From: Echinostoma caproni
Lineage: Eukaryota; Platyhelminthes; Trematoda; Plagiorchiida; Echinostomatidae
NCBI GenBank assembly: GCA_900618425.1
Contig: UZAN01040925.1
Location: 2,795 to 66,794, forward strand
DNA: 64,000 nucleotides
Reading direction: 5' to 3'
The notes under the pieces were generated by a model, which was given only the letters and a program-made list of their open reading frames with translations, made no database searches and was not told the DNA's origin. This document shows positions 1-64,000 of this stretch, in pieces. Every line of letters starts with the position of its first letter. Position 1 is the first letter of the stretch. The position numbers were made by a program, and so were the translations under genes.

Positions 1-59
1 TCACAGGAAAGTATATAATAAAAAAACAAGCTGCCTTGGCCAGAACTCCTAAAACATTG

Positions 60-1075
60 AATTTAGAAGTATTATTTGTCTCCGAAACAAGCATTCAAGA
101 CCCTGGTTCAATCATCACCTTGCGATCTTCCGATCCGACCTCATCCTCACTCTTCATCCTTCGTGTCAAACGATTCGGCATCCGACGTTTGCGGTGTTGC
201 TAGCGTTGAGATTACTCTAAGTNTGCTTGGCTGGATTCCAGTCAGTAGCCGACTGTGCACCGTAGGTCTCAGCGGTTCAGTACAGGTCACCGGCTGCAGA
301 ACGAAGCGTCGATGCCTGTTCGTCGTATCGGTGCATGCACCGATTGATTGCAGACATCTGAAATCAAAGGTGGATTCTACGAGAATCTTTCTTAAGTACT
401 CCAAAGTGTTCGATTGACAGACTTCCTAGTGGTCGCCGGAAACTTAAATACCCAAATGGGATTCTTGGACGAATCAGAAAGGTTTCTTAGTGGTTCACAT
501 GCAATCCCAGCCAACTGGAGAGACGACGGAGATTGCTTACTTCAACTTTGCGCTGACCACGGACTGTTCCTGTCAAACACTTACTGCTCGTACGAGAAAC
601 GACACCGCCTGACACGAAAACCGCCAACCGCTTCACAGCGCTGGACCCAAATAGACCACATTACCGTCAGTTACCGCTAGTGGGGGTCGATTCAAGAATA
701 CCGCTCTCACTGGTCAATATCTGTACATACGGATTATGCTTTGTTGTTAGTCGAATTCTCCTTACGCCTGGCAAACTGCTGCTAAAAAAACACCGGCAAC
801 GGATAACTGAGATACAATGTCAGCATGAATTGCAATTCGGCTTTTGAACTACCAGTAGAGGAACTCAATGAACACTGCAAGCAAATCAGGGAGGCTATTC
901 AAAAATCGATCAAAACAATGGCGGACTCTGGCGCAACCTCGAAACACAAACGATGGAGCTAATCAAACTCGGCTGTTCTGCTGGACGCTCGCAGAACCCT
1001 TCCTCCTGATGTCACATGACACAGCGCACAAATCACTTGACGCTAGCACATATAGAGTAGGAGGACTGACCGAGA
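60..1075 (+). pseudogene. RTE-like LINE endonuclease fragment
   Basis: Decayed apurinic-type endonuclease domain of a non-LTR retrotransposon. Frame 76-417 reads LGWIPVSSRLC and RRCLFVVSVHAPIDC. Frame 414-680 continues with LVVAGNLNTQMG, DGDCLLQLCADHGLFLSN and QRWTQIDHITVSYR, which is the usual order in RTE-type LINE endonucleases of flatworms. The two frames overlap by a frameshift at about 415. The GDFN-type motif reads GNLN, so its acidic residue is lost, while the Asp of QIDH is kept. From about 680 to 1075 other frames still show linker-like sequence. The family is clear; exact ends are not. Confidence 0.75.
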
Positions 1076-1439
1076 GAGGTGTAGGGTAGGAAAGTGTAGA
1101 GTGATGGAGAAAGCTGTGGCTGCTGGTAATAGTCGCACTGTTTTCCGTCTAATTTGGAATATGGGTCCCAGGAAAATAGATGAGTTCAGTTCAGTTGGAA
1201 CAACTAATAACCATGCAATTTCGTGGGTCGGTTTTAATTTCTGTTTTGGCTGCCAGTTTGGATAAACAGTAGGAGAAAGACAGAAAAGATGGAAGTAGAG
1301 TGGAATAGAAACTAGGGAATTTCAGTGGACTAATGCTGCAAAGAAATTGAGATGCACGGACGCCACTGTTTGCAACACGGCCATATCACTCAGTGTTCCT
1401 AACCACGGGTTGAGATCATCCTGGGATAACCAACCAGGG

Positions 1440-1860
1440 AGCTTAGTGCGACTTATGTGACCTAGTTAGGGTTTCCATACCTTTGTGGCAGGAGCTCGCC
1501 GTGGCAGCGTATTTGGTGACATGCCCAGATCGACGTGACTTATGGGGGTCGACCACTTATTCCAGTTGTCGACCGCAAATACCTGAAACTCTGCACCTAG
1601 CCTCAGAATTGCTCGTCTGGTTGCCCCACCAGATTCGTGCAATGCTGCGTAGACACCGGTGTTCAGAAACTGACAGTCTGTTTTTATCCTGTTTTCTTAA
1701 TGACCAAGTTTCTGCACTGTTTAGCAGAAATGACCAAACTTCCGCGGTATACACTCGACCCTTCACAGACAACCGGATATCTGTGAGGTAATTAAGGAAT
1801 CCGATAGCACACTGATTCGTCATCAGCAACGGCGTCTTGATCAATGGGCTAAACATTTAA
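1440..1860 (-). pseudogene. RTE-like LINE, C-terminal RT fragment (antisense to neighbours)
   Basis: The minus strand encodes the conserved tail of an RTE-type polyprotein. ETWSLRKQDKNRLSV and RCLRSIARIWWGNQ lie in the open stretch 1557-1856. Past a stop at about 1557 the same frame reads RSGHVTKY, corresponding to the 'LGHV' part of the tail. It lies in reverse orientation between two plus-strand LINE fragments, so it is a separate insertion or a rearranged piece. Confidence 0.75.
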
Positions 1861-2129
1861 AGGCTCAGATCAACGGGCCACCATCGACATCTGACCTATC
1901 ACCCCTACCTCGGCTGAACAATAACTGCTAGTAGATATAACTCCTTCATTTAAAATAGAGGTTTCCCGAGAAATCAGTTATCCTTAAAGGTATAAGGCCT
2001 CCGGCCCATATGGGCTGTTCCCATCGGCTTTTACGGATGGAGGTTCAGAGTTGGTGTTAAAGTTGATCATCACGATAAGATTGCACATTGACCCGTCTCC
2101 CGTAGCATCAAGGGTTCCGGTTCTGATAG

Positions 2130-2960
2130 CCACCATTATTTTACCATAGTAACCCAGAAATTTCAGGCCAACAGGGAGTAGCGTTAGTACTGAGCCAGCG
2201 CGCCAACGCTGCTCTACTCTCTTGGGAACCAATATCACCAAGGATAACCGTAGTGCGCTGCAAAGGTAATCCTCCCAACCTCACCGTGGTAGTAGTCTAC
2301 GCCCCCAATCCGTCACCCGGCAGCGTAGTGAATGACGAGTTTTACGGTAGCCTTCAGGAGGTAGTAAATCGCGTCCCCAAGAGAGATGCACTTATCGTGA
2401 CGGGAGACTGGAATGCACGAAGAGGTAGGCAAGGACCTTCAACAAAACATTTAGACTAGGCCATCACTGCGAAAACGCGGACAAGCTAATTAATTTCTTC
2501 GAGTTTAACTGACTATTTGTAACCAACACACGTTTCTAGCACCCCAGGAAGCATCTTTTTACCTGGTACTCCAACGACTGCATAACAACCAAACAGATCG
2601 ACTATATACTGATACGGTCACGCTGTATCTCATCAGTAGAAGATTGTAGATCGTATCGCGGTGCCGAAGGTGGTAGCTGCTGGCTCTGATCACAAGCTCA
2701 TTCGGGCCAAACTTCGCCTTGGTATTAAGACCATCCCTCCAAATCGCATCAACGTGGGCCCATTAGAGTGTAGGGAGAAATCGAAAACACTGATGGATGA
2801 GATTGAAGCCCGACTTGCAAATGAGTCTACCCCAACCGTCAACGTAGCAAACTTTACTGATGTGCAGTGGTCCGGGACAAAGGCTGCAGTACAATAGGCT
2901 GCACTAAACAAACTTGGTACCACGAAACGCTGCTTCAAAGATTGGATATCAGAAGAAGCC
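2130..2960 (+). pseudogene. RTE-like LINE endonuclease domain
   Basis: Second LINE family member. Frames in the 2130-2460 region read GVALVLSQRANAALL, TVVVVYAPNP and VTGDWNARRG (the GDWN catalytic motif is intact). After a stop at about 2457 and several frame changes, frame 2661-2897 gives VVAAGSDHKLIRAKLRLG, which carries the SDH catalytic motif of the same domain. The domain order is right but stops and shifts make it non-functional. It continues into the RT domain downstream. Confidence 0.8.
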
Positions 2961-3224
2961 ATCTGTCCCTCAACTCTGGCCAGGGACGCCCGTCTAGCTG
3001 GCCACCACGATTACCAGCGATTCAGACGCGAATCAATCCGCTGCGTAAGAAAAGATCGGCGCAACTACATTGTGCGAAGTAGTGATCAAGATGGGAACCG
3101 CAGCCAGTGCATTCCACTTCGCAAACCCTTTTCGCCTCATGCGATCAGCGTTCGGTAGAAGGTAATCTTTACAAACCGTTCTGCGCGATTCCACCGGGGG
3201 ACTGATCTCCAATATCGACGGTAG

Positions 3225-4165
3225 AAGGATCAGATTGGTAGAACATTTTAGTGAACTTCTCAGTCATCCGCTGGACAATCCGGCGGATATTCATCCTGAT
3301 TCGGCGTCCCATATGACGTCGACTGTGATCCTTCAACGTCAGCGGAAATAGTCACAGTGATCGGTCGCTTGAAGTCTGGCAAGGGCATGGGCGCAGACGG
3401 AATCCCGGCAGAAATATATAAGAAATGCCTCCTGATGGTCATCCAGCTGTTTCACTCTCCCTTTCGCTCTCTTCGGGAGGCCGAAACATGTCCAGCCGAT
3501 TGGAAGCCCTCGGTTTTGCTTCCGTTCCCCAAGAAAGGCTACAAGACACTATGCGAGAATTATCGGGGCATCAGTCTGCTAGACGTGGCTGCACTAGCGT
3601 TTTTCCAACTCGTGCCTAATCGTTTTCCTACAGTGAGGCATGAAAGTACTCGGCCAAATCAAGGAGGCTTCCAACCCGGAAGAGGATGTGTCGATCAGAT
3701 TTTTATCCTAAGGCGAATTCCGGAACACCGATACAATTTTCGGTGCCCTACCGCTACGTGCTTCATTGACTTTCGCGCCGCATTCGATTCAGTGGGCCGT
3801 GAGTGACTGTGGAAGATAATGCTTGAAGATGGAGTCCCTGCAAAGTTCAATATATTGAGATGGTATTACACCCAAATCAAAGCCCGTATCCGTGCTTACG
3901 GCGAAGAGTCTCATCCCTTCGATCTGAGATCAGGAGTAAGACAATGATGGTTGCTATCGTCAGTGTTGTTCAATTTCGCTGCTGATTGGATTCTGCGTCG
4001 GGCAATGTCGCCTACAAGGGGGCAAGTAAAAACGTGACGACGCTATTCGAAGATGTCGACTGACTTGGCCTACGGATAGTGTACAGCACCCGTCAATGGA
4101 AAAACAACTGGATCGACATTTGCAAGGATCTTGCAGGCGAGTGCCAATCATGGACGGCGGCAATC
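3225..4165 (+). pseudogene. RTE-like LINE reverse transcriptase domain
   Basis: Continuation of the LINE beginning near 2130. Frame 3357-3806 reads KSGKGMGADGIPAEIY, LPFPKKGYKTLCENYRGISL, RPNQGGFQPGRGCVDQIF and CFIDFRAAFDSVGRE (RT motif A with its Asp). Past a stop the sequence gives SGVRQ, a stop codon where the motif B glycine is expected, then SSVLFNFAADWILR. Motif C (normally YADD after DLA) reads DLAYG followed by a stop, so the catalytic Asp pair is gone. The element is inactive. Its 3' end is not defined; near 4195 a different piece begins. Confidence 0.85.
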
Positions 4166-4194
4166 AGAGACAGCCATGGAGCCGGCTTATCCTT

Positions 4195-4510
4195 TCCAAG
4201 GAGCTAGCCGTAGTAAAGTAACGTCAGCTCAGGAAAAGTCTCAAGAAAGATCGCGAAAACTGGTGGGCCAAAATAGCTAGTGAAGTGGAGGTAGCTTCTG
4301 CATCAGGGACTAATCGAAGACTGTTTCACTCAGTTCCGGAGGTCGTCACATACCGGTCAATCAGACCATTTGCGATAAAAGTGGACAGAGTATCCACAAA
4401 AAAGCACGACTTGATCGCTGGGAAGAGTATTCTAGTGAACATTTCTATTGGACTGGTGCTAATGCGGTTAATCCGGTAATTGCAGCGGAAATCCCATTCA
4501 ATTTAATAAA
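4195..4510 (+). pseudogene. LINE linker fragment (between endonuclease and RT)
   Basis: Frames here read LRKSLKKDRENWWAKIASEV, GTNRRLFHSVPE and, after a frame change, ICDKSGQSIHKKARLDRWEE and FYWTGANAVNP. These match the region between endonuclease and RT in RTE-type LINEs. Because this region should precede an RT, yet lies after the RT at 3225-4165, it is a piece of a second copy. Confidence 0.7.
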
Positions 4511-7189
4511 TAATCCCGATGGATTCATTTAAAAGAACGATATGGCAAACAAATTTGCTTTCACCGTTTTGTACGCAAGCCCAATGGAAGAAACTTTTTT
4601 CTTTGTTCTTTGACCAATGAAGCACTTAAATTACCATAAGTGTTGACGACTTTACAAAATATGGGATAGAACCAAACAGATTATCGGCCGCTGTTAGAGC
4701 TCTATAGAATTTTTCGTGTCCCAGGATTTTAATTTGATGGTACGCTTTTGGAGTGCTAGAGTGTTGCTCACAATACTCTCCTACTTATTTTCTATACTCG
4801 GCAACAGATATAAGTCCAGTTGTGTAAAACATATGCTAGTCTAACTGTGATTAACGACCGCTCGCCTCTGGTGATTGTCCTTTTGAGCGATCAGAAAGCT
4901 TGAAGTTCCAAAGAAGTTATCCTTCAAAAGACGTGTTCTCGTTTATGGAGCGCTAATCTACGAAGGAATATCAAGGCGGCGCAACAGTGATGAGTTCCAA
5001 ATTGTTCTCAAAGTTACTTGGATATTCACATGAAATACGAGAATCTCGTTTCCTAGCAGGGAATCATCATCGTCATCATCATTGCACAGCAAAATACAGA
5101 GAAGCGAACTTCACTGATCGCTGCCAAACTCGCAACGCATATGCACTGGGGTTTGATGGACAGGTACTGCTAGGGTGTCCAGCCACTAAGCAGGAGAATG
5201 ATTAAGGTTCTCAACCAGAGCCTTTAGTTCTGAAGAGAACCTAACCGCAAGGCAGCCGGTGAAGTGAAGTGGAGACCTATTTACTTGGATCGATTACTCC
5301 TCTACCATTTTTTACCGACTGAAACACAACTAAAGATAAAGAACTCCCAACCGTAGGGATTCAGTCTTGTCGACGAATGAGCCTATTGAATGACCAGAGG
5401 ACCTTTTAAGATATCCAGCTGTTGGAGGAAAATCGACGTTTCTACATTATTCCCCTTAAGTTTTGGCGATTCTTGAAGCGGGAGCAACCGCTACCATGTT
5501 GAATGAAGGAAATCGAGTAAAGAGTGGGTTATTTTACGGGTGGTGTGGCGGGTTTTGATCAACATGCCAATGCAAAATGCTCTATTTTACCACATTCCTA
5601 ACAAACTGATCCCTTGTTGGAAAAGTTTAAGTAATGTTTCGGATACTCACCAAAATAATGTATATTTGAGTGAGCAGGGTGCAATTTGGACGGGTTTAAT
5701 CAGTTAACGGTGTAGAAGACTGTTTACAAAGGTAAGGAATCTCGAGGGGCACTGGAGCAGACAAAATGCTCCCAACATCATAAGACGGTGACCGCTTTTG
5801 AGTAACCACCGGCAGCTCCATAACTGAAAGCTTATCGTTGTCAAATGTATTGTTCGAATGTTATTATATATTACGCTTTATTACACTCTAATGAAGTATT
5901 GAACGAGTTATGGTACTTTTCGGCGAGTAACGAATGGAAGGCACACCTCGCTGTCGATGCCATTTTCTGCTCAATTGGATTAGTTTTCACTGACAATCTT
6001 GTTTATGGATCGCGAGTAGATACCAGAGAAGTAAAATCGTTCTGGTTATACGTAAAAAACTGCAGGACAATTATTATTCTCTCAAGGGTCTCGCACACCG
6101 AAACGCGGACACGGATCGATGACAATAGGAACGTTTTGATTGTATCCATTCCAAAACGCACAAAAAGAGCAGCCAGTAGATCTACTGGTTTAAGGTAGCT
6201 GGAACAGATTTTTGGCGTCAAATTTGTGAGAGAATAGGTAGGGATTTATGATTCTCTTATGCAAATTAATCGGCACGTATATACTGAATAGAAATAAATG
6301 AATGCACGTCATCGAGAACGGCATGTTTTACGTATCTGATAATTCAAATATATCACCTTAGTTTAAAACAGTACAATGTCACAGAAACGTAGTATAAACG
6401 ACATAATTTACGGACTCAGATTCAATCTTGATAAACTCTAATAAACTTCTGCTGTTAAAGAAGATTTTGCGTGGCATTCTCGCTAACCCAGTACATTAAT
6501 CCCTTTAGACTACTACAGCTATGATCGAATCTGGTTCCCGATTACAAACGCATAGGTACCGAAGCAGTCCAATTTATACGCTTAATAATGAGCATGAAGT
6601 GACGACGAGTCCCTAGATAAAATCCATGCGATGCTTGCTAGAATGCTCAGACTTCAACCGATGCCTCATTTGACTCCAAGTCAGTTTTCCTAGACCATAA
6701 ACCGTCGTGTTCCGTGGAGAACAAAACGAAGTTTCTCTACCACAAAGTGAACTTGATGTTTTCTGAAAAGACAATATATAGCCAACATTTTTAGACTACT
6801 CCGATTCTCGAATAAGTGTAATAAATATGATTGATGATGGTTGTGATATGATGTGTGGTTTGGGAATGACGTGCCGGAGTATTTTATGAAAGCAATTTAC
6901 AAAATTACAAAACTCTATCAAAGAAATGAAACCAATAGTGAAGTTCCTGATCAATTCAGAGCGGTATGTTCGTAATCTTTCCTATTTGAATATGAATACT
7001 CCATTTTTGAAAGTGCTAACGTTCCGAATAAATTTCTGTTGCCCATCCAGTAGAAGCAACCAATTTGGGGTTGAGATGTGGCTCGAAATCTACACCCCCA
7101 AACCGGGTTATTGGTAGTAGTAACTCTTAGAACCATAGGAAACTTTTAAGTTTACGCTTGTAGACTTATCTTATACGTCCCACAGGACG
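4511..7189. other. No gene recognised
   Basis: AT-rich sequence with only short, unconvincing open frames, such as 5845-6198 on plus and 6003-6221 on minus, which overlap each other. A short CAT/CGT-rich run lies near 5065-5080. I see no conserved domain, RNA gene or clear repeat. Confidence 0.5.
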
Positions 7190-8600
7190 GGAAAGCCTAA
7201 CCGAAATCTACTGCATACGAGAAGCACTAAGAAGAATCAAGGGCAATAAAGACATCGTTATTGCTAGGCCGGACAAGAGCTCTGAGACCGTGCTATTAAA
7301 TCAGTTCGACTACGTCGATAAGATGAAAAAGATTTTGAGTGACCGCTCAAAGCCTAAAAAGCATGAATGGGAAAAGGATCGGACGAAGGTAGCGGAAGAA
7401 CAACTTACGGCATCCTTGAAAATGTTTAAGAATCAAAATGCATTCTCAAAACAACATTTGATTAACTACGACAAACGGATAACTCTATCCCGCTAACCCA
7501 TGGTCTACCGGCGGTACAGAAAACAGATGTCCCATTGAGGCCCATATTAGACACGAGTGCAGCGCCTTGGCGTCAGGTAGCACGTTAGCTTGTGAATTTA
7601 CTGTAATCCGTAGAGAAGGACAATTGTACAATACAGTTTCAAAGAAGCATGAATTTATAAGCCTGATCAAGAAGAACATCGACGGAATACAGATGGCTTT
7701 CTTGGATGTGACCTCAATGTTTACATATGTGCCGCTTCTGGAAACAACTAGATGTCTGTGAGTGTACCAGAGAGAATGGGATAAACCTTGGTATCCCTAA
7801 TGGATAATTCGAAAGAGCTTTTATCGCCTTTCGCATATACCATCCAACTCGACTATAACGGAGAGATCTACCCGAAAATAACTATGCCGAAATGGGATCA
7901 CATTTTGAATGTATTTTTTGTCCAATTAGAAAATGGGAATAGAAAGACAATAAGGAGCCTGCCATTAATTCCGGTATGCGAAGGACATTTCAATCACACG
8001 CAAATAGAAATGTTTTTAAATGCCTTCAATAGTGCTCATATTGCAATGAATTTAATTTCGAACTGGAGCTGGAAGAGAATACTCACTTCCGAAAGATGAA
8101 CCTCATAAGATGCTATGGAAGCGCGGTGAGTACTCTTATTTAACAAGTATGGTGCATCTGAAACTTAAGCTAAGCTTAACCCAAACCCTTGCCTATTCAA
8201 CAAGAAGAATGTTTTCAGAAAACTCTACTCCATGAACTGGAATGCATAAAACAAGCAGTCTTTGACAACGGTTATCCGGAGCGATTTGTTCCGAAGAATT
8301 TAACAGAACGGCCTCAGAGAGCACAAATAACAACAGTGCATAGAAAAGAACTCTTCATAAGATTTCCTTTTAAAGGAGGTTATTAGCATAAGTTACTAAG
8401 ATGCCGCTTAGAAAAAGAGCTCGCTTGTACTTATTTACTGTAACGCTGCGTACCAGTTCACAAGTCGAGTGACGGTCTCCGTAATTCTCAAGGACACATT
8501 GCCTATCTTCACCTCATCTACGATCATTTGCCACTTTATTTATATTCCGCAAGTTCTTTACGAAGAACGATCAGATAATTATTGCGAAGAATCAAGGAAC
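7190..8600 (+). pseudogene. Penelope-like element, RT and start of endonuclease region
   Basis: Penelope-like reverse transcriptase remnant. In order: NKDIVIARPDKSSETVLL and DYVDKMKKILSD (7230-7350); PLRPILDTSAAPW (about 7530); MAFLDVTSMFTYVPLLETTR, the motif A block (7690-7755); YNGEIYPKITMP and VFFVQLENG, the motif B region (7855-7935); FNSAHIAMN followed by a shifted FELELEEN (8025-8085); FDNGYPERFVPKN (8265-8300); then LLRCRLEKELACTY (about 8400), which leads into the GIY-YIG part. The catalytic YxDD box is absent: where it should lie the frame reads RSLPLIPVCEG. Stops at several places make it a pseudogene. The GIY-YIG core itself is not recognisable. Confidence 0.85.
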
Positions 8601-8805
8601 CTTATTGATCCTGACTGAGTACTGGATCAAATAAAACGATTAAAGGTGAAGTAGTAGATCACCTTGAAGGTACGAGCCATCAAGCAAATAAGGACGTATT
8701 CAAGCCGACCTAAACGATCATGACCTTTGGCAAGACGCAGCGTCCATGCAGTTCTGCTTTTCGATTACATTTACCTCGCCTATGTAGAAGTATGCCTGAA
8801 CACCA

Positions 8806-8827
8806 ACACACACACACACACACACAA
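8806..8827. repeat. (AC)n microsatellite
   Basis: About eleven perfect AC dinucleotide units. Confidence 0.95.
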
Positions 8828-8979
8828 AGAATGCTGAACCTAGCTGAAACTAGTTTCAAGCAATGGACTCAACCAGAAGAACAGTTTGATCCACTGGAGT
8901 CCTGGAAAAGATTCATGAACACTAACAGAACTCAAAGCAATCGCTACACAAACCAAGTCCATTAGTAGATAGCCTACAT

Positions 8980-10440
8980 TATCATTACATATCCGCAACC
9001 GAACCAAGAGATCGGTGTCACGGAGGAATTTCTCTTGGAGGGAGTTCAAAAGATGTCCAACAGTCGACACTTGGGATAACTATGTTATGTTGAGAAACCT
9101 TTGTGTAAAATTGGTGTGAGAGGATAAATGGAGGTTTCAAGAAACCCAGGCACATAAATTTACTTCCAATCCAAAGCACCTATATAAGCAGATCCATTCC
9201 ACCGGACAATTGAGATACGGAATGCCGGCACTAAGGCATGCAGGACGCGTTTCCACTACTATTTATGAAATAGCCGAATTCCTAAAAGTCCAGTTCTAGG
9301 AAGTGTTCGCTGTAGGTGACGTAGTCGGGTTGGAGCTTCCATATATACCATATCTGCAACCAAGTGTCCCATACCCCCGATTGACTACTAATACTACTAC
9401 TACCATCAACCTCAAGTCTGAAACAATAAAAGCCAAACTATACTGCTGCGAAAGCTCCATAACTACGGTGTTCTAGGATTGCTTCTTGACTGGATTGAGG
9501 AATTTCTTCGACAATGTACCGTACCAGTTCGAGTTAATGACTCTCTATCGGGACCGTTTGAGGCTATTCGAGGAGTTCCACAAGAATCCGTACCTTTTTC
9601 CAGCATTCATAAACGACATATCAGCTGTCCTTGGGTAAAAGGCATTATTATTCGCTGACGACTTCAAAACATGGAGAACGATATAACATTCTGAAGATTA
9701 TGAAAGCCTACAGGAAAGTCTAGACGCAACTTACCGATGGTCTATCAATAATGACATCGAATTCAAGGTTGAGAAATACAAAGCTATAGGTTTGCCTCAC
9801 ACGGGTCGCTTTCCATACTTGTAAATCAACCATTATTCGCGTGCTCCAAACGAAAAGGATCTGGGATTTATAGTTCGTGAGGACATAGGATGTTACACGC
9901 ATTGCACTAGGGCATCGTCAAAGGCCGTAAAGTACGATAGATTGCCAAAATGTGATCATTCAAAGCAGACCTATTTCCCCCGTTTGCTAATAGCATACAT
10001 TAGACCACACACCTATTATGTAATACAAACTAGGAATTCATAGCTAATTTTCTACCAGAATGCACTCAAATGTCCGCAGAGAATAGAAACCAAAATGATC
10101 AAGGGGTTACAATATAAAACCCACGGTGCAAGACTGCATATTATGGGAATCTGTTCGTCTGAATAGCGTTGAATACGAGGAGGCATGATCCTCGTATATC
10201 ACATACTGCGCCAACCTAACCACCTGTCTCGTACTTTACTAACACTATATGGTCACCTCAGGGACATCCATTTAGATTTGTGCTCTAAAATAGTTGGCTA
10301 GATTGCAGGTCTCACCCTTTCAGTCCCAGAGTTTGTAGTACCTGGAGCTGCCTTACACCTGAAATTGNCCATCGATTCATTCAAGTCACGGTTAGATGAA
10401 GCATTGAAACAACTAATTCTGTACAGCACCCGTGAATGAA
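8980..10440 (+). pseudogene. CR1/jockey-like LINE reverse transcriptase
   Basis: Plus-strand LINE with its linker and most of its RT. The linker frame reads SNPKHLYKQIHSTGQ and MPALRHAGRVSTT (9165-9250). The RT follows with YGVLGLLLDWIEEFL (about 9465), SGPFEAIRGVPQ (9545-9580), PAFINDISAVLG (9600-9635), LFADDFKTW (9650-9675, the FADD catalytic motif intact), SLQESLDATYRWSINNDIEF (9705-9765), then IAYIRPHTYYVIQTRN (about 9990) and FKSRLDEALKQL at the C-terminal end (about 10380-10415). Stops and frame changes occur between these blocks, including one next to the GVPQ block. Orders and spacings fit CR1/jockey LINEs. Single N at 10369. Confidence 0.85.
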
Positions 10441-11839
10441 CGTTATAATTTGCTATTTAAGTGTACTGCAACCGAACTCAGTGTAAACAGATTTTATGGG
10501 ATTCAATGAGCATCTGCATTGTAATTTATCCATGAGAAAAATTTGAATATAAACCATTTCTGACTAGCTGGGAAGTGGCAAGAATTAAAAATTTATGCGA
10601 GTTATTTTGCTTTTCTGGTCGTCGAAACTAGAAAGTTGTAAAATGGTTGCGAGTTTTCGTAACGTTAGTGCAACTATTCCAATGGGTTGAAACAACCATG
10701 GGGCCAGGCTAGAAACTGACGGTGCTGCGTTTGCACAATGAAGCTATGCAGTTCCGTTTCCAGTTGAATGACCAAGTTTGTGAAACGTTTTGTTCGGGTG
10801 GTTAAGACAGTCAAAGGGAAAGACCACTCAATACACTAGAAAAATTGGTTATGATTCACTGCTTCAATTCGCTTCATTTGTTAAGAAGCATCTGCTGCTT
10901 GAACGAAATTGTTTTTTTACGCAGCGCTTCTAATTGGTGCCTTTCGATTATTCTATTTTAGTTAAGTGCCTTTTCCAGAACGTCAATTTCGTTCCTTCTA
11001 CCGCTAAGTGTCTGGAAAGCTCCTGGCAACGGGTATGCTCTCATCGATGGTATCTGCCTAGTCACACAAACGGATCCAAAACAAAAAAATGACCCACCAA
11101 AACCGAGAGACACAACAAAGAAGCCGCAATTTTTCTCGGATGGTTTCTCACATGTTTCTCTCACAACAGGAATTGTTGTTGGCGTCAGTTTGGACTCGAC
11201 ATAGAGGGATTGTTGGTACTAAGTATTATTTTCTGTCTAGAAGTATGAACAACACGAGCACCTCTTCCTTAGTCCTCAACAAGACTGCGGGAGTGAGAAA
11301 ACGATTGGAGATAAAAAGTCAGAATGTATTCCATGATCAAGATGCGATACGCAAATATAAGTGGGTTAATTGAGCGAAAGAGAACGATGTTTGGTCTCTC
11401 GGACGACAGCTGTTTGGTATATCCTAGTCAACCACTCCGGAATCGACTCGCCTTGGGCGTCGCGAGGGTGCTTGTGGTGTGACGCGGATCCGCTTAATGA
11501 GCGCTGTCCAAAAACTAGACTGGTATGCACAATTAACAAATTCGTCAGTCATTCAGTTTGCATAATCGCTTTCGAGATACATTTTATCCATACGAAGTGA
11601 AACGTTGAACATATTTACATTATATTTTCACCAAGTAATGCACGTCTACTCATGAGTAGTTCACACCAATATTCGAATAAAATTAAATATTGGCAGCGGG
11701 GTATTCATGGATTATGAGTTAGGATGTTTGTGATAGCAGCATAAGTGGAATTAGTCCAATTATTTCAGAAATAGCAAACGAAGAAGTTGATTTTTATTTT
11801 TATCCAACGGGATAACATGACTTTTCCCAAAATCTCCTA
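10441..11839. other. No gene recognised
   Basis: Overlapping short frames on plus (11089-11373, 11370-11600) and minus (10958-11164) show no family resemblance. No repeat or RNA gene seen. Confidence 0.5.
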
Positions 11840-11879
11840 CCTTGTATTGTGAGTGTTAATGTTATAGTGTTAATAACAC

Positions 11880-11947
11880 AGCGATGTCGGTAGAGAATAA
11901 TATTCGCCGACGTTTCGGTTACCGTGGGTAACCTTTCTCAAGGCAGG
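11880..11947 (-). repeat. Penelope-type terminal motif (possible pLTR fragment) at gap edge
   Basis: Read on the minus strand, this stretch has a CCTTGAGAAAGG block, then ACCGAAACGTCGG about 15 nt later. This 'responding to ...GAAACGT' arrangement is typical of the terminal repeats next to Penelope-like elements. It runs straight into the N gap, so its element cannot be followed. Confidence 0.45.
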
Positions 11948-12549
11948 NNNNNNNNNNNNNNNNNNNNNNNNNNNNNNNNNNNNNNNNNNNNNNNNNNNNN
12001 NNNNNNNNNNNNNNNNNNNNNNNNNNNNNNNNNNNNNNNNNNNNNNNNNNNNNNNNNNNNNNNNNNNNNNNNNNNNNNNNNNNNNNNNNNNNNNNNNNNN
12101 NNNNNNNNNNNNNNNNNNNNNNNNNNNNNNNNNNNNNNNNNNNNNNNNNNNNNNNNNNNNNNNNNNNNNNNNNNNNNNNNNNNNNNNNNNNNNNNNNNNN
12201 NNNNNNNNNNNNNNNNNNNNNNNNNNNNNNNNNNNNNNNNNNNNNNNNNNNNNNNNNNNNNNNNNNNNNNNNNNNNNNNNNNNNNNNNNNNNNNNNNNNN
12301 NNNNNNNNNNNNNNNNNNNNNNNNNNNNNNNNNNNNNNNNNNNNNNNNNNNNNNNNNNNNNNNNNNNNNNNNNNNNNNNNNNNNNNNNNNNNNNNNNNNN
12401 NNNNNNNNNNNNNNNNNNNNNNNNNNNNNNNNNNNNNNNNNNNNNNNNNNNNNNNNNNNNNNNNNNNNNNNNNNNNNNNNNNNNNNNNNNNNNNNNNNNN
12501 NNNNNNNNNNNNNNNNNNNNNNNNNNNNNNNNNNNNNNNNNNNNNNNNN
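11948..12549. other. Assembly gap (602 N)
   Basis: Run of N. The long apparent frames across it have no meaning. Confidence 0.99.
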
Positions 12550-13280
12550 TCATGATGTGGTAAAAAATCTCCTAGCTTGCTTCACTATCTTGCATGGAGA
12601 TCTCTTTAAACAGATAGCTATAATTACAAAATTTATTTCCAATAGCCCCGATAAAAAATGTACGCAGGTTTCTTTTAGTGATATTGTTGGCCCCAAAAAC
12701 GGTAACAGAAAACTCACATTTTCATCAGGTGGCTCTCAACTATTTTTAAAATTCAGAGTAAAGGACAAAGGGAACCATCCACCTGTCGCAAGTCAATCGT
12801 TTAGTTGGTGTTGGATCAACTGAGGATTGTGCTAAAGATTGAAGTCTGAAGGATGGTCAGTGCGAATTATTACCATTCCTCAGATATCAACATTCACTAG
12901 AAACTTAGAGATAAGTGTGATATTTATTTCATTTTTTCTGCGTGCAAGGTGCTCACAAAACCTGTCAATGCAGAATTTCCATTTGGGTTTGCTAAGTATA
13001 ATAGTCATTTCAATTCCAGTCAAAACAATTAATCTTTTGGCAATTCTAGAGGAAAAAACCCTGACAAGGGAACTGTTAGAAATGCTGTTACACTCTACAC
13101 TGAAAAGTACGTTTCTTGAAGCGGGAGGAGAACCGATTGGTTAAGTAATTTTCTTAGACTGAAATACTTCAAAAGTTTTCCCAGAAAACCATAATTCTAC
13201 CGATATATTTGTTAACCGATATTTTTCCTGATGAAGGTAATAAAACTTTCTTCGAAAGTAATAATGACTTGTCGTCTTTG
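12550..13280 (+). repeat. Possible Penelope-like 3' remnant (weak)
   Basis: Open stretches to 12823 and 12839-13144 end in LEEKTLTRELLEMLLHS, which loosely resembles the end of GIY-YIG endonucleases in Penelope-like elements. About 90 bases later comes CCTGATGAAGGT followed by TTCGAAAGT, reminiscent of the terminal motif of such elements. Together with the terminal motif before the gap this suggests an element spanning the gap, but no diagnostic residue is visible. Confidence 0.25.
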
Positions 13281-14342
13281 ACTATGGTCGGAACTGTACA
13301 AACAATAAAACCGTAGAAGTTAATAATTGTTGCTAAGACACCCCCCTGAGGTGCAAAACCTCAGGTCATGAACGAAAGTTCTTTTGAAGCTGGTTTACTT
13401 TTGCAAACCATATTCGAATTTGCAAAAAAGCCTATCATTTGAAATCAAATTTGAACTGGTGTTTTTATAAACTGTTTCGTGACTTGCATTTAAGTATGCG
13501 ACTTACCTCCCAGTAGTTTTAATTAACAAAGTCTCCGATGATGTATAGTGAACAAGCTGTCGTTTAAGGCCCTCATGACAACATTACTGTACCCAAATGA
13601 TTCTAGGGAAATCCGTGATTTGATACACTACTGCTTTTCTTCCTAGATTAACTCCCAAATAAAATAGGTTGATTAAACAACATCTGAACAAATGACGTTC
13701 CAGTGTAACAAAGCGAGACGTAAAACAATGGAATCCGTAGGAAAACAACCACCGCCAACAATAATAATAATAATGCTAACATCAATAACAACAGTGGAAA
13801 CAACAACAATAATAAATCAGCTCCGTAAATTCAATTTTTTGATAGCTTGTTACTTCTGTAATCAGGTTTGACCGCTTCGATTTGACTTGCTGATCTAGAA
13901 TTCAGAATCCTAAGACAATCAACCTGGGTCTTATGTTGGCGCGACTAGTCTACCAATCAAAACGCGATGACCTGTAATCTGCTCCCAACGTTTGTGATTA
14001 GCATAAACCCTTCAGTGGTTGGCAATTTTTCGTTCGGCATGCATACCGCACGCCTAAATCAGCTTTTCACCTGGAGGCTTCTTTCTTCCACTGATAGAAC
14101 CATGAAATAAAATGCAACTCCTTACACTTAAGAAACGTTTCTCATAAGACAGGAATTGAATAAAACTTTCTAGAGTAAAATGTCTCTGTATAGAAGAACT
14201 CTGATGACAGTGAAGAACATTTACCTTGCGACCAGCACGAGAATTTCCACCCACGACCGGATGATCTGAACCCAATATCTTGAAAGATTTTTTCATACTG
14301 CTCGATAGGAAAAAACAAAAACAAATGCATTTTTCTTTTCAG
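13281..14342. other. Downstream flank of SLC25A1, nothing recognised
   Basis: Contains an AAT/AAC-rich low-complexity run at 13755-13815. Minus-strand frames at 14054-14399 overlap each other and look like chance frames. Confidence 0.5.
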
Positions 14343-14348
14343 TTTATT
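14343..14348 (-). terminator. Candidate poly(A) signal AATAAA for SLC25A1
   Basis: The minus strand reads AATAAA about 600 nt after the carrier stop codon. It is the first canonical hexamer I find downstream on that strand. Whether it is used cannot be told from sequence alone. Confidence 0.3.
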
Positions 14349-14951
14349 CGAAATGCTTTGAAAGAACGTAGCACCTTTTTCAAAACACCCATTGTGCAAC
14401 TTTTGGTCAGCTAATATGGAATGTCTTGGGCCCGTGAGGGACTGTTAGATAAAAATGAGACTGTTCACTGAAATATGAAGAGGAGTGAACGGTGGGGATA
14501 GAAGGCCATAACTTGTATACGCAAAAGTTATAGTTGCAAAGTATAAGTTGATCCGTTTATAAAAGCCTAAAAGTATAAAGTTATCGAGAGAAATGTCATC
14601 GGATTTGGAATGGAAGAGATATACTGGAATAATTAAATAGAAACCGAGTGACGGGATCATCACAGTGTTAAATACGGGGATTGTGAAAATGATGACTGAC
14701 AATCGTTGAACAAACCATCCACCTCACAACCATTTCTTGATTGGTCATTATACGATACACGGGGGCCGAGCATGAAAGGCCAAAAGTACAAGGTGAAATA
14801 AATCAAAGCACGGAAAATTGAAGTTGAAAATAACGAAAATTTGGGAATAAATAAAAGCAAACAAAATCACAACCTCGCACGGCAAGGAGTGTGTAGGTGA
14901 TGGTTGAGGTAACCACGACAGCATTTGCCATGACAATAAAACAGACACGAG

Positions 14952-15069
14952 TCACAATTTGGTTGGCCGGGGTTTTTGAAACATTTCCATGAAAGAGTCA
15001 TAGATCATGAAAGAGATGCATACATCCAGGCAAACGCGGCCCAATCTGGGAACGGTGCCCTTGTAGAAA
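14952..15069 (-). CDS. SLC25A1: SLC25A1 last exon with stop codon
   Basis: After acceptor TTACAG the exon supplies the last base of an Ala codon, then [30 protein letters not shown] and QKPRPTKL followed by TGA at 14952-14954. PRLGRVCLD is the conserved last-helix motif whose arginines bind citrate in the family. Length and C-terminus are normal for an SLC25A1 protein. Confidence 0.96.
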
Positions 15070-18000
15070 CTGTAAGAAATTAAAAAGAAATTCACTCAAT
15101 CACTGATGACGTATTCAAAATACACGTTTATTTGATGTTAAGTATTATAAATACATACATGTTGTGGGACCAAATTTATTGGTTTAAGTCTTTTGTGTTT
15201 TTAATGCCCTTCAAGCTACTTTGAACAGTTACATCAGCTCAGGCATACTATATCGCCCAGGGGACCCGTAAAATTTTCAATCAGTCACGACATAACTGTG
15301 CACGACCGATGCATTACAACTACCCCTCTGCACTCTTCATGTTTTGCGAATTATCAAATACATAACATGCATTACTGACCGGTTATTGAAGCATGCATAT
15401 AACGACTACTTCCGAAACATATGAACCAAACTTAACTCATGCATCTGCTTTCATTCAATGATTTTTTATAATAATTGTACAGGCTAATCCAAGGTTGAAA
15501 GAACTGAATTATCAAACCTGTTTCGAGGTTTTCGAGCTTCTGATAAGATCCGAAGAAAGCTCAGTTAATTTGTTTTTCATCCCTGCCTATTTAAAACTTT
15601 AAATCGTTCGTTCCAAAATGTCTGATTTTCAACCTCCAGAAATCAAAAACCGGTTGGAGAGAAATTCGATTGGTTAACATCTATCTGGGATTGTAAAAGA
15701 ACGCGCCACGAAACACAGTTATGCAACTGCTTTAAATCGAACATTAGAAGTGTCTTAGGAATACATAAATTGTTCTTTGTTCGTCTTGGCGGTTTGGTCA
15801 TTCATTCGCGCTGATGTCCTCATCACTAAAAATGCATTGAAACCTGCGAAAACTGTCAGCATGATCACTCATCCGAAGGAACTAATGTTCTCCGCTAATC
15901 AACAGAAAAGCTTCCAGATTCCTTTCTGTTAGATTCCGGATTTGAAAATCATGAGCACTATTTTAGCAAACTATGTACTATTGGAAAAGGACTTGAAGAC
16001 GAAAGGCCGAAGCTTCCTGGGACATCCAGCACACTAACGTAAGCAGACGATATTCTGATTTGTGGAAGAAAATGCAATCTCCGGTCAGATTTCTGCGCAA
16101 TTCTCCAATATTGACCGACGGAATCTGCACTAAACCAGAAGGATCAGGAACAAAATGAGTTCAATGCATCAACGATGTGTTAGCCATCCCCTTTCTGAAG
16201 AAGTGCTCGCCAATCGGTGTAAAATGAAGGCTTGAACGTGATATTTACATATAGGGAAAAACTCTGTTACTATATCTGGGACGGTCGGCTTTAAACTAAT
16301 GCGATTTGAAAGCCTTTGAGATAGTCAGTAGAAGTATATGGGCAGAAGATGACAAAATACTCTATGGACGTTGGCAACATTTTCACTTCATCACCAACAA
16401 GGGATGCAGTTGATTAAAACGGAAACCTCACTACGCTGCCCAAAGGAAATAATTCAATTTCATGTTAATGCAAGTAGTCATTTGTTGTTTTCAGGCTCGG
16501 AAATTAACGTAATTTAAGTAGAAAACTAATTCCTTCAATGCAAGAACTTTGAACCATCTCAGTGATTTATAAGTAAATCTACTTAATGAATAGGTTTCCA
16601 CTAAATAACGCATTTTATTATAATAACTCATTAGAAGTTTGAAAAAATTAGACACAGAAATTCATCCAAAAAGCTGCTCTTTATATACATCAGTCAAAAC
16701 ACATTTAAAAAATGGCAGATTATTTATCACAATTTTTTTGCGGATATAGAAAAATGTATCAAGCTTCGAGAAGCTCCATGTTAGTAAGTTGTTTCATTCT
16801 AATAAACTAGTAACATTCCGGGAGCACTGAATCGTAGGTTTGAATAATACTTCGCATTGCATTAACAGATATTAAGTATCCTGAACAAGGTATGTAAACG
16901 GTCCGATTTCTAAACAACTTGAGTTTAGCAATGTACAGTAGCTGAGTGTTAGCAAACTAAACCATGCATAGCCGGTACACAGTCTAATTTTAAATTCAAG
17001 TGACCATCTGCGTCATATACGAAACTTCTCTCCTTTTGTTGTGTATTGATTCCGGTTTGTTTTATCTTTGTCACATATTGCGGCTCAGTGCCGCTAATCG
17101 AGTCCCTCTCACTGACAATGGATATAAATTAGAGCTGGACACGTATCTGATCGAGTTGAGCAACGGGGGGTGGTTAGCTTGCACGAGATATGTAAGGTAG
17201 TATAAATAACTAGAGTGAACATTACGGTTGTGTCATCCGAAACAGACTGAGTTGATGTCGCAATATATGTTCATTTTTAAATAAATCTCAATGTTGTTTG
17301 TCTCCTTGCTCTCCACGATTTCTATTTAGTTCCAACTGAATCGTCCACTTTTGTATTTATCTCAGGTAAAGAAGACCATTCGAGCTACCGATCTTCTCCT
17401 TAATCTGATTGGAATACACATATTTCGCCTCAAAGTTTCGTTACGGTTTGTTTGGGACGTACCGCAGTCGGCGTACCAGTGTACCGTCACTATTCCACTG
17501 GGTCATAGGGTTCGGTTCTTGGGTCTTTGCTGCCACACTTATCGTGGTTCACGGCTTGTGTTAGTTCTGTCGTATAGTCCACTCACAATATCACAACGTT
17601 GCAAAGTTTGTTTAAAACGTGTTACCGCATTAGTTTTTTCCATTTTGTTCGCAAAAATGAATTGTGCGACAGAAATACACAATTTATTCACCCAATATGT
17701 CTGTTTTGTAAACTTTGGTCTATGATCCGGAGAAACAGAGTTATTCCTGGTAAATTCAGGTTCTAAAGACCACAGGCAAATATATTTGAACATATTATAA
17801 TGTAAGCTAAAGCTATCACAATTCATCTTGGTCAGCATAACATGCAAACTATTTCATTCGAAAAGTTAACAACTATCTGTTCAGCTCAGTTCAGTTTGCA
17901 CAGGACTCTTGCCAGTCGAGCGTCCCCATTGGATTGAAGAAATTCTGTTAGGCCAAAAATTATTCTGGGTACAAACAATCGAATCTATCTTTGCGAAACT

Positions 18001-19018
18001 TACCATGTCAATACTACTACTATCACTACTACTATTACTACTACTACTTCTACTACTACTACTACTACTACTAGTAGTAGTAGTAGCAGTAGTAATATTA
18101 GTAGTACAACGAATGCACACTAGCTATCGTAGTAGTTTTTGGTGATTTATGGCGATTGACGTGCCATTATTCAACTCCGTGATCCGATTCGGATATGGGA
18201 CGAACAGTTCGAGCAACAGCAGTGCTCGAAACTGGTTTTGCTCGACCAACCATCCCCAAAATTTGTCTAATCCTTTCGTTCATTTCACATGCAAATGGAA
18301 CTCTCCAGCTGCTCCTATCAGAAAGGCGTTAATGCGTCAAGCTCGCGACATTCGTTTGCTGCACGCAATAGCGTTTTTGACGCACAAGGATTTGCGAATG
18401 GCAAACTCAACAACACTGCCAAACACGGTAATTGGTTTGTTGTTTGACAAAATATGAGGCTATCCCAAAATCAAGAATGTGGTTGGTTTAAGCAGATATG
18501 ATTCACAAAACACATCCATTTTCATGGTGAAACGTTGTTCGAAACGTGATTTTTTTCACTGTATTCATTACCATCGTGGAAATACAATAATAGTTCAGGT
18601 AAATTGAAGAAATGCTGCTAGTGAGCGTACAAGAAAGGTTTGTTAATACAGTGGGCCTTGCGTCACACACAGTCATTTTCTTCATTTCGGATTATTTGTT
18701 GATATACCTTATGGATAAATTACAAATAGCCATTTTTGTGTAAAAGAAGTAAATCACTACTTGAAAAACGCAAACTTGGTTTCAGTTTTTTGGTGTATCA
18801 AAAACAGAATGAGATATACACAACGTATCTGTATGGAATAAAGATTTCAGGATATCTGGGACAGAGAAAAACGGGTAGAAATGGCCAAACTATATAATTC
18901 AGTTTGGCATTATACTGATCTCATATTGACCATCGAAAACTTTATGGGATCCTGTAGCACATTTGTTTTGGCACCGGTAAACGTTTGGCTATCTCTAACA
19001 GAAATAAATTCAGCTTAC
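15070..19018 (-). other. SLC25A1: SLC25A1 last intron
   Basis: 3,949-bp intron. It contains a triplet repeat (18001-18106) and chance frames. The plus frames 17351-17725 and 18149-18457 resemble nothing I know. A lone ADDILICGRKC stretch near 16035-16070 looks like an RT motif but lacks surrounding support. Confidence 0.85.
18001..18106. repeat. Mirror-switched triplet repeat, (ACT)n then (AGT)n
   Basis: About 70 bases of mostly ACT units are followed directly by about 30 bases of mostly AGT units. AGT is the reverse complement of ACT, so the two halves form an inverted repeat capable of a hairpin. Confidence 0.9.
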
Positions 19019-19092
19019 GCGAAAGGTCCTTCTTCTTTCCAAATTTTTAAGGCACAATCAACTGTGTTCTTGTATTTGTGGGCATCGAGACC
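19019..19092 (-). CDS. SLC25A1: SLC25A1 exon (small, matrix helix of repeat 3)
   Basis: A 74-base exon reading GLDAHKYKNTVDCALKIWKE then EGPF and the first two bases of Ala. Acceptor TTCTAG and donor GTAAGC. It is the amphipathic matrix-helix segment between the third signature and the last membrane helix. Phase 0 in and phase 2 out match both neighbours exactly. It is too short to show up in open-frame scans and was found by searching for the expected residues. Confidence 0.95.
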
Positions 19093-19415
19093 CTAGAAAT
19101 GTGAAACAAGGATAGGAGCAGCAAAGTTTAAAGGTCGGTGGTTTATCCGCATGTTCACTGGATTATGTCCAGTAGAATATGTGAGTTGTTTTGAACACCT
19201 TACGCATGTTTGTAAACATTTATAACCAGACAATACTACTAAACTTGGTGAGGATTTTGATCAGGTAGCGGATAAGGTATTGTATTGTTTTGTGTATTAA
19301 TTATAAATTTTGCAGGCACTGGAGCTCACATTTCAGGTTTAAATAAATCAGACACGCCGACGGTCACGATGTACATAAAAAACTGGGAGAAAAGTTTCAC
19401 AGTCATGGGGACATT

Positions 19416-20760
19416 TTATAGTTCAAGGTTAAGACAAAGTTCACTCATTGTCCACTCTTTGTTTATAAGTACACAGGCAAGATACGGTATGGGTGAATTT
19501 CGGTAGGCGTTAATTGGAAATTGAATTTGGCGGAATTGGGAGCGTGTGGAATGATGGGAACGACAATCTGTCAGTTCTGCGTGAAATGGGTGATCAGGAT
19601 CTGTGAGAATCCTCTCCGTAAATTTCACACAGGAAGTTACGTGGTACTCTGAAAGCTTTACAGCGAACTCATTCACAGGAATAGAAGAGACACAACTAAT
19701 AATAGTCAGACTGCGGCGTAAGACGTTGAAATACTGTTTGAGTAAGCCAGGAAGAATAACTGGGGTACAGAAGAGTGAGATGGAAAACACTGATAAACAA
19801 AGGTAGAAATAGCTGACTGGGATGCACGAAGTTGCCTGAGCTTTCGTATTTGAAATGATAGGAGCCGCAGTTTACCAATGAAGTTGTGGATGTGGGTTGA
19901 CCAATGAAGAGTGCCATGTGGTTACACCAAGATATTTGACCGAGTTCACCTTAGAAAAAGGATTGTTATTAATCACTGTGGGGTCTGTTGGATGTGGAGA
20001 GCAAGCAAGAATTTATAAACACTCAACCCATTTACTGGGGTTTAGGGTTAGCTCCGATAAGGAGGTGAATGACTGAATTTGATGAAGATTATCGATGAAG
20101 GAGCTTAGATCGGAGTAAGAAGAAATTGATTGGCACAGCAAAATGGCATCTACATCTTTCAAAATCCATGCAGAAGAAACACAGGGAATGTCACAAATAT
20201 AAGTGTAAAAAACTACGGGGATAGCACAGCTCCTTGAAGAACCCCGGAGTCATCGGCTAAGGGTTTAGATGAAAACTTCCTCAATCTAGTGGTTTATACT
20301 CTATCATTAAAGTAGCTGGATAGCAAAGCTAAAAACTGCTTGAGTTATCAAAGGATTCAAGTTTTTTAACAGCTTAGATCGTAGAATTGAATCAAATACC
20401 AAAGAGTAGTCCAGAAAAACACACCAAACATACTTAACTGAGTTGTTCAAAGAATTAGTGATAAAATGGGTTAGAGTAGAGACTGCGTTCACTGTTGATC
20501 TATTAGGCTTAAATGCAAACTATAACGGATCACTGGGAATGTTTATAGACTGCTGGAGGCGTTTGGGGATAGCCTATTCAGTCAATTCAAGAGCTGAAGA
20601 TGTTGGTGCTATGGGACGAAAACGTTTGAAGGGGATAGAAGATTTGGATATTTTGAGTGGTATGATTTTTCGGCCTCCAACAATCGAAAATAGTAGAAGT
20701 GCTAATGAGATTCAGATGGTGAATGTTTGTCCTGACAGGAACGAAAAAGGTACGCACTGC
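19416..20760 (-). pseudogene. Non-LTR retrotransposon RT (CR1/jockey-like), copy 1
   Basis: Minus-strand LINE inside an SLC25A1 intron. In order: VWCVFLDYSLVFDSILRSKL (motif A, 20350-20430), DSGVLQGAVLSP (motif B, about 20230-20265), LKDVDAILLCQSIS where motif C should be (YADD lost, about 20130), SFTSLSELTLNPSKWVECL (about 20040), and, in frame 19416-19790, FCTPVILPGLLKQY, RILTDPDHPFHAELTDCRSH and AYRNSPIPYLACVL, the typical C-terminal block. Several stops and shifts. A second copy of the same family lies at 61360-62440. Confidence 0.85.
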
Positions 20761-20798
20761 TGACGAGTCCCAAACAGGACGAACCAGCTGTCTAGTGC
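20754..20798 (+). ncRNA. Hammerhead ribozyme-like motif
   Basis: Stem I GCACT (20754-20758) pairs with AGTGC (20794-20798). The core CTGACGA (20760-20766) fits the CUGANGA consensus. Stem II is GTCC/GGAC with loop CAAACA (20767-20780), followed by GAA (20781-20783). Then comes a short self-complementary CAGCTG and TC before the stem I 3' strand, placing the cleavage site after GTC. The position after GAA is C where A is expected, which would disturb the pair next to the cleavage site. This is the layout of the small hammerheads found in flatworm Sm-alpha and Penelope-like elements. It is probably a weakened or inactive copy. Confidence 0.7.
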
Positions 20799-21227
20799 TC
20801 TTTGTTGGTTATCACAACCATTTTCATCGCACAAAAATGCTAAGAGATTTATTTACAATTGAAATGATTGCCCCAGCTAGGGAAGCAGCACCAAATTTGA
20901 GGAGGACTGGATGTAAATCATCCGGGCCTACCGCATACGACGAATTGCAACTACCTAAAAGTTTTAACATATCACAATGAGAATTGTTCCACGTCACAAA
21001 CATTTTGTGACCAGTAGGCTAGTACTATAGTATGTTAAAACATTCCAATTTAGTTCAGGGACACATATTGCGGTGTTTTAAAAAAATGAATATTAAGGAG
21101 ACGCCCAGTTTCCTCGATCGTGCTGCTCTCTGAAGGCATGAGGCTCACATTTGAGATTCTTCTGATTTCAGTGAATTGGAAACTATCATAAGTTTGGCCC
21201 TCGTTTGCTTTTCTTTTGCGTTTTTTC
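20799..21227. other. Intron sequence after the hammerhead motif, nothing recognised
   Basis: Sequence following the hammerhead-like motif. No further conserved block is seen before the SINE. Confidence 0.5.
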
Positions 21228-21400
21228 TTTTCGTTTTACTTCCTTTCATTGAATATAGAAAGATACAATTTTCAGGAAAGAGGAAGCCGCCAATCAAAGG
21301 GCTATCACTCAGCATACAAATGGGGAAATTCAGGCGGTGGTCGTGGGATTCGAACACATCCCCGAGGGGATTATTTGGTGACGTTACCGCCGGGCCAGCA
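21228..21400 (-). repeat. tRNA-derived SINE copy
   Basis: Minus strand begins TGGCCCGGCGGTAAC (A-box-like, 21383-21397) and has TGTTCGAATCCCA (a good B box, 21344-21356). It runs through CTTTGATTGGCGGCTTCC and ends with ATTCAATGAAAGGAAGTAAA. Nearly the same order occurs at 30397-30575, and the 3' tail recurs at 58108-58290, 32790-32955 and 24123-24208. Confidence 0.75.
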
Positions 21401-24122
21401 CCGTGAATTCCTTTACGGTCCATTGGTTGAACAATTTATAGACAGAAACAAAGGCTGCACAAAAATCCATAATTACGTAAAGGGGAAGTGTTAGGGTCCA
21501 CAATTAAATAAATGGTTGTTCTAGTGGTGTTGATCAAAAAATAGACTGGCAAGTCAACTTTCGAAATCAGATATGAGGTTATCCTTTCCTCATTGGTTGC
21601 TTTCAAAACAAATTGACCATTCTAATAGGATCAAGTCAGGCAAATGGGAAAATGTTTGCAAACAGCAGCGGACCGCATTTTAGCTCGCACCCTGTCCATG
21701 AGCAGATTAAACAAAAAATCATGCCTTGACGATACGTCGCGGCTCACTGTGAGTCAGTTGCATAAATTAAGCAGTTTGAAAGAAAATGACTGATTCTAAT
21801 GAAAACTTTGCTGACTTAATGAAGTTTGTATGGAAGCGGAGGAAACAACCACTATTAGTGACGTTTTCGGGACAAAAGGCAATATCAGCCGACAGAGTTT
21901 TGACTTAAGATGGTGTCAATAATTGCTGAATTTAACTTATTAAGAAACACAAATGTGAGTCACTTATAATCCATCTTTAAAGTCAAAGAGATTGTGCGAT
22001 CAGGTAACTCGATGCAATCTGTGGATGTTAGAAGATGTGGTAAACGACTTTAATGATAATAAGTTATTGGAAAACTTGGATAACTGGATAAATAAACTGA
22101 AAATGCCTCTTTCTACTCATGGTTGCAGCTCAGGTTGTGAGCTCAGTAATTGTATAGCAAACGATGTATTTCGTAGTGTATAAAACAATTCAATTGACAC
22201 AACCGTTAACCTTGTTCTTTCTTGCAGCAGATTCGGCTGCTGTAACTTGACATGGAAAAGAATCCCTCTGGATAGGATTTCACCTTTTTGGAATTCACAA
22301 GCGTGCTGACGAATGTCTCGTCCGACAGTAAAATCAGAAGCAATGCCCGATAAAAATGTGAAAAATAGTTCACCCTTTTAAAAACGTGATCACTCTAACT
22401 GACTTTGGTGGAAATAAAATTATACGAATTGATTTATACTGATTTCGTAGCAGTTATTTGTCACAAACAACGAAGGCTTTTACTTTATTCTTGGACTCTT
22501 GCAAAATTGCATCTAGAATGATGCATCCTAGATACACTCATTTGTATTTAACGTTTAAGCAATTTGGGTTATCTCCCTGAAATATTCCTGCTTTTTGGTG
22601 CTGCAGAAACAACAACGGAAAACAGCGAATATTTCCGACAAGTGATTGTTGATTGATTTGACGGGAGAAGCATAGATTTCGGAAAGATGTGATTTTTGAG
22701 TTTTGGACAAGGTTCACAAAATTTGAAAACAGGTGAACTGAGATTTTCAAGCTGAAAAATATATGATTTCAATTCTTGAAATTGCATATTTGCATTTCGC
22801 ATGTTCTTAATAATTTTCATCTGTATGGCTATAGATCAGCAAAGTTCCACAGTTAAAAATTTATTTATGAGGACTACTTTATCACGTTATGTTGTGGTTT
22901 AGAAGAACTGGATGAATCAGAACCGCTGAAAAGCTATTTGTGCTGCAGTCATAAAAAGACCAATTTGAAATATTGGAATTCTGAGATTCTAATCTCCACA
23001 CCTCTCATTGTATTTGGAAGACTGTTGTATAGTTATTCGTTGTGAAGTCCTGGGGTTAGTAGCGGTTTCCTAGGTGTAGTCACTGCACCTACCGTAAAAG
23101 TTTGCCACCGAGTTGGTGCGAAAGAATACTACTGTTGTTTGTCCGAATTGTGTATTTACGAAGATGAGCCGGGCAGCGTTCCGTTACCTTTCTCGGATTC
23201 GATCTCCGGTTAGGTAGATGAATTTCTGCTGCTATTGAGACAGTTAAATTACAAACGCTGTATTGTGCGTTTAATCTCTTCGATTTCCGCATAGTTCGCT
23301 CTCTACACGAGAAAATTCATCCTATATTAAAAATAAAATCCTTTATTGTTCTCGTATGCATATTAAACAGGATCACTGTAAAAGACCTAGCCAATTTTTC
23401 ATACTTCTCCATATTAAAATAATCACGTTTTTAATTGTTTTGGCTTAGGAGCGAGGCTGAGTATTTGATGATGGTTTTCTTTTAGTGAAGAGACAGACAA
23501 AATATAAGAACAACTCTTCAAGTTTGTTTTAAACATGTATCTTATGAGGATCAATGTTAAAATTTCCATTGCCAGGAGAATGTCTGATTGTCAAATAGGA
23601 TTATTAAACTCAGAATATTCGTTTTACATGTGGAACTAAAATAGTTCGTGCCTGCACCATTACCTTTATAAATACCTAACTCAGAGTTCAATCTTTTTTT
23701 CGATGGGAACATTTTTAGGGAATAGTCACACTTAGGTAGCGAATATTGTTGACTTGGTGGTAGCTATATGTTTAACGGTACATGAGGCTGAAGAGACGTT
23801 TTAGCCAGTTAATACGACTAATAATCAAGAGAGGCTGCTCATCTGTAACTAATGGATGGATTTATCATCAAATTAGTTGTGTAAAATCATTGAAATCTAT
23901 AGTATCAGGAAAACAAAATGCACACATGTATGTTAGAGGTTTCGCTTCTTTTTATAATAAATTTGTCAGTTCCTTTTAGAGAGAACACGGAACATAGGTC
24001 TTGGGCTATCAAAACAAAATAGAGAAATGTCGATCAGCAGCATGAGAGACCGCAATGCTTTTGTTTACGCCTACGAGAACATACTAACATAGTTGAATAA
24101 ATTAATAAATAAAAAGAAATTT
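21401..24122. other. Intron sequence, nothing recognised
   Basis: AT-rich intron sequence of SLC25A1. A tRNA-like B-box string (GGATTCGATCTCC, near 23196) has no convincing A box or cloverleaf. Confidence 0.5.
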
Positions 24123-24208
24123 CTTTTTACTTCCTTTTTATTTATTGAGTATAAAAATGTACAGTCAACCTTCAGGAAGGGGGGGGGCAGCGACCATACA
24201 AAGGTTGG
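24123..24208 (-). repeat. SINE 3' part, same family
   Basis: The minus strand shows CAACCTTTGTATGG, CTTCCTGAAGG and the tail ACTCAATAAATAAAAAGG then AAGTAAAAAG, matching the last 85 bases of the copy at 58108-58290. The tRNA-like head is missing. A run of nine or more G follows at 24180-24188. Confidence 0.7.
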
Positions 24209-25177
24209 TTGAAAGGAGACTTTTCAAAGATATCGAAAGACAACAGGTCAGACCGAATGTCAATTTAAAACAAAAATGTCCTTTTAGTCAGAACAAAACA
24301 TTCGTCTCATATTGGGAAATGAAGTTGGTTCGGATAGAGGCAATGATGCATAAGCCTGTCGATTTGAGAGAATGTTTGGGAGCTGGAAATGAGAAAAATC
24401 TGTCTTCTATTCTTTAAGATCACCAGGGTTTTATGAAATCCCCATGATTCGCGGAGATGGCTATTTTAGTGCTAGAATATTGCGTGTGGTGTGTATCAGA
24501 TGGAATAGAACAAACCGGGGCTAATCAATGCGACTTATAGGAACTTAATTACGTTTTAGTTAATTAATACTATGCAAATCGTACAGGAGGTTAGGATTCT
24601 TGATGTTTGAAGTGGCTCTACGTTCTATCTAATCATGTTAGTTCCTTGAGCACATGCATTGTTTAAACAAAATTTACTTGGACACCACCAAACCTTATTG
24701 CATAGTGTTAGCCGTGGTGAATAAACAAGGAGAAAAATCTACACAATCCAGAAATACTCTATCATGATTCGATTGCCGAACACACACCCTTAATTTTTCA
24801 GGTGAAGTAATAACGTGACACCGAATGTGAAACCGTCAATTGGAGGTTATGCGCGATGGGACGCGCCTCAGATTGTGCAGATAGGCGTGGGACGTGAAGA
24901 GGACAGATTGTCGTTATCTGAAGACCGATTTGTGTCCAAAAGGTTCATTTGAGGCAAGCAACTTTTTATCAGTGAGTATCACGATCAAAACTTTAATGTA
25001 AAACCGAGGAGTAGGATAAATAATAAAAGAAGTTGCAGATGATATCTTATAGTCGTCTCAGATCATTGGAGGAAACCACAGTATTTTTTCTCCATAGAAA
25101 TGAGCACAGATGACAGTAAAGTGCCTCTAAAGTTTCGCATGATATTACCAAGAGCATACTTAAATGAAGTGACTCAC
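24209..25177. other. Intron sequence, nothing recognised
   Basis: No domain, repeat or RNA gene recognised between the SINE tail and the carrier exon. Confidence 0.5.
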
Positions 25178-25410
25178 TTGCATTCGTGTTTTGATCACAT
25201 CCAATGGAGTATTACCATACACTGAGGCAGCTCCTGCAACTATGCCAAACAATCCTGTGAGTGGTTTTGATACGGGCAATCCACTGGTCTGATCTCCTCG
25301 ATACTTGCGATAATAGTCCTTCAGGGTCTCCATAACAAAGAAACGAATGGCTTGGTTGCTACCTTGTTTCATGATTGTTGCGGTCACACCTTTATATAAG
25401 CCGCCAATTC
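25178..25410 (-). CDS. SLC25A1: SLC25A1 exon (end of repeat 2, third carrier signature)
   Basis: Starts after TTGAAG in phase 1, completing the codon from the exon 11 kb upstream to give EYGIGGLYKGVTATIMKQGS. It continues NQAIRFFVMETLKDYYRKYR and GLFGIVAGAASVYGNTPLDV (third signature P-L-D-V-I-K), ending IKTRMQ before donor GTGAGT (phase 0). The KQGSNQAIRFF block contains residues that line the substrate pathway in this family. Joined length across the splice equals that of other SLC25A1 proteins. Confidence 0.97.
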
Positions 25411-26029
25411 CTTCAAATCGGGCAATAGATGAGATTTTTAAGTTAAATAAAACCCAAAAGCAATCAAGATAGACTTACGCACTAGGAAACGTGCAGATCT
25501 AAGAAAAAAGATCTACCACTGCCTTTTTTGATCCTTATTCTGAAAACAGCTTTATTGCTAGAGAGACTGAAAGACATATTGAATTCCATCGTAATTTATA
25601 TCCTACAGAATGGACAGTAAGTAGCAATTGCTCTTATAGACGAAGACTTGCCATGTGATAAAAAGAATTGAGCGGCACACATATAATGAGCTCAACAATT
25701 TTCTCATAGGTGAGTTAACAATTTTTCATCTACCATTTGATGTCATCTTCTGTGACAATGACAAACATCTTCAGAATGTTCGAGGATCAACCTATTAATT
25801 TCTCTGTAGATTGAAACATTTCTTGACCTCAACTGTTGCCATTTGTTTGATCGCATTATGTTCTTTCATGCAAAAAAATTAGATGAGTGAATAAATGTTC
25901 CGAAAATTGAATTATTCAAGGTTTTTCCCGAGATATCGATTCTCCCAGCCGTTCTGCTGCTTTCATTTTTTGGATAAATCTTTTCATGATGACTGTATTG
26001 AAATACTTGTTTTCGGGAAAGTTGAGCAA

Positions 26030-26110
26030 CAAGGTTTGTTTATTCAGCCCACGTTTATAATGTTTTCCTGATAAAAGTTGCTACATCGGATGAAACGTTT
26101 GAATTCTAAG
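26030..26110 (+). repeat. Possible Penelope-type terminal motif (weak)
   Basis: TTTTCCTGATAAAAGTTGC followed by GGATGAAACGTTTGAATTC resembles the CCTGATGAAG...GAAACGTT signature seen at Penelope-like element ends. No coding part is adjacent. Confidence 0.3.
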
Positions 26111-27498
26111 GCACGAGAAACAAAGAATTATCTTGAAATATTTGAACGGTACCCATTTCATTCCAATAATTGGATTGCACCCGAAACGTATCTAAGAACA
26201 CTCACATGCATGAGCATAATAAAAAATTATTATTTTGTATATATTAAGGAGTAAAGTTTTCAGTTTTTAATATAAGTACTCCGATTTAAAGTTGACATCT
26301 TTTTCAAACTTGAAGATTTGTTAGGGTAGGTTCGTCTCATTTATTGTTTTTATGACGGGCCAAATACTTGCGCATATGATCACTGTTTTCAGTTGACAAT
26401 CAATAAGTTGGGACATTCGATTTTGCAAAGCATAATTACTAGCTTGGTTCAAAATACCTGGCTTAGATCACCAAAACATTGATAGAAAAGTTGAGTGTCT
26501 ATCAATGTGGTTGTGAGAATTCGGTAATTGGATGCTTTCAGTTTTGACACATCGTTTTCCAAAACAATAAAGCGATGAAGATGTCATTAAAATAAAATGT
26601 TCATCGAGTTCTTGTAGAAACTGATGAAAAGGCTGATGATAGGAAAAAAAACTGAAAATACATAAAGGGAAGAAAATAAAATTCCTCTTCCTAGTGAAAA
26701 ATAATCAATCAAGTAACATCCAAAACTCTGGAAGTTTTTTTCATATCATACGAACAATTTATTGTGGTCCTATAACAAATGAGAACCAACCTCGAACGAA
26801 AATGGAGTCGTCCAAAAATGCAAACAAGTGAAGACCAGGAAAAGTTTATTTCACCTGTCAATAGAGCGTTCGCATTTGATTTGTAGAGGCTCAGTGAGTC
26901 ACTAAGCAGGAGAGTTTTGAATAAATTGAAATTCAGAATTACTATTTTATTTGCCATACCCATCAGTTGACGATTCAGTTTCTAAATAATCTCAAAGAGA
27001 GCCGTTTATATAGGTGCATAGTTGAAGAGATACGATCTGCTCTTTTTTAGTCGAGTCAGGTTATTGCTTGTCGATTGTTATATTAAAAATCATTCAACTT
27101 ATCTCAAAGAATTTCAGAAATTTGTTTTCGATCAAAATCTACTAATACAGATGTACACTTCCGGTCGCCAGATTCCTGATAATCTGATAAACATTTTACG
27201 ATATAACATCATAGCGCAATTTGGTGGTCTGTGATTCGACCGCTTAAGAGCAGCTATCGGACAAATATTTGCATCAGTAAGCCGCGAGACATCTTTCCAT
27301 TAAGAGATGAGTGTTGAATAAGGTATAATGAGGGTGCCATAGATAAATAGATGAGTAACCCTCACAAATAGTTTACTAGTGAAAAGTACGAAATGGATTG
27401 AAATAGTAGCGAAGTACTGTGCAGGATAACATGCTCATATTAGATGCATACGTTATTTCTTGGATCTGCTCTGCATTGATGGAATCGTTGAATGCCAA

Positions 27499-27741
27499 TC
27501 AACTGGTACTCGCTTTCACAATATTGCGCCAATTTTTTAATTGCCAGTTGATGTTTTCATCTGTGGTAAATAGAATAACCTGATTATATCTCCTTCCTCC
27601 TGAGAAATAACACTTTTCTTCTGTCATAAATACAGATTCTACATTGCATGTGCGACATAAAAACAAACAAGGCATCTTTAGTCTATCTGCATCGCNAGGC
27701 AAGCTCTGTTGGATACCAATCAATCTACACATAGCTTTCAA
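27499..27741 (-). pseudogene. Zinc-ribbon transposase-like fragment (tentative)
   Basis: A minus-strand frame reads CLFLCRTCNVESVFMTEEKC, then YFSGGRRYNQVILFTTDENI and WQLKNWRNIVKAST. A CxxC pair followed by a YFSGG/RR..Q..L block loosely recalls the N-terminal zinc-ribbon part of ISXO2-like transposases in invertebrate genomes. No DDE residues are visible downstream, and one residue is unknown because of an N. It could be a chance frame. Confidence 0.25.
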
Positions 27742-28014
27742 CCCTTCTTCGCCTAGCTGATCAGGGTGACAAAACAGGTCTTACTGTGCTTTTGTATGTG
27801 TGTTTATAAGTGAGAAATGACTGACTGTTTCAAATTACACAACGTTGATGACCAACATAATGAATAATCGAAGAGATGCCTGCGGCTGAACATGCATGCG
27901 GTTATTCCGGTGGCTTGATAGTGCATATTCGGTTGCACATAAGACTATATTAATGGACAATTGTATAAAACTAGCAAGAATTTCGCCGTGTCTAACTAGA
28001 GCAAGTGACGCGTA

Positions 28015-28570
28015 AACTTAAAATCTACAAAGTACTAGGCAGCCGTTTTAATCTGCCTGTGTCTAATCAGCAGTGTGANNNNNNNNNNNNNNNNNNNNNN
28101 NNNNNNNNNNNNNNNNNNNNNNNNNNNNNNNNNNNNNNNNNNNNNNNNNNNNNNNNNNNNNNNNNNNNNNNNNNNNNNNNNNNNNNNNNNNNNNNNNNNN
28201 NNNNNNNNNNNNNNNNNNNNNNNNNNNNNNNNNNNNNNNNNNNNNNNNNNNNNNNNNNNNNNNNNNNNNNNNNNNNNNNNNNNNNNNNNNNNNNNNNNNN
28301 NNNNNNNNNNNNNNNNNNNNNNNNNNNNNNNNNNNNNNNNNNNNNNNNNNNNNNNNNNNNNNNNNNNNNNNNNNNNNNNNNNNNNNNNNNNNNNNNNNNN
28401 NNNNNNNNNNNNNNNNNNNNNNNNNNNNNNNNNNNNNNNNNNNNNNNNNNNNNNNNNNNNNNNNNNNNNNNNNNNNNNNNNNNNNNNNNNNCAGCAGTGT
28501 GAATCCATCGACTCAACCGGGGATTGAAACCGGGACCTCGCCGGAAGCATACTACTCATGCTGCCACCAC
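28015..28570 (-). repeat. Sm-alpha-like hammerhead SINE copy, split by an N gap
   Basis: On the minus strand: A-box-like TGGCAGCATGAG (28555-28566), B box GGTTTCAATCC (28521-28531), then CACACTGCTG at the gap edge. On the far side of the gap the same TCACACTGCTG recurs, followed by CTGATTA (hammerhead core with one change), a degraded stem II, AAAACGGCTGCC and TAGTAC, which parallels the plus-strand hammerhead at 20754-20798. Layout matches the copies at 57040-57160 and 60978-61140. Confidence 0.65.
28079..28491. other. Assembly gap (413 N), probably spurious
   Basis: Run of N. Both edges carry the same 11-mer CAGCAGTGTGA. Merging the two sides over it gives a repeat unit of the same length as the copy near 61018. 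Confidence 0.99.
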
Positions 28571-28634
28571 AAAAATGATCAAACTGAGCATCATTTTCGA
28601 TAACTTCCCCCTAGGGCTAATACAGTTATACAGT

Positions 28635-28838
28635 CATACATAGGGTTCAGAATGGCCAAACTAGTGTAGTGGTTTGATGTGATGAATTTGATTGGTTGAT
28701 TGTGATCTTGTGATAATGGATTTGGTAATGAAAAAACCATGCCCTTTCATTTCCAAACCACAATGAGATCACAATCAACCAATCATATTCATCATATCAG
28801 ACTATTACGCTAGTTTGACAACTTTGAACCCTGTATGT
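28635..28838. mobile_element. Foldback (MITE-like) inverted repeat
   Basis: About 204 bp whose two halves are reverse complements for at least 70 bp at high identity. The left arm holds TTGATTGGTTGATTGTGATC and the right arm GATCACAATCAACCAATCAT; outer parts TAGGGTTCA and TGAACCCT also pair. Identity fades toward a short centre. No coding capacity. The target-site duplication is not clear. Confidence 0.8.
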
Positions 28839-30396
28839 AACTATATTAACTCGAGTAGGAAGTTATCGAAAACAAATTTGGTTGCTACAGTGTTTTCCTA
28901 ATGTCACGATGGAAATACTCATTGAGTTTATCATTTCCTTTATAAACGCATAGCAGAACTAACATTTGTGAGCTTAATGCAGTTATCTCACTTTGTGCAT
29001 CACAACAGTAGCCTCCATGGTTATGACTTGATTGAAAACATTCCTATTGTAAAAAAAATCACCCATTACTCTCATGTAATTTCTTACTAAAATTGCTTCT
29101 CCGACGGTCAGGGAGTGGTAGCGCTACTTGGAATAAGATATATTGTACTTGAATGTAAGTTTCACGTAAAATGCTGACTCGACAAATTATAAACTTGACG
29201 AAGCTGAAGAAATACATATCGATCGACTGGTTTAAATACTGCCCATCATCACCTTGGATAACAGAAAACCACCATATACCTATTGTATTCAAAATTTACC
29301 GTTCGCTAGCCTAAGAGTGCGCGAAAACCTTTTTTGGCAGCATACATCGCCATAATCCTCCGGGTGTTGCACCCTTGTTTGACGCAAGTTGCTTTTCACT
29401 TTTGATCACACATCGCAGATGCAAAACATCTCAACAGGTTGCTTTTGATTGAGCGTTTTCTATCTCCGTCAAACCATCAACAAGACAAAAATGTAGGAAG
29501 TATTCGAAAGTATACGCAAAATGATAACAGCATGTTCCAGTTTCAGCCTAAAGAATCAATAACCTTGCACATCTGCGAGGTGAATTTAATCTTTGTATTT
29601 TGGCCCCCCAAGTCGGTTTGCATAGTAGTCGGTTTGCATCTGTGTGACTGCTCACTTTGGTTTCTTTACATTGCGATACAAATTTGTTTGATCAATGAAT
29701 AATTGATTAATGGGCTGAGAGCAACCTTAACCAACAGGTAAAAATGAGGATAATCTGAATGTACGTAGAAGGAGAGTATTATACTCGATAGATACTGCGT
29801 ACGATATCAATATATACTTACTCGGTTATTCAGCCGTCGCCGTCGTCTATGCTCAGACAACAGATCTTCGAGATCGACCTACTCAGTACACATAGATATA
29901 ACATTTGAACATACGATGAAGACTTATATAATTACCATAATACTTTTACTCTAAGTTTTTATTTCAACAATGTGAAAGGAACAATTATNNNACAATTATT
30001 AATTTCATAGTCCGTATCTGCATGACCTAGCTTTAATCTCTTAACTAGAAAGTTCTGCATAGGCCAGCAACACGAAATAATTTAGTCTTAATGAAATTTA
30101 CACAGGTGGTAATAAATGGGAAAACAAATAAAGTAAGGTTAAGAGGGAAACGGTATTTGGCTGGACTAAAACGCACATCGGAACTCAATAATTTGATAAA
30201 AAACATACATTCATCATTTAATAGTCGAAATTAGTGGCTAAACGTTTTGTAAAATACAATAACCCTTGAAGAATTATGATGCAATTTATTGTTTTTTCCG
30301 CAGTATTATTATTCTCACATTTGACGGAATACTGGTCGATTAGGACGTGTTAAACTGTTAACTGTTTTTTTTTGTTAATATGAGCTAAACTTTTCC
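28839..30396. other. Intron sequence with a 3-N gap at 29989-29991
   Basis: No gene recognised. The 3-N gap is flanked on both sides by ACAATTAT, suggesting overlapping contig ends. Confidence 0.6.
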
Positions 30397-30575
30397 TTTT
30401 ACTTTTCATCTATTTTTCATTTTATTGAATGTACAAAGATACCATTTTCAGTAACAGGAAGCGGCCAATCAAAGGGATGCCATTCACCACACAATGGAGA
30501 AAGTCAGGCGGTAGTGGTGGAATTCGACGGCGCATCCCCGGGGTGATAATTTGGTGACGTTACCACCGGGCCACC
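30397..30575 (-). repeat. tRNA-derived SINE copy
   Basis: Minus strand begins TGGCCCGGTGGTAACGTCAC and runs through CTTTGATTGGCCGCTTCCTG to ATTCAATAAAATGAAAA. It is collinear with 21228-21400 but has a damaged B box. Confidence 0.75.
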
Positions 30576-30595
30576 TGTTTACTCCCTTCACCAAA

Positions 30596-30883
30596 ATGAG
30601 CACTACTATATCACACAGGCATCACGATATTTATTTTATCATTATTGTTGCTCTCGCTTGTTTTGAGAGTATCTGTTTTCGAAGTACTCCAGGCATATTG
30701 CTTACCAATGGAAACCGAATTGAAGCTCAATCCAGTCGGGACAAAGGAAATGTTTTGCAAGGACGACATCATCAATATGAATTATTTCCTCAAGATGGAT
30801 TATATAACCTAAATTTAGGCTCACTCTTCCACGAAGATCAGCTGTTTAGCAGTCCGTCGTTACTTGAAATCTATTTCGTTTGA
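30596..30883 (+). CDS. Hypothetical small protein with signal-peptide-like start
   Basis: A 95-residue open frame with stop. After MSTTISHRHHD it has a hydrophobic run YFIIIVALACFESICF, then a polar remainder including QSSRDKGNVLQGRHHQYELF and ending LLEIYFV. A short N-terminal hydrophobic stretch followed by a polar domain looks like a secreted protein. It lies inside the 11-kb SLC25A1 intron on the opposite strand, just after a SINE. I recognise no family, no promoter is evident, and AT-rich DNA often yields hydrophobic chance frames. Confidence 0.25.
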   Translation: MSTTISHRHHDIYFIIIVALACFESICFRSTPGILLTNGNRIEAQSSRDKGNVLQGRHHQYELFPQDGLYNLNLGSLFHEDQLFSSPSLLEIYFV

Positions 30884-31834
30884 TTTCTTGCGAAAATAAA
30901 CCATATTCTAATGGGGTAATAAGAATTTCGGCTTGTTTTTTATTGTGGAAAGGCCTTGTTAGAGAACACTCTTGGATTGAACAAGACTGAAGTAGTTAGA
31001 TGTAACTCCTCTGTGTCCCACGTGAGAAGAAATACGGGTATTGGCAGTCAAACAGGTAGGTAAAGTGAACCTAAGCTCACTAAATAAGTCGTCGTCGTCG
31101 TCGATCTGTAGCAGCGCTCGATAGCGCACTCGGGTTTCGCACAGTTGAAGAGCTTTATAAATGACACTATTTAGGTCAATTTTCAACAAAAACCATTAGT
31201 TCCTTAATAGGAGAGCTGAAGAACGAATAGATATCACATAAAATATAAGACTTATCATGATACAAGAATTTTGGTTGTCCAATTAAATTGAATGATGTTT
31301 TACTTTGGATTAAGCTAACTGCCCCATAAGTGTCCGTGAGCGGGGAAGAAATGTTGTCAGTTTGGTTAGCAGCAACTGGAGCAAATCAATTACCTTGATT
31401 TACGAATACTCGGCAAAAAGTGGTGGAGAAAGTCAAGAACTCTAAACAAATGTTTGGGTGTCTTTCATTCCATACACCTTGAACACATTGTTCCGGTGCC
31501 TAATGGTGTCGGTAAGTGAACTAAACAAATTTTGCGAACTTGTCCACCTGCGTGATTTAGTGTGATTATTTGTAAGTGATTTTAATAAACACGGTTTGAC
31601 CATAAGTGGTTTTGAAATTTTCGTAAATTTTCCCCCAAGATTTGATGCATATAAGGAGTTTGCTTTTGTCAACGGACCACAATTTCCGGTGGTTTAGGAA
31701 CGCTTGCTTCTAACTGCCTGTAATTAGTATATCAAGGAAGGTTGTCCAAATGTATAATGTAAGACAAGCCGGGACTATCAAGAACAATCAGTCGGAATAA
31801 CTGTTCATCAGACAAACTAGAGAAGTTAAAACTT

Positions 31835-32044
31835 TTGAGTGATGTGAAACATCTCCCACAGTTTCAGGCGGGACCTCTTCTGCTTTCCCAGATTATGCCA
31901 ATGAATATCTTAATTTTTAGTTTAATCATTCTTGCCCCGTTCAAACTATCTTCATCTACACCGGTATCTATTCATTACCATCACTGTTCTGTTGCAGAGA
32001 AGGAAAAGGAAAGATCTGAAAACTCCGAAGGAACATCCTGGTAA
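31835..32044 (+). CDS. Hypothetical small ORF with internal signal-peptide-like Met
   Basis: From the internal Met at about 31898 the frame reads MNILIFSLIILAPFKLSSST followed by a short acidic/basic tail (EKEKERSENSEGTSW) and a stop. A GTAAAC donor-like string overlaps the stop codon. It resembles a first exon of a small secreted flatworm protein, but no partner exon was found. Confidence 0.2.
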   Translation: MSDVKHLPQFQAGPLLLSQIMPMNILIFSLIILAPFKLSSSTPVSIHYHHCSVAEKEKERSENSEGTSW

Positions 32045-32789
32045 ACCTGGTTGATCAATTCTGAAATCACAAGCCAGAATTAGTGCCTACATAGATACCA
32101 TCCTAGGCAACTTCAGTTTCCGTAGCTCAGAGGAAGGTCACAAACGCATGTGACAGCAATAATTACCAAATAAAACGAAAAGAAACCTTCGCTGTTCCAA
32201 AACACCGTTTGGAGTTCATCCAAATTTTTCAATGCACATTTGTGCTTGCCTTAAGTAGCTGCAAGCCGCCACGAAACTATCAAACCGGCCACGGTCCTTC
32301 AACAGGTAAGGAGAATTAGGATAGAACTTGCGGTCCGAGTGTTTTACCCCCATGGTACTCAAGGATTTAGCTGTTAATCTATCAGTTGCAGTGGAAACGT
32401 TTATGATATTTGGAAATCGGTCGAGATAACGCTTGTGTCGATAAGAGAATCTTAGAACAACGTCCCATCGCATGCAAAGCAATCATGGTCAAATGATTAT
32501 AGAGACTTGCAAGGGTTCACTGTTACAAAATTTGCGGGGGATAACCTGACACCGCTCATTGCCCTTCGCGCTCCACATTTATTGCTGTTGCTTATTCTGT
32601 TCACATTAAGTTCAGCTCTACATGTGATGATGTTCTTCGATTACAAAACGCATTCAGTAATCTTGATTGATTAGTATTGTTCAATCAATTCGACAATTAT
32701 ATTGCAGATAGAAACTTGCACGTTTACCCGTGATTTCTTGTAGATCAATTGATCCTTACATGCGTTCACAGCAATAAATTCACTACACA
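32045..32789. other. Intron sequence, nothing recognised
   Basis: The minus frame 32216-32482 (88 residues, including FPNIINVSTATDRLTAKSLS) is the longest stretch here. I cannot assign it. Confidence 0.4.
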
Positions 32790-32955
32790 AACCGTCAAGT
32801 TGTGAGATGGTCGAAATAACACCGTGGAGGTTCCTACTTTCAAACAGTACACCGGCCGTCTTCCCATTTTCTGTATCTTACGTGCCCGTGGCCTCCTTCC
32901 TGAATGTTCATTGTACATTTGTATACTTCATAAACAAAAAAGGAAGTAAAAACAT
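32790..32955 (+). repeat. SINE copy, same tail family
   Basis: Contains CCGTCTTCCCATTTTCTGTA, CTTCCTGAATG, ACATTTGTATACTTCATAAA and a final AAAAAAGGAAGTAAAAAC. The order and spacing match 58108-58290, though the tRNA-like head is eroded. A TA-rich run follows. Confidence 0.65.
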
Positions 32956-35900
32956 TTATATTTATATCTACATTTATATACTCACTATATCTCGTCACGT
33001 GTTCTGCAGGTGACAGCCTTTATCCCGGTATTTCTCCCCCTTGGAGCTAAACTGTTTGCTTTTCCTTTGTTATGTATTGCTTAAAAATCAGTCACCGATT
33101 TGTTATCGGTAAATGAAGTGCTCACCTCTGAAAAAACCTGATAACCTGAAAACAAGTTAGATGTTATTAGAAAACTGGTCACTATCTCGTCCCTTTTTTC
33201 TGGCTGCCGTAAAAGGTCTGGATGTTGTTTTTCCTGTTAACTGATGAATAAATACAGATCCCTTGAAGACAGGCCACTCCCTCTTTTTGCTAATCATGAA
33301 ATCATACAAACATCGACCGAGGTTGAACGTTTGGTAACAGACTTACTTACCCAACGCATTCAATCATCCCTGCACGTTCGAGAGACATCCTGCAACGATA
33401 CAAAGCTTTCATTTTTCTCGCTGAGATTAATAATCGTTTTTGTTGCCCACAAGTTGAAAATATATGCCAATTTATGCATATTCATATACTGGTTGTATTG
33501 CTTTCTGATTATTTCCTCTATTGGTTGAACATTATTTAAATTTTTGGAAAGATCCATAAAAAACATTTATAACTGTACTGGCGTAACTAGAGACACGTTT
33601 GGGAACGCTGCCGTCGATAGACACCTAAATACATGGTAAAAGTTAATATAAAAGTACCACTACAATCACAAATCGAGCTTCTAAAATCTGTATATACATC
33701 TTACACACGGTCAAAATTCGAACCTTTTTGGTCGTATCTACGTGTATCGTAGTTCTCTTCTTTTATACTTCGCACCTTTCGTTTGTACGATATGGAAAAG
33801 TTCCTACAAAAGTGACTTCCTTAGTTAAAATAATTGATTGATTAATTGTTTACTGTTTTTAAATTTTATTTCCATAAATATCGCATGAAAAGCTGAACAT
33901 TTTTCACCTCCCTTGAATTAAGATACTACTTATACGAACTGACTGAATTTTGCGGAGCAGACCGCGATTCATTCGTCGCTGAGGTCACTCCATTTTATGG
34001 TGCACTATTTATCCGAAGTGGACGAGGCAAACGAAACGCTCGTAAGGAATATTTCTGTTGCCTTGCAGGATGAACTTTAGAGTACAAACCGTACGAGGTT
34101 CAATCACAAAAAACGCGGCCGAGTTTCCGTGAACTCGCTTGTCCCTCCAGATTAATGGGACAAGTTATAAAAAAAATAGAACCGTGCTGGAAACACTGCC
34201 TTGTATCTTACTCCTGCGTGGATATTTTACATGAAGTCGACCCATCCGGCAGCGAAAACTATTTATGCTGTGAGCAATTAATGGTGGGACTGAGACACTA
34301 GTGCATTTATGGTGATTAAACTAAACCTAAAACAATTCATATATTCTGCTTGTTTTTTTTTGCATGATTTTAAATATGAAACAATCAACGGAGAAAGGAA
34401 ATCACTGTTTTCTGCATATGCATATTCAAGAATTCATGGTTTAACCGCAAAACAAATTATTTTATTTTGGTCGCGGGAGATTGTTGTATTATACGTGGTG
34501 GTTCTTTTAATCGTATTGTCTATGCATAACTTGATCTTCAAGAAAGGATGGAATAGATAAAGGCTACTGCGGTATGAAACAAAATTGGTCGCAGTAAAAC
34601 TCAAATAAAACTGAACAGTAATTAAATGCATATCGTTGCTTTTGCCTTGATAATCACAAAACAGTGAATACGTAGTGGGATAAGGTCCAAAACTACGTTT
34701 CATGGATCCCGTTCCAGCGTTGAGAGCGGAAACGCTCGTCAACCGAAACAAGTTACGGTAAGAGACATGAGTCGTACAAATCGAGTTCTCTATGGGACAG
34801 ATTAAAAAAGTTTTAGTCACCACTCTAACCAAACGTTTCTGAGGCAATTTCACATTGAATGCCCCTTCATATTTCGTTACTAGGAATCCGCTATCAGTTT
34901 GGACAACAACCTAATATCAATAAACTATGTGATTCCCAATGCAAAATATTTGTCCGTCTATTTTGTACAAAAATGACTGTTTGTTGTCGTGCTGGTAAAC
35001 CTAATATTTAATTTCTCATTTAGTATCCCACAGAATGTATCACTCTACTTGAGGATCATTTAGCTGTGTTTCTTCGGCTTGTCCGCGATGTGATAACACA
35101 TTGGTGCTGGTTTGCGTCATCAAATTTGATAACAAAACTGCACGTATAAATAAAATGTAAAACGTAGTTAAGATAAAACAAGTCGTGCAAACGTGTCTGT
35201 TCAACTCATCTGAACTGAGCTAAGGAATCAAGGGTTCAATTTTAGGGCGAATCATGACCATTATCCTCTTGTTTTGAAATGCTTTTTGATTCTTACTTTT
35301 GCTTTTTGTTGAGTATAAATAAGGAATGGTTAGTTTTTGCTCACGCACTACGTGTTTCTTTAACGTTCATCCTCAGAGAAACAGATCAATTCTTTTCTCC
35401 TTTTGACGATAATTGCGAACCGCGGAGATAGAGAGCGGGTGATGATATTTGCGATGAATTGTGGCACGAACTTGGGTGGGACAGGTTAGTTGAGGAGGGC
35501 AAACCGACCAGGCGAATCAATTGAGTAGTTGGATAAACGGAAAATTGGAACAGTTCGGAAACGAAGCGAGAACGGTAGAGCAAAACAAGCGACTAACTGA
35601 TTCGTGACCTCGAATGGAAGTGAGTCACTGATTTGCACGAAATCAGTGGTAAATATACCGAGAAACAGTGCGGAAAATTGAGCCGTCCGGACTTGTTTAC
35701 TCAAACAAGATAGACGTTAGTTTATTCAAGAAACTCAAATGTTTTTCTCCAAAAGACACGTTGAGGACTGACTGCTCAAAACATCTGGCTACATCGATCA
35801 AACCCAAAATCTCTAAGATTGCACAGTAATTGGAACTAAAAACTGTTTAAACGTAAAATATTTACTGTCTATTCACCGGAATTTGGTTTATAAAGAATCG

Positions 35901-36410
35901 AGCGGGTGGTGGGGTTGGTTTCGTACTCGTGCTATGCCTAATAAATTTGAAAACTAAATCAAATTGAGAACAAACTGCGCGAGGTGATGAAAACATGAGA
36001 AAGGAATAGAAGTTTGTTAGATTATTGTCTTTTTTCATGATATAATTCTCTGTAAGCACTACACGTTTTACGGAAATTCGATCAATGTGGATTTTATCCC
36101 TTAGTTTCAATCAAGCAAAACATGAATTATTACATGATGCTGTTTATCTTATCCAATAGAAGAAATGCCAAGAAAACATAAGCTTTCATAATTACAGCAC
36201 CAACTGAGAAGGTTATTCTGGTAATAAGTGAAACACTTTCCAAAACAACAATAATTCTTTCACTCAAATCAAATCATATCGCCAAAAGTATCATCGACAA
36301 TCTGTTGAACTTGGTCGCTGAAAATGAATTTTACTGGAGTGCAGAAGATCACGATAATCAGATGAATTGCTGCTAACAAACATTAGTGATAAAATTTGAA
36401 TGACACTCAC

Positions 36411-36548
36411 CATATTCCTGAACGATTGAACGAACTCCGTGGACGAAACCTCGATAGTGAGGATTTCTTGACGTCTGATCGTTGATAAATTTTACTTTGA
36501 CAGTCTCCATCGGTGTCACAGCGAAGATTGCTTCACCTATTCCGGCAC
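36411..36548 (-). CDS. SLC25A1: SLC25A1 exon (second carrier repeat)
   Basis: Exactly 45 codons plus split glycines on each side (phase 1 to phase 1). It reads [20 protein letters not shown] (second signature P-M-E-T-V-K), then [20 protein letters not shown] and VQEY. Acceptor ACCAG and donor GTGAGT. The DQTS.NP.YRGF.HGVR string is specific to SLC25A1. This is the first resolved exon after the missing one; the expected preceding residues (FG.FE... to CGL) were not found. Confidence 0.95.
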
Positions 36549-39500
36549 CTGGTTTCAAAACGAGAAGAGATCACACAATCAGTTAAGAGGTTTGTCTATT
36601 TTTTCAGTTTGATAAAGTTTCTATTCTCGATGGTTTCCTGCACCGGATCAGAACCTTGCAGAGAGGAGGGTAACTTGTAGGCAGTGATGGGCTACTCTAA
36701 ACAAATTAAGGAATTCAAGCTAGTGTTGAATTTCAGCAACCAGTTCTGGTTGCCTTGTGAATTGTTTCGCAATTTCATTTTAACTCTGCTAGTGATGAGG
36801 GAAGTGTTAGAATGAAATTGGATACTGATAGAGACTGTGATACATCACTGCCAGACATTTGAATTTACCGATGAATTACTGTTGTTTTTTTCAAATAAAT
36901 TCTGAAAAACTAATTGTAATTACAATTAAAATACAACTATCTTACAGGAACAGAGAGGGATTCCCAACTTAAATATTACCCTTTGCCTCGGTGGCGAAAT
37001 ATTGATTGATAATCACATCCCGTTCGATCGCAAAACGTTCACTGAATAAAGTTAGTTTTTTATCAATGATTTCTTTCATGCAACAAGAAGAGTTGTTCGG
37101 AATTCTCTGCATGGTGACTAACTCTCGGATTAGTAGAACATGCCGGCACTCTCTTACAGTTACCAACAATTCATGCTTTACGACTGAACTCAAAGATCAC
37201 CAGCCTGGTCCGACATCAACTAGCGGAAGAGTGGAATCAGTTGCATTTACCAGTGAGAAAATCAAGGAGGGAGGATGATGATGATATTTGTATTTTACCC
37301 GATCGTTTGAGTCTGTCGCACATTGTGCTGTGTTCTGTCGCCCGTGCGACGAAAAAGACTAAAGCCAACAATATCGGGATGAATTATTCTTGTACAGACA
37401 ACTTGATGCCAGCTTGTGAATTTACTCTTGTGCATACCGACTGCTTATGCGGGCTCGATTTTTTCAGACCATTTTGAAGCAGCTATTTACCAACCATCAA
37501 ACGTGTAAAGACGTATGGACTAGTTATCTTGAATAAGAAGTCACCTGCTTGGGGAAAGCTGCGTAAAACCATAGACATTTTCCTTGTTTGTCGCAATAAT
37601 GGATTTTAGTGCAGTCAAAAGTTAAACACAATAAACAGTAGTATGAACAGTCACCAATTGTTATAGCAATCTCATTTTGATTGTCAATGATGTCAGGGAT
37701 ACACTTAACTTAACTGATGCATGTAAAAAAGTTTGAAGAGTTTAACCTAGAAGCTAATTCATCACCTGCAAGGATTACGTGGGAAGATGGTTGGCAAGAC
37801 TTAACCAGTCGTTGTTATTTTTTCAGATATCACTTGGAGCTGATTTTGGAAATGTTATAAACTGTTTAACGCACTATGGCAAAAGTTTAGTACAACCCCC
37901 GTTCGGGGAAGATTGGTGGTACTTTCTTTTCTGGGTGAGCACCAATAATCCTTTAGGGCATCTTGAAAATAGTCGGGTCGAATGCCTAAATGAAATTTCA
38001 ACTTCTTGGATTTTCATAAAAAAGAAATGCTATCACAAATTTAAACTAGTATCTAATCAAGATAATTTTTTACCACCATTGTCTTTCGTTTGATTAAACC
38101 TAGTTAGTATGACGTTACGCGGTCATTCCGTGACAGAGACTTTGAGGCACCTCTTAGATATTCCTGTAACAGATATTCATCACTAAATATCAGACGGGCT
38201 TATTATAATATTATTTTACATTTCCAATCATATTTTCATTTAATAGAGGATAGATTAAAGTTTCGTGCCTATGATTTTTAATTTAACTTCTATACTGTTA
38301 TACCGAATAAGGGTATTGCGGTTCACCCAGAAACATAGCTACGTTGCAAAACCAGTTTGATGCAGACGTTTTTTGCTGAGTTTAGGCTTAGTGTCATTGA
38401 ATGTTATTCTTATAAGAAAACTTCGACTGACTTGACTACATTCATATGACTAATCTTTCTTGAACGTTGACACCACTGGGCATTACGAAAGACTTTCGTT
38501 TATGAGGAGAGTCTCAGAAACGTCTAAAACTTCATTTCACGTAACAGGCGTAATTCAAACCACTGTTTTACATATACAGAGTCAGATTATTTAATGACAT
38601 GTTGACTCTGCCTCATCGATGTACTTACGCAGACAAACTAAATCTCCCCAGTTGTTCCATCCTTCTCAGTCGACTTTCGGCTCACTTGGACATTCTCGGC
38701 TCTAATAAAGGCCGATTCTTTATTTGGATCCATCTCTCTTTGGGTTACCAAATTATGGCCTACGAATATGGTACCCAGAGCCGTTGTTTAACTTTTGTAT
38801 GTGAAAATCTTTCGGAGTAGCTGTGGCCTATTTTCTGATCGAGAACTTGAGGATGTATAATGTTCTGTAATTGACTTATAATGGATTTCTTCCGGTAAAG
38901 TCCAAACCTGATACTTGCATCAAATAACTGGAATAAGTCAATGGATTCAGCCTCCGCGTTGTAGGCGATCTATTTGAACAAGTTCACAACACTGGAGTGG
39001 TTGAATTACCTAATAATATTATGAAGGCTAGAGAACAGCGGTGCTCGAGAGTTGATATTTCGTTGTATTTTGAGTTTCTTCAACCAGTTATGGTATCAGA
39101 TCGAGTTGATAATTCCTTATAAGATAAACGTAGCTCAAGCACCTTCCCCGGTGATCTGTACTTTTCCTTCGTCTAAATTTTGCTTTTGTTAACTATATTA
39201 TACAGATTGTTAAAGTATATGTGCTAAGTCAGTAATATGTCTTGTGAACTCTTTTGTACTCCCAAAAGCAATGAATGTGACCCATAGATGAATTTTCGCT
39301 TATCAAATTGGATAGCAGGTTGAAAAAGTAGATTCGCGCCTAATCTTCTCACTAGTTACACTCCATATGTACTTGAGGGCGAGCTTATATGCATCTTGCG
39401 AACAAAACGGGACAAGGCAGCTTCCATTGAGTAGAAATTGGAGTATTGCACAAATTGTGCCAGAACATCATAAGTGACCTCGAAGAATATGGGGTGAGAT

Positions 39501-42500
39501 AAGCGTGCTTCTGAGCTATTTAAGACAAGGTTGTTCCTACTGGATTTATCAACAGTCTGTTGATCACACACTGATTATGACAGCGGTGTTTACGATCCAT
39601 GACTAAAGCGTGGTAGAAGAACGCGGAGGTATCTGTAACTAATTGCTACCTCATCACTTATGTACCACTGAACCCTCAGAGTGCAGTAGTTGATGGATGA
39701 ATTAATCTAAATTGATGGACTCTCCGAAACCTTTTTCCTTTAGTGACAGACTCTTTACAATAAGAGCTTGGTGAAGCACCGATGAGCCTTTTATAACAAT
39801 CATGAATAATAGTTCCAACTGTTTAACTCACCTGCACGTCAATCCACACTAGTTCGGTAAGGAACCCGTAAGAATTAATATATTAACTTTGTAAATTTAT
39901 CCGTAATAAACTTTAAGTTTAATTGCTTAAATGTTTATGAACTAAGCCAGTTTTCCGAGTACCAAATGTTGGATTAGGTCAAAGATAACGAATCAAATGT
40001 ACTTGCTCAACTTGCGGAACCAGTCTGAATTGGGAGACAAATTCTAGTATTTTGGCGGGAACAACATGTAAGAACTTAAACCCGATCAAAACGGGACTAT
40101 TAAAATTTACTGAGTTGGTGGAATCACATTCATAATTCATTGATTTCATTTCTTTTATTCACACACCATTTACAGTGATGGCAAATTATTATTCTGATGT
40201 GCAGCTGATACAGCACAACCGGGGCCAGCCAAACAGTTTGCTATATCGATATTGCACTCGTCAGAAATCCCGATTTAAAGACACAACGTAGTAAGCTTTT
40301 TCTTCATCTTTTTCTTGTAGGGTGATTTCTGAGGTATACGTGATTCACACAGCATTTAAACCCGATTTCAACTATGGTTACTTAAGTTCAGGGGGCTAAT
40401 CATAAAACGTAAAAGACCATTCTGAAGGTTTTCCATTAGTTTCTTTTGATACAGAATTCTGAAGTACTGAACACTGTTTGTTTGAAAAAAGTTGTCATTA
40501 GAAATTCGATCCTTGATAATAAGTGCAGTTCACTTCAGTTTGTAATTATATTCAAGGTAATGAAATGTTGCTTTGCCAAATGCGTGCCATTTGGAGTAAT
40601 TAGATGGTTATTTGACCGCGTTTAGCTTTATATTATCACGGTTAACATCACTTTCACGTACTAGGCATTTATTGTATGTGCATAACCCTAACTTTTTCAG
40701 GCTAAGTAGTTTACGCGTAATGGAACCGTTATTTTTTATTAGTTTTAGTTTTTCCAAACATAACTCACTACTTTTTTGGTCTTGTTTGAATCAAAGCGAG
40801 AGAAAACATATCAAGATCAAGTTAATTGACGAATGAAAAGTAGATTTCTGAGGAGAGTGAGTTTATTACATAGTCACTTATTTGCGTCACTTGGCCACGT
40901 TGCCATAATGACGACTAACACAATGAGCAAAATCTTGCACTGAGTGTTACACGAATAAAGGGTAGTCTGAAAATTTTAGCAGAATGTTCTTTTTATTCTT
41001 CCTCATTGCGGACGATCAGATCTTAATCGATTCAGTGTATGCAGAGGAGGATGTGTTTCCAATGAGGAAAAGAATCAAACTGCTTCCCGAAATGTGTCCA
41101 ACACGTTATCAATGCGCGTGACAATATAAATGTTTCAATTCTACGATCAATTTTTTCACCAATCACGTCTACTGTTGATCACTTCAGTGTGATAGTATGT
41201 ATTGGGTATATTACTGAATTTGAAATCGAACTACGAACAGGATTGATTTTGATCTGTTACTTGTGTTTCAAAATTTTATTATTTGATTCATTCATTTGAT
41301 GCAACATATTATCTGTTTGTCTGTTCATTCCAATGTTTTGATCAGTAGTTGCCTCCGAGGTTGTTATAGTTACCTGAATACAGGGAACAATCGTGGTTAA
41401 ACTAGGTTAGTCAAACAGATAAATGAGAAAAATTGTGCTTCAATTGTTAGCAACAAGGGTAAGAAACGACTTTTGAAAATTAATAACAACCTCTTCAAAA
41501 TCCCATTGTTTTCGATCGCTGCAGTTCTGTGGTTTGTTTATTTTACCTTCTCTACATAACTCATTCAAAATTGGTCCACGTTGAAACGTACACGAGTAAC
41601 AATCAGTCTTTAAGTCAGAATTACGTGCTTTATTACACACCTTTTCAAATGATCGAAGAAAAGCTATCATCCGCATTCATACGGATACTTAGTTTTCAAG
41701 AAAAGAGGTTTAGAGAACGCCTTGCCTCATAACATGATTTTTGGACCTTTTGTTGAGAAGGGGAGCTTATTCTTTGCATATGAAAAACACTGAAACGCTG
41801 TTTGATTCCCATGCTAGTATTCCTTCTCTAGTACCATACATTTTAAGGAAAGACAAAAGGTGATCAACTAGGGAATGAAGAGTCCCTACCCATGGTTTTC
41901 CGAACAATTCGCGCTGTATCTAGAGTGCCCAAATGATCTGATGCGGCAAAAAGCTTTGTTATGACTGTAGGACTGAAAACCCTGCACAGTTAAATTAATG
42001 TAGAGAACTTCTGTCTATCCTTTCGATAACAGTTTCTCCAAACAGGCTAAAGTGTTAAATTTGACCATTTCTCTAAGGTCGACATTGATATAACTCCATC
42101 TTACCCGAAAAAGTCTTTTACTGCTCCTGATAGCCCCTGATGGAACTTGATATTTTCCCATATGGTAATACTCACCTAAGATGACTTTCACAAATGAATA
42201 CCATTTTAAATGATTGATTCCCTTCTGACAGTTGTCATTTGGATGCCATTGTTTCAATACTCAGAGGTCCCAATTGACGTCAATGGAAAAAAACGATTTT
42301 GTCCAAATATACCATCATTACACATTGTTGGAAAACACAGAGTAGCGACCAAACTCGTTTGCGGTGGTTCATCTACAGGCTGTGGAAGAATGACCGCAAA
42401 CGGGCTTATTCGCTACTCTGTATTTTCTTACAATTTCTGGAGTAGTCTAAGGTGCTGTGCTGCACCCTTTTCTATTTTCGCTTACGTAATCTTTCATTGC

Positions 42501-45500
42501 CTACTGAATCAGAAGTAGTTTAAATACGCTGAGATTATCGGTCTTGATCATTCCATTCCTGATTTTAAGAAAACAGAATGTAAATAACATCGAAGGTAAA
42601 CATCTTTACGACAAACGGGAAAATAGCGAGAGGAAAGAAGTATGAAGATTGTGTAGTAAAACTGTGACCTTTCGTGACTTTTAGGTTCATTGTTCGGAAT
42701 AACCACTTATTTCATTGACTTTGATCACCATCCACGGAATCGATTGCTTCGTCACCTTTCGTCGTCTATGATCGTTCCAACCTAACTTTTTGAGTGACAT
42801 CAAAGAAGGTTCCGAATTTCAGATGGTAATTAGTTATGCTTTGGAACTCAAACACGGTGTTCTTCAGCTAGATTCGAACGATAGATCATTTTTTTATCAC
42901 ACTTAGCGCAGTCAAAACACGCCTCATATTTCTTTTGAATGTACATTTACGCAAAACGTCATGGCTTTCTTCCCGTGTGTGTTTGTGTGTGTTTGTTATG
43001 CTTTGTTGATTCGTGCTTCAACCAATGTTACAGTTATCACCCTGATTGGATATCAGCCCAACCAACTAATCATGCAATGTGTACGTGAAAATTAATCCGA
43101 TGAGTCTCAATTGCAGACTTCCGGATTAAATCAATGCAACCGATTTACCGGATGGCACAAACTCCTAATCCGACTACGAAGCCAAATTGACAGTCACTCT
43201 GAACCGCAACAAAGCTAACCGTATTTGTATACCATTCAGAACGTTAATGGCGTTAACTAGAAGCAGCTGCTCGGGATATCAGATATTTTGTCTCTAAATT
43301 TACTTGATGCTCTAAAAGGTTGTGGCTACGCGCCACACAAGCCTGCTGACAAAGAGTAAACTTAATGTTGTATGAGTGCACTGTTGTATTCCGGCTATCA
43401 ACAGAATCGATTTGACACAAGATGTCATATGAAAGCAATAAGAATCGAAGATAAATTATACAGAGAATCTGGATATAACAGTAGAGTTTGGGTGTTTTAT
43501 CAGGATAATGGGCTTATATAGCACATTAGCTACAGCTTGAAGACTACTGACAGTAAACCTTCCTCATTTCGTCATAAAAATAATGTCTTTAAAGTCTGAT
43601 AAATTTAAATACTTTGTTACCGTGAGAACATACCCATGCCACAAAGAAAGCGTTTTGCCGGTGACAAAGTTCCGTCCGGAGAAAGATTATGTCGTTTCAG
43701 TTCTTCAAATCCTCCAAACCTTTTGTGTCAGGGTAAGGCAAATGCAAACCTCAAATGAACGCAGGGTTTCATCAACTGATTTTAAGATTTGAGCACAGAC
43801 GGCTAGAAAACAGGCCAACTGATGTCAATCAGAAAAATATCCTTTTTGATACTTTTTTGCAAGCTATCTCATTGCACTAACGGAGGAGATTTGTAGCTGA
43901 AGCACTTGAGACTGGAAAAAACCGTACTGTAGCATGCCATTATTGTTTTCCGATTACTATCTACAGAACAAAGAATAGAATTGAAAGTTGAAATCCGTAA
44001 TAATCAGTTTTGAAGGTCATATAACCACGATGACATGTGATGGATTGCAGACTTAGGAATCGTAGTGGAAAAAAATCTACTGTTTTCTGAAAAAAGATCC
44101 ATTAGTGCGGTTTGAGTTGCAAAAGTTGTGCAAACTTTAATCACCAGTAAAATGATGTCTTGAATGCTTTTGTTTTGACCGTACTTTACTTTTATTTGTC
44201 TCCTCATTTTCGTCCCGTTTTCCAGATGTGGTTCATTGTTCTATTATTTTAATACTAATTTATCAATAAATATAAAAGGTCTATTTAATCCGTCGTTGAA
44301 TCTCAATCCAACCCCTCTTTTTGTTGCATCATTTTATTTTTCAGTGCTGTTGGCATGCACCACTGTTTTTAACGGTAGCTTTTTCTCAGAAGTTGATTCG
44401 AAGTACATCAGGCTGCAAGATATTCTTTAGCGAGCTTAGATGACGACTTCCATCAATGCAGATGTCTTCCTTGTTTATCTCCATGGAATGAACAACGTGA
44501 ATTTGGTACGTTTCACGAGGCGGCGGCAATGTTCACGAATTTTTATTAACACCTTTCTTCCAGTTTCTTCCACCTATTGTTTCGAGAAATGTCTTTAACT
44601 TATTCCAGAGATCACTTAGTTGTTCGCTCTCACTACTGTTTTATCATTTCGCTTTGATTGCAATTGGTTTGTGACAGACTTCAACCCGGTATTATCGAAG
44701 GGATCCCATGGTGATTTCCACACCATGCTAAAATAAACTGAAATCGCTCTTGTCCCTGATTCTTCGTTTACTGTACGATTTCATCTCCCGGGAGGGGCAG
44801 AGTGTATTTAATTATGCTCCTCGATGCAAATGTTGTGAAAAGATGTCATGTTTCCTGCTTTTTAGTCAAATGGTCTCAACACAATGCAGAAATTGTCATT
44901 TCGGATACATTTTGAAATCCGTTGTTTGGTTTATGTGCGATGCTTTATGGTAAACTGTATCAGGGTTTAGATATCCACTGTTGCTGACACATTCAACTAC
45001 ACATTCACTATTTGGGGTCCACATGGCATTTACTTAAATTGACTTCCATTCTCTCCCATTGTGAAGTTGATATCGGTGTATATGTTTTCGATAGTGTGTT
45101 TATCTCTGGTTTATAAACGTTATGATGGAAATATATCTTCAAAGCATAGAAACCATGTTTTGAACTGTGATTTGTTATTAACCTTTTATTCAGTTTTTCA
45201 GCTACAGCCTGGGTTAGAATTCCACAGATACATTTTCCACTGGCGTGCTTCAGATTCATTTGCAGTGCGTGGTCTTTAAATGCTACATACCTTTGCATGA
45301 AAAGTTCTACATTTTCACGTATGGCACCTGGCTTTGTGTACAGCTTGTTCAATCAGTCGATCTCGTATGGTGGAATTTGTCGGCTTCTAATCGGATGAAG
45401 TGAACAGGGCTTAGAAGTCAAAAGGACCAGGATTTTCTGTTGTATGTTATCAGCTTCAAGCTTTTTCAATAACTGCTACAAGTTTTGTACACAGTTTGAG

Positions 45501-48500
45501 TGATTGTGGTCAATTATGTTTTTATACTAGTTTGCATGCAGCTATTGGTGATAAGAAAACTGTCAGTTTCATTGGAGAGACACTTTGGTACACTTTAGTA
45601 TTACACACAATTTCACAATAAGCGTATTTGGCCCTTCTCATCCGACAGTTTTCTTTAGTAATTTCGCATATAGTTTTTTAATGTTGGCTTGATATTGCAT
45701 TTTTTCCCAGTTCTACAATGTGATATGCTTTACTTCCATGATAGGTTGGTTTGTTTTGAAGTGATTTGTCAGCCTTGAGAAGTTGGGTTTGACTGTGCAC
45801 AGCTTAAACCGTTGCGCGTTAGCGGGCAAAACTGTGATGATTTTTGTGACCTTCAGTGTTATCGGAGCTATTTCATGCATGTAAAAAATGATGCATCGTA
45901 TTTTCTTGCTGGAGCCGGCAATACAATACGTTAAGTATTTTTTGAATTTTCAAGTGTCAAAACTGTTACTCTGGTTTGCCGTATATTTTGATTATTTTAA
46001 ATGTATATGAGGTTGAAAATTTGTCTCTTAACGAGGACCGTCTGTTCGCTTGCCTCTTTTGGCTGTTTCAGGCATTAACTAGGCTAAATTACATCAGAAT
46101 TTTCCTAGACTTGATTACTTTTGAAAAATTCAGTAAAATTATAACCCTGATTGGATCACATATCAGGCCGATTCGACTAAAAGAACACACTGAATAGTAA
46201 AAAGGATTACAGCATGATGTAAAACGAACTAAAGGACTTGTCTCGGCGGAAACAATACCCCTTTCCGTGCTAGCTAGCCACCGAAATATCATCAGAAATG
46301 TGAGGATAATGGACCAAATCACTGAAGACAAATTTGTAAAATAGACTGCGTTAAAGCTGGGCATAGCCATGTAATGGTGCTAGAGATACTATCTTAACCA
46401 ATGAGAAAATACTGACTCAGAAATTTCCAATTCAGAAGATAAATGTAGGTATTTTCAATCGCAAAAAATTCGTTCCGTACATTACGGCTTCATGCCTAAC
46501 GGGCGTATAAATCCTGCTCTGAATAGTTCAGGGAATCTAATGAAAGTTAAGAATCCGATTTCTGTTGCATGCTATGGCTCTATATTTTGAAAAGGCTTAT
46601 TAAATAGCTCCTTAAATGGGCCAGTAAAATGTTTTTCACCGAGTAAAATAAGGTCTAACGATTGAGTACACTTATGTATCTAAGAAAACGGATAAATTTC
46701 GAGTGCAAAAGAATGCTCTGGGGTAGCGTTCACTCAATTTGCTATTGTCAGGTTAGGGCCAAACTACTCTGAAGGATTGAACGAGTCAGTTCTAAAAATA
46801 AAATGATTCACCCAATCGCTCCATTTACCTTAGCTTGCATGTGAGCTTGTACTCCAATAACGCAAGGAGATCGCAACACTGTAAGGGCTTCCGTAACCAT
46901 GAATTGGACACATTGTTACTCCCTACTTTGCGGTTATTGCACATCACAAACAAATTCTATCAAGATATTTGAACGTTAGATCAATAATGAGCCATACAAC
47001 ATTAACAAAAAGTGTTTTATAATAATTGTATTTTTGTCTCCGTGCAAACGCGGGTATTCCCGATGATAGAATCTGATGTATAATAGAGAGAGCAACGAGA
47101 TAGCTTGTAAGCTCTTCTTAAACAGTCTGCATTGCGACTTTTTGAAATTACAAATTGATTACTTTTATTATGATATTATTATTTTGTATTGAATTCCAAA
47201 TTACCCACCGGCTACGTGCCACATAAAGTATATATACATTGAGATCCAAAATGTGACATTTACTATACGCTTCAGTTAAAGTTTTTCGATAATTGCTTAT
47301 CAAACACTGAAATGCCTGTCAGTTATAATTGCAATTCTGAAAATTATTTGGAAGGGAGTTTCTATGTGTGTTCCTCGGAAGAAGTGACGATACACTAGGA
47401 GTTAGCGAAAAGCTTTGGACTACTATTTACGTTTCGCTCGTTCCAATGCATCAAAAAATGTGCATTAACTATACAAGCAACAGAATGAAATAACTTTTGT
47501 TCCATCTGGTAGTTCTTTGCAGCTATAAATGTTTGCATCACATCCATGTCTTTATTGATGTCTCATCAAACAAACGTAACAATTGCGGAACATCCGTTTC
47601 ACATCTTTTTACTTGCATATGCCCTCGAAAAATGTAAGCATTTGAATGAGGAAACGCTTTACACCGAGATGAACTCATAAATTAGTAGTCTGTTGGATAG
47701 GTGATCCACTGGTCAGCAATTCGATCTGTTGCATTTTGCACAACTTTTGTTGTTCCCACAATACGTGCAATTTCCAGTAATATTATCAGTAACATTCTTG
47801 TTCAAATTGTGTTGTTATTATTCTGATGGTTTCATTTCTCTTTGTTTAGCTCTTTTTTTCTCATATGTTTTGCTAGTTCTCCTACATTTGCATCATTTTA
47901 CAGTACAGTACATTTTAGTGATCGCAATTGGGATTTGGTGACATCTTTACCTGTTTATGCTTTATCACTTGATTGTCCATTATGTACACTCGTCCGCATT
48001 GCATTGTGTTCTCTGTCAGGCTAATGAAAGGACTAGTGAGCGCTAAGTTATGAGCGTTTGGCTTGTGAAAGTCATTGTGTGATAACGATCTAAGGATTAC
48101 ATTTTGTGCTACTTTGAGTTCATGCCACTTTAGATTCGAAATCCATTGTAATTATGAACGTGATCTCAAAGAGGTGTGAATTATTCATCTGTTACTCAGG
48201 AATTATGATTCACATACAATATTATCTGCATCCTAGTTGCGAGTGACTTGTGTTTTGCATTTCAAAGTCCACTGCTGCCAAACATAAATCACCGTATTCT
48301 CGAATATCTTGCCGATGGCGAACATGTCGTAAAATTATAAAACAATTCAAAATAAAGGCTCAGTTTAGGGCTGTTTATAGCTTATGCAATCGCTATCCCT
48401 ATCCGAAATAAAAACTACTTCGCGGAAAGCGGGCCGCTTTAGATACAAGTATCTACTCAGCCTGAGCACCACATTGCTTAAGCGTAGAAGTTGATTTGCT

Positions 48501-49499
48501 TATATTCTTCTTGCCATTTGTAACTCCAAAGTGTAGCAGCAGGTAAAGAATGATTTTGGTTCAGTTATCGACTCAAGCTTACCGTGAAAATGAGAGCGAG
48601 AGTATATGAGCTAAATTACCAGTGAAACTACATCTCATCTGATGGATGGATTTACAACTAACATTTGGCATTTGCGAAACTGGGAGGTTCATGTTACTCA
48701 TGCAAAATGTGTCTGTCCGTAGAGTCCAGTGCATTACTGTAGTCGCTGCTGCTTTTGCATATAGAGCACCGGCGGTTACGGAAGCAGGATAAGGACACAA
48801 TGTCTATATCGCGCTGATGGGGTGAGAAGTAGAGTAGTAGGTAATAGCAGAGGCGGACTGACGCAAATATCAATCGTTCATAGATTATACTGACTGGGAC
48901 GTTACGTATGCCACCATCATGCAGTGTTTACCAAAACATGTGGCATTTGGCAAAATCCTTAAGGTTATTTCATTAAAGTTCGGAAGTTCACCCAACTCGA
49001 CATGTCTATGGCTAGTAGTGCAGAATGTTGTGTAGCCCGTCTCCAGGTTGTGGTTTCGAGAGTGACTACATAAATGGCTCACTGTACACGAAATTAACAG
49101 CTGAGGACACTTGGCTTTTCGCCTGATTGGTAATCTCCTGAAGGCAGTTCACATATCCAATGAGGGTATCTTGCTGTGTGCAACCATTGTATACCACTAA
49201 ATAAAGCCATTCCCCCTTAGTCTGATCACTGGACGTGGCTTATTTCTTCGGGAAGGACCAGAGTATGAAACGTTTGATTCCTTGCGTTTTTCTCACCCCG
49301 GCCCAAAAGGAACATCAACTGCTCATTAATTCATTGGCCTCCAGCACTACCGCCCTGCTGCTAGAAATTTAAAATTCGGCTTTTTCACTAGTTAGGGGTA
49401 ACACTTCGAACAAAACTGATTACTGAGGGCATCATCTATCTGTACGACATTCCCGCGTCTATCCATGAGTCATCTGTCTATTGCTGTTCATGCTCATGA
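36549..49499 (-). other. SLC25A1: SLC25A1 long intron region, mostly unassigned
   Basis: About 13 kb of AT-rich sequence. Apart from the foldback at 42334-42427, I see no domain or repeat I can name. Open frames here are short, T-rich and mutually overlapping. The missing carrier exon should lie between 36549 and 54761 but I could not locate it. Confidence 0.7.
42334..42427. repeat. Near-perfect foldback, about 37-bp arms
   Basis: The left arm has ACAGAGTAGCGACCAAACTC then GTTTGCGG. The right arm, reverse-complemented, has ACAGAGTAGCGAATAAGCCC then GTTTGCGG. The two arms enclose about 20 bases. It could be a tiny MITE or a structured RNA; the origin is unknown. Confidence 0.8.
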
Positions 49500-49549
49500 T
49501 AAGGTGTTTCCAGGAAGCGATGCCCCTGTGCTCCTCAACGGTGGCTTAA

Positions 49550-50060
49550 TTCAGTTGGAGAGTTAGAAAACGTAGAACTGAAAAGAGCATTAGAAGTGTA
49601 CTAAATACCGAAACCCAGTTTAATACGGTGCACTCGCTCTACGGCTTGTTTTCCGGAAATATGTATACCAGACTCAAGAATTAGAAAAATTGAAGTTCAC
49701 GAAGGGAATGCGGCCTAATGGATATGCTATAGTGCCTAAATCTTGTCATCATGAAGTGGCGATCCTTGTGATACTTGAAACCAACAAAGCTAGCATCTCA
49801 TAAAATCCGACTTTCTCCAGAATTGTCAAAGCAAGCTTCAGGGGGAGTCCGCTGAATTGTCGTATTCGTATGTGAATTAACTCAGTCAGCTACAAAATGT
49901 GGTCAGATTCCCCCTAACGCGAGACATACTTCTAATCTCTAGTGATTGGAATGCGTGCACAGAACTATCAGCTGGGAGGGTTCAGAATTGACACGCGATG
50001 AAACAGTGGTTAGAGTCTAGTCTCATTTGCAGACCCCAATCGACCGGTGCTTATCAACAT
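49550..50060 (+). pseudogene. Weak LINE endonuclease fragment
   Basis: Near 49920-49965 one frame reads TRDILLISSDWNACTEL, which matches the 'D-I-L-L-x-x-G-D-W-N-A-R' block of RTE-type endonucleases with Ser replacing the Gly. The flanks are too decayed to extend the match. Confidence 0.4.
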
Positions 50061-50307
50061 CAGGTGCCTCCAAAAGCCTCAGTACGGTAGGGAGGTGGTT
50101 GTCTAGGGTTGCATGTAGTCACCTTTCATTTGCACCTCGCGAAATGCTCCCGTACGACCAAGTGTCTTAAATAGCTTATGCTGAGGACGCCACACTCACT
50201 GTCTTCTCGTGACGGAAGTGTTTTCCCACCGAAGTGAGAGGATAAAAAGCCGACATCCGGGGCTATAACCGGGTTGGTAGGGCACTGGCAGTTCACCTAA
50301 GTGAGTT
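50061..50307. other. GC-richer repeat-like segment left of gap
   Basis: Base composition is higher in G+C than the surroundings, as in the segment right of the gap. No coding motif recognised. Confidence 0.35.
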
Positions 50308-50634
50308 NNNNNNNNNNNNNNNNNNNNNNNNNNNNNNNNNNNNNNNNNNNNNNNNNNNNNNNNNNNNNNNNNNNNNNNNNNNNNNNNNNNNNNNNNNNNN
50401 NNNNNNNNNNNNNNNNNNNNNNNNNNNNNNNNNNNNNNNNNNNNNNNNNNNNNNNNNNNNNNNNNNNNNNNNNNNNNNNNNNNNNNNNNNNNNNNNNNNN
50501 NNNNNNNNNNNNNNNNNNNNNNNNNNNNNNNNNNNNNNNNNNNNNNNNNNNNNNNNNNNNNNNNNNNNNNNNNNNNNNNNNNNNNNNNNNNNNNNNNNNN
50601 NNNNNNNNNNNNNNNNNNNNNNNNNNNNNNNNNN
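50308..50634. other. Assembly gap (327 N)
   Basis: Run of N in the long SLC25A1 intron. The missing carrier exon could be here. Confidence 0.99.
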
Positions 50635-50850
50635 TTCCAAACCTACCATGAGGAGGCGCACGAACCATACACACCTTTCTGGTTGTGGCGACGGTCACCA
50701 GCTCGATTGGACATCGAGGTTTATTAGGCAACTTGGACGTTAGACCTCGTCCAAAGGGTGTATGATCCGATGAACTGTACACCGGCCCCCAATGGATTGC
50801 GGTTTTCACACTCCGCCCCGCTGCTTTTTGGGTCAGGCTTTGACTAGCCG
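50635..50850. repeat. GC-rich segment, probable repeat of unknown type
   Basis: Clearly richer in G+C than the flanks and open on the minus strand up to 50809, with no family I can name. Such composition is typical of LINE 5' regions in flatworms. A short (AT)n run lies at 51001-51017 downstream. Confidence 0.35.
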
Positions 50851-51439
50851 AAGGCCCCGGTTATGAACTTCTCAAGAAAATTCACCTGCGTTGACATGGG
50901 CAACCTAGCATTACTCCACCCACATGCAAATAATGGAACGTTTTTCTTTTGCCATGATTTGTTTGGCACGCAGTCTGGCGTCAGATGTGTGAAATGTACA
51001 ATATATATATATATATCAAAATCATTCCGAAAGAGGTCTTCTAACCCCAAGCCCCGATGAGCGTCAAATAACGGACAAAAATAAATATATGTTGGTGCGT
51101 TGTCACTGATCCTAATTTATTAAAAAATGCAAAGCTTTTCGCCATGCGGAATTGGTCAACGCGAATGATCATGTGTGTACACTATTTAGGATCCTTCTAA
51201 GAAGCTGTCAGAAGACATAACTCTACAAAAGTTCTCAGATTTTGGATAATGAAGCCAAAAATACATGTTTGCACAATATATCCTGGATCATTTCACTACA
51301 TCTGTACACATACATACTGCAGTTTATGTGATTAATAATATATGGTCGGAAACAACGCAACGGTATGCAAATCATAGATGACGATATCAGCTGGCTGATT
51401 ATCAAGCGCTTAAAATTGGCCGTTAGGCGCACATACTAC

Positions 51440-51875
51440 GCAGCTGATCCCATCCTAACTTTTCACAACCGACCAGTTGCAAAACCCTCGGTGGAAGAGC
51501 CGCTTTCACCCCACACAAAATCTAATTGTATCTATTAGTTCAAGTGTGGATACTAGGCCATCTAAATTGGCAGAACGGAGATACAACTGAGTTACCGAGC
51601 AACCGAGCACATTCCGGTCTGGCTTCAAAAAAGAACGAATATGAACTTCAGAATTATGACGTCACCGATGACCAGTAGGAAACTCAGTTCTTAGGTCACA
51701 CAACACCTGATCGAAATGAAGGACTATGTCATACTGCGCGTCGCGTTCAGAATCCTCTAGAGAACAAACAATATCAGGGTTCTCAAATACGCCGAAGCAC
51801 TAGCCATTAAAAATTCCCATCTCAAACTGTGTAAACATCATGAATGGCTTATCATTCTGACGCTACCTCGGTAAC
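51440..51875 (+). pseudogene. Penelope-like GIY-YIG endonuclease fragment
   Basis: Frames read TKSNCIY, a stop, FKCGY, a stop, then IGRTEIQLSYRATEHIPVWL: the GIY-YIG core (here IY...IGRTE) with R and E/H residues in place. Past frame changes come SSVTQHLIE-like and RTNNIRVLKYAEALAIKNSH then LKLCKHHEWLIILTLPR, the typical C-terminal end of these endonucleases. Several stops. The RT part is absent, so it is a 3' fragment. Confidence 0.75.
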
Positions 51876-52734
51876 AAATTTGTTTGGTGACTAATTTTGA
51901 CCGAAATCTTTCCCTATGGTTATGTTATTTCGGATCACAGAATAATGTTCACATAAACTGCAGTATCCACTTATACGGTGAAATGAAGTTATCCGGAATG
52001 AATTGTGCAAACTTGTATTTTTGGCATCTCTATTCAAATTCGTTACGGGCAAACTGTGCTTCCAAGTTCTCAGGTATCTTGCTGGTAATTCAATCTCAAT
52101 CTCTAATATAAAGGAGAGAGCAGACGTGCAGTCCTCAATTAGAGTTTTCTCTTGCAAATCAAATACAGACTTCTAGACGGATACTCGGGATTTTTCCGCA
52201 GCTGTCCTCCAAAGAGTGTGAGGCCCTTCCATCAGTCTCACTCCATTTTAATTGAAGTCAAGCTTATTAGGCCAAAGGACACAAGCAATGCTGGACATTG
52301 TGTCCGTTTGGATTCAGTAGCTACCCTGTCTGGTTTCGAATAGCTCTATCATCTCCTCTGCTCCTCCTCGAATCAGAAACAACCACCAGAAGGCACGCTA
52401 TGTGGTATCAGTAGTGAGATTATTATATCGAGCAAACAAGAAACAAAATAGATGAAACTTTTTGATCAGTTACTGAGTCGTTCGTCTACACTACAACACA
52501 TTAGTTGCCGAAACTTACAAAAAGAACACGATTATGAAAGCCTTGGGAAAGAAAATGCTTCAAGCGAAGACTGTACCTCCACGAAGGTCTACGAAGCCCA
52601 TTTTCAGAGAAAAATGAATAATTTCGAAATGTTGTTTGCTTTTTTGATTTCAGAATCAATTTCCCAGGATTGTATCACCTCAGTTACCTCAGTAACACCT
52701 CACTTATTCTAAAACAAGCCAAAAAAGACGCAGA
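51876..52734. other. Intron sequence, nothing recognised
   Basis: Open frames at 51884-52111, 52152-52343 and 52452-52712 show no family resemblance. Confidence 0.4.
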
Positions 52735-53060
52735 AATCGCCAAGGGACAGTCTTAGCAACACAGCTGAACCGCATTGCCTTCCCTATAGATGATTTCCTG
52801 GTTTCCGCGCTGAACAAGGTTTTACTCTGCCCAGAAGTTTGGACATCGATAGTAGTACCGACGACCGGCAAACGCCCGCTTCATTAATTTTCGTGCAGCA
52901 TCCGATTGGTTTCACTGAAGGTATTTGTGCAATATCATGCTCCTCGACGTGCTGCTTGAAAAGCTCTAAGCCTGTAAGAGCATAACACCCTCAAGAAAAG
53001 CTCCACTCACGTTAGCGTTAGGAATTGTTACCTTAGGGGATATCACTTTAACCTTGTGCT
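52735..53060 (+). pseudogene. Possible LINE RT fragment (weak)
   Basis: Frames give FLVSALNKVLLCPEVWTSIV and VPTTGKR, resembling the 'W..S.VVP.-K-K-G' region, and then FINFRAASDWF and LLDVLLEKL, resembling RT motif A and what follows. Order is right, but similarity is low and frames change. Confidence 0.4.
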
Positions 53061-54179
53061 ACAGAAGAACTGGCTAGAATACCGGCTTTAATTTTTCGGC
53101 ATGAAGGTGTTCATGACCTGGAACTCGGCTCCATTCCAAGTTGTTTGTTCTCCAATCATCGATCCGTTCAAATTGCGACCCAACGTAGCATTAAAACATC
53201 TAACTCTCATGAGGGAACAAGATTATTTATTATTCGATTATTTGATTGATGCTACCATTCAAAGTCAGGGGTTCAATATGCTTAAGTTTTGTAAGATACC
53301 CGTTATAAAAACTGAATTTTAAGTTGATCTAAACATATCCGAATCCAAAAGAAAAGGTAAAACGTCAAGTTGGACAGTATTACAGCCGCAAGTAGTCAGA
53401 GTGTAGGCTCTGGATACATAAATTGCATTGGTTGACTGGTATAGTGATTTCAACTATTTGCGCTTAGATACCGATCTGTTTTACATGTTTCGGTTGATAA
53501 GTTTCAAAGTCTGATGTTGATTTTCCGTTGACTTGTTTCAAAATATTTACTGCAAAAGACTAATAATTTTGGCTCTGGAAAGCAAACTATTTACATCCAT
53601 CGTAACTCACCAATGGTTTCCTGTTTTCTTTTCTTGTCATCCAATACAACGCGTTTTTATTATTTAAAGCTTTTGTCACAGGAGTTACAGTTAAAACAGC
53701 TGTTTTGTTTTGCACTTTCATGTATCAATTCATCAATGAGAACAACAAATTATTCCGATATCGGCACACAACTGCTCACTAGGTTCAAGTGACCTCGCAT
53801 TGCTTGAAGGCATCGTGGTGCAATCACCTGAACTTAAGCCCCGAACTCAAATTAATGTATTGCTAATGTCAAATTAATGAATGTCTCTAAATCCATGTCC
53901 TTCTCCAATCGATGGGACTTCTAACCTATTCAAAATGTGCCGAATAATTACACGGTCATTTTGCAATAGTGGGTTTAGAGTGCTCAGATTAACAGTTAAA
54001 ATTGGCCCATTTGAATATATATATATATATCACCAATCTTTACTGATACGGCGCTAAAAGTAACCATGGATTAACGTAAAATATGGGTATATAAGCGGTG
54101 AAAACAAAACAGTCAGCTTGAGGGAATAACAAATTTTTGGTTTGTTTACTGCACGCAGTTTTTAGTTATTTTTGTTTTT
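53061..54179. other. Intron sequence, nothing recognised
   Basis: Includes an (AT)n run near 54017-54032. No domain recognised. Confidence 0.45.
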
Positions 54180-54480
54180 GTTTATTTTTGCACACAGGAG
54201 AGGATGCATCCACGCCGCTGACTTCGTTTCCATGCTATATCCTGCAGTGTCCCCAACCAATGACAATCTGAATCTTTGGGGCCCCAGCCGGCGAGCCGGA
54301 AAACCCCAACGGAATCCAGATCCGAGCACAATCTCTTTAACCCTCTGCGCCACGTCATAGCCTGTCCACCTCGCTGTTTCCTCCAGCCTGGATCGATGTC
54401 TGCGAATAGTGCACGGTGTGGCAGACGTTGCTCAGACATTCGTAGGACGTGCCTAGCTATCTAAGACGATACTGTGAAAT
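54180..54480 (-). pseudogene. RTE-like LINE 3' tail
   Basis: The minus strand reads LGHVLR-like sequence (with a stop), then MSEQRLPHRALFADIDPGWR, KQRGGQAMTWRRGLKRL, RLAGWGPKDSDCHWLGTLQD and IAWKRSQRRGC. This is the well-conserved end of flatworm RTE-like LINEs, largely uninterrupted here. It lies in the same orientation as SLC25A1, about 280 bp inside the intron after exon 2. Confidence 0.8.
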
Positions 54481-54761
54481 TATGTTGCTTAAAGGGAGAC
54501 TATCTGATCCTAGCACCCTTCGTCTGAATTCATCGCTATTCAAGCGATGCTCCCACATTAGCGGGAGATGTTGTGAGTACAACATAAAATTCTATAATCA
54601 AGGGTATTGAGGAGCTTAGTACACATACACTGAAAATGTCTCGTATGCCAAATATTTCTTGTGTAAATTCTCGTCCAAGACCTTTGGTTTATCTTTGAGT
54701 TATATTCCTATATGGTTTTAATAGAACAATGGTGGCATTATCAGTTCAAAACGAGATTTAC

Positions 54762-54972
54762 CTTACTGCAGACTTTGGAATCGAACCGTATACCAGTACG
54801 GACAATCCTCTATACAGTCCACGAATTCCATGGGATTGCACCGTTTTTTTAACGCAGTCAATTGGTCCGCTGTATCGTTTGGCTGCCCCCATACGTTCGT
54901 CTAGTTGTAGCTGAGTTTTCACATATTCCGTGGGAAAAGTGATACAAATTTCAATACCTCCAGTGATGCCAC
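54762..54972 (-). CDS. SLC25A1: SLC25A1 exon 2 (first carrier repeat)
   Basis: Reads [20 protein letters not shown], the first-repeat signature (P-T-E-Y-V-K), then [20 protein letters not shown], then [20 protein letters not shown]. These are among the most conserved stretches of the citrate carrier and distinguish it from other SLC25 members. Acceptor TTTAAG and donor GTAAAT; it enters in phase 1 and leaves in phase 2 within an Arg codon (AG|). It lies only 46 bp after exon 1. A decayed LINE tail in the same orientation starts about 280 bp downstream inside the next intron. Confidence 0.95.
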
Positions 54973-55018
54973 CTTAAAGGAGTCCGAATTTTGTGCGGAT
55001 TACAAGCGATAGGCTTAC

Positions 55019-55070
55019 CAGCAATAGTGCCTTTTACCGTCTGTTGAATCCGTGTCGATGTATCAGGCAT
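55019..55070 (-). CDS. SLC25A1: SLC25A1 exon 1 (start codon)
   Basis: Codes for MPDTSTRIQQTVKGTIA plus the first base of Gly18, then donor GTAAGC. It joins in phase 1 to the next exon to give the AGGITGGIE stretch that matches the start of helix 1 in SLC25A1. The ATG at 55068-55070 is chosen because an in-frame TAA lies seven codons upstream and the resulting N-terminus is short, as expected for a flatworm carrier without a cleaved presequence. It could alternatively be preceded by a non-coding exon. Confidence 0.88.
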
Positions 55071-55100
55071 GTCAAGGCAGTTCTTTGACTGGAGTTAGTG

Positions 55101-55112
55101 CTAAAAGTAGGA
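55101..55112 (-). promoter_or_regulatory. Candidate 3' splice (possible spliced-leader) acceptor upstream of SLC25A1 ATG
   Basis: The minus strand reads CTCCTACTTTTAG, a pyrimidine-rich acceptor ending about 30 nt before the start codon. Trematodes trans-splice a leader onto many mRNAs, so this could be a trans-splice site or the end of an upstream 5' UTR intron. No TATA box is evident further upstream. Confidence 0.35.
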
Positions 55113-57029
55113 GCAAGTCATCGAATCACATCAAAGATGGAGAATATACTGTTCAAAGAAACAACGTTTATACAATAACCAACGTGAAATTAGATCTAAC
55201 AATGGTCTGACGTTTTGGTTAACTCTACGCTAGTCGTATTCTTCGGACTTAACACAATCTTCTCTAAGTTTCATTCTCATTTGTATAACCAGACCTCACA
55301 AGATTTCTGGCGCTGTGTTTTGGTTAGCTCCTAGATTTCAATAGGTATAAAGCAATGGTTCTGGTCATGAATATGGGTTTGACTCGTTGGTAACTCGCTT
55401 ATTATTCATATGTCAAATAGTCATTATTTATGAAAGAATTCTCCTTGATGGTTGAAAAAAAACCTGAACAGCTGATTCAACCTGTTGGGCTTCTTCAACA
55501 GTGAGNGTTTGCTCATACAGCGACTAGAACCACCAGTTTTGGGGCAAGGCATTAACCTTGAGTTATACTGTCAACATAGGGTAATTTGCTAAAGGTGCAG
55601 CTCAGAGGTAAAGGTTTGGCCTCCTAGCCCAATTAGGATAATATATCTGAACCGAATTATTTGATGCTTTTCTTGTCTTGGAAGTCGTTTGCGCGCATGG
55701 TCGTTCCTTGAGGGATTGATTCAGTTTGTTACCCATCTGTCACTTGGACTTCGTCTGAGATCCTGAATAAAGATTACAGAATACTAAAATCCAATGCACC
55801 AAGGATACTTATGAGGCCCAAACAGTAGGAGAAATGGACTGCTTTTATGATCCACGGAATTCCTGTGACCTGATACGACTAGGTATTGTTTAAAACCATG
55901 AGCAGATGTAAGCCACGGATCAACACCTATTTCTGAGTGGATTAGGAGTTGCATCCAGACCACAGCGGAAGCGTTCAGAATGTGCCTACATAAACTGTAT
56001 TTGGTTTGAGAAACAATTGGAACAAAGAATTGGTCTCCGGTAACCATCACAACACTCTACGCAGTCATTTCTTCAATGTCCTAATGGCTTGAATCAATGC
56101 GTATGTGTGACAACCGAATTGCGAGAAATATGCCGTCTCAGAACTGAAATATCATTTTTCTTCTCGTTATTTAATGAATCTGTTCCAGACAAATACTTAG
56201 ACATAAAATACGTTACGCTAGCCTGTGTCTGAAACATAGAAAACAAATTTATTCCCTACTGTTTTTCTTAATGAGTGGTAATAGTAGATTCAGACAACAC
56301 CACTTTGATCATGTTGCTCGTGACATTTTTTCAGATATCACTCAACGAACTGGAAATGTTTGATTCTCATAAGTGTTCCTCACCTCATGCATAATGAGAG
56401 CTGTTGGTTCCGCTCTACATGAGGTTAGAAATCCTAGTGTATCTCAATAAATAAAATTTATCATTATTACTCAGGTGGTTTTATATGAATAAGATAGTTA
56501 ATTTACTGTTGGTCCTCATGCATATTCCTGAAGGTCAAGCAAAATAAATTGCTCATTCTTCCATCCACGATTACACTTGTTATTTGTTCAGCATGTCGTT
56601 AGGATAAAATAGGGATGGCCGTCAAAAATAATTACTTAGGAGAGTTTAGTTGGCCAAACCAAGAGAGACTATTAATTAAAGTCCTATCTAGCCGAACTCA
56701 AAATCTCTGTATGAGACACAACGACCAATTTGCAATATGGGTGCCTGGAGTCTTTAGATTTCGGTGCCTAAACACCAAGGACATTATTCGCAGTATCTGT
56801 CACCACTATTCAAACTGTTCATTAGAGTAAATGAGGGAAAGACCGTAGAGAAATACTAGTTCCCATGGCTTTGGACTTCGAAAATCCACCGCTGGAATGA
56901 AGCAATAATATCAATCTAGACTAATCATTGTTGCTCTCAATGGAAACTGTTGCCACGGAAATTTAATTGGAAATAGCCTTAGCAACTAGTCATTTCAACA
57001 CTTATGGTAATTTTCGTCATCTATAAAGC
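55113..57029. other. Upstream flank of SLC25A1, nothing recognised
   Basis: No TATA box or coding match seen. The minus frame 55784-56050 and plus frame 56615-56830 are unassigned. Single N at 55505. Confidence 0.4.
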
Positions 57030-57039
57030 AAATGAAGTG

Positions 57040-57160
57040 TGAACTGCAAAGCAAGAAAGAACTGTAAAACCATTGGGACCTAATTAGGTCTCATCAGAAG
57101 TGCCGATCCGCCGATTTAAATAAAGATCGAACACAAATCTTTACAGATAGAATGCAAGCA
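57040..57160 (-). repeat. Sm-alpha-like hammerhead SINE copy
   Basis: On the minus strand: B box GTGTTCGATCTTT (57122-57134), 18 nt, GCACTT (57098-57103), perfect core CTGATGA (57091-57097), then a perfect stem II GACCTAATTAGGTC (57077-57090). The expected GAAA after stem II reads CCAA, so it is probably inactive. Confidence 0.65.
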
Positions 57161-57769
57161 TAATACCAGACAGCTGATCAGACCGTTTTTATTTTCTCCA
57201 TACACGACGTAATAAATGCCAACACTTGCTTATTAAATTACTCAAGACTTCAAGACCGGCCCTTCCGTCAAAGCTACGATGTTTTCGCCATTTTTCTATT
57301 TCTCTTCTCCAGAATGCTAAAAGGACTGTTTTGATTAGAAGCTCACGGAAAGCCAACTTTTGTTAGGAGCATAACTGAAATTATTGTAGCGCGGTAAATG
57401 CGACCTTTGAATTTATATGTAACGTCAGCCAACTGCGAGAAAACGGAGGAAGTAAATGTGACGAGACTAGCAGTAATGAAATCCAGAGTGGTGAGGGGGC
57501 TGAGAGGAAAAAGGCTAAATTAAATAACGTTTGAGAGATTTCGAGCCCTCCGAAAAGGAACGTACACAAATTTTCATCTCTCTAGTTCGATAAGTTGCGT
57601 TTTTAAGTATTATCCCCTGGTTCTAAATTTTGTCCCACTGAAACACAATTTCACCGAAATGGGGATAAAGACAGTTTGAAAGCCTCATGCACCAACTTAC
57701 TGATTCAACGCCTAACCACTCTCATCTAGTTGCTTAGCTCAAAATATCGCTCGCTCGCTATTGCCACTA
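57161..57769. other. No gene recognised
   Basis: Short flank between the hammerhead copy and the Penelope-like element. A minus frame (57381-57569) is unassigned. Confidence 0.4.
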
Positions 57770-59510
57770 GTACGAAAATACACGAAGCCAGGCAAAAACT
57801 CTTTTTATAAAGAAACATCGACGCCGTCAATAATCATACTTCAAACAAGAATATCATAACTTCTCCATCAGACAAGGGAGCTGGATGTGTAGTACTTTAT
57901 AAAACAAATTTTTAATCTAAACTGTGGAAAAGTCTCAGCAACTCCCCTAAATTTTCTGCTGAACTACATGGGAAAGACATGACGGCGAATACGAAATCTA
58001 TAATGATGCCCATCTTGATAAAACTCAAAGTAGAAGGTCATATATTGCATGCAGTTTTCGAAAAGGTTTTGCTGACTACATGCTCATTGCTGCAGGCCTA
58101 TGGTTTGGACGGTGGTGGCCAAGTGGTTAGGTCACCAACTTGTGACCTAGGAGCCCTGAGTTCTAACGGCTCCGCCGCCCGTCTTCCCTATATCCGTATT
58201 TTCCCAGGCAGCCTTTGTATGGCCGTGTCCACCATCCTGAAAGAGGACTGCACATTTGCATATTCAATAAATAAAAAGGAAGTAAAAAGATACAAAGAAA
58301 CGACACCTAAGATGCAAAAACAAAGGGCCGTATACAATCAATATTTGATATGTTATCTACTCCATATCACTTTATCATCTATTGGATCGCGGAACGTCTA
58401 GAGCGAGTACGCAAACTGGATAGTAAAATATAGTCCAAAGTATTTGTTCAACTTCATAGAGAAGATAGAAAACGTAATATTTTCAATTAAACTATGATGT
58501 CTTTTGACGTGATATGTGTAACCACCTCATATTCTACAGCGTTTATATCGAAATTGCGGTGAATAAACTGAAATAGCTGATTCTCAGATACACACTTAAC
58601 GTACAATTTTTCAAAGACCAGTTCTCCGGAAACGCAACTGGTTAACTGCGGGTCTTCACTAAATCCCATATTAGCTGATATTTTTCAGCCAAACTAGAGA
58701 ATGACAATTTGAAAGAGACACTTCGAGATCTAAACCTATATTTTAGAGAACTCAACAGTACTTTGATCGTTTGTGATTCTCAAATTAGCGACATGCAGCC
58801 TTTAAACAATTTCAATAAATGTCATCTAGTTAAAAAAAGCGGAAAACTATCCGTCTTAGATGTGTTATTAACTATGCAAGACGGTGGCAGCATACAAAGA
58901 AGTATTTCTCGTAAAACACTGGGGTTGTACAGTATGCTTGCTATTTTAGCCTCGTCTACCTGAAATACAAATGTAACTTGGTTCAGTCTTTATCACATCA
59001 ATTGCGAGCAGTTCGGGGTACGTTTTATTTATGGAAGTACACCGGTCAAATGGCTACCCACAAGCTTTTATAGATAAACATATGCGTCTGAATACCAACA
59101 CGATCAAGTCCCTACCGCTTTTTGCAGCAGAGTTTTCATTACCGTTTCGTTTACGGACGACGATGCTTTGGGACATCTCAAATCAAATCTAAAGTAATAT
59201 CTGCATTTCAACCTTATATTTTACTACCACTTCCTGTTCCAGCAATTAAAATATAAGCTACCCATCAGTTCAAATTTCTCGTATTATATTTTTTGACTTG
59301 TAGTGTGCAACCCATTGGATATACGACCAGGCGATTATCGAAAAGTATTGTTGAGTATTGCCCTACAACCCTCTCCACAGGAACGGTTATGAGCATTTGC
59401 AGACTGATTTACGGTCATCTCGTTGATACCGGGTGCTTTGTGAACAAATTAAATGCATTCAAACTAATTCGCACTATACCCCGAAAAGGTGCTAAATAAA
59501 TAAGAGTGTG
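57770..59510 (+). pseudogene. Penelope-like element (RT plus GIY-YIG), interrupted by a SINE
   Basis: In order: SPSDKGAGCVVLYKTNF (about 57860-57915); MMPILIKLKVEGHILHAVFE and LLQAYGL (58000-58105); a SINE; SPKYLFNFIEKIENV (58435-58480); CDSQISD after RELNST, where the catalytic YVDD should be (58750-58790); GKLSVLDVLLTMQDGGSIQR (58840-58900); NGYPQAFIDKHM (about 59050-59085); then IGYTTRRLSKSIVEYCPTTL and GHLVDTGCFVNKLNAFKLI (59310-59465), the GIY-YIG endonuclease with YIG as PIG. Many stops and shifts. RT motif C is lost. The element keeps nearly full domain order, so it is the most complete copy here. Confidence 0.88.
58108..58290 (+). mobile_element. tRNA-derived SINE nested in the Penelope-like element
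   Basis: A box TGGCCAAGTGGTTAG (58116-58130) matches the Pol III consensus well; a B-box-like GAGTTCTAACGGC follows at 58158-58170. The body ends with ATTCAATAAATAAAAAGG and AAGTAAAAAG. It interrupts the RT coding region right after the AYGL motif, so it inserted after the Penelope-like element. Confidence 0.85.
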
Positions 59511-60977
59511 CCTTTTAACCGAGGCTGAGGCAGTTTTTATGTGCATTTCTAATCCCAAACTAGCAAGCAAAAGAATCTTGTCCAGAGAATGTTGTTGTCC
59601 TGATTTGGAGAGCGGATAGATTGTATATAAAGGGAAGCATCTAGCCTCCTCCCCTCCCCCTACTCGGTAGCATTTACCACAGTTACGTTTTTCTCCACTG
59701 TCCCTTCCGAATTATATCTCAAGCTATGCATTAGTATATCTTACTCAACTTCGTCTCGCTTTCTCAGCTTTGCTTAAAACTTTCATTGAATTCAGTCCAA
59801 TACTCAGCCGTTTTTTCATTTTTCATTTTTCCTTTTATCCTCTACACCACTTTGGCTTTGATTATTGCTAGCCTTATCACATTCACCTGCTCCGTTTTCT
59901 CACTTCTGTAACTGTTATAAACTGAACTCTAATCGGTCTTCCGGATATCAGTACTAAGATAACCTCATAAGTGCAATCGCCTGTTGCAATTTGGGGAAGA
60001 AATTTGTTCGCAAACATGGTTTTTATACCTCTATGTATGTGTAACTCTTCAATGCCCTATCATATTTTTGCACTTCAAGTAGTACGAGTCTTCAAAAACT
60101 TTCATTAAAAAAGTCAGTAAGTGATAAGTTGATAAATTGGTTAAATGTGAATCTTTCATTACAATCTTTTTAAACCATTAATTTTCCTGGAAAGACTGCT
60201 TATGCATAGCTTAGCAACACAATATTTGACAGTGAATAAGTTTGGTGTAATTTTTCCAAAATGTTTGGGATTGAAGACTAAAACATAATAATATCAATCA
60301 CAAAGATTTTAACCTAGGTAACAGTAAAGCCAAACCTCTGATCAATTGTTTTTATTATTTTGCCGTTGTCGTAAGTTTTATTGCTGTTTTTTGGCAATTT
60401 ATCTATTTGAATTATTTTCTAAAGCTCTAAGAATGAATTTGATACAAGTGCAACTAATATTCACCAGGATGAAGCCTCTAATAAACTTTTACTAATTACG
60501 AAAAACATATGATATAATGATATCTCTGAAGACATCCAAATAGCTAAGAAGCGGGAAAAGATTACATAGTATATTGCATAGCTTTTGAAAGTAAACGATA
60601 CGATCTTGACAGGTTCACCATTAGTATTTCTCGAAACAAACAAACAAAACCTGTGATAAGTCAAGTAAATCTCCCAGCTTTTAAGAGATTCTAAGGATTT
60701 CGATGGTTAGAACGTAGACTCTATCATACGACAGATTTGAAAATGAAATGGTGATATCAGTAGATCATAGCATATCATATTAAGGAAACTGTATTGAATA
60801 TTCATTTTTTAATTAGTGTTTAGACTGTGCAATCCGAAACCTCATCAGTAAACAGCAGCGGCAGACGTGAGGCCAAGCCATGAGACTTTGAATAAGCGTG
60901 GCAGAGGATTTAACTCAATTTTATAATGAATTTCGCGGTGTACGGAGTAAATAAATCATAAAATATAAAACTAATAA
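59511..60977. other. No gene recognised
   Basis: AT-rich with a pyrimidine-rich stretch at about 59640-59880. No domain recognised. Confidence 0.45.
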
Positions 60978-61140
60978 GCACTGGTTAGTCATTTTTTATC
61001 TGATTGGGTTTCATCAGCAGTGCGACACCATTAATCCAACTGGAGGTCGAACCCAGAACCTCACAAGTAGAGCACACGCACTTTCATGTAACAAGTGTCC
61101 GGGTTAGAAGGTTTAAAACCGAAACATGAGCCTAGAGGCT
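60978..61140 (-). repeat. Sm-alpha-like hammerhead SINE copy
   Basis: On the minus strand: B box GGGTTCGACCTCC (61042-61054), 18 nt, stem I GCACTG (61018-61023), perfect core CTGATGA (61011-61017), a degraded stem II, and the stem I partner CAGTGC (60978-60983). The GAAA segment reads AAAA. Stem I is a perfect 6 bp. Confidence 0.65.
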
Positions 61141-61359
61141 AGTGCTGAGATAATCTAGGTGTGATAGCATTAACAAGCTTCCAAAGTTTGGCTGTGCTGC
61201 ATCATGTATATGACCAAAATGAGAAACGGTCTGATCAGCTGCCCGGTTATAATCAGCTTACTATAGTTGCGTCTTACTTGTGTTGTCCCGGAATTGATCA
61301 ATGGATTTGCACTGTTAATAATGCCTAAACACTCAGAAACAGTTATTAAGTTTTTGATC

Positions 61360-62440
61360 GCTTTTTGGTTTACACTTTGTCAGATCCAGGAATAGAAAGA
61401 ATAGAATAGAATAGAATGGGAGAGACACGACGGATAATGATTGGACCGTAGCGTAAGACTTTGAGATCCTGTTTAAATAAGCAGGGAACGATAAATGTGG
61501 GAAAGCAGAGTAAGATAGGGAAAACACTAATAAACAAATGTAGAAATAACTGGAAACTGCCTGAGCTTTCGTATTTGAAAAGATAGGCGCCGCAGTGTAC
61601 CAATGCAGTTTTGGATGTGGTTTGACCAATGAAGATTGCTATCTGTGGTTACAGAAAGTAATTTGACAGAGATCACACTGGATAAAGGATTGTTATAAAT
61701 CACTGTTGGATATGGAGAGCGAGCAAAACTAAGTAAACACTCAGCACACTGGGGTTTATGGTCAGCCTCAATGAGGAGGGGAATGAATGAGTTTTTTCGC
61801 GATTTTCGGTGAAGGATCTAGTTCGCAGAATTTGATCAGAAAATAACGCCTTTAATTTAATTAACTCAGATTTGATAAGCCTGAATAAATACCTTACAGC
61901 TGAAACATTGTGAGACTTGTACGCACGTTCCTTTTTTCGTCGCAGCGAATTTAGTAGGGGAGAGTTTATTTTTCTGTTGGACACATAGCTTTGAACAGTG
62001 CAGCAGTAATTACAAATGGCGTTGATTGTTTAGGTGAATAGAGAAGAAGGAGATGATGAATACCGTAGAGTCCTGATGGAGAGATTCAATCAGGAGAGGA
62101 ACACTCGTAGGTGAAAAGTTACAAAAAAGAAATCTGATATGCTCAGACCGAGAGAAAGATTTAAATGCACTGTGTGAATAAACTTCAGATCGACCTAAGA
62201 GTAAGCAATGGCCATTGGCGGAAAAAGGTGGTTTTAGTTCTAAAGAATAAAAGGTTGAGTGTTTGGTGATTACTCTGTCCAGTAGAGAATTACCTCTTAA
62301 GGGAAAGTGACAGAGATCTGTCATACCTAATGATAGAAGAGAATAGGTACTATTATTGCTGAATTCTCCAACGAGTACGTGCAGGTTAATATCTAGAAGT
62401 AGGGCAATAAAAGGTATGAGCAAGTCGAAAATTGACATAC
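61360..62440 (-). pseudogene. Non-LTR retrotransposon (CR1/jockey-like), copy 2, internally deleted
   Basis: Minus-strand order: end of the endonuclease (VGEFSNNSTYSLLSLGMTDL, GNSLLDRVITKHSTFYS, frame 62010-62438), linker (INSPLLNSLRRKKERAYKSH, KLKALFSDQILRTRS, frame 61700-61984), then directly the RT C-terminal block (ECLLSFARSPYPTVIYNNPL, then VISVKLLSVTTDSNLHWSNH). The RT motifs A, B and C are missing, so the middle was deleted. The C-terminal block is collinear with 19416-20060 over about 400 bp, showing the same family. Confidence 0.85.
61397..61417. repeat. (GAATA)n short tandem repeat
   Basis: About four AGAAT/GAATA pentamer units inside the LINE. Confidence 0.7.
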
Positions 62441-62509
62441 TATTTGATTATGTAATATAAAGTGCTATACAAAAATTAGTCGAAATTGTATACGTAAAGC
62501 GGAAAAGTC

Positions 62510-62539
62510 TTGGGTGCCACTGCACGGTTAGGCACCCAA
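62510..62539. other. 9-bp perfect hairpin
   Basis: TTGGGTGCC (62510-62518) and GGCACCCAA (62531-62539) pair perfectly around a 12-base loop. It lies about 70 bp from the 5' edge of the LINE at 61360-62440. Role unknown. Confidence 0.7.
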
Positions 62540-62540
62540 T

Positions 62541-63439
62541 ACCTTTTGAGCAGTACTGAAAAAATATGTTTATGATGATTAGCCTACGTTTTCTACTATT
62601 TTGTAATTAAAGGGAATGTTTATAATTATTTACTGGAACTTTAAACATATAAAGCGTTAGATATTTCATATTTCTGATTTGATATAAAAGCAACCTTGCA
62701 TGGATTAAAAGAGAAAATTGTAGCTGGGGATCCAATTTGAACACGAATACATCTGGAATAGTAACCTTGTGCGTTCATTCATCAACTGATAAATACATAT
62801 TACGTTGCACTTCATCAAACGCACTTCATTAGTGATACCACGAATTTTATGTCATCTTTTTCTCTCGTCTAAACTCTATTTGATTCCTTTTAAAATTCAA
62901 AGACAGCCCCATTCGAGACATCGACAAGACCGTTTATTTTGTTTCTAATTTTCTCCTGCTGGTCAAACTTAAAATCAAAAGCCCTACTAAAGTTTTTTAT
63001 CGCGTCCACACTAAGGTAGATAGAGAATTCTCTTGACGATGCAAATCGAGCGGTTTCCTTCAAAGCGAATTTATCTACCAGAGTTTTGTAGCTTATGATG
63101 TAATAAAATGCCTACGGGTGCATTAGTATTAAGTAGATGGATTAAAATGGTTAACACAAAGCATTTCACGTACGCTAATAGCTGCAAAACCGTACCAGGA
63201 TGATTCAAAGTAAGTTAAGTGAGTGTCATTGAAGGAGCACTCAAAGGATGGCCGAATGTTCACTATACTAACGGGGGTGGTGTCGTTGTCCCTGGTGTTT
63301 CCAATGCCAATAACATAACTTAACAGTAAGCTTTCACTCACTGAACTGGACTTTTCCTGAATGTATTCAAATTTTTGTACTCCTCTCATGTGCCGCCGAG
63401 ATTGGAATACGGTGGCCTTTCATCGTTTTTATGCATAAA
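62541..63439. other. No gene recognised
   Basis: AT-rich. The minus frame 63129-63389 is unassigned. Confidence 0.45.
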
Positions 63440-63835
63440 GGCAAAAGCACAGAACCTGGAAAGAGTACAGAGTAGTGCCACGCGCCTCACTGCCGGACTG
63501 TGAGGACTTAACTGCGAAGGACGCCTGCAGGCCACAGGATTGTTTGCTTGTTAGCTTGTTAGCTTGCAGACGGACGAGGATATATTCAATCTATAATAGA
63601 TGCATCATTCGAGGATGCAAACTGCACGTGGTGCTTCCACTTCGAGAGCACAATCGTACGACGCACTGACCCTAGTGAAACAGTATTCAGTAGGACTACT
63701 GCTGGTTTACCGCCTATCACGTCCGGGGACCAATATTTGGAATATGTTACCAGAATTCGTGGTGGGGGAGATCAAAGACAAAGTGTTCAAGCGTTCGTTA
63801 GACGACTTCCTGGAGAGGTGTTAGCCAGATACGTA
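63440..63835 (+). pseudogene. CR1-like LINE, RT C-terminal end
   Basis: Begins ERVQSSATRLTAGL (63455-63500), the 'L-E-x-V-Q-R-R-A-T' block found at the end of CR1/jockey RTs. Past a stop and a short duplicated GTTAGCTT run it ends with RPGTNIWNMLPEFVV and FKRSLDDFLERC, then a stop at about 63822. It is a 3' fragment of the same general clade as 8980-10440. Confidence 0.75.
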
Positions 63836-64000
63836 GATCTGAGTCATGCCAACGAGCTTCCGGTAAAGAGACTCATACTCGACTGTTCCCACTGTCTTTA
63901 GAGAAGAAGAAGCAAAGTCAATGAAAAAACACGAGCCTGTTCACACAACGATCAACATCGTCAAACCTAGAATACGATTCTAGAGCTTGTCACGTCTAAC

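What the first reader, a model, noticed from the sequence alone, without database searches (positions are those of the whole stretch)
57040..61140. Hammerhead-bearing, tRNA-like SINE family (Sm-alpha type) with fixed B-box-to-ribozyme spacing
Copies at 57040-57160 and 60978-61140, and a third at 28015-28570, share a B box and, 18-20 nt later, a hammerhead stem I plus CTGANGA-type core on the same strand. The constant spacing across otherwise diverged copies argues for one family. Sm-alpha in schistosomes is known to combine a Pol III promoter and a hammerhead; a diverged family here would extend that.
Basis: partly seen in the sequence, partly recalled or inferred. Interest (0 to 1): 0.75.

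Follow-up and report, generated by a model that had tools for sequence, protein, structure and literature searches.

The report
Ribozyme-bearing SINEs inserted as mirrored pairs
A probable flatworm genome carries two families of short mobile elements with a self-cutting RNA, and many sampled copies were inserted as mirror-image pairs that follow a rule also seen in the same genome's Penelope retrotransposons, which hints at the machinery that moves them.

Summary
Intact relatives elsewhere pass Rfam's cut-off. The window's best hammerhead, 20754-20798, belongs to a second family (A).
The new part is how copies insert. In 115 sampled loci, 73 pairs of units abut head-to-head, none tail-to-tail. 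Direct repeats of 8 nt or more flank the whole pair in 13 of 63 testable cases (0.5 expected). The outer 3' ends fall in two classes; in 41 of 64 uncut pairs both ends could be classed, and all 41 are one short, one long. Among this genome's Penelope pLTR matches, 5 of 5 opposite-orientation pairs are head-to-head, and 4 of 4 classable ones are short/long.
Best reading: Sm-alpha-like or retrozyme-like SINEs integrated by Penelope-type machinery. De la Pena's group already named Penelope as likely helper; the insertion footprint is what is added. Against: no sequence shared with Penelope, no hammerhead in 12 Penelope loci, 23 uncut pairs not classable. Host species and copy number are unknown.

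The parts
   Evidence: nhmmer 61080-60903 E 6.3e-35; blast 61071-60904 spans -86 to +80 relative to the ribozyme cleavage site
61043..61053 (-). B box GGTTCGACCTC
   Evidence: read; 19 nt before stem I
60978..61023 (-). decayed type I hammerhead (core CTGATGA kept, stem II and GAAA damaged)
   Evidence: no Rfam hit
61085..61377 (+). second family B arm of the same head-to-head pair, B box deleted, ribozyme dead
   Evidence: nhmmer 61130-61381 + E 1.8e-35; blast 61085-61247 (E 4.7e-29) and 61298-61377 (E 0.065)
   Evidence: nhmmer E 6.9e-34; never used as a query
57059..57103 (-). decayed hammerhead: CTGATGA and stem II GACC-TAATTA-GGTC kept, GAA lost
57124..57134 (-). B box of the 57k copy
   Evidence: read; 20 nt before stem I
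   Evidence: nhmmer E 3.6e-23; the end next to 28594-28601 overlaps the pLTR match
27951..28078 (-). same element, ribozyme and tail beyond the N gap (28079-28491)
   Evidence: nhmmer E 3.3e-18
28925..29046 (-). probably the same element, upstream part of the unit, displaced by a Penelope pLTR pair
   Evidence: nhmmer 29019-28925 E 1e-6; blast 29046-28926 E 4.7e-10
28594..28926 (.). Penelope-like pLTR head-to-head pair (28594-28710 -, 28748-28926 +) inserted in the SINE
   Evidence: blastn with the pLTR of L131: E 4.5e-28 and 6.6e-45
20729..20840 (+). family A SINE copy, 5' truncated
   Evidence: blast 90% over 112 nt; nhmmer E 3.5e-33
20754..20798 (+). family A hammerhead, best in the window; GAAC instead of GAAA
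   Evidence: RF00163 43.9 bits, E 5.8e-8
55440..55575 (-). family A SINE remnant, left arm of a probable second head-to-head pair
   Evidence: nhmmer E 1e-7
55595..55633 (+). family A SINE remnant, right arm
   Evidence: nhmmer E 0.0011, weak
23191..23346 (+). further family B copy, ribozyme dead
   Evidence: nhmmer E 3.1e-13

Best explanation
The copies belong to family B, one of two families (A about 320 nt, B about 363 nt per unit) of non-autonomous SINEs. Each unit has Pol III-type A and B boxes followed by a type I hammerhead with a loop-less four-pair stem III, then a tail. Shown in the sampled loci: both families are spread over many contigs and many copies keep an intact ribozyme; units often sit as head-to-head pairs with 3' tails outward and never tail-to-tail; short direct repeats flank some whole pairs far above chance; where both outer ends can be classed they are one short and one long. 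Inferred: the RNA is made by Pol III, may be processed or circularised through the hammerhead, and is inserted by the GIY-YIG/RT protein of Penelope-like elements. That protein would cut both strands and prime one cDNA from each, at two different fixed sites in the RNA tail. The two cDNAs are 5'-truncated and joined in the middle, giving a mirror-image pair between target duplications.
For: Families: 74 RF00163 matches, all above gathering, with only 74 of 66,429 first-look candidates scored; 0 of 14 control genomes. Family B: 41 and 44 matches, each including the window query itself; 26 of 57 readable ribozymes with complete core; L112 and L104 at 43.9 and 43.2 bits. Stem II pair A-U 53 against U-A 21, one family-level compensatory change; 86.7% of cells paired against 14-38% for slid structures. 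Pairs: 73 head-to-head, 0 tail-to-tail within 90 nt; 46 of 68 A loci and 26 of 47 B loci hold one, at blast E<=0.5. Arm-to-arm identity 84.9% (19 B pairs) against 82.4% between loci (439 comparisons). Direct repeats >=8 nt at both outer ends in 13 of 63 testable pairs, 0.52 expected. Short/long: A 28 of 28, B 13 of 13 pairs with both ends classed. Arms overlap >=40 nt in 51 of 73 pairs, so one linear RNA read once cannot give those. Same genome's Penelope-like elements: 150 scored matches; a 456-codon frame whose named relatives are mostly flatworm reverse transcriptases; inverted pLTR abutting a direct pLTR; of 43 pLTR matches 19 end at 228-246 and 21 at 256-271, 5 of 5 opposite pairs head-to-head, 4 of 4 classable ones short/long (table only). 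Papers: a purified Penelope protein cuts and extends both strands and starts RT internally at two sites that explain the 30-40 bp tail (PMC11167929, section 3, both parts); Adineta Penelope: head-to-head most frequent, 8-10 bp TSDs in several copies, an optional 31-bp tail at one of the inverted pLTRs (PMC3846280, passages).
Against: No sequence similarity between SINE units and 12 PLE loci or, beyond shuffled level, with one PLE pLTR. No hammerhead by Rfam in 11 PLE loci or by motif in 12, though published PLEs carry one; these stretches may miss the pLTR. In the anole Penelope the hammerhead was dispensable for insertion in vitro, so the ribozyme's part here is open. The Adineta authors explain head-to-head copies by self-priming on an antisense template, not by two-strand priming. 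In family A the two end classes lie about 110 nt apart, not 30-40. 23 of 64 uncut pairs have an end outside both classes, and classes were drawn on the same loci. Two further pLTR pairs (C7755; window 28.6 kb) have an end outside the pLTR classes. 22 of 68 A and 21 of 47 B loci show no partner arm. 50 of 63 testable pairs have no 8-nt repeat. Loci are not a random sample: A are top-scoring ribozymes, B best matches to window copies. No transcript, circle, cleavage or enzyme was tested.
Confidence: 0.65

Rival explanations
1. LINE-driven insertion with ordinary twin priming: an RTE- or CR1-like element moves the SINEs and the inverted part is a 5' inversion of one RNA.
For: Direct repeats of 7-13 nt also fit LINEs; a reverse-transcriptase fragment is in the window (3300-3806, RVT_1 E 1.4e-5, below the curated cut-off).
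Against: The two arms overlap by >=40 nt in 51 of 73 pairs and both can carry a tail end. In human L1 inversions the second cDNA is primed internally, 46% of the cDNAs meet within 20 bp, and overlaps have a median of 12 bp; germline Alu inversions were 0.02% (PMC12016303, passages). The short/long rule is not explained.
Confidence: 0.14
2. Penelope machinery, but by self-priming (snap-back) on an antisense template, as the Adineta authors suggest, rather than one cDNA per target strand.
For: Proposed for head-to-head Penelope copies with palindromic junctions (PMC3846280, passages).
Against: A snap-back copy should end where the first arm ends, whereas the outer ends differ in 41 of 41 classed pairs. 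Arm divergence does not decide it, since arms identical at birth would also have drifted.
Confidence: 0.1
3. Independent insertions: SINEs repeatedly insert next to older ones.
For: SINEs are dense (six places in 64 kb), and arms are nearly as diverged as unrelated copies.
Against: 73 to 0 orientation bias; junction gaps of -9 to +15 nt in 62 of 73 pairs; direct repeats flanking the whole pair; 41 of 41 short/long.
Confidence: 0.04
4. Amplification or assembly artefact that produces inverted duplications.
For: Draft assembly with N gaps; inverted chimeras are a known artefact (recalled).
Against: Arms differ by about 15% (19 B pairs); direct repeats at outer ends. A self-comparison found 7 adjacent inverted repeats in SINEs and 1 elsewhere, at a SINE border, in 166 kb, but it saw only a fraction of the known pairs, so it is a weak control.
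Confidence: 0.02
5. A foldback unit is itself the element, or a plain Sm-alpha-like satellite/SINE with nothing special in integration.
For: Unit size and ribozyme type as in Sm-alpha; units are mirrored.
Against: Inner junctions lie at different unit positions and arms are variably 5'-truncated, so the mirrored form seems to be made at insertion.
Confidence: 0.05

Closest known systems
Sm-alpha / Sj-alpha SINE-like elements of schistosomes (original papers not held; known here through passages of PMC8490949 and PMC2770079)
   Same: Short interspersed repeat with a type I hammerhead; unit 335 bp against about 320 and 363.
   Different: tRNA-Gln-like head in S. mansoni, here no tRNA recognised; stem III here reads ACAGCTGT, the Rfam consensus ACGCGCGU. 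Head-to-head pairs are not mentioned in the passages seen.
Metazoan non-LTR retrozymes (PMC7229834, PMC7761336, passages)
   Same: Type I hammerhead, about 300-nt units, non-coding, target duplications in some, co-existence with PLEs; PLEs proposed there as likely mobilisers.
   Different: Described as tandem repeats that do not seem to carry promoters; here Pol III-type boxes and mirrored pairs, few direct tandems.
Penelope-like elements (PMC3846280 passages; PMC11167929 section 3)
   Same: Head-to-head inverted ends, tail at one of them, 8-10 bp target duplications in several copies, RT starting at two internal sites, both strands cut and extended.
   Different: Autonomous and protein-coding; no shared sequence with these SINEs found; family A end offset is much larger.
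L1 twin priming (PMC12016303, passages)
   Same: Inverted plus direct cDNA within target duplications.
   Different: There the inverted cDNA starts internally and overlaps little; here the arms usually overlap widely and both can carry a tail end.

Membership tests
Type I hammerhead ribozyme (RF00163) | Core CTGANGA...GAAA, stems I-III, score above gathering | tested here: met
Family A: 74 scored matches above gathering. Family B: L112 and L104 above gathering, L105 below; 26 of 57 with complete core.
Sm-alpha-like SINE | Pol III-type A and B boxes upstream of a hammerhead in one short unit | tested here: met
   A box at unit 150 (A) and 156 (B), B box at 195 and 199, ribozyme at 227 and 229; box consensus recalled, no promoter program used.
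Sm-alpha-like SINE | tRNA-derived head | tested here: inconclusive
   ARAGORN none in L001-L008; no tRNA family match at E<=1 in 8 loci.
Sm-alpha-like SINE | Sequence homology with Sm-alpha | not testable with these tools
   No eukaryotic sequence collection other than the own genome could be searched.
Metazoan retrozyme | Small self-cleaved circular RNA expressed | not testable with these tools
   No RNA data.
Metazoan retrozyme | Direct tandem repeats | tested here: inconclusive
   At most 6 of 55 composites are purely direct (B '>>' 3, '<<' 2; A '<<' 1), and some of these may be one copy split at the unit border.
Penelope-type integration | Head-to-head inverted ends | tested here: met
   73 to 0.
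Penelope-type integration | Tail at one of the two inverted ends only | tested here: met
   41 of 41 classable pairs of 64 uncut; same genome's pLTRs 4 of 4 classable.
Penelope-type integration | Tail about 30-40 nt | tested here: inconclusive
   Family B ends mainly 50-74 and 85-99 nt after the cleavage site, with a minor group at 35-39 (6 of 65); family A mainly 35-54 and 145-169.
Penelope-type integration | Shared cis sequence with a PLE | tested here: not met
Classical (L1) twin priming | Inverted cDNA primed internally, little overlap of arms | tested here: not met
   Overlap >=40 nt in 51 of 73 pairs; <=15 nt in 17.

The most novel reading that the evidence does not exclude
Hammerhead SINEs/retrozymes are parasites of Penelope-like elements. 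An insertion is made by two reverse transcriptions, one on each target strand, started at two fixed and different sites of the RNA. The short/long mirror pair is the footprint of a dimeric Penelope RNP, and lets one assign a helper to a hammerhead SINE from its genomic copies alone.
Probability: 0.5. Interest if true: 0.82.

Novelty: new variant of a known kind. Interest (0 to 1): 0.7.

Why it matters
What moves metazoan hammerhead retroelements is an open question. One review says their repeats show no motif that would reveal the helper (PMC7761336, passages). The primary paper names Penelope-like elements as a strong candidate because both carry type I hammerheads, occur in tandem and co-exist (PMC7229834, passages). 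A structural footprint shared by SINEs and Penelope elements in one genome makes that testable from genome sequence alone. It also gives the Penelope field a set of short non-coding insertions from which to read how both strands are primed.

Tried and rejected
MicroRNA and other Rfam hits at 18.0 and 28.7 kb are repeat or palindrome artefacts. Target-duplication scans were done four times with changed windows: searches (loose: 11 of 54 with >=8 nt, control 7.9%, about 4 expected; >=7 nt: 8 of 28 mirrored and 0 of 26 other composites, control 5.1%; arms wrongly cut: 6 of 69), which I use. Hammerheads in PLE loci: none. SINE against PLE pLTR: shuffled level. Host: the COX1 family search found nothing in this genome though it rang in 8 of 14 controls; the assembly-size paper search gave one unrelated plant paper; named PLE relatives are mostly flatworms, some rotifers (120 listed of 316; best-scoring named ones 44-50% identity), so a flatworm is likely, species unknown. 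Copy number: the exact-pattern search did not complete. Searches for earlier reports; lists were capped (12-25 shown of 21-137, except 13 of 13). No title or abstract start that I saw describes hammerhead SINEs as head-to-head pairs; the 1998 Sm-alpha paper is not held. Dropped rows: L069 and L099 (window itself) and L118 (duplicate of L100) are out of pair counts; 9 A pairs cut by a locus edge are out of the short/long count (3 of them would be short/long). In A1 I passed 56 of 57 B hammerheads, 23 of 68 A ones and one from the window; row L030 had wrong coordinates and counts as broken. On re-checking I lowered the main confidence from 0.70 to 0.65 and the novel case from 0.55 to 0.50, because the self-priming reading of the Adineta authors had been left out.
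Full report
What was claimed and what is there. Reading the minus strand gives B boxes at 61043-61053, 57124-57134 and 28521-28531, and stem I starting 19, 20 and 20 nt further. Rfam finds no hammerhead at these places even at E<=10; its only hammerhead in the window is a fourth place, 20754-20798 on the plus strand (43.9 bits, gathering 34).

The genome decides it. The window lies in a 426.5-Mb draft of 12,689 contigs. An RF00163 search there gave 66,429 first-look candidates; only 74 were scored, all 74 above gathering, and none of 14 control genomes had a match. I fetched 68 of the 74. They are family A: A box, B box GGTTCGAGTCC, about 21 nt, then GCACTG-CTGACGA-GTCC-CAAACA-GGAC-GAAA-CAGCTGTC-CAGTGC, then a tail; not every copy keeps the head. 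The 20.75-kb hammerhead is a family A copy with GAAC for GAAA. Searching with the 28k and 61k window copies gave 41 and 44 matches, the window itself included (40 places scored of 282 and of 254 candidates; 30 and 20 loci fetched). These are family B, with the same plan, stem II changed to GACC/GGTC, and other head and tail sequence.

Are the window copies members? A profile of 55 family B pieces, none from the window, finds 61130-61381 + (E 1.8e-35), 61080-60903 - (6.3e-35), 57219-57012 - (6.9e-34), 28601-28492 - (3.6e-23), 28078-27951 - (3.3e-18) and 23191-23346 + (3.1e-13); the reversed window gives nothing better than 0.31. The homology runs through the boxes and ribozyme into the tail. 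The loci behind the profile were found with the 28k and 61k copies, so those scores are partly circular; the 57k copy was never a query.

Is the ribozyme real in family B? Of 59 ribozyme regions, 57 could be read without gaps, and 26 of these 57 have a complete core; two equal the consensus. Rfam scores L112 and L104 at 43.9 and 43.2 bits, and one arm of L105 at 24.8, below the cut-off. On 80 sequences 86.7% of cells form standard pairs against 14-38% for slid partners. The one strong compensatory change, A-U 53 against U-A 21 in stem II, separates the two families and counts as one event.

How the copies lie. Units of about 320 nt (A) and 363 nt (B) were drafted by me from the copies and mapped back. 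They often abut head-to-head with the 3' tails outward. In a first count, 3 of 8 A and 25 of 47 B composites contain such a pair. With a more sensitive scan of 115 loci there are 73 head-to-head pairs (47 A, one of them in a B locus; 26 B) and no tail-to-tail pair. Junction gaps lie between -9 and +15 nt in 62 of 73, at varying unit positions. Arms of one pair are 84.9% identical on average (19 B pairs) against 82.4% for arms of different loci (439 comparisons), so they are not fresh copying artefacts. A self-comparison of 166 kb found 7 adjacent inverted repeats in SINEs and 1 elsewhere, at a SINE border; it saw only part of the known pairs and is a weak control.

A pair is one insertion. Direct repeats of 8 nt or more stand at both outer ends in 13 of 63 testable pairs, against 0.52 expected from swapped flanks; of 7 nt or more in 16 against 1.52. 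Lengths run from 7 to 13 nt. Window limits were changed between scans; the earlier results are in Tried and rejected. The other 50 pairs show no such repeat.

The short/long rule. The 3' ends fall mainly in two groups: for B 50-74 and 85-99 nt after the ribozyme cleavage site, for A 35-54 and 145-169. I set class limits on these data and then asked which ends occur together. Of 64 pairs not cut by a locus edge, 41 have both ends in a class, and all 41 are one short and one long: 28 of 28 in A, 13 of 13 in B. If ends were independent the chance would be 3.7e-9 and 1.2e-4. The other 23 have at least one end outside the classes. Arms overlap by 40 nt or more in 51 of 73 pairs. The long-ended arm runs unbroken from before the cleavage site through the short end to the long end in 22 of 24 B and 17 of 41 A arms. 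For those arms the template was not a monomer opened at that site, and a single linear RNA read once cannot give widely overlapping pairs.

Penelope. The window holds decayed Penelope-like elements (about 57.8-59.7 kb and 7.2-8.3 kb, plus strand; motifs recognised from memory, the second supported). The genome has many: 150 scored of 881 candidates. One uninterrupted frame of 456 codons (L120) has as best-scoring named relatives proteins of Schistocephalus, Sparganum, Dicrocoelium, Schistosoma and Trichobilharzia at 44-49% identity (120 of 316 listed); Pfam itself gave no family for it. At that locus an inverted pLTR abuts a direct pLTR before the frame. Of 43 genome matches to this pLTR, 19 end at 228-246, 21 at 256-271 and 3 elsewhere. 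The five opposite-orientation pairs on one contig are all head-to-head, and the four with both ends classable are one short and one long (C5001, C4366, C5231, C7898, table only, best 40 places of 470 candidates).

Literature. In Adineta, head-to-head is the most frequent Penelope arrangement, with 8-10 bp target duplications in several copies and an optional 31-bp tail at one of the inverted ends; the authors explain it by self-priming on an antisense template (PMC3846280, passages). A purified anole Penelope protein cuts and extends both strands and starts reverse transcription inside the RNA at two sites that define the tail; its hammerhead was not needed for insertion in vitro (PMC11167929, section 3 in both parts). 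Human L1 twin priming differs: the inverted cDNA is primed internally, overlaps are short, and germline Alu inversions are 0.02% (PMC12016303, passages). Penelope elements were already proposed as helpers of animal retrozymes because both carry type I hammerheads, occur in tandem and co-exist (PMC7229834; PMC7761336; passages). What the searches named in Tried and rejected did not show is a structural footprint in the SINEs themselves.

What does not fit. SINE and Penelope share no recognisable sequence. No hammerhead was found in 12 Penelope loci. Family A ends are about 110 nt apart, not 30-40. 22 of 68 A loci and 21 of 47 B loci show no second arm. Why one end is short and one long is unexplained; a dimeric enzyme holding one RNA site per strand is a guess. 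Neither tRNA program recognised the head, so 'tRNA-like' rests on the two boxes. The loci are not a random sample.

Verdict. The families themselves are new members of a known kind. The mirrored, asymmetric insertion shared with Penelope elements makes them a new variant, and turns an old question, which enzyme moves animal hammerhead elements, into one that can be tested by counting.

Noticed in passing
58110-58290 (+), 24122-24183: A different SINE-like repeat with A box TGGCCAAGTGGTTA and a B-box-like motif but no hammerhead seen, inserted in the decayed Penelope element; its tail recurs inverted at 24.1 kb.
   Followed up: no
28079-28491: N gap whose two edges both read TCACACTGCTG: probably a spurious scaffold gap inside one SINE copy.
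   Followed up: partly
57437-57535 and 59803-59901: 99-nt inverted arms, 77% complementary, on either side of the decayed Penelope element, possibly an inverted pLTR.
   Followed up: partly
family B copies L070-L117: Two of the four most-changed ribozyme columns are CpG sites changed mostly to CpA (columns 28 and 1), as deamination of methylated cytosine would do; not tested statistically.
   Followed up: no
18006-18142: Trinucleotide-repeat palindrome that triggers spurious microRNA and other matches in Rfam.
   Followed up: no
3300-3806: Fragment of a reverse transcriptase (RVT_1, E 1.4e-5, below the curated cut-off); named relatives in trematodes, a cuttlefish and an ant.
   Followed up: no
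family A loci, e.g. L016, L020, L055: The long-class end of family A lies about 30-65 nt upstream of the next A box in the circular unit, so an arm running through the short end to it needs a circular or tandem template.
   Followed up: partly
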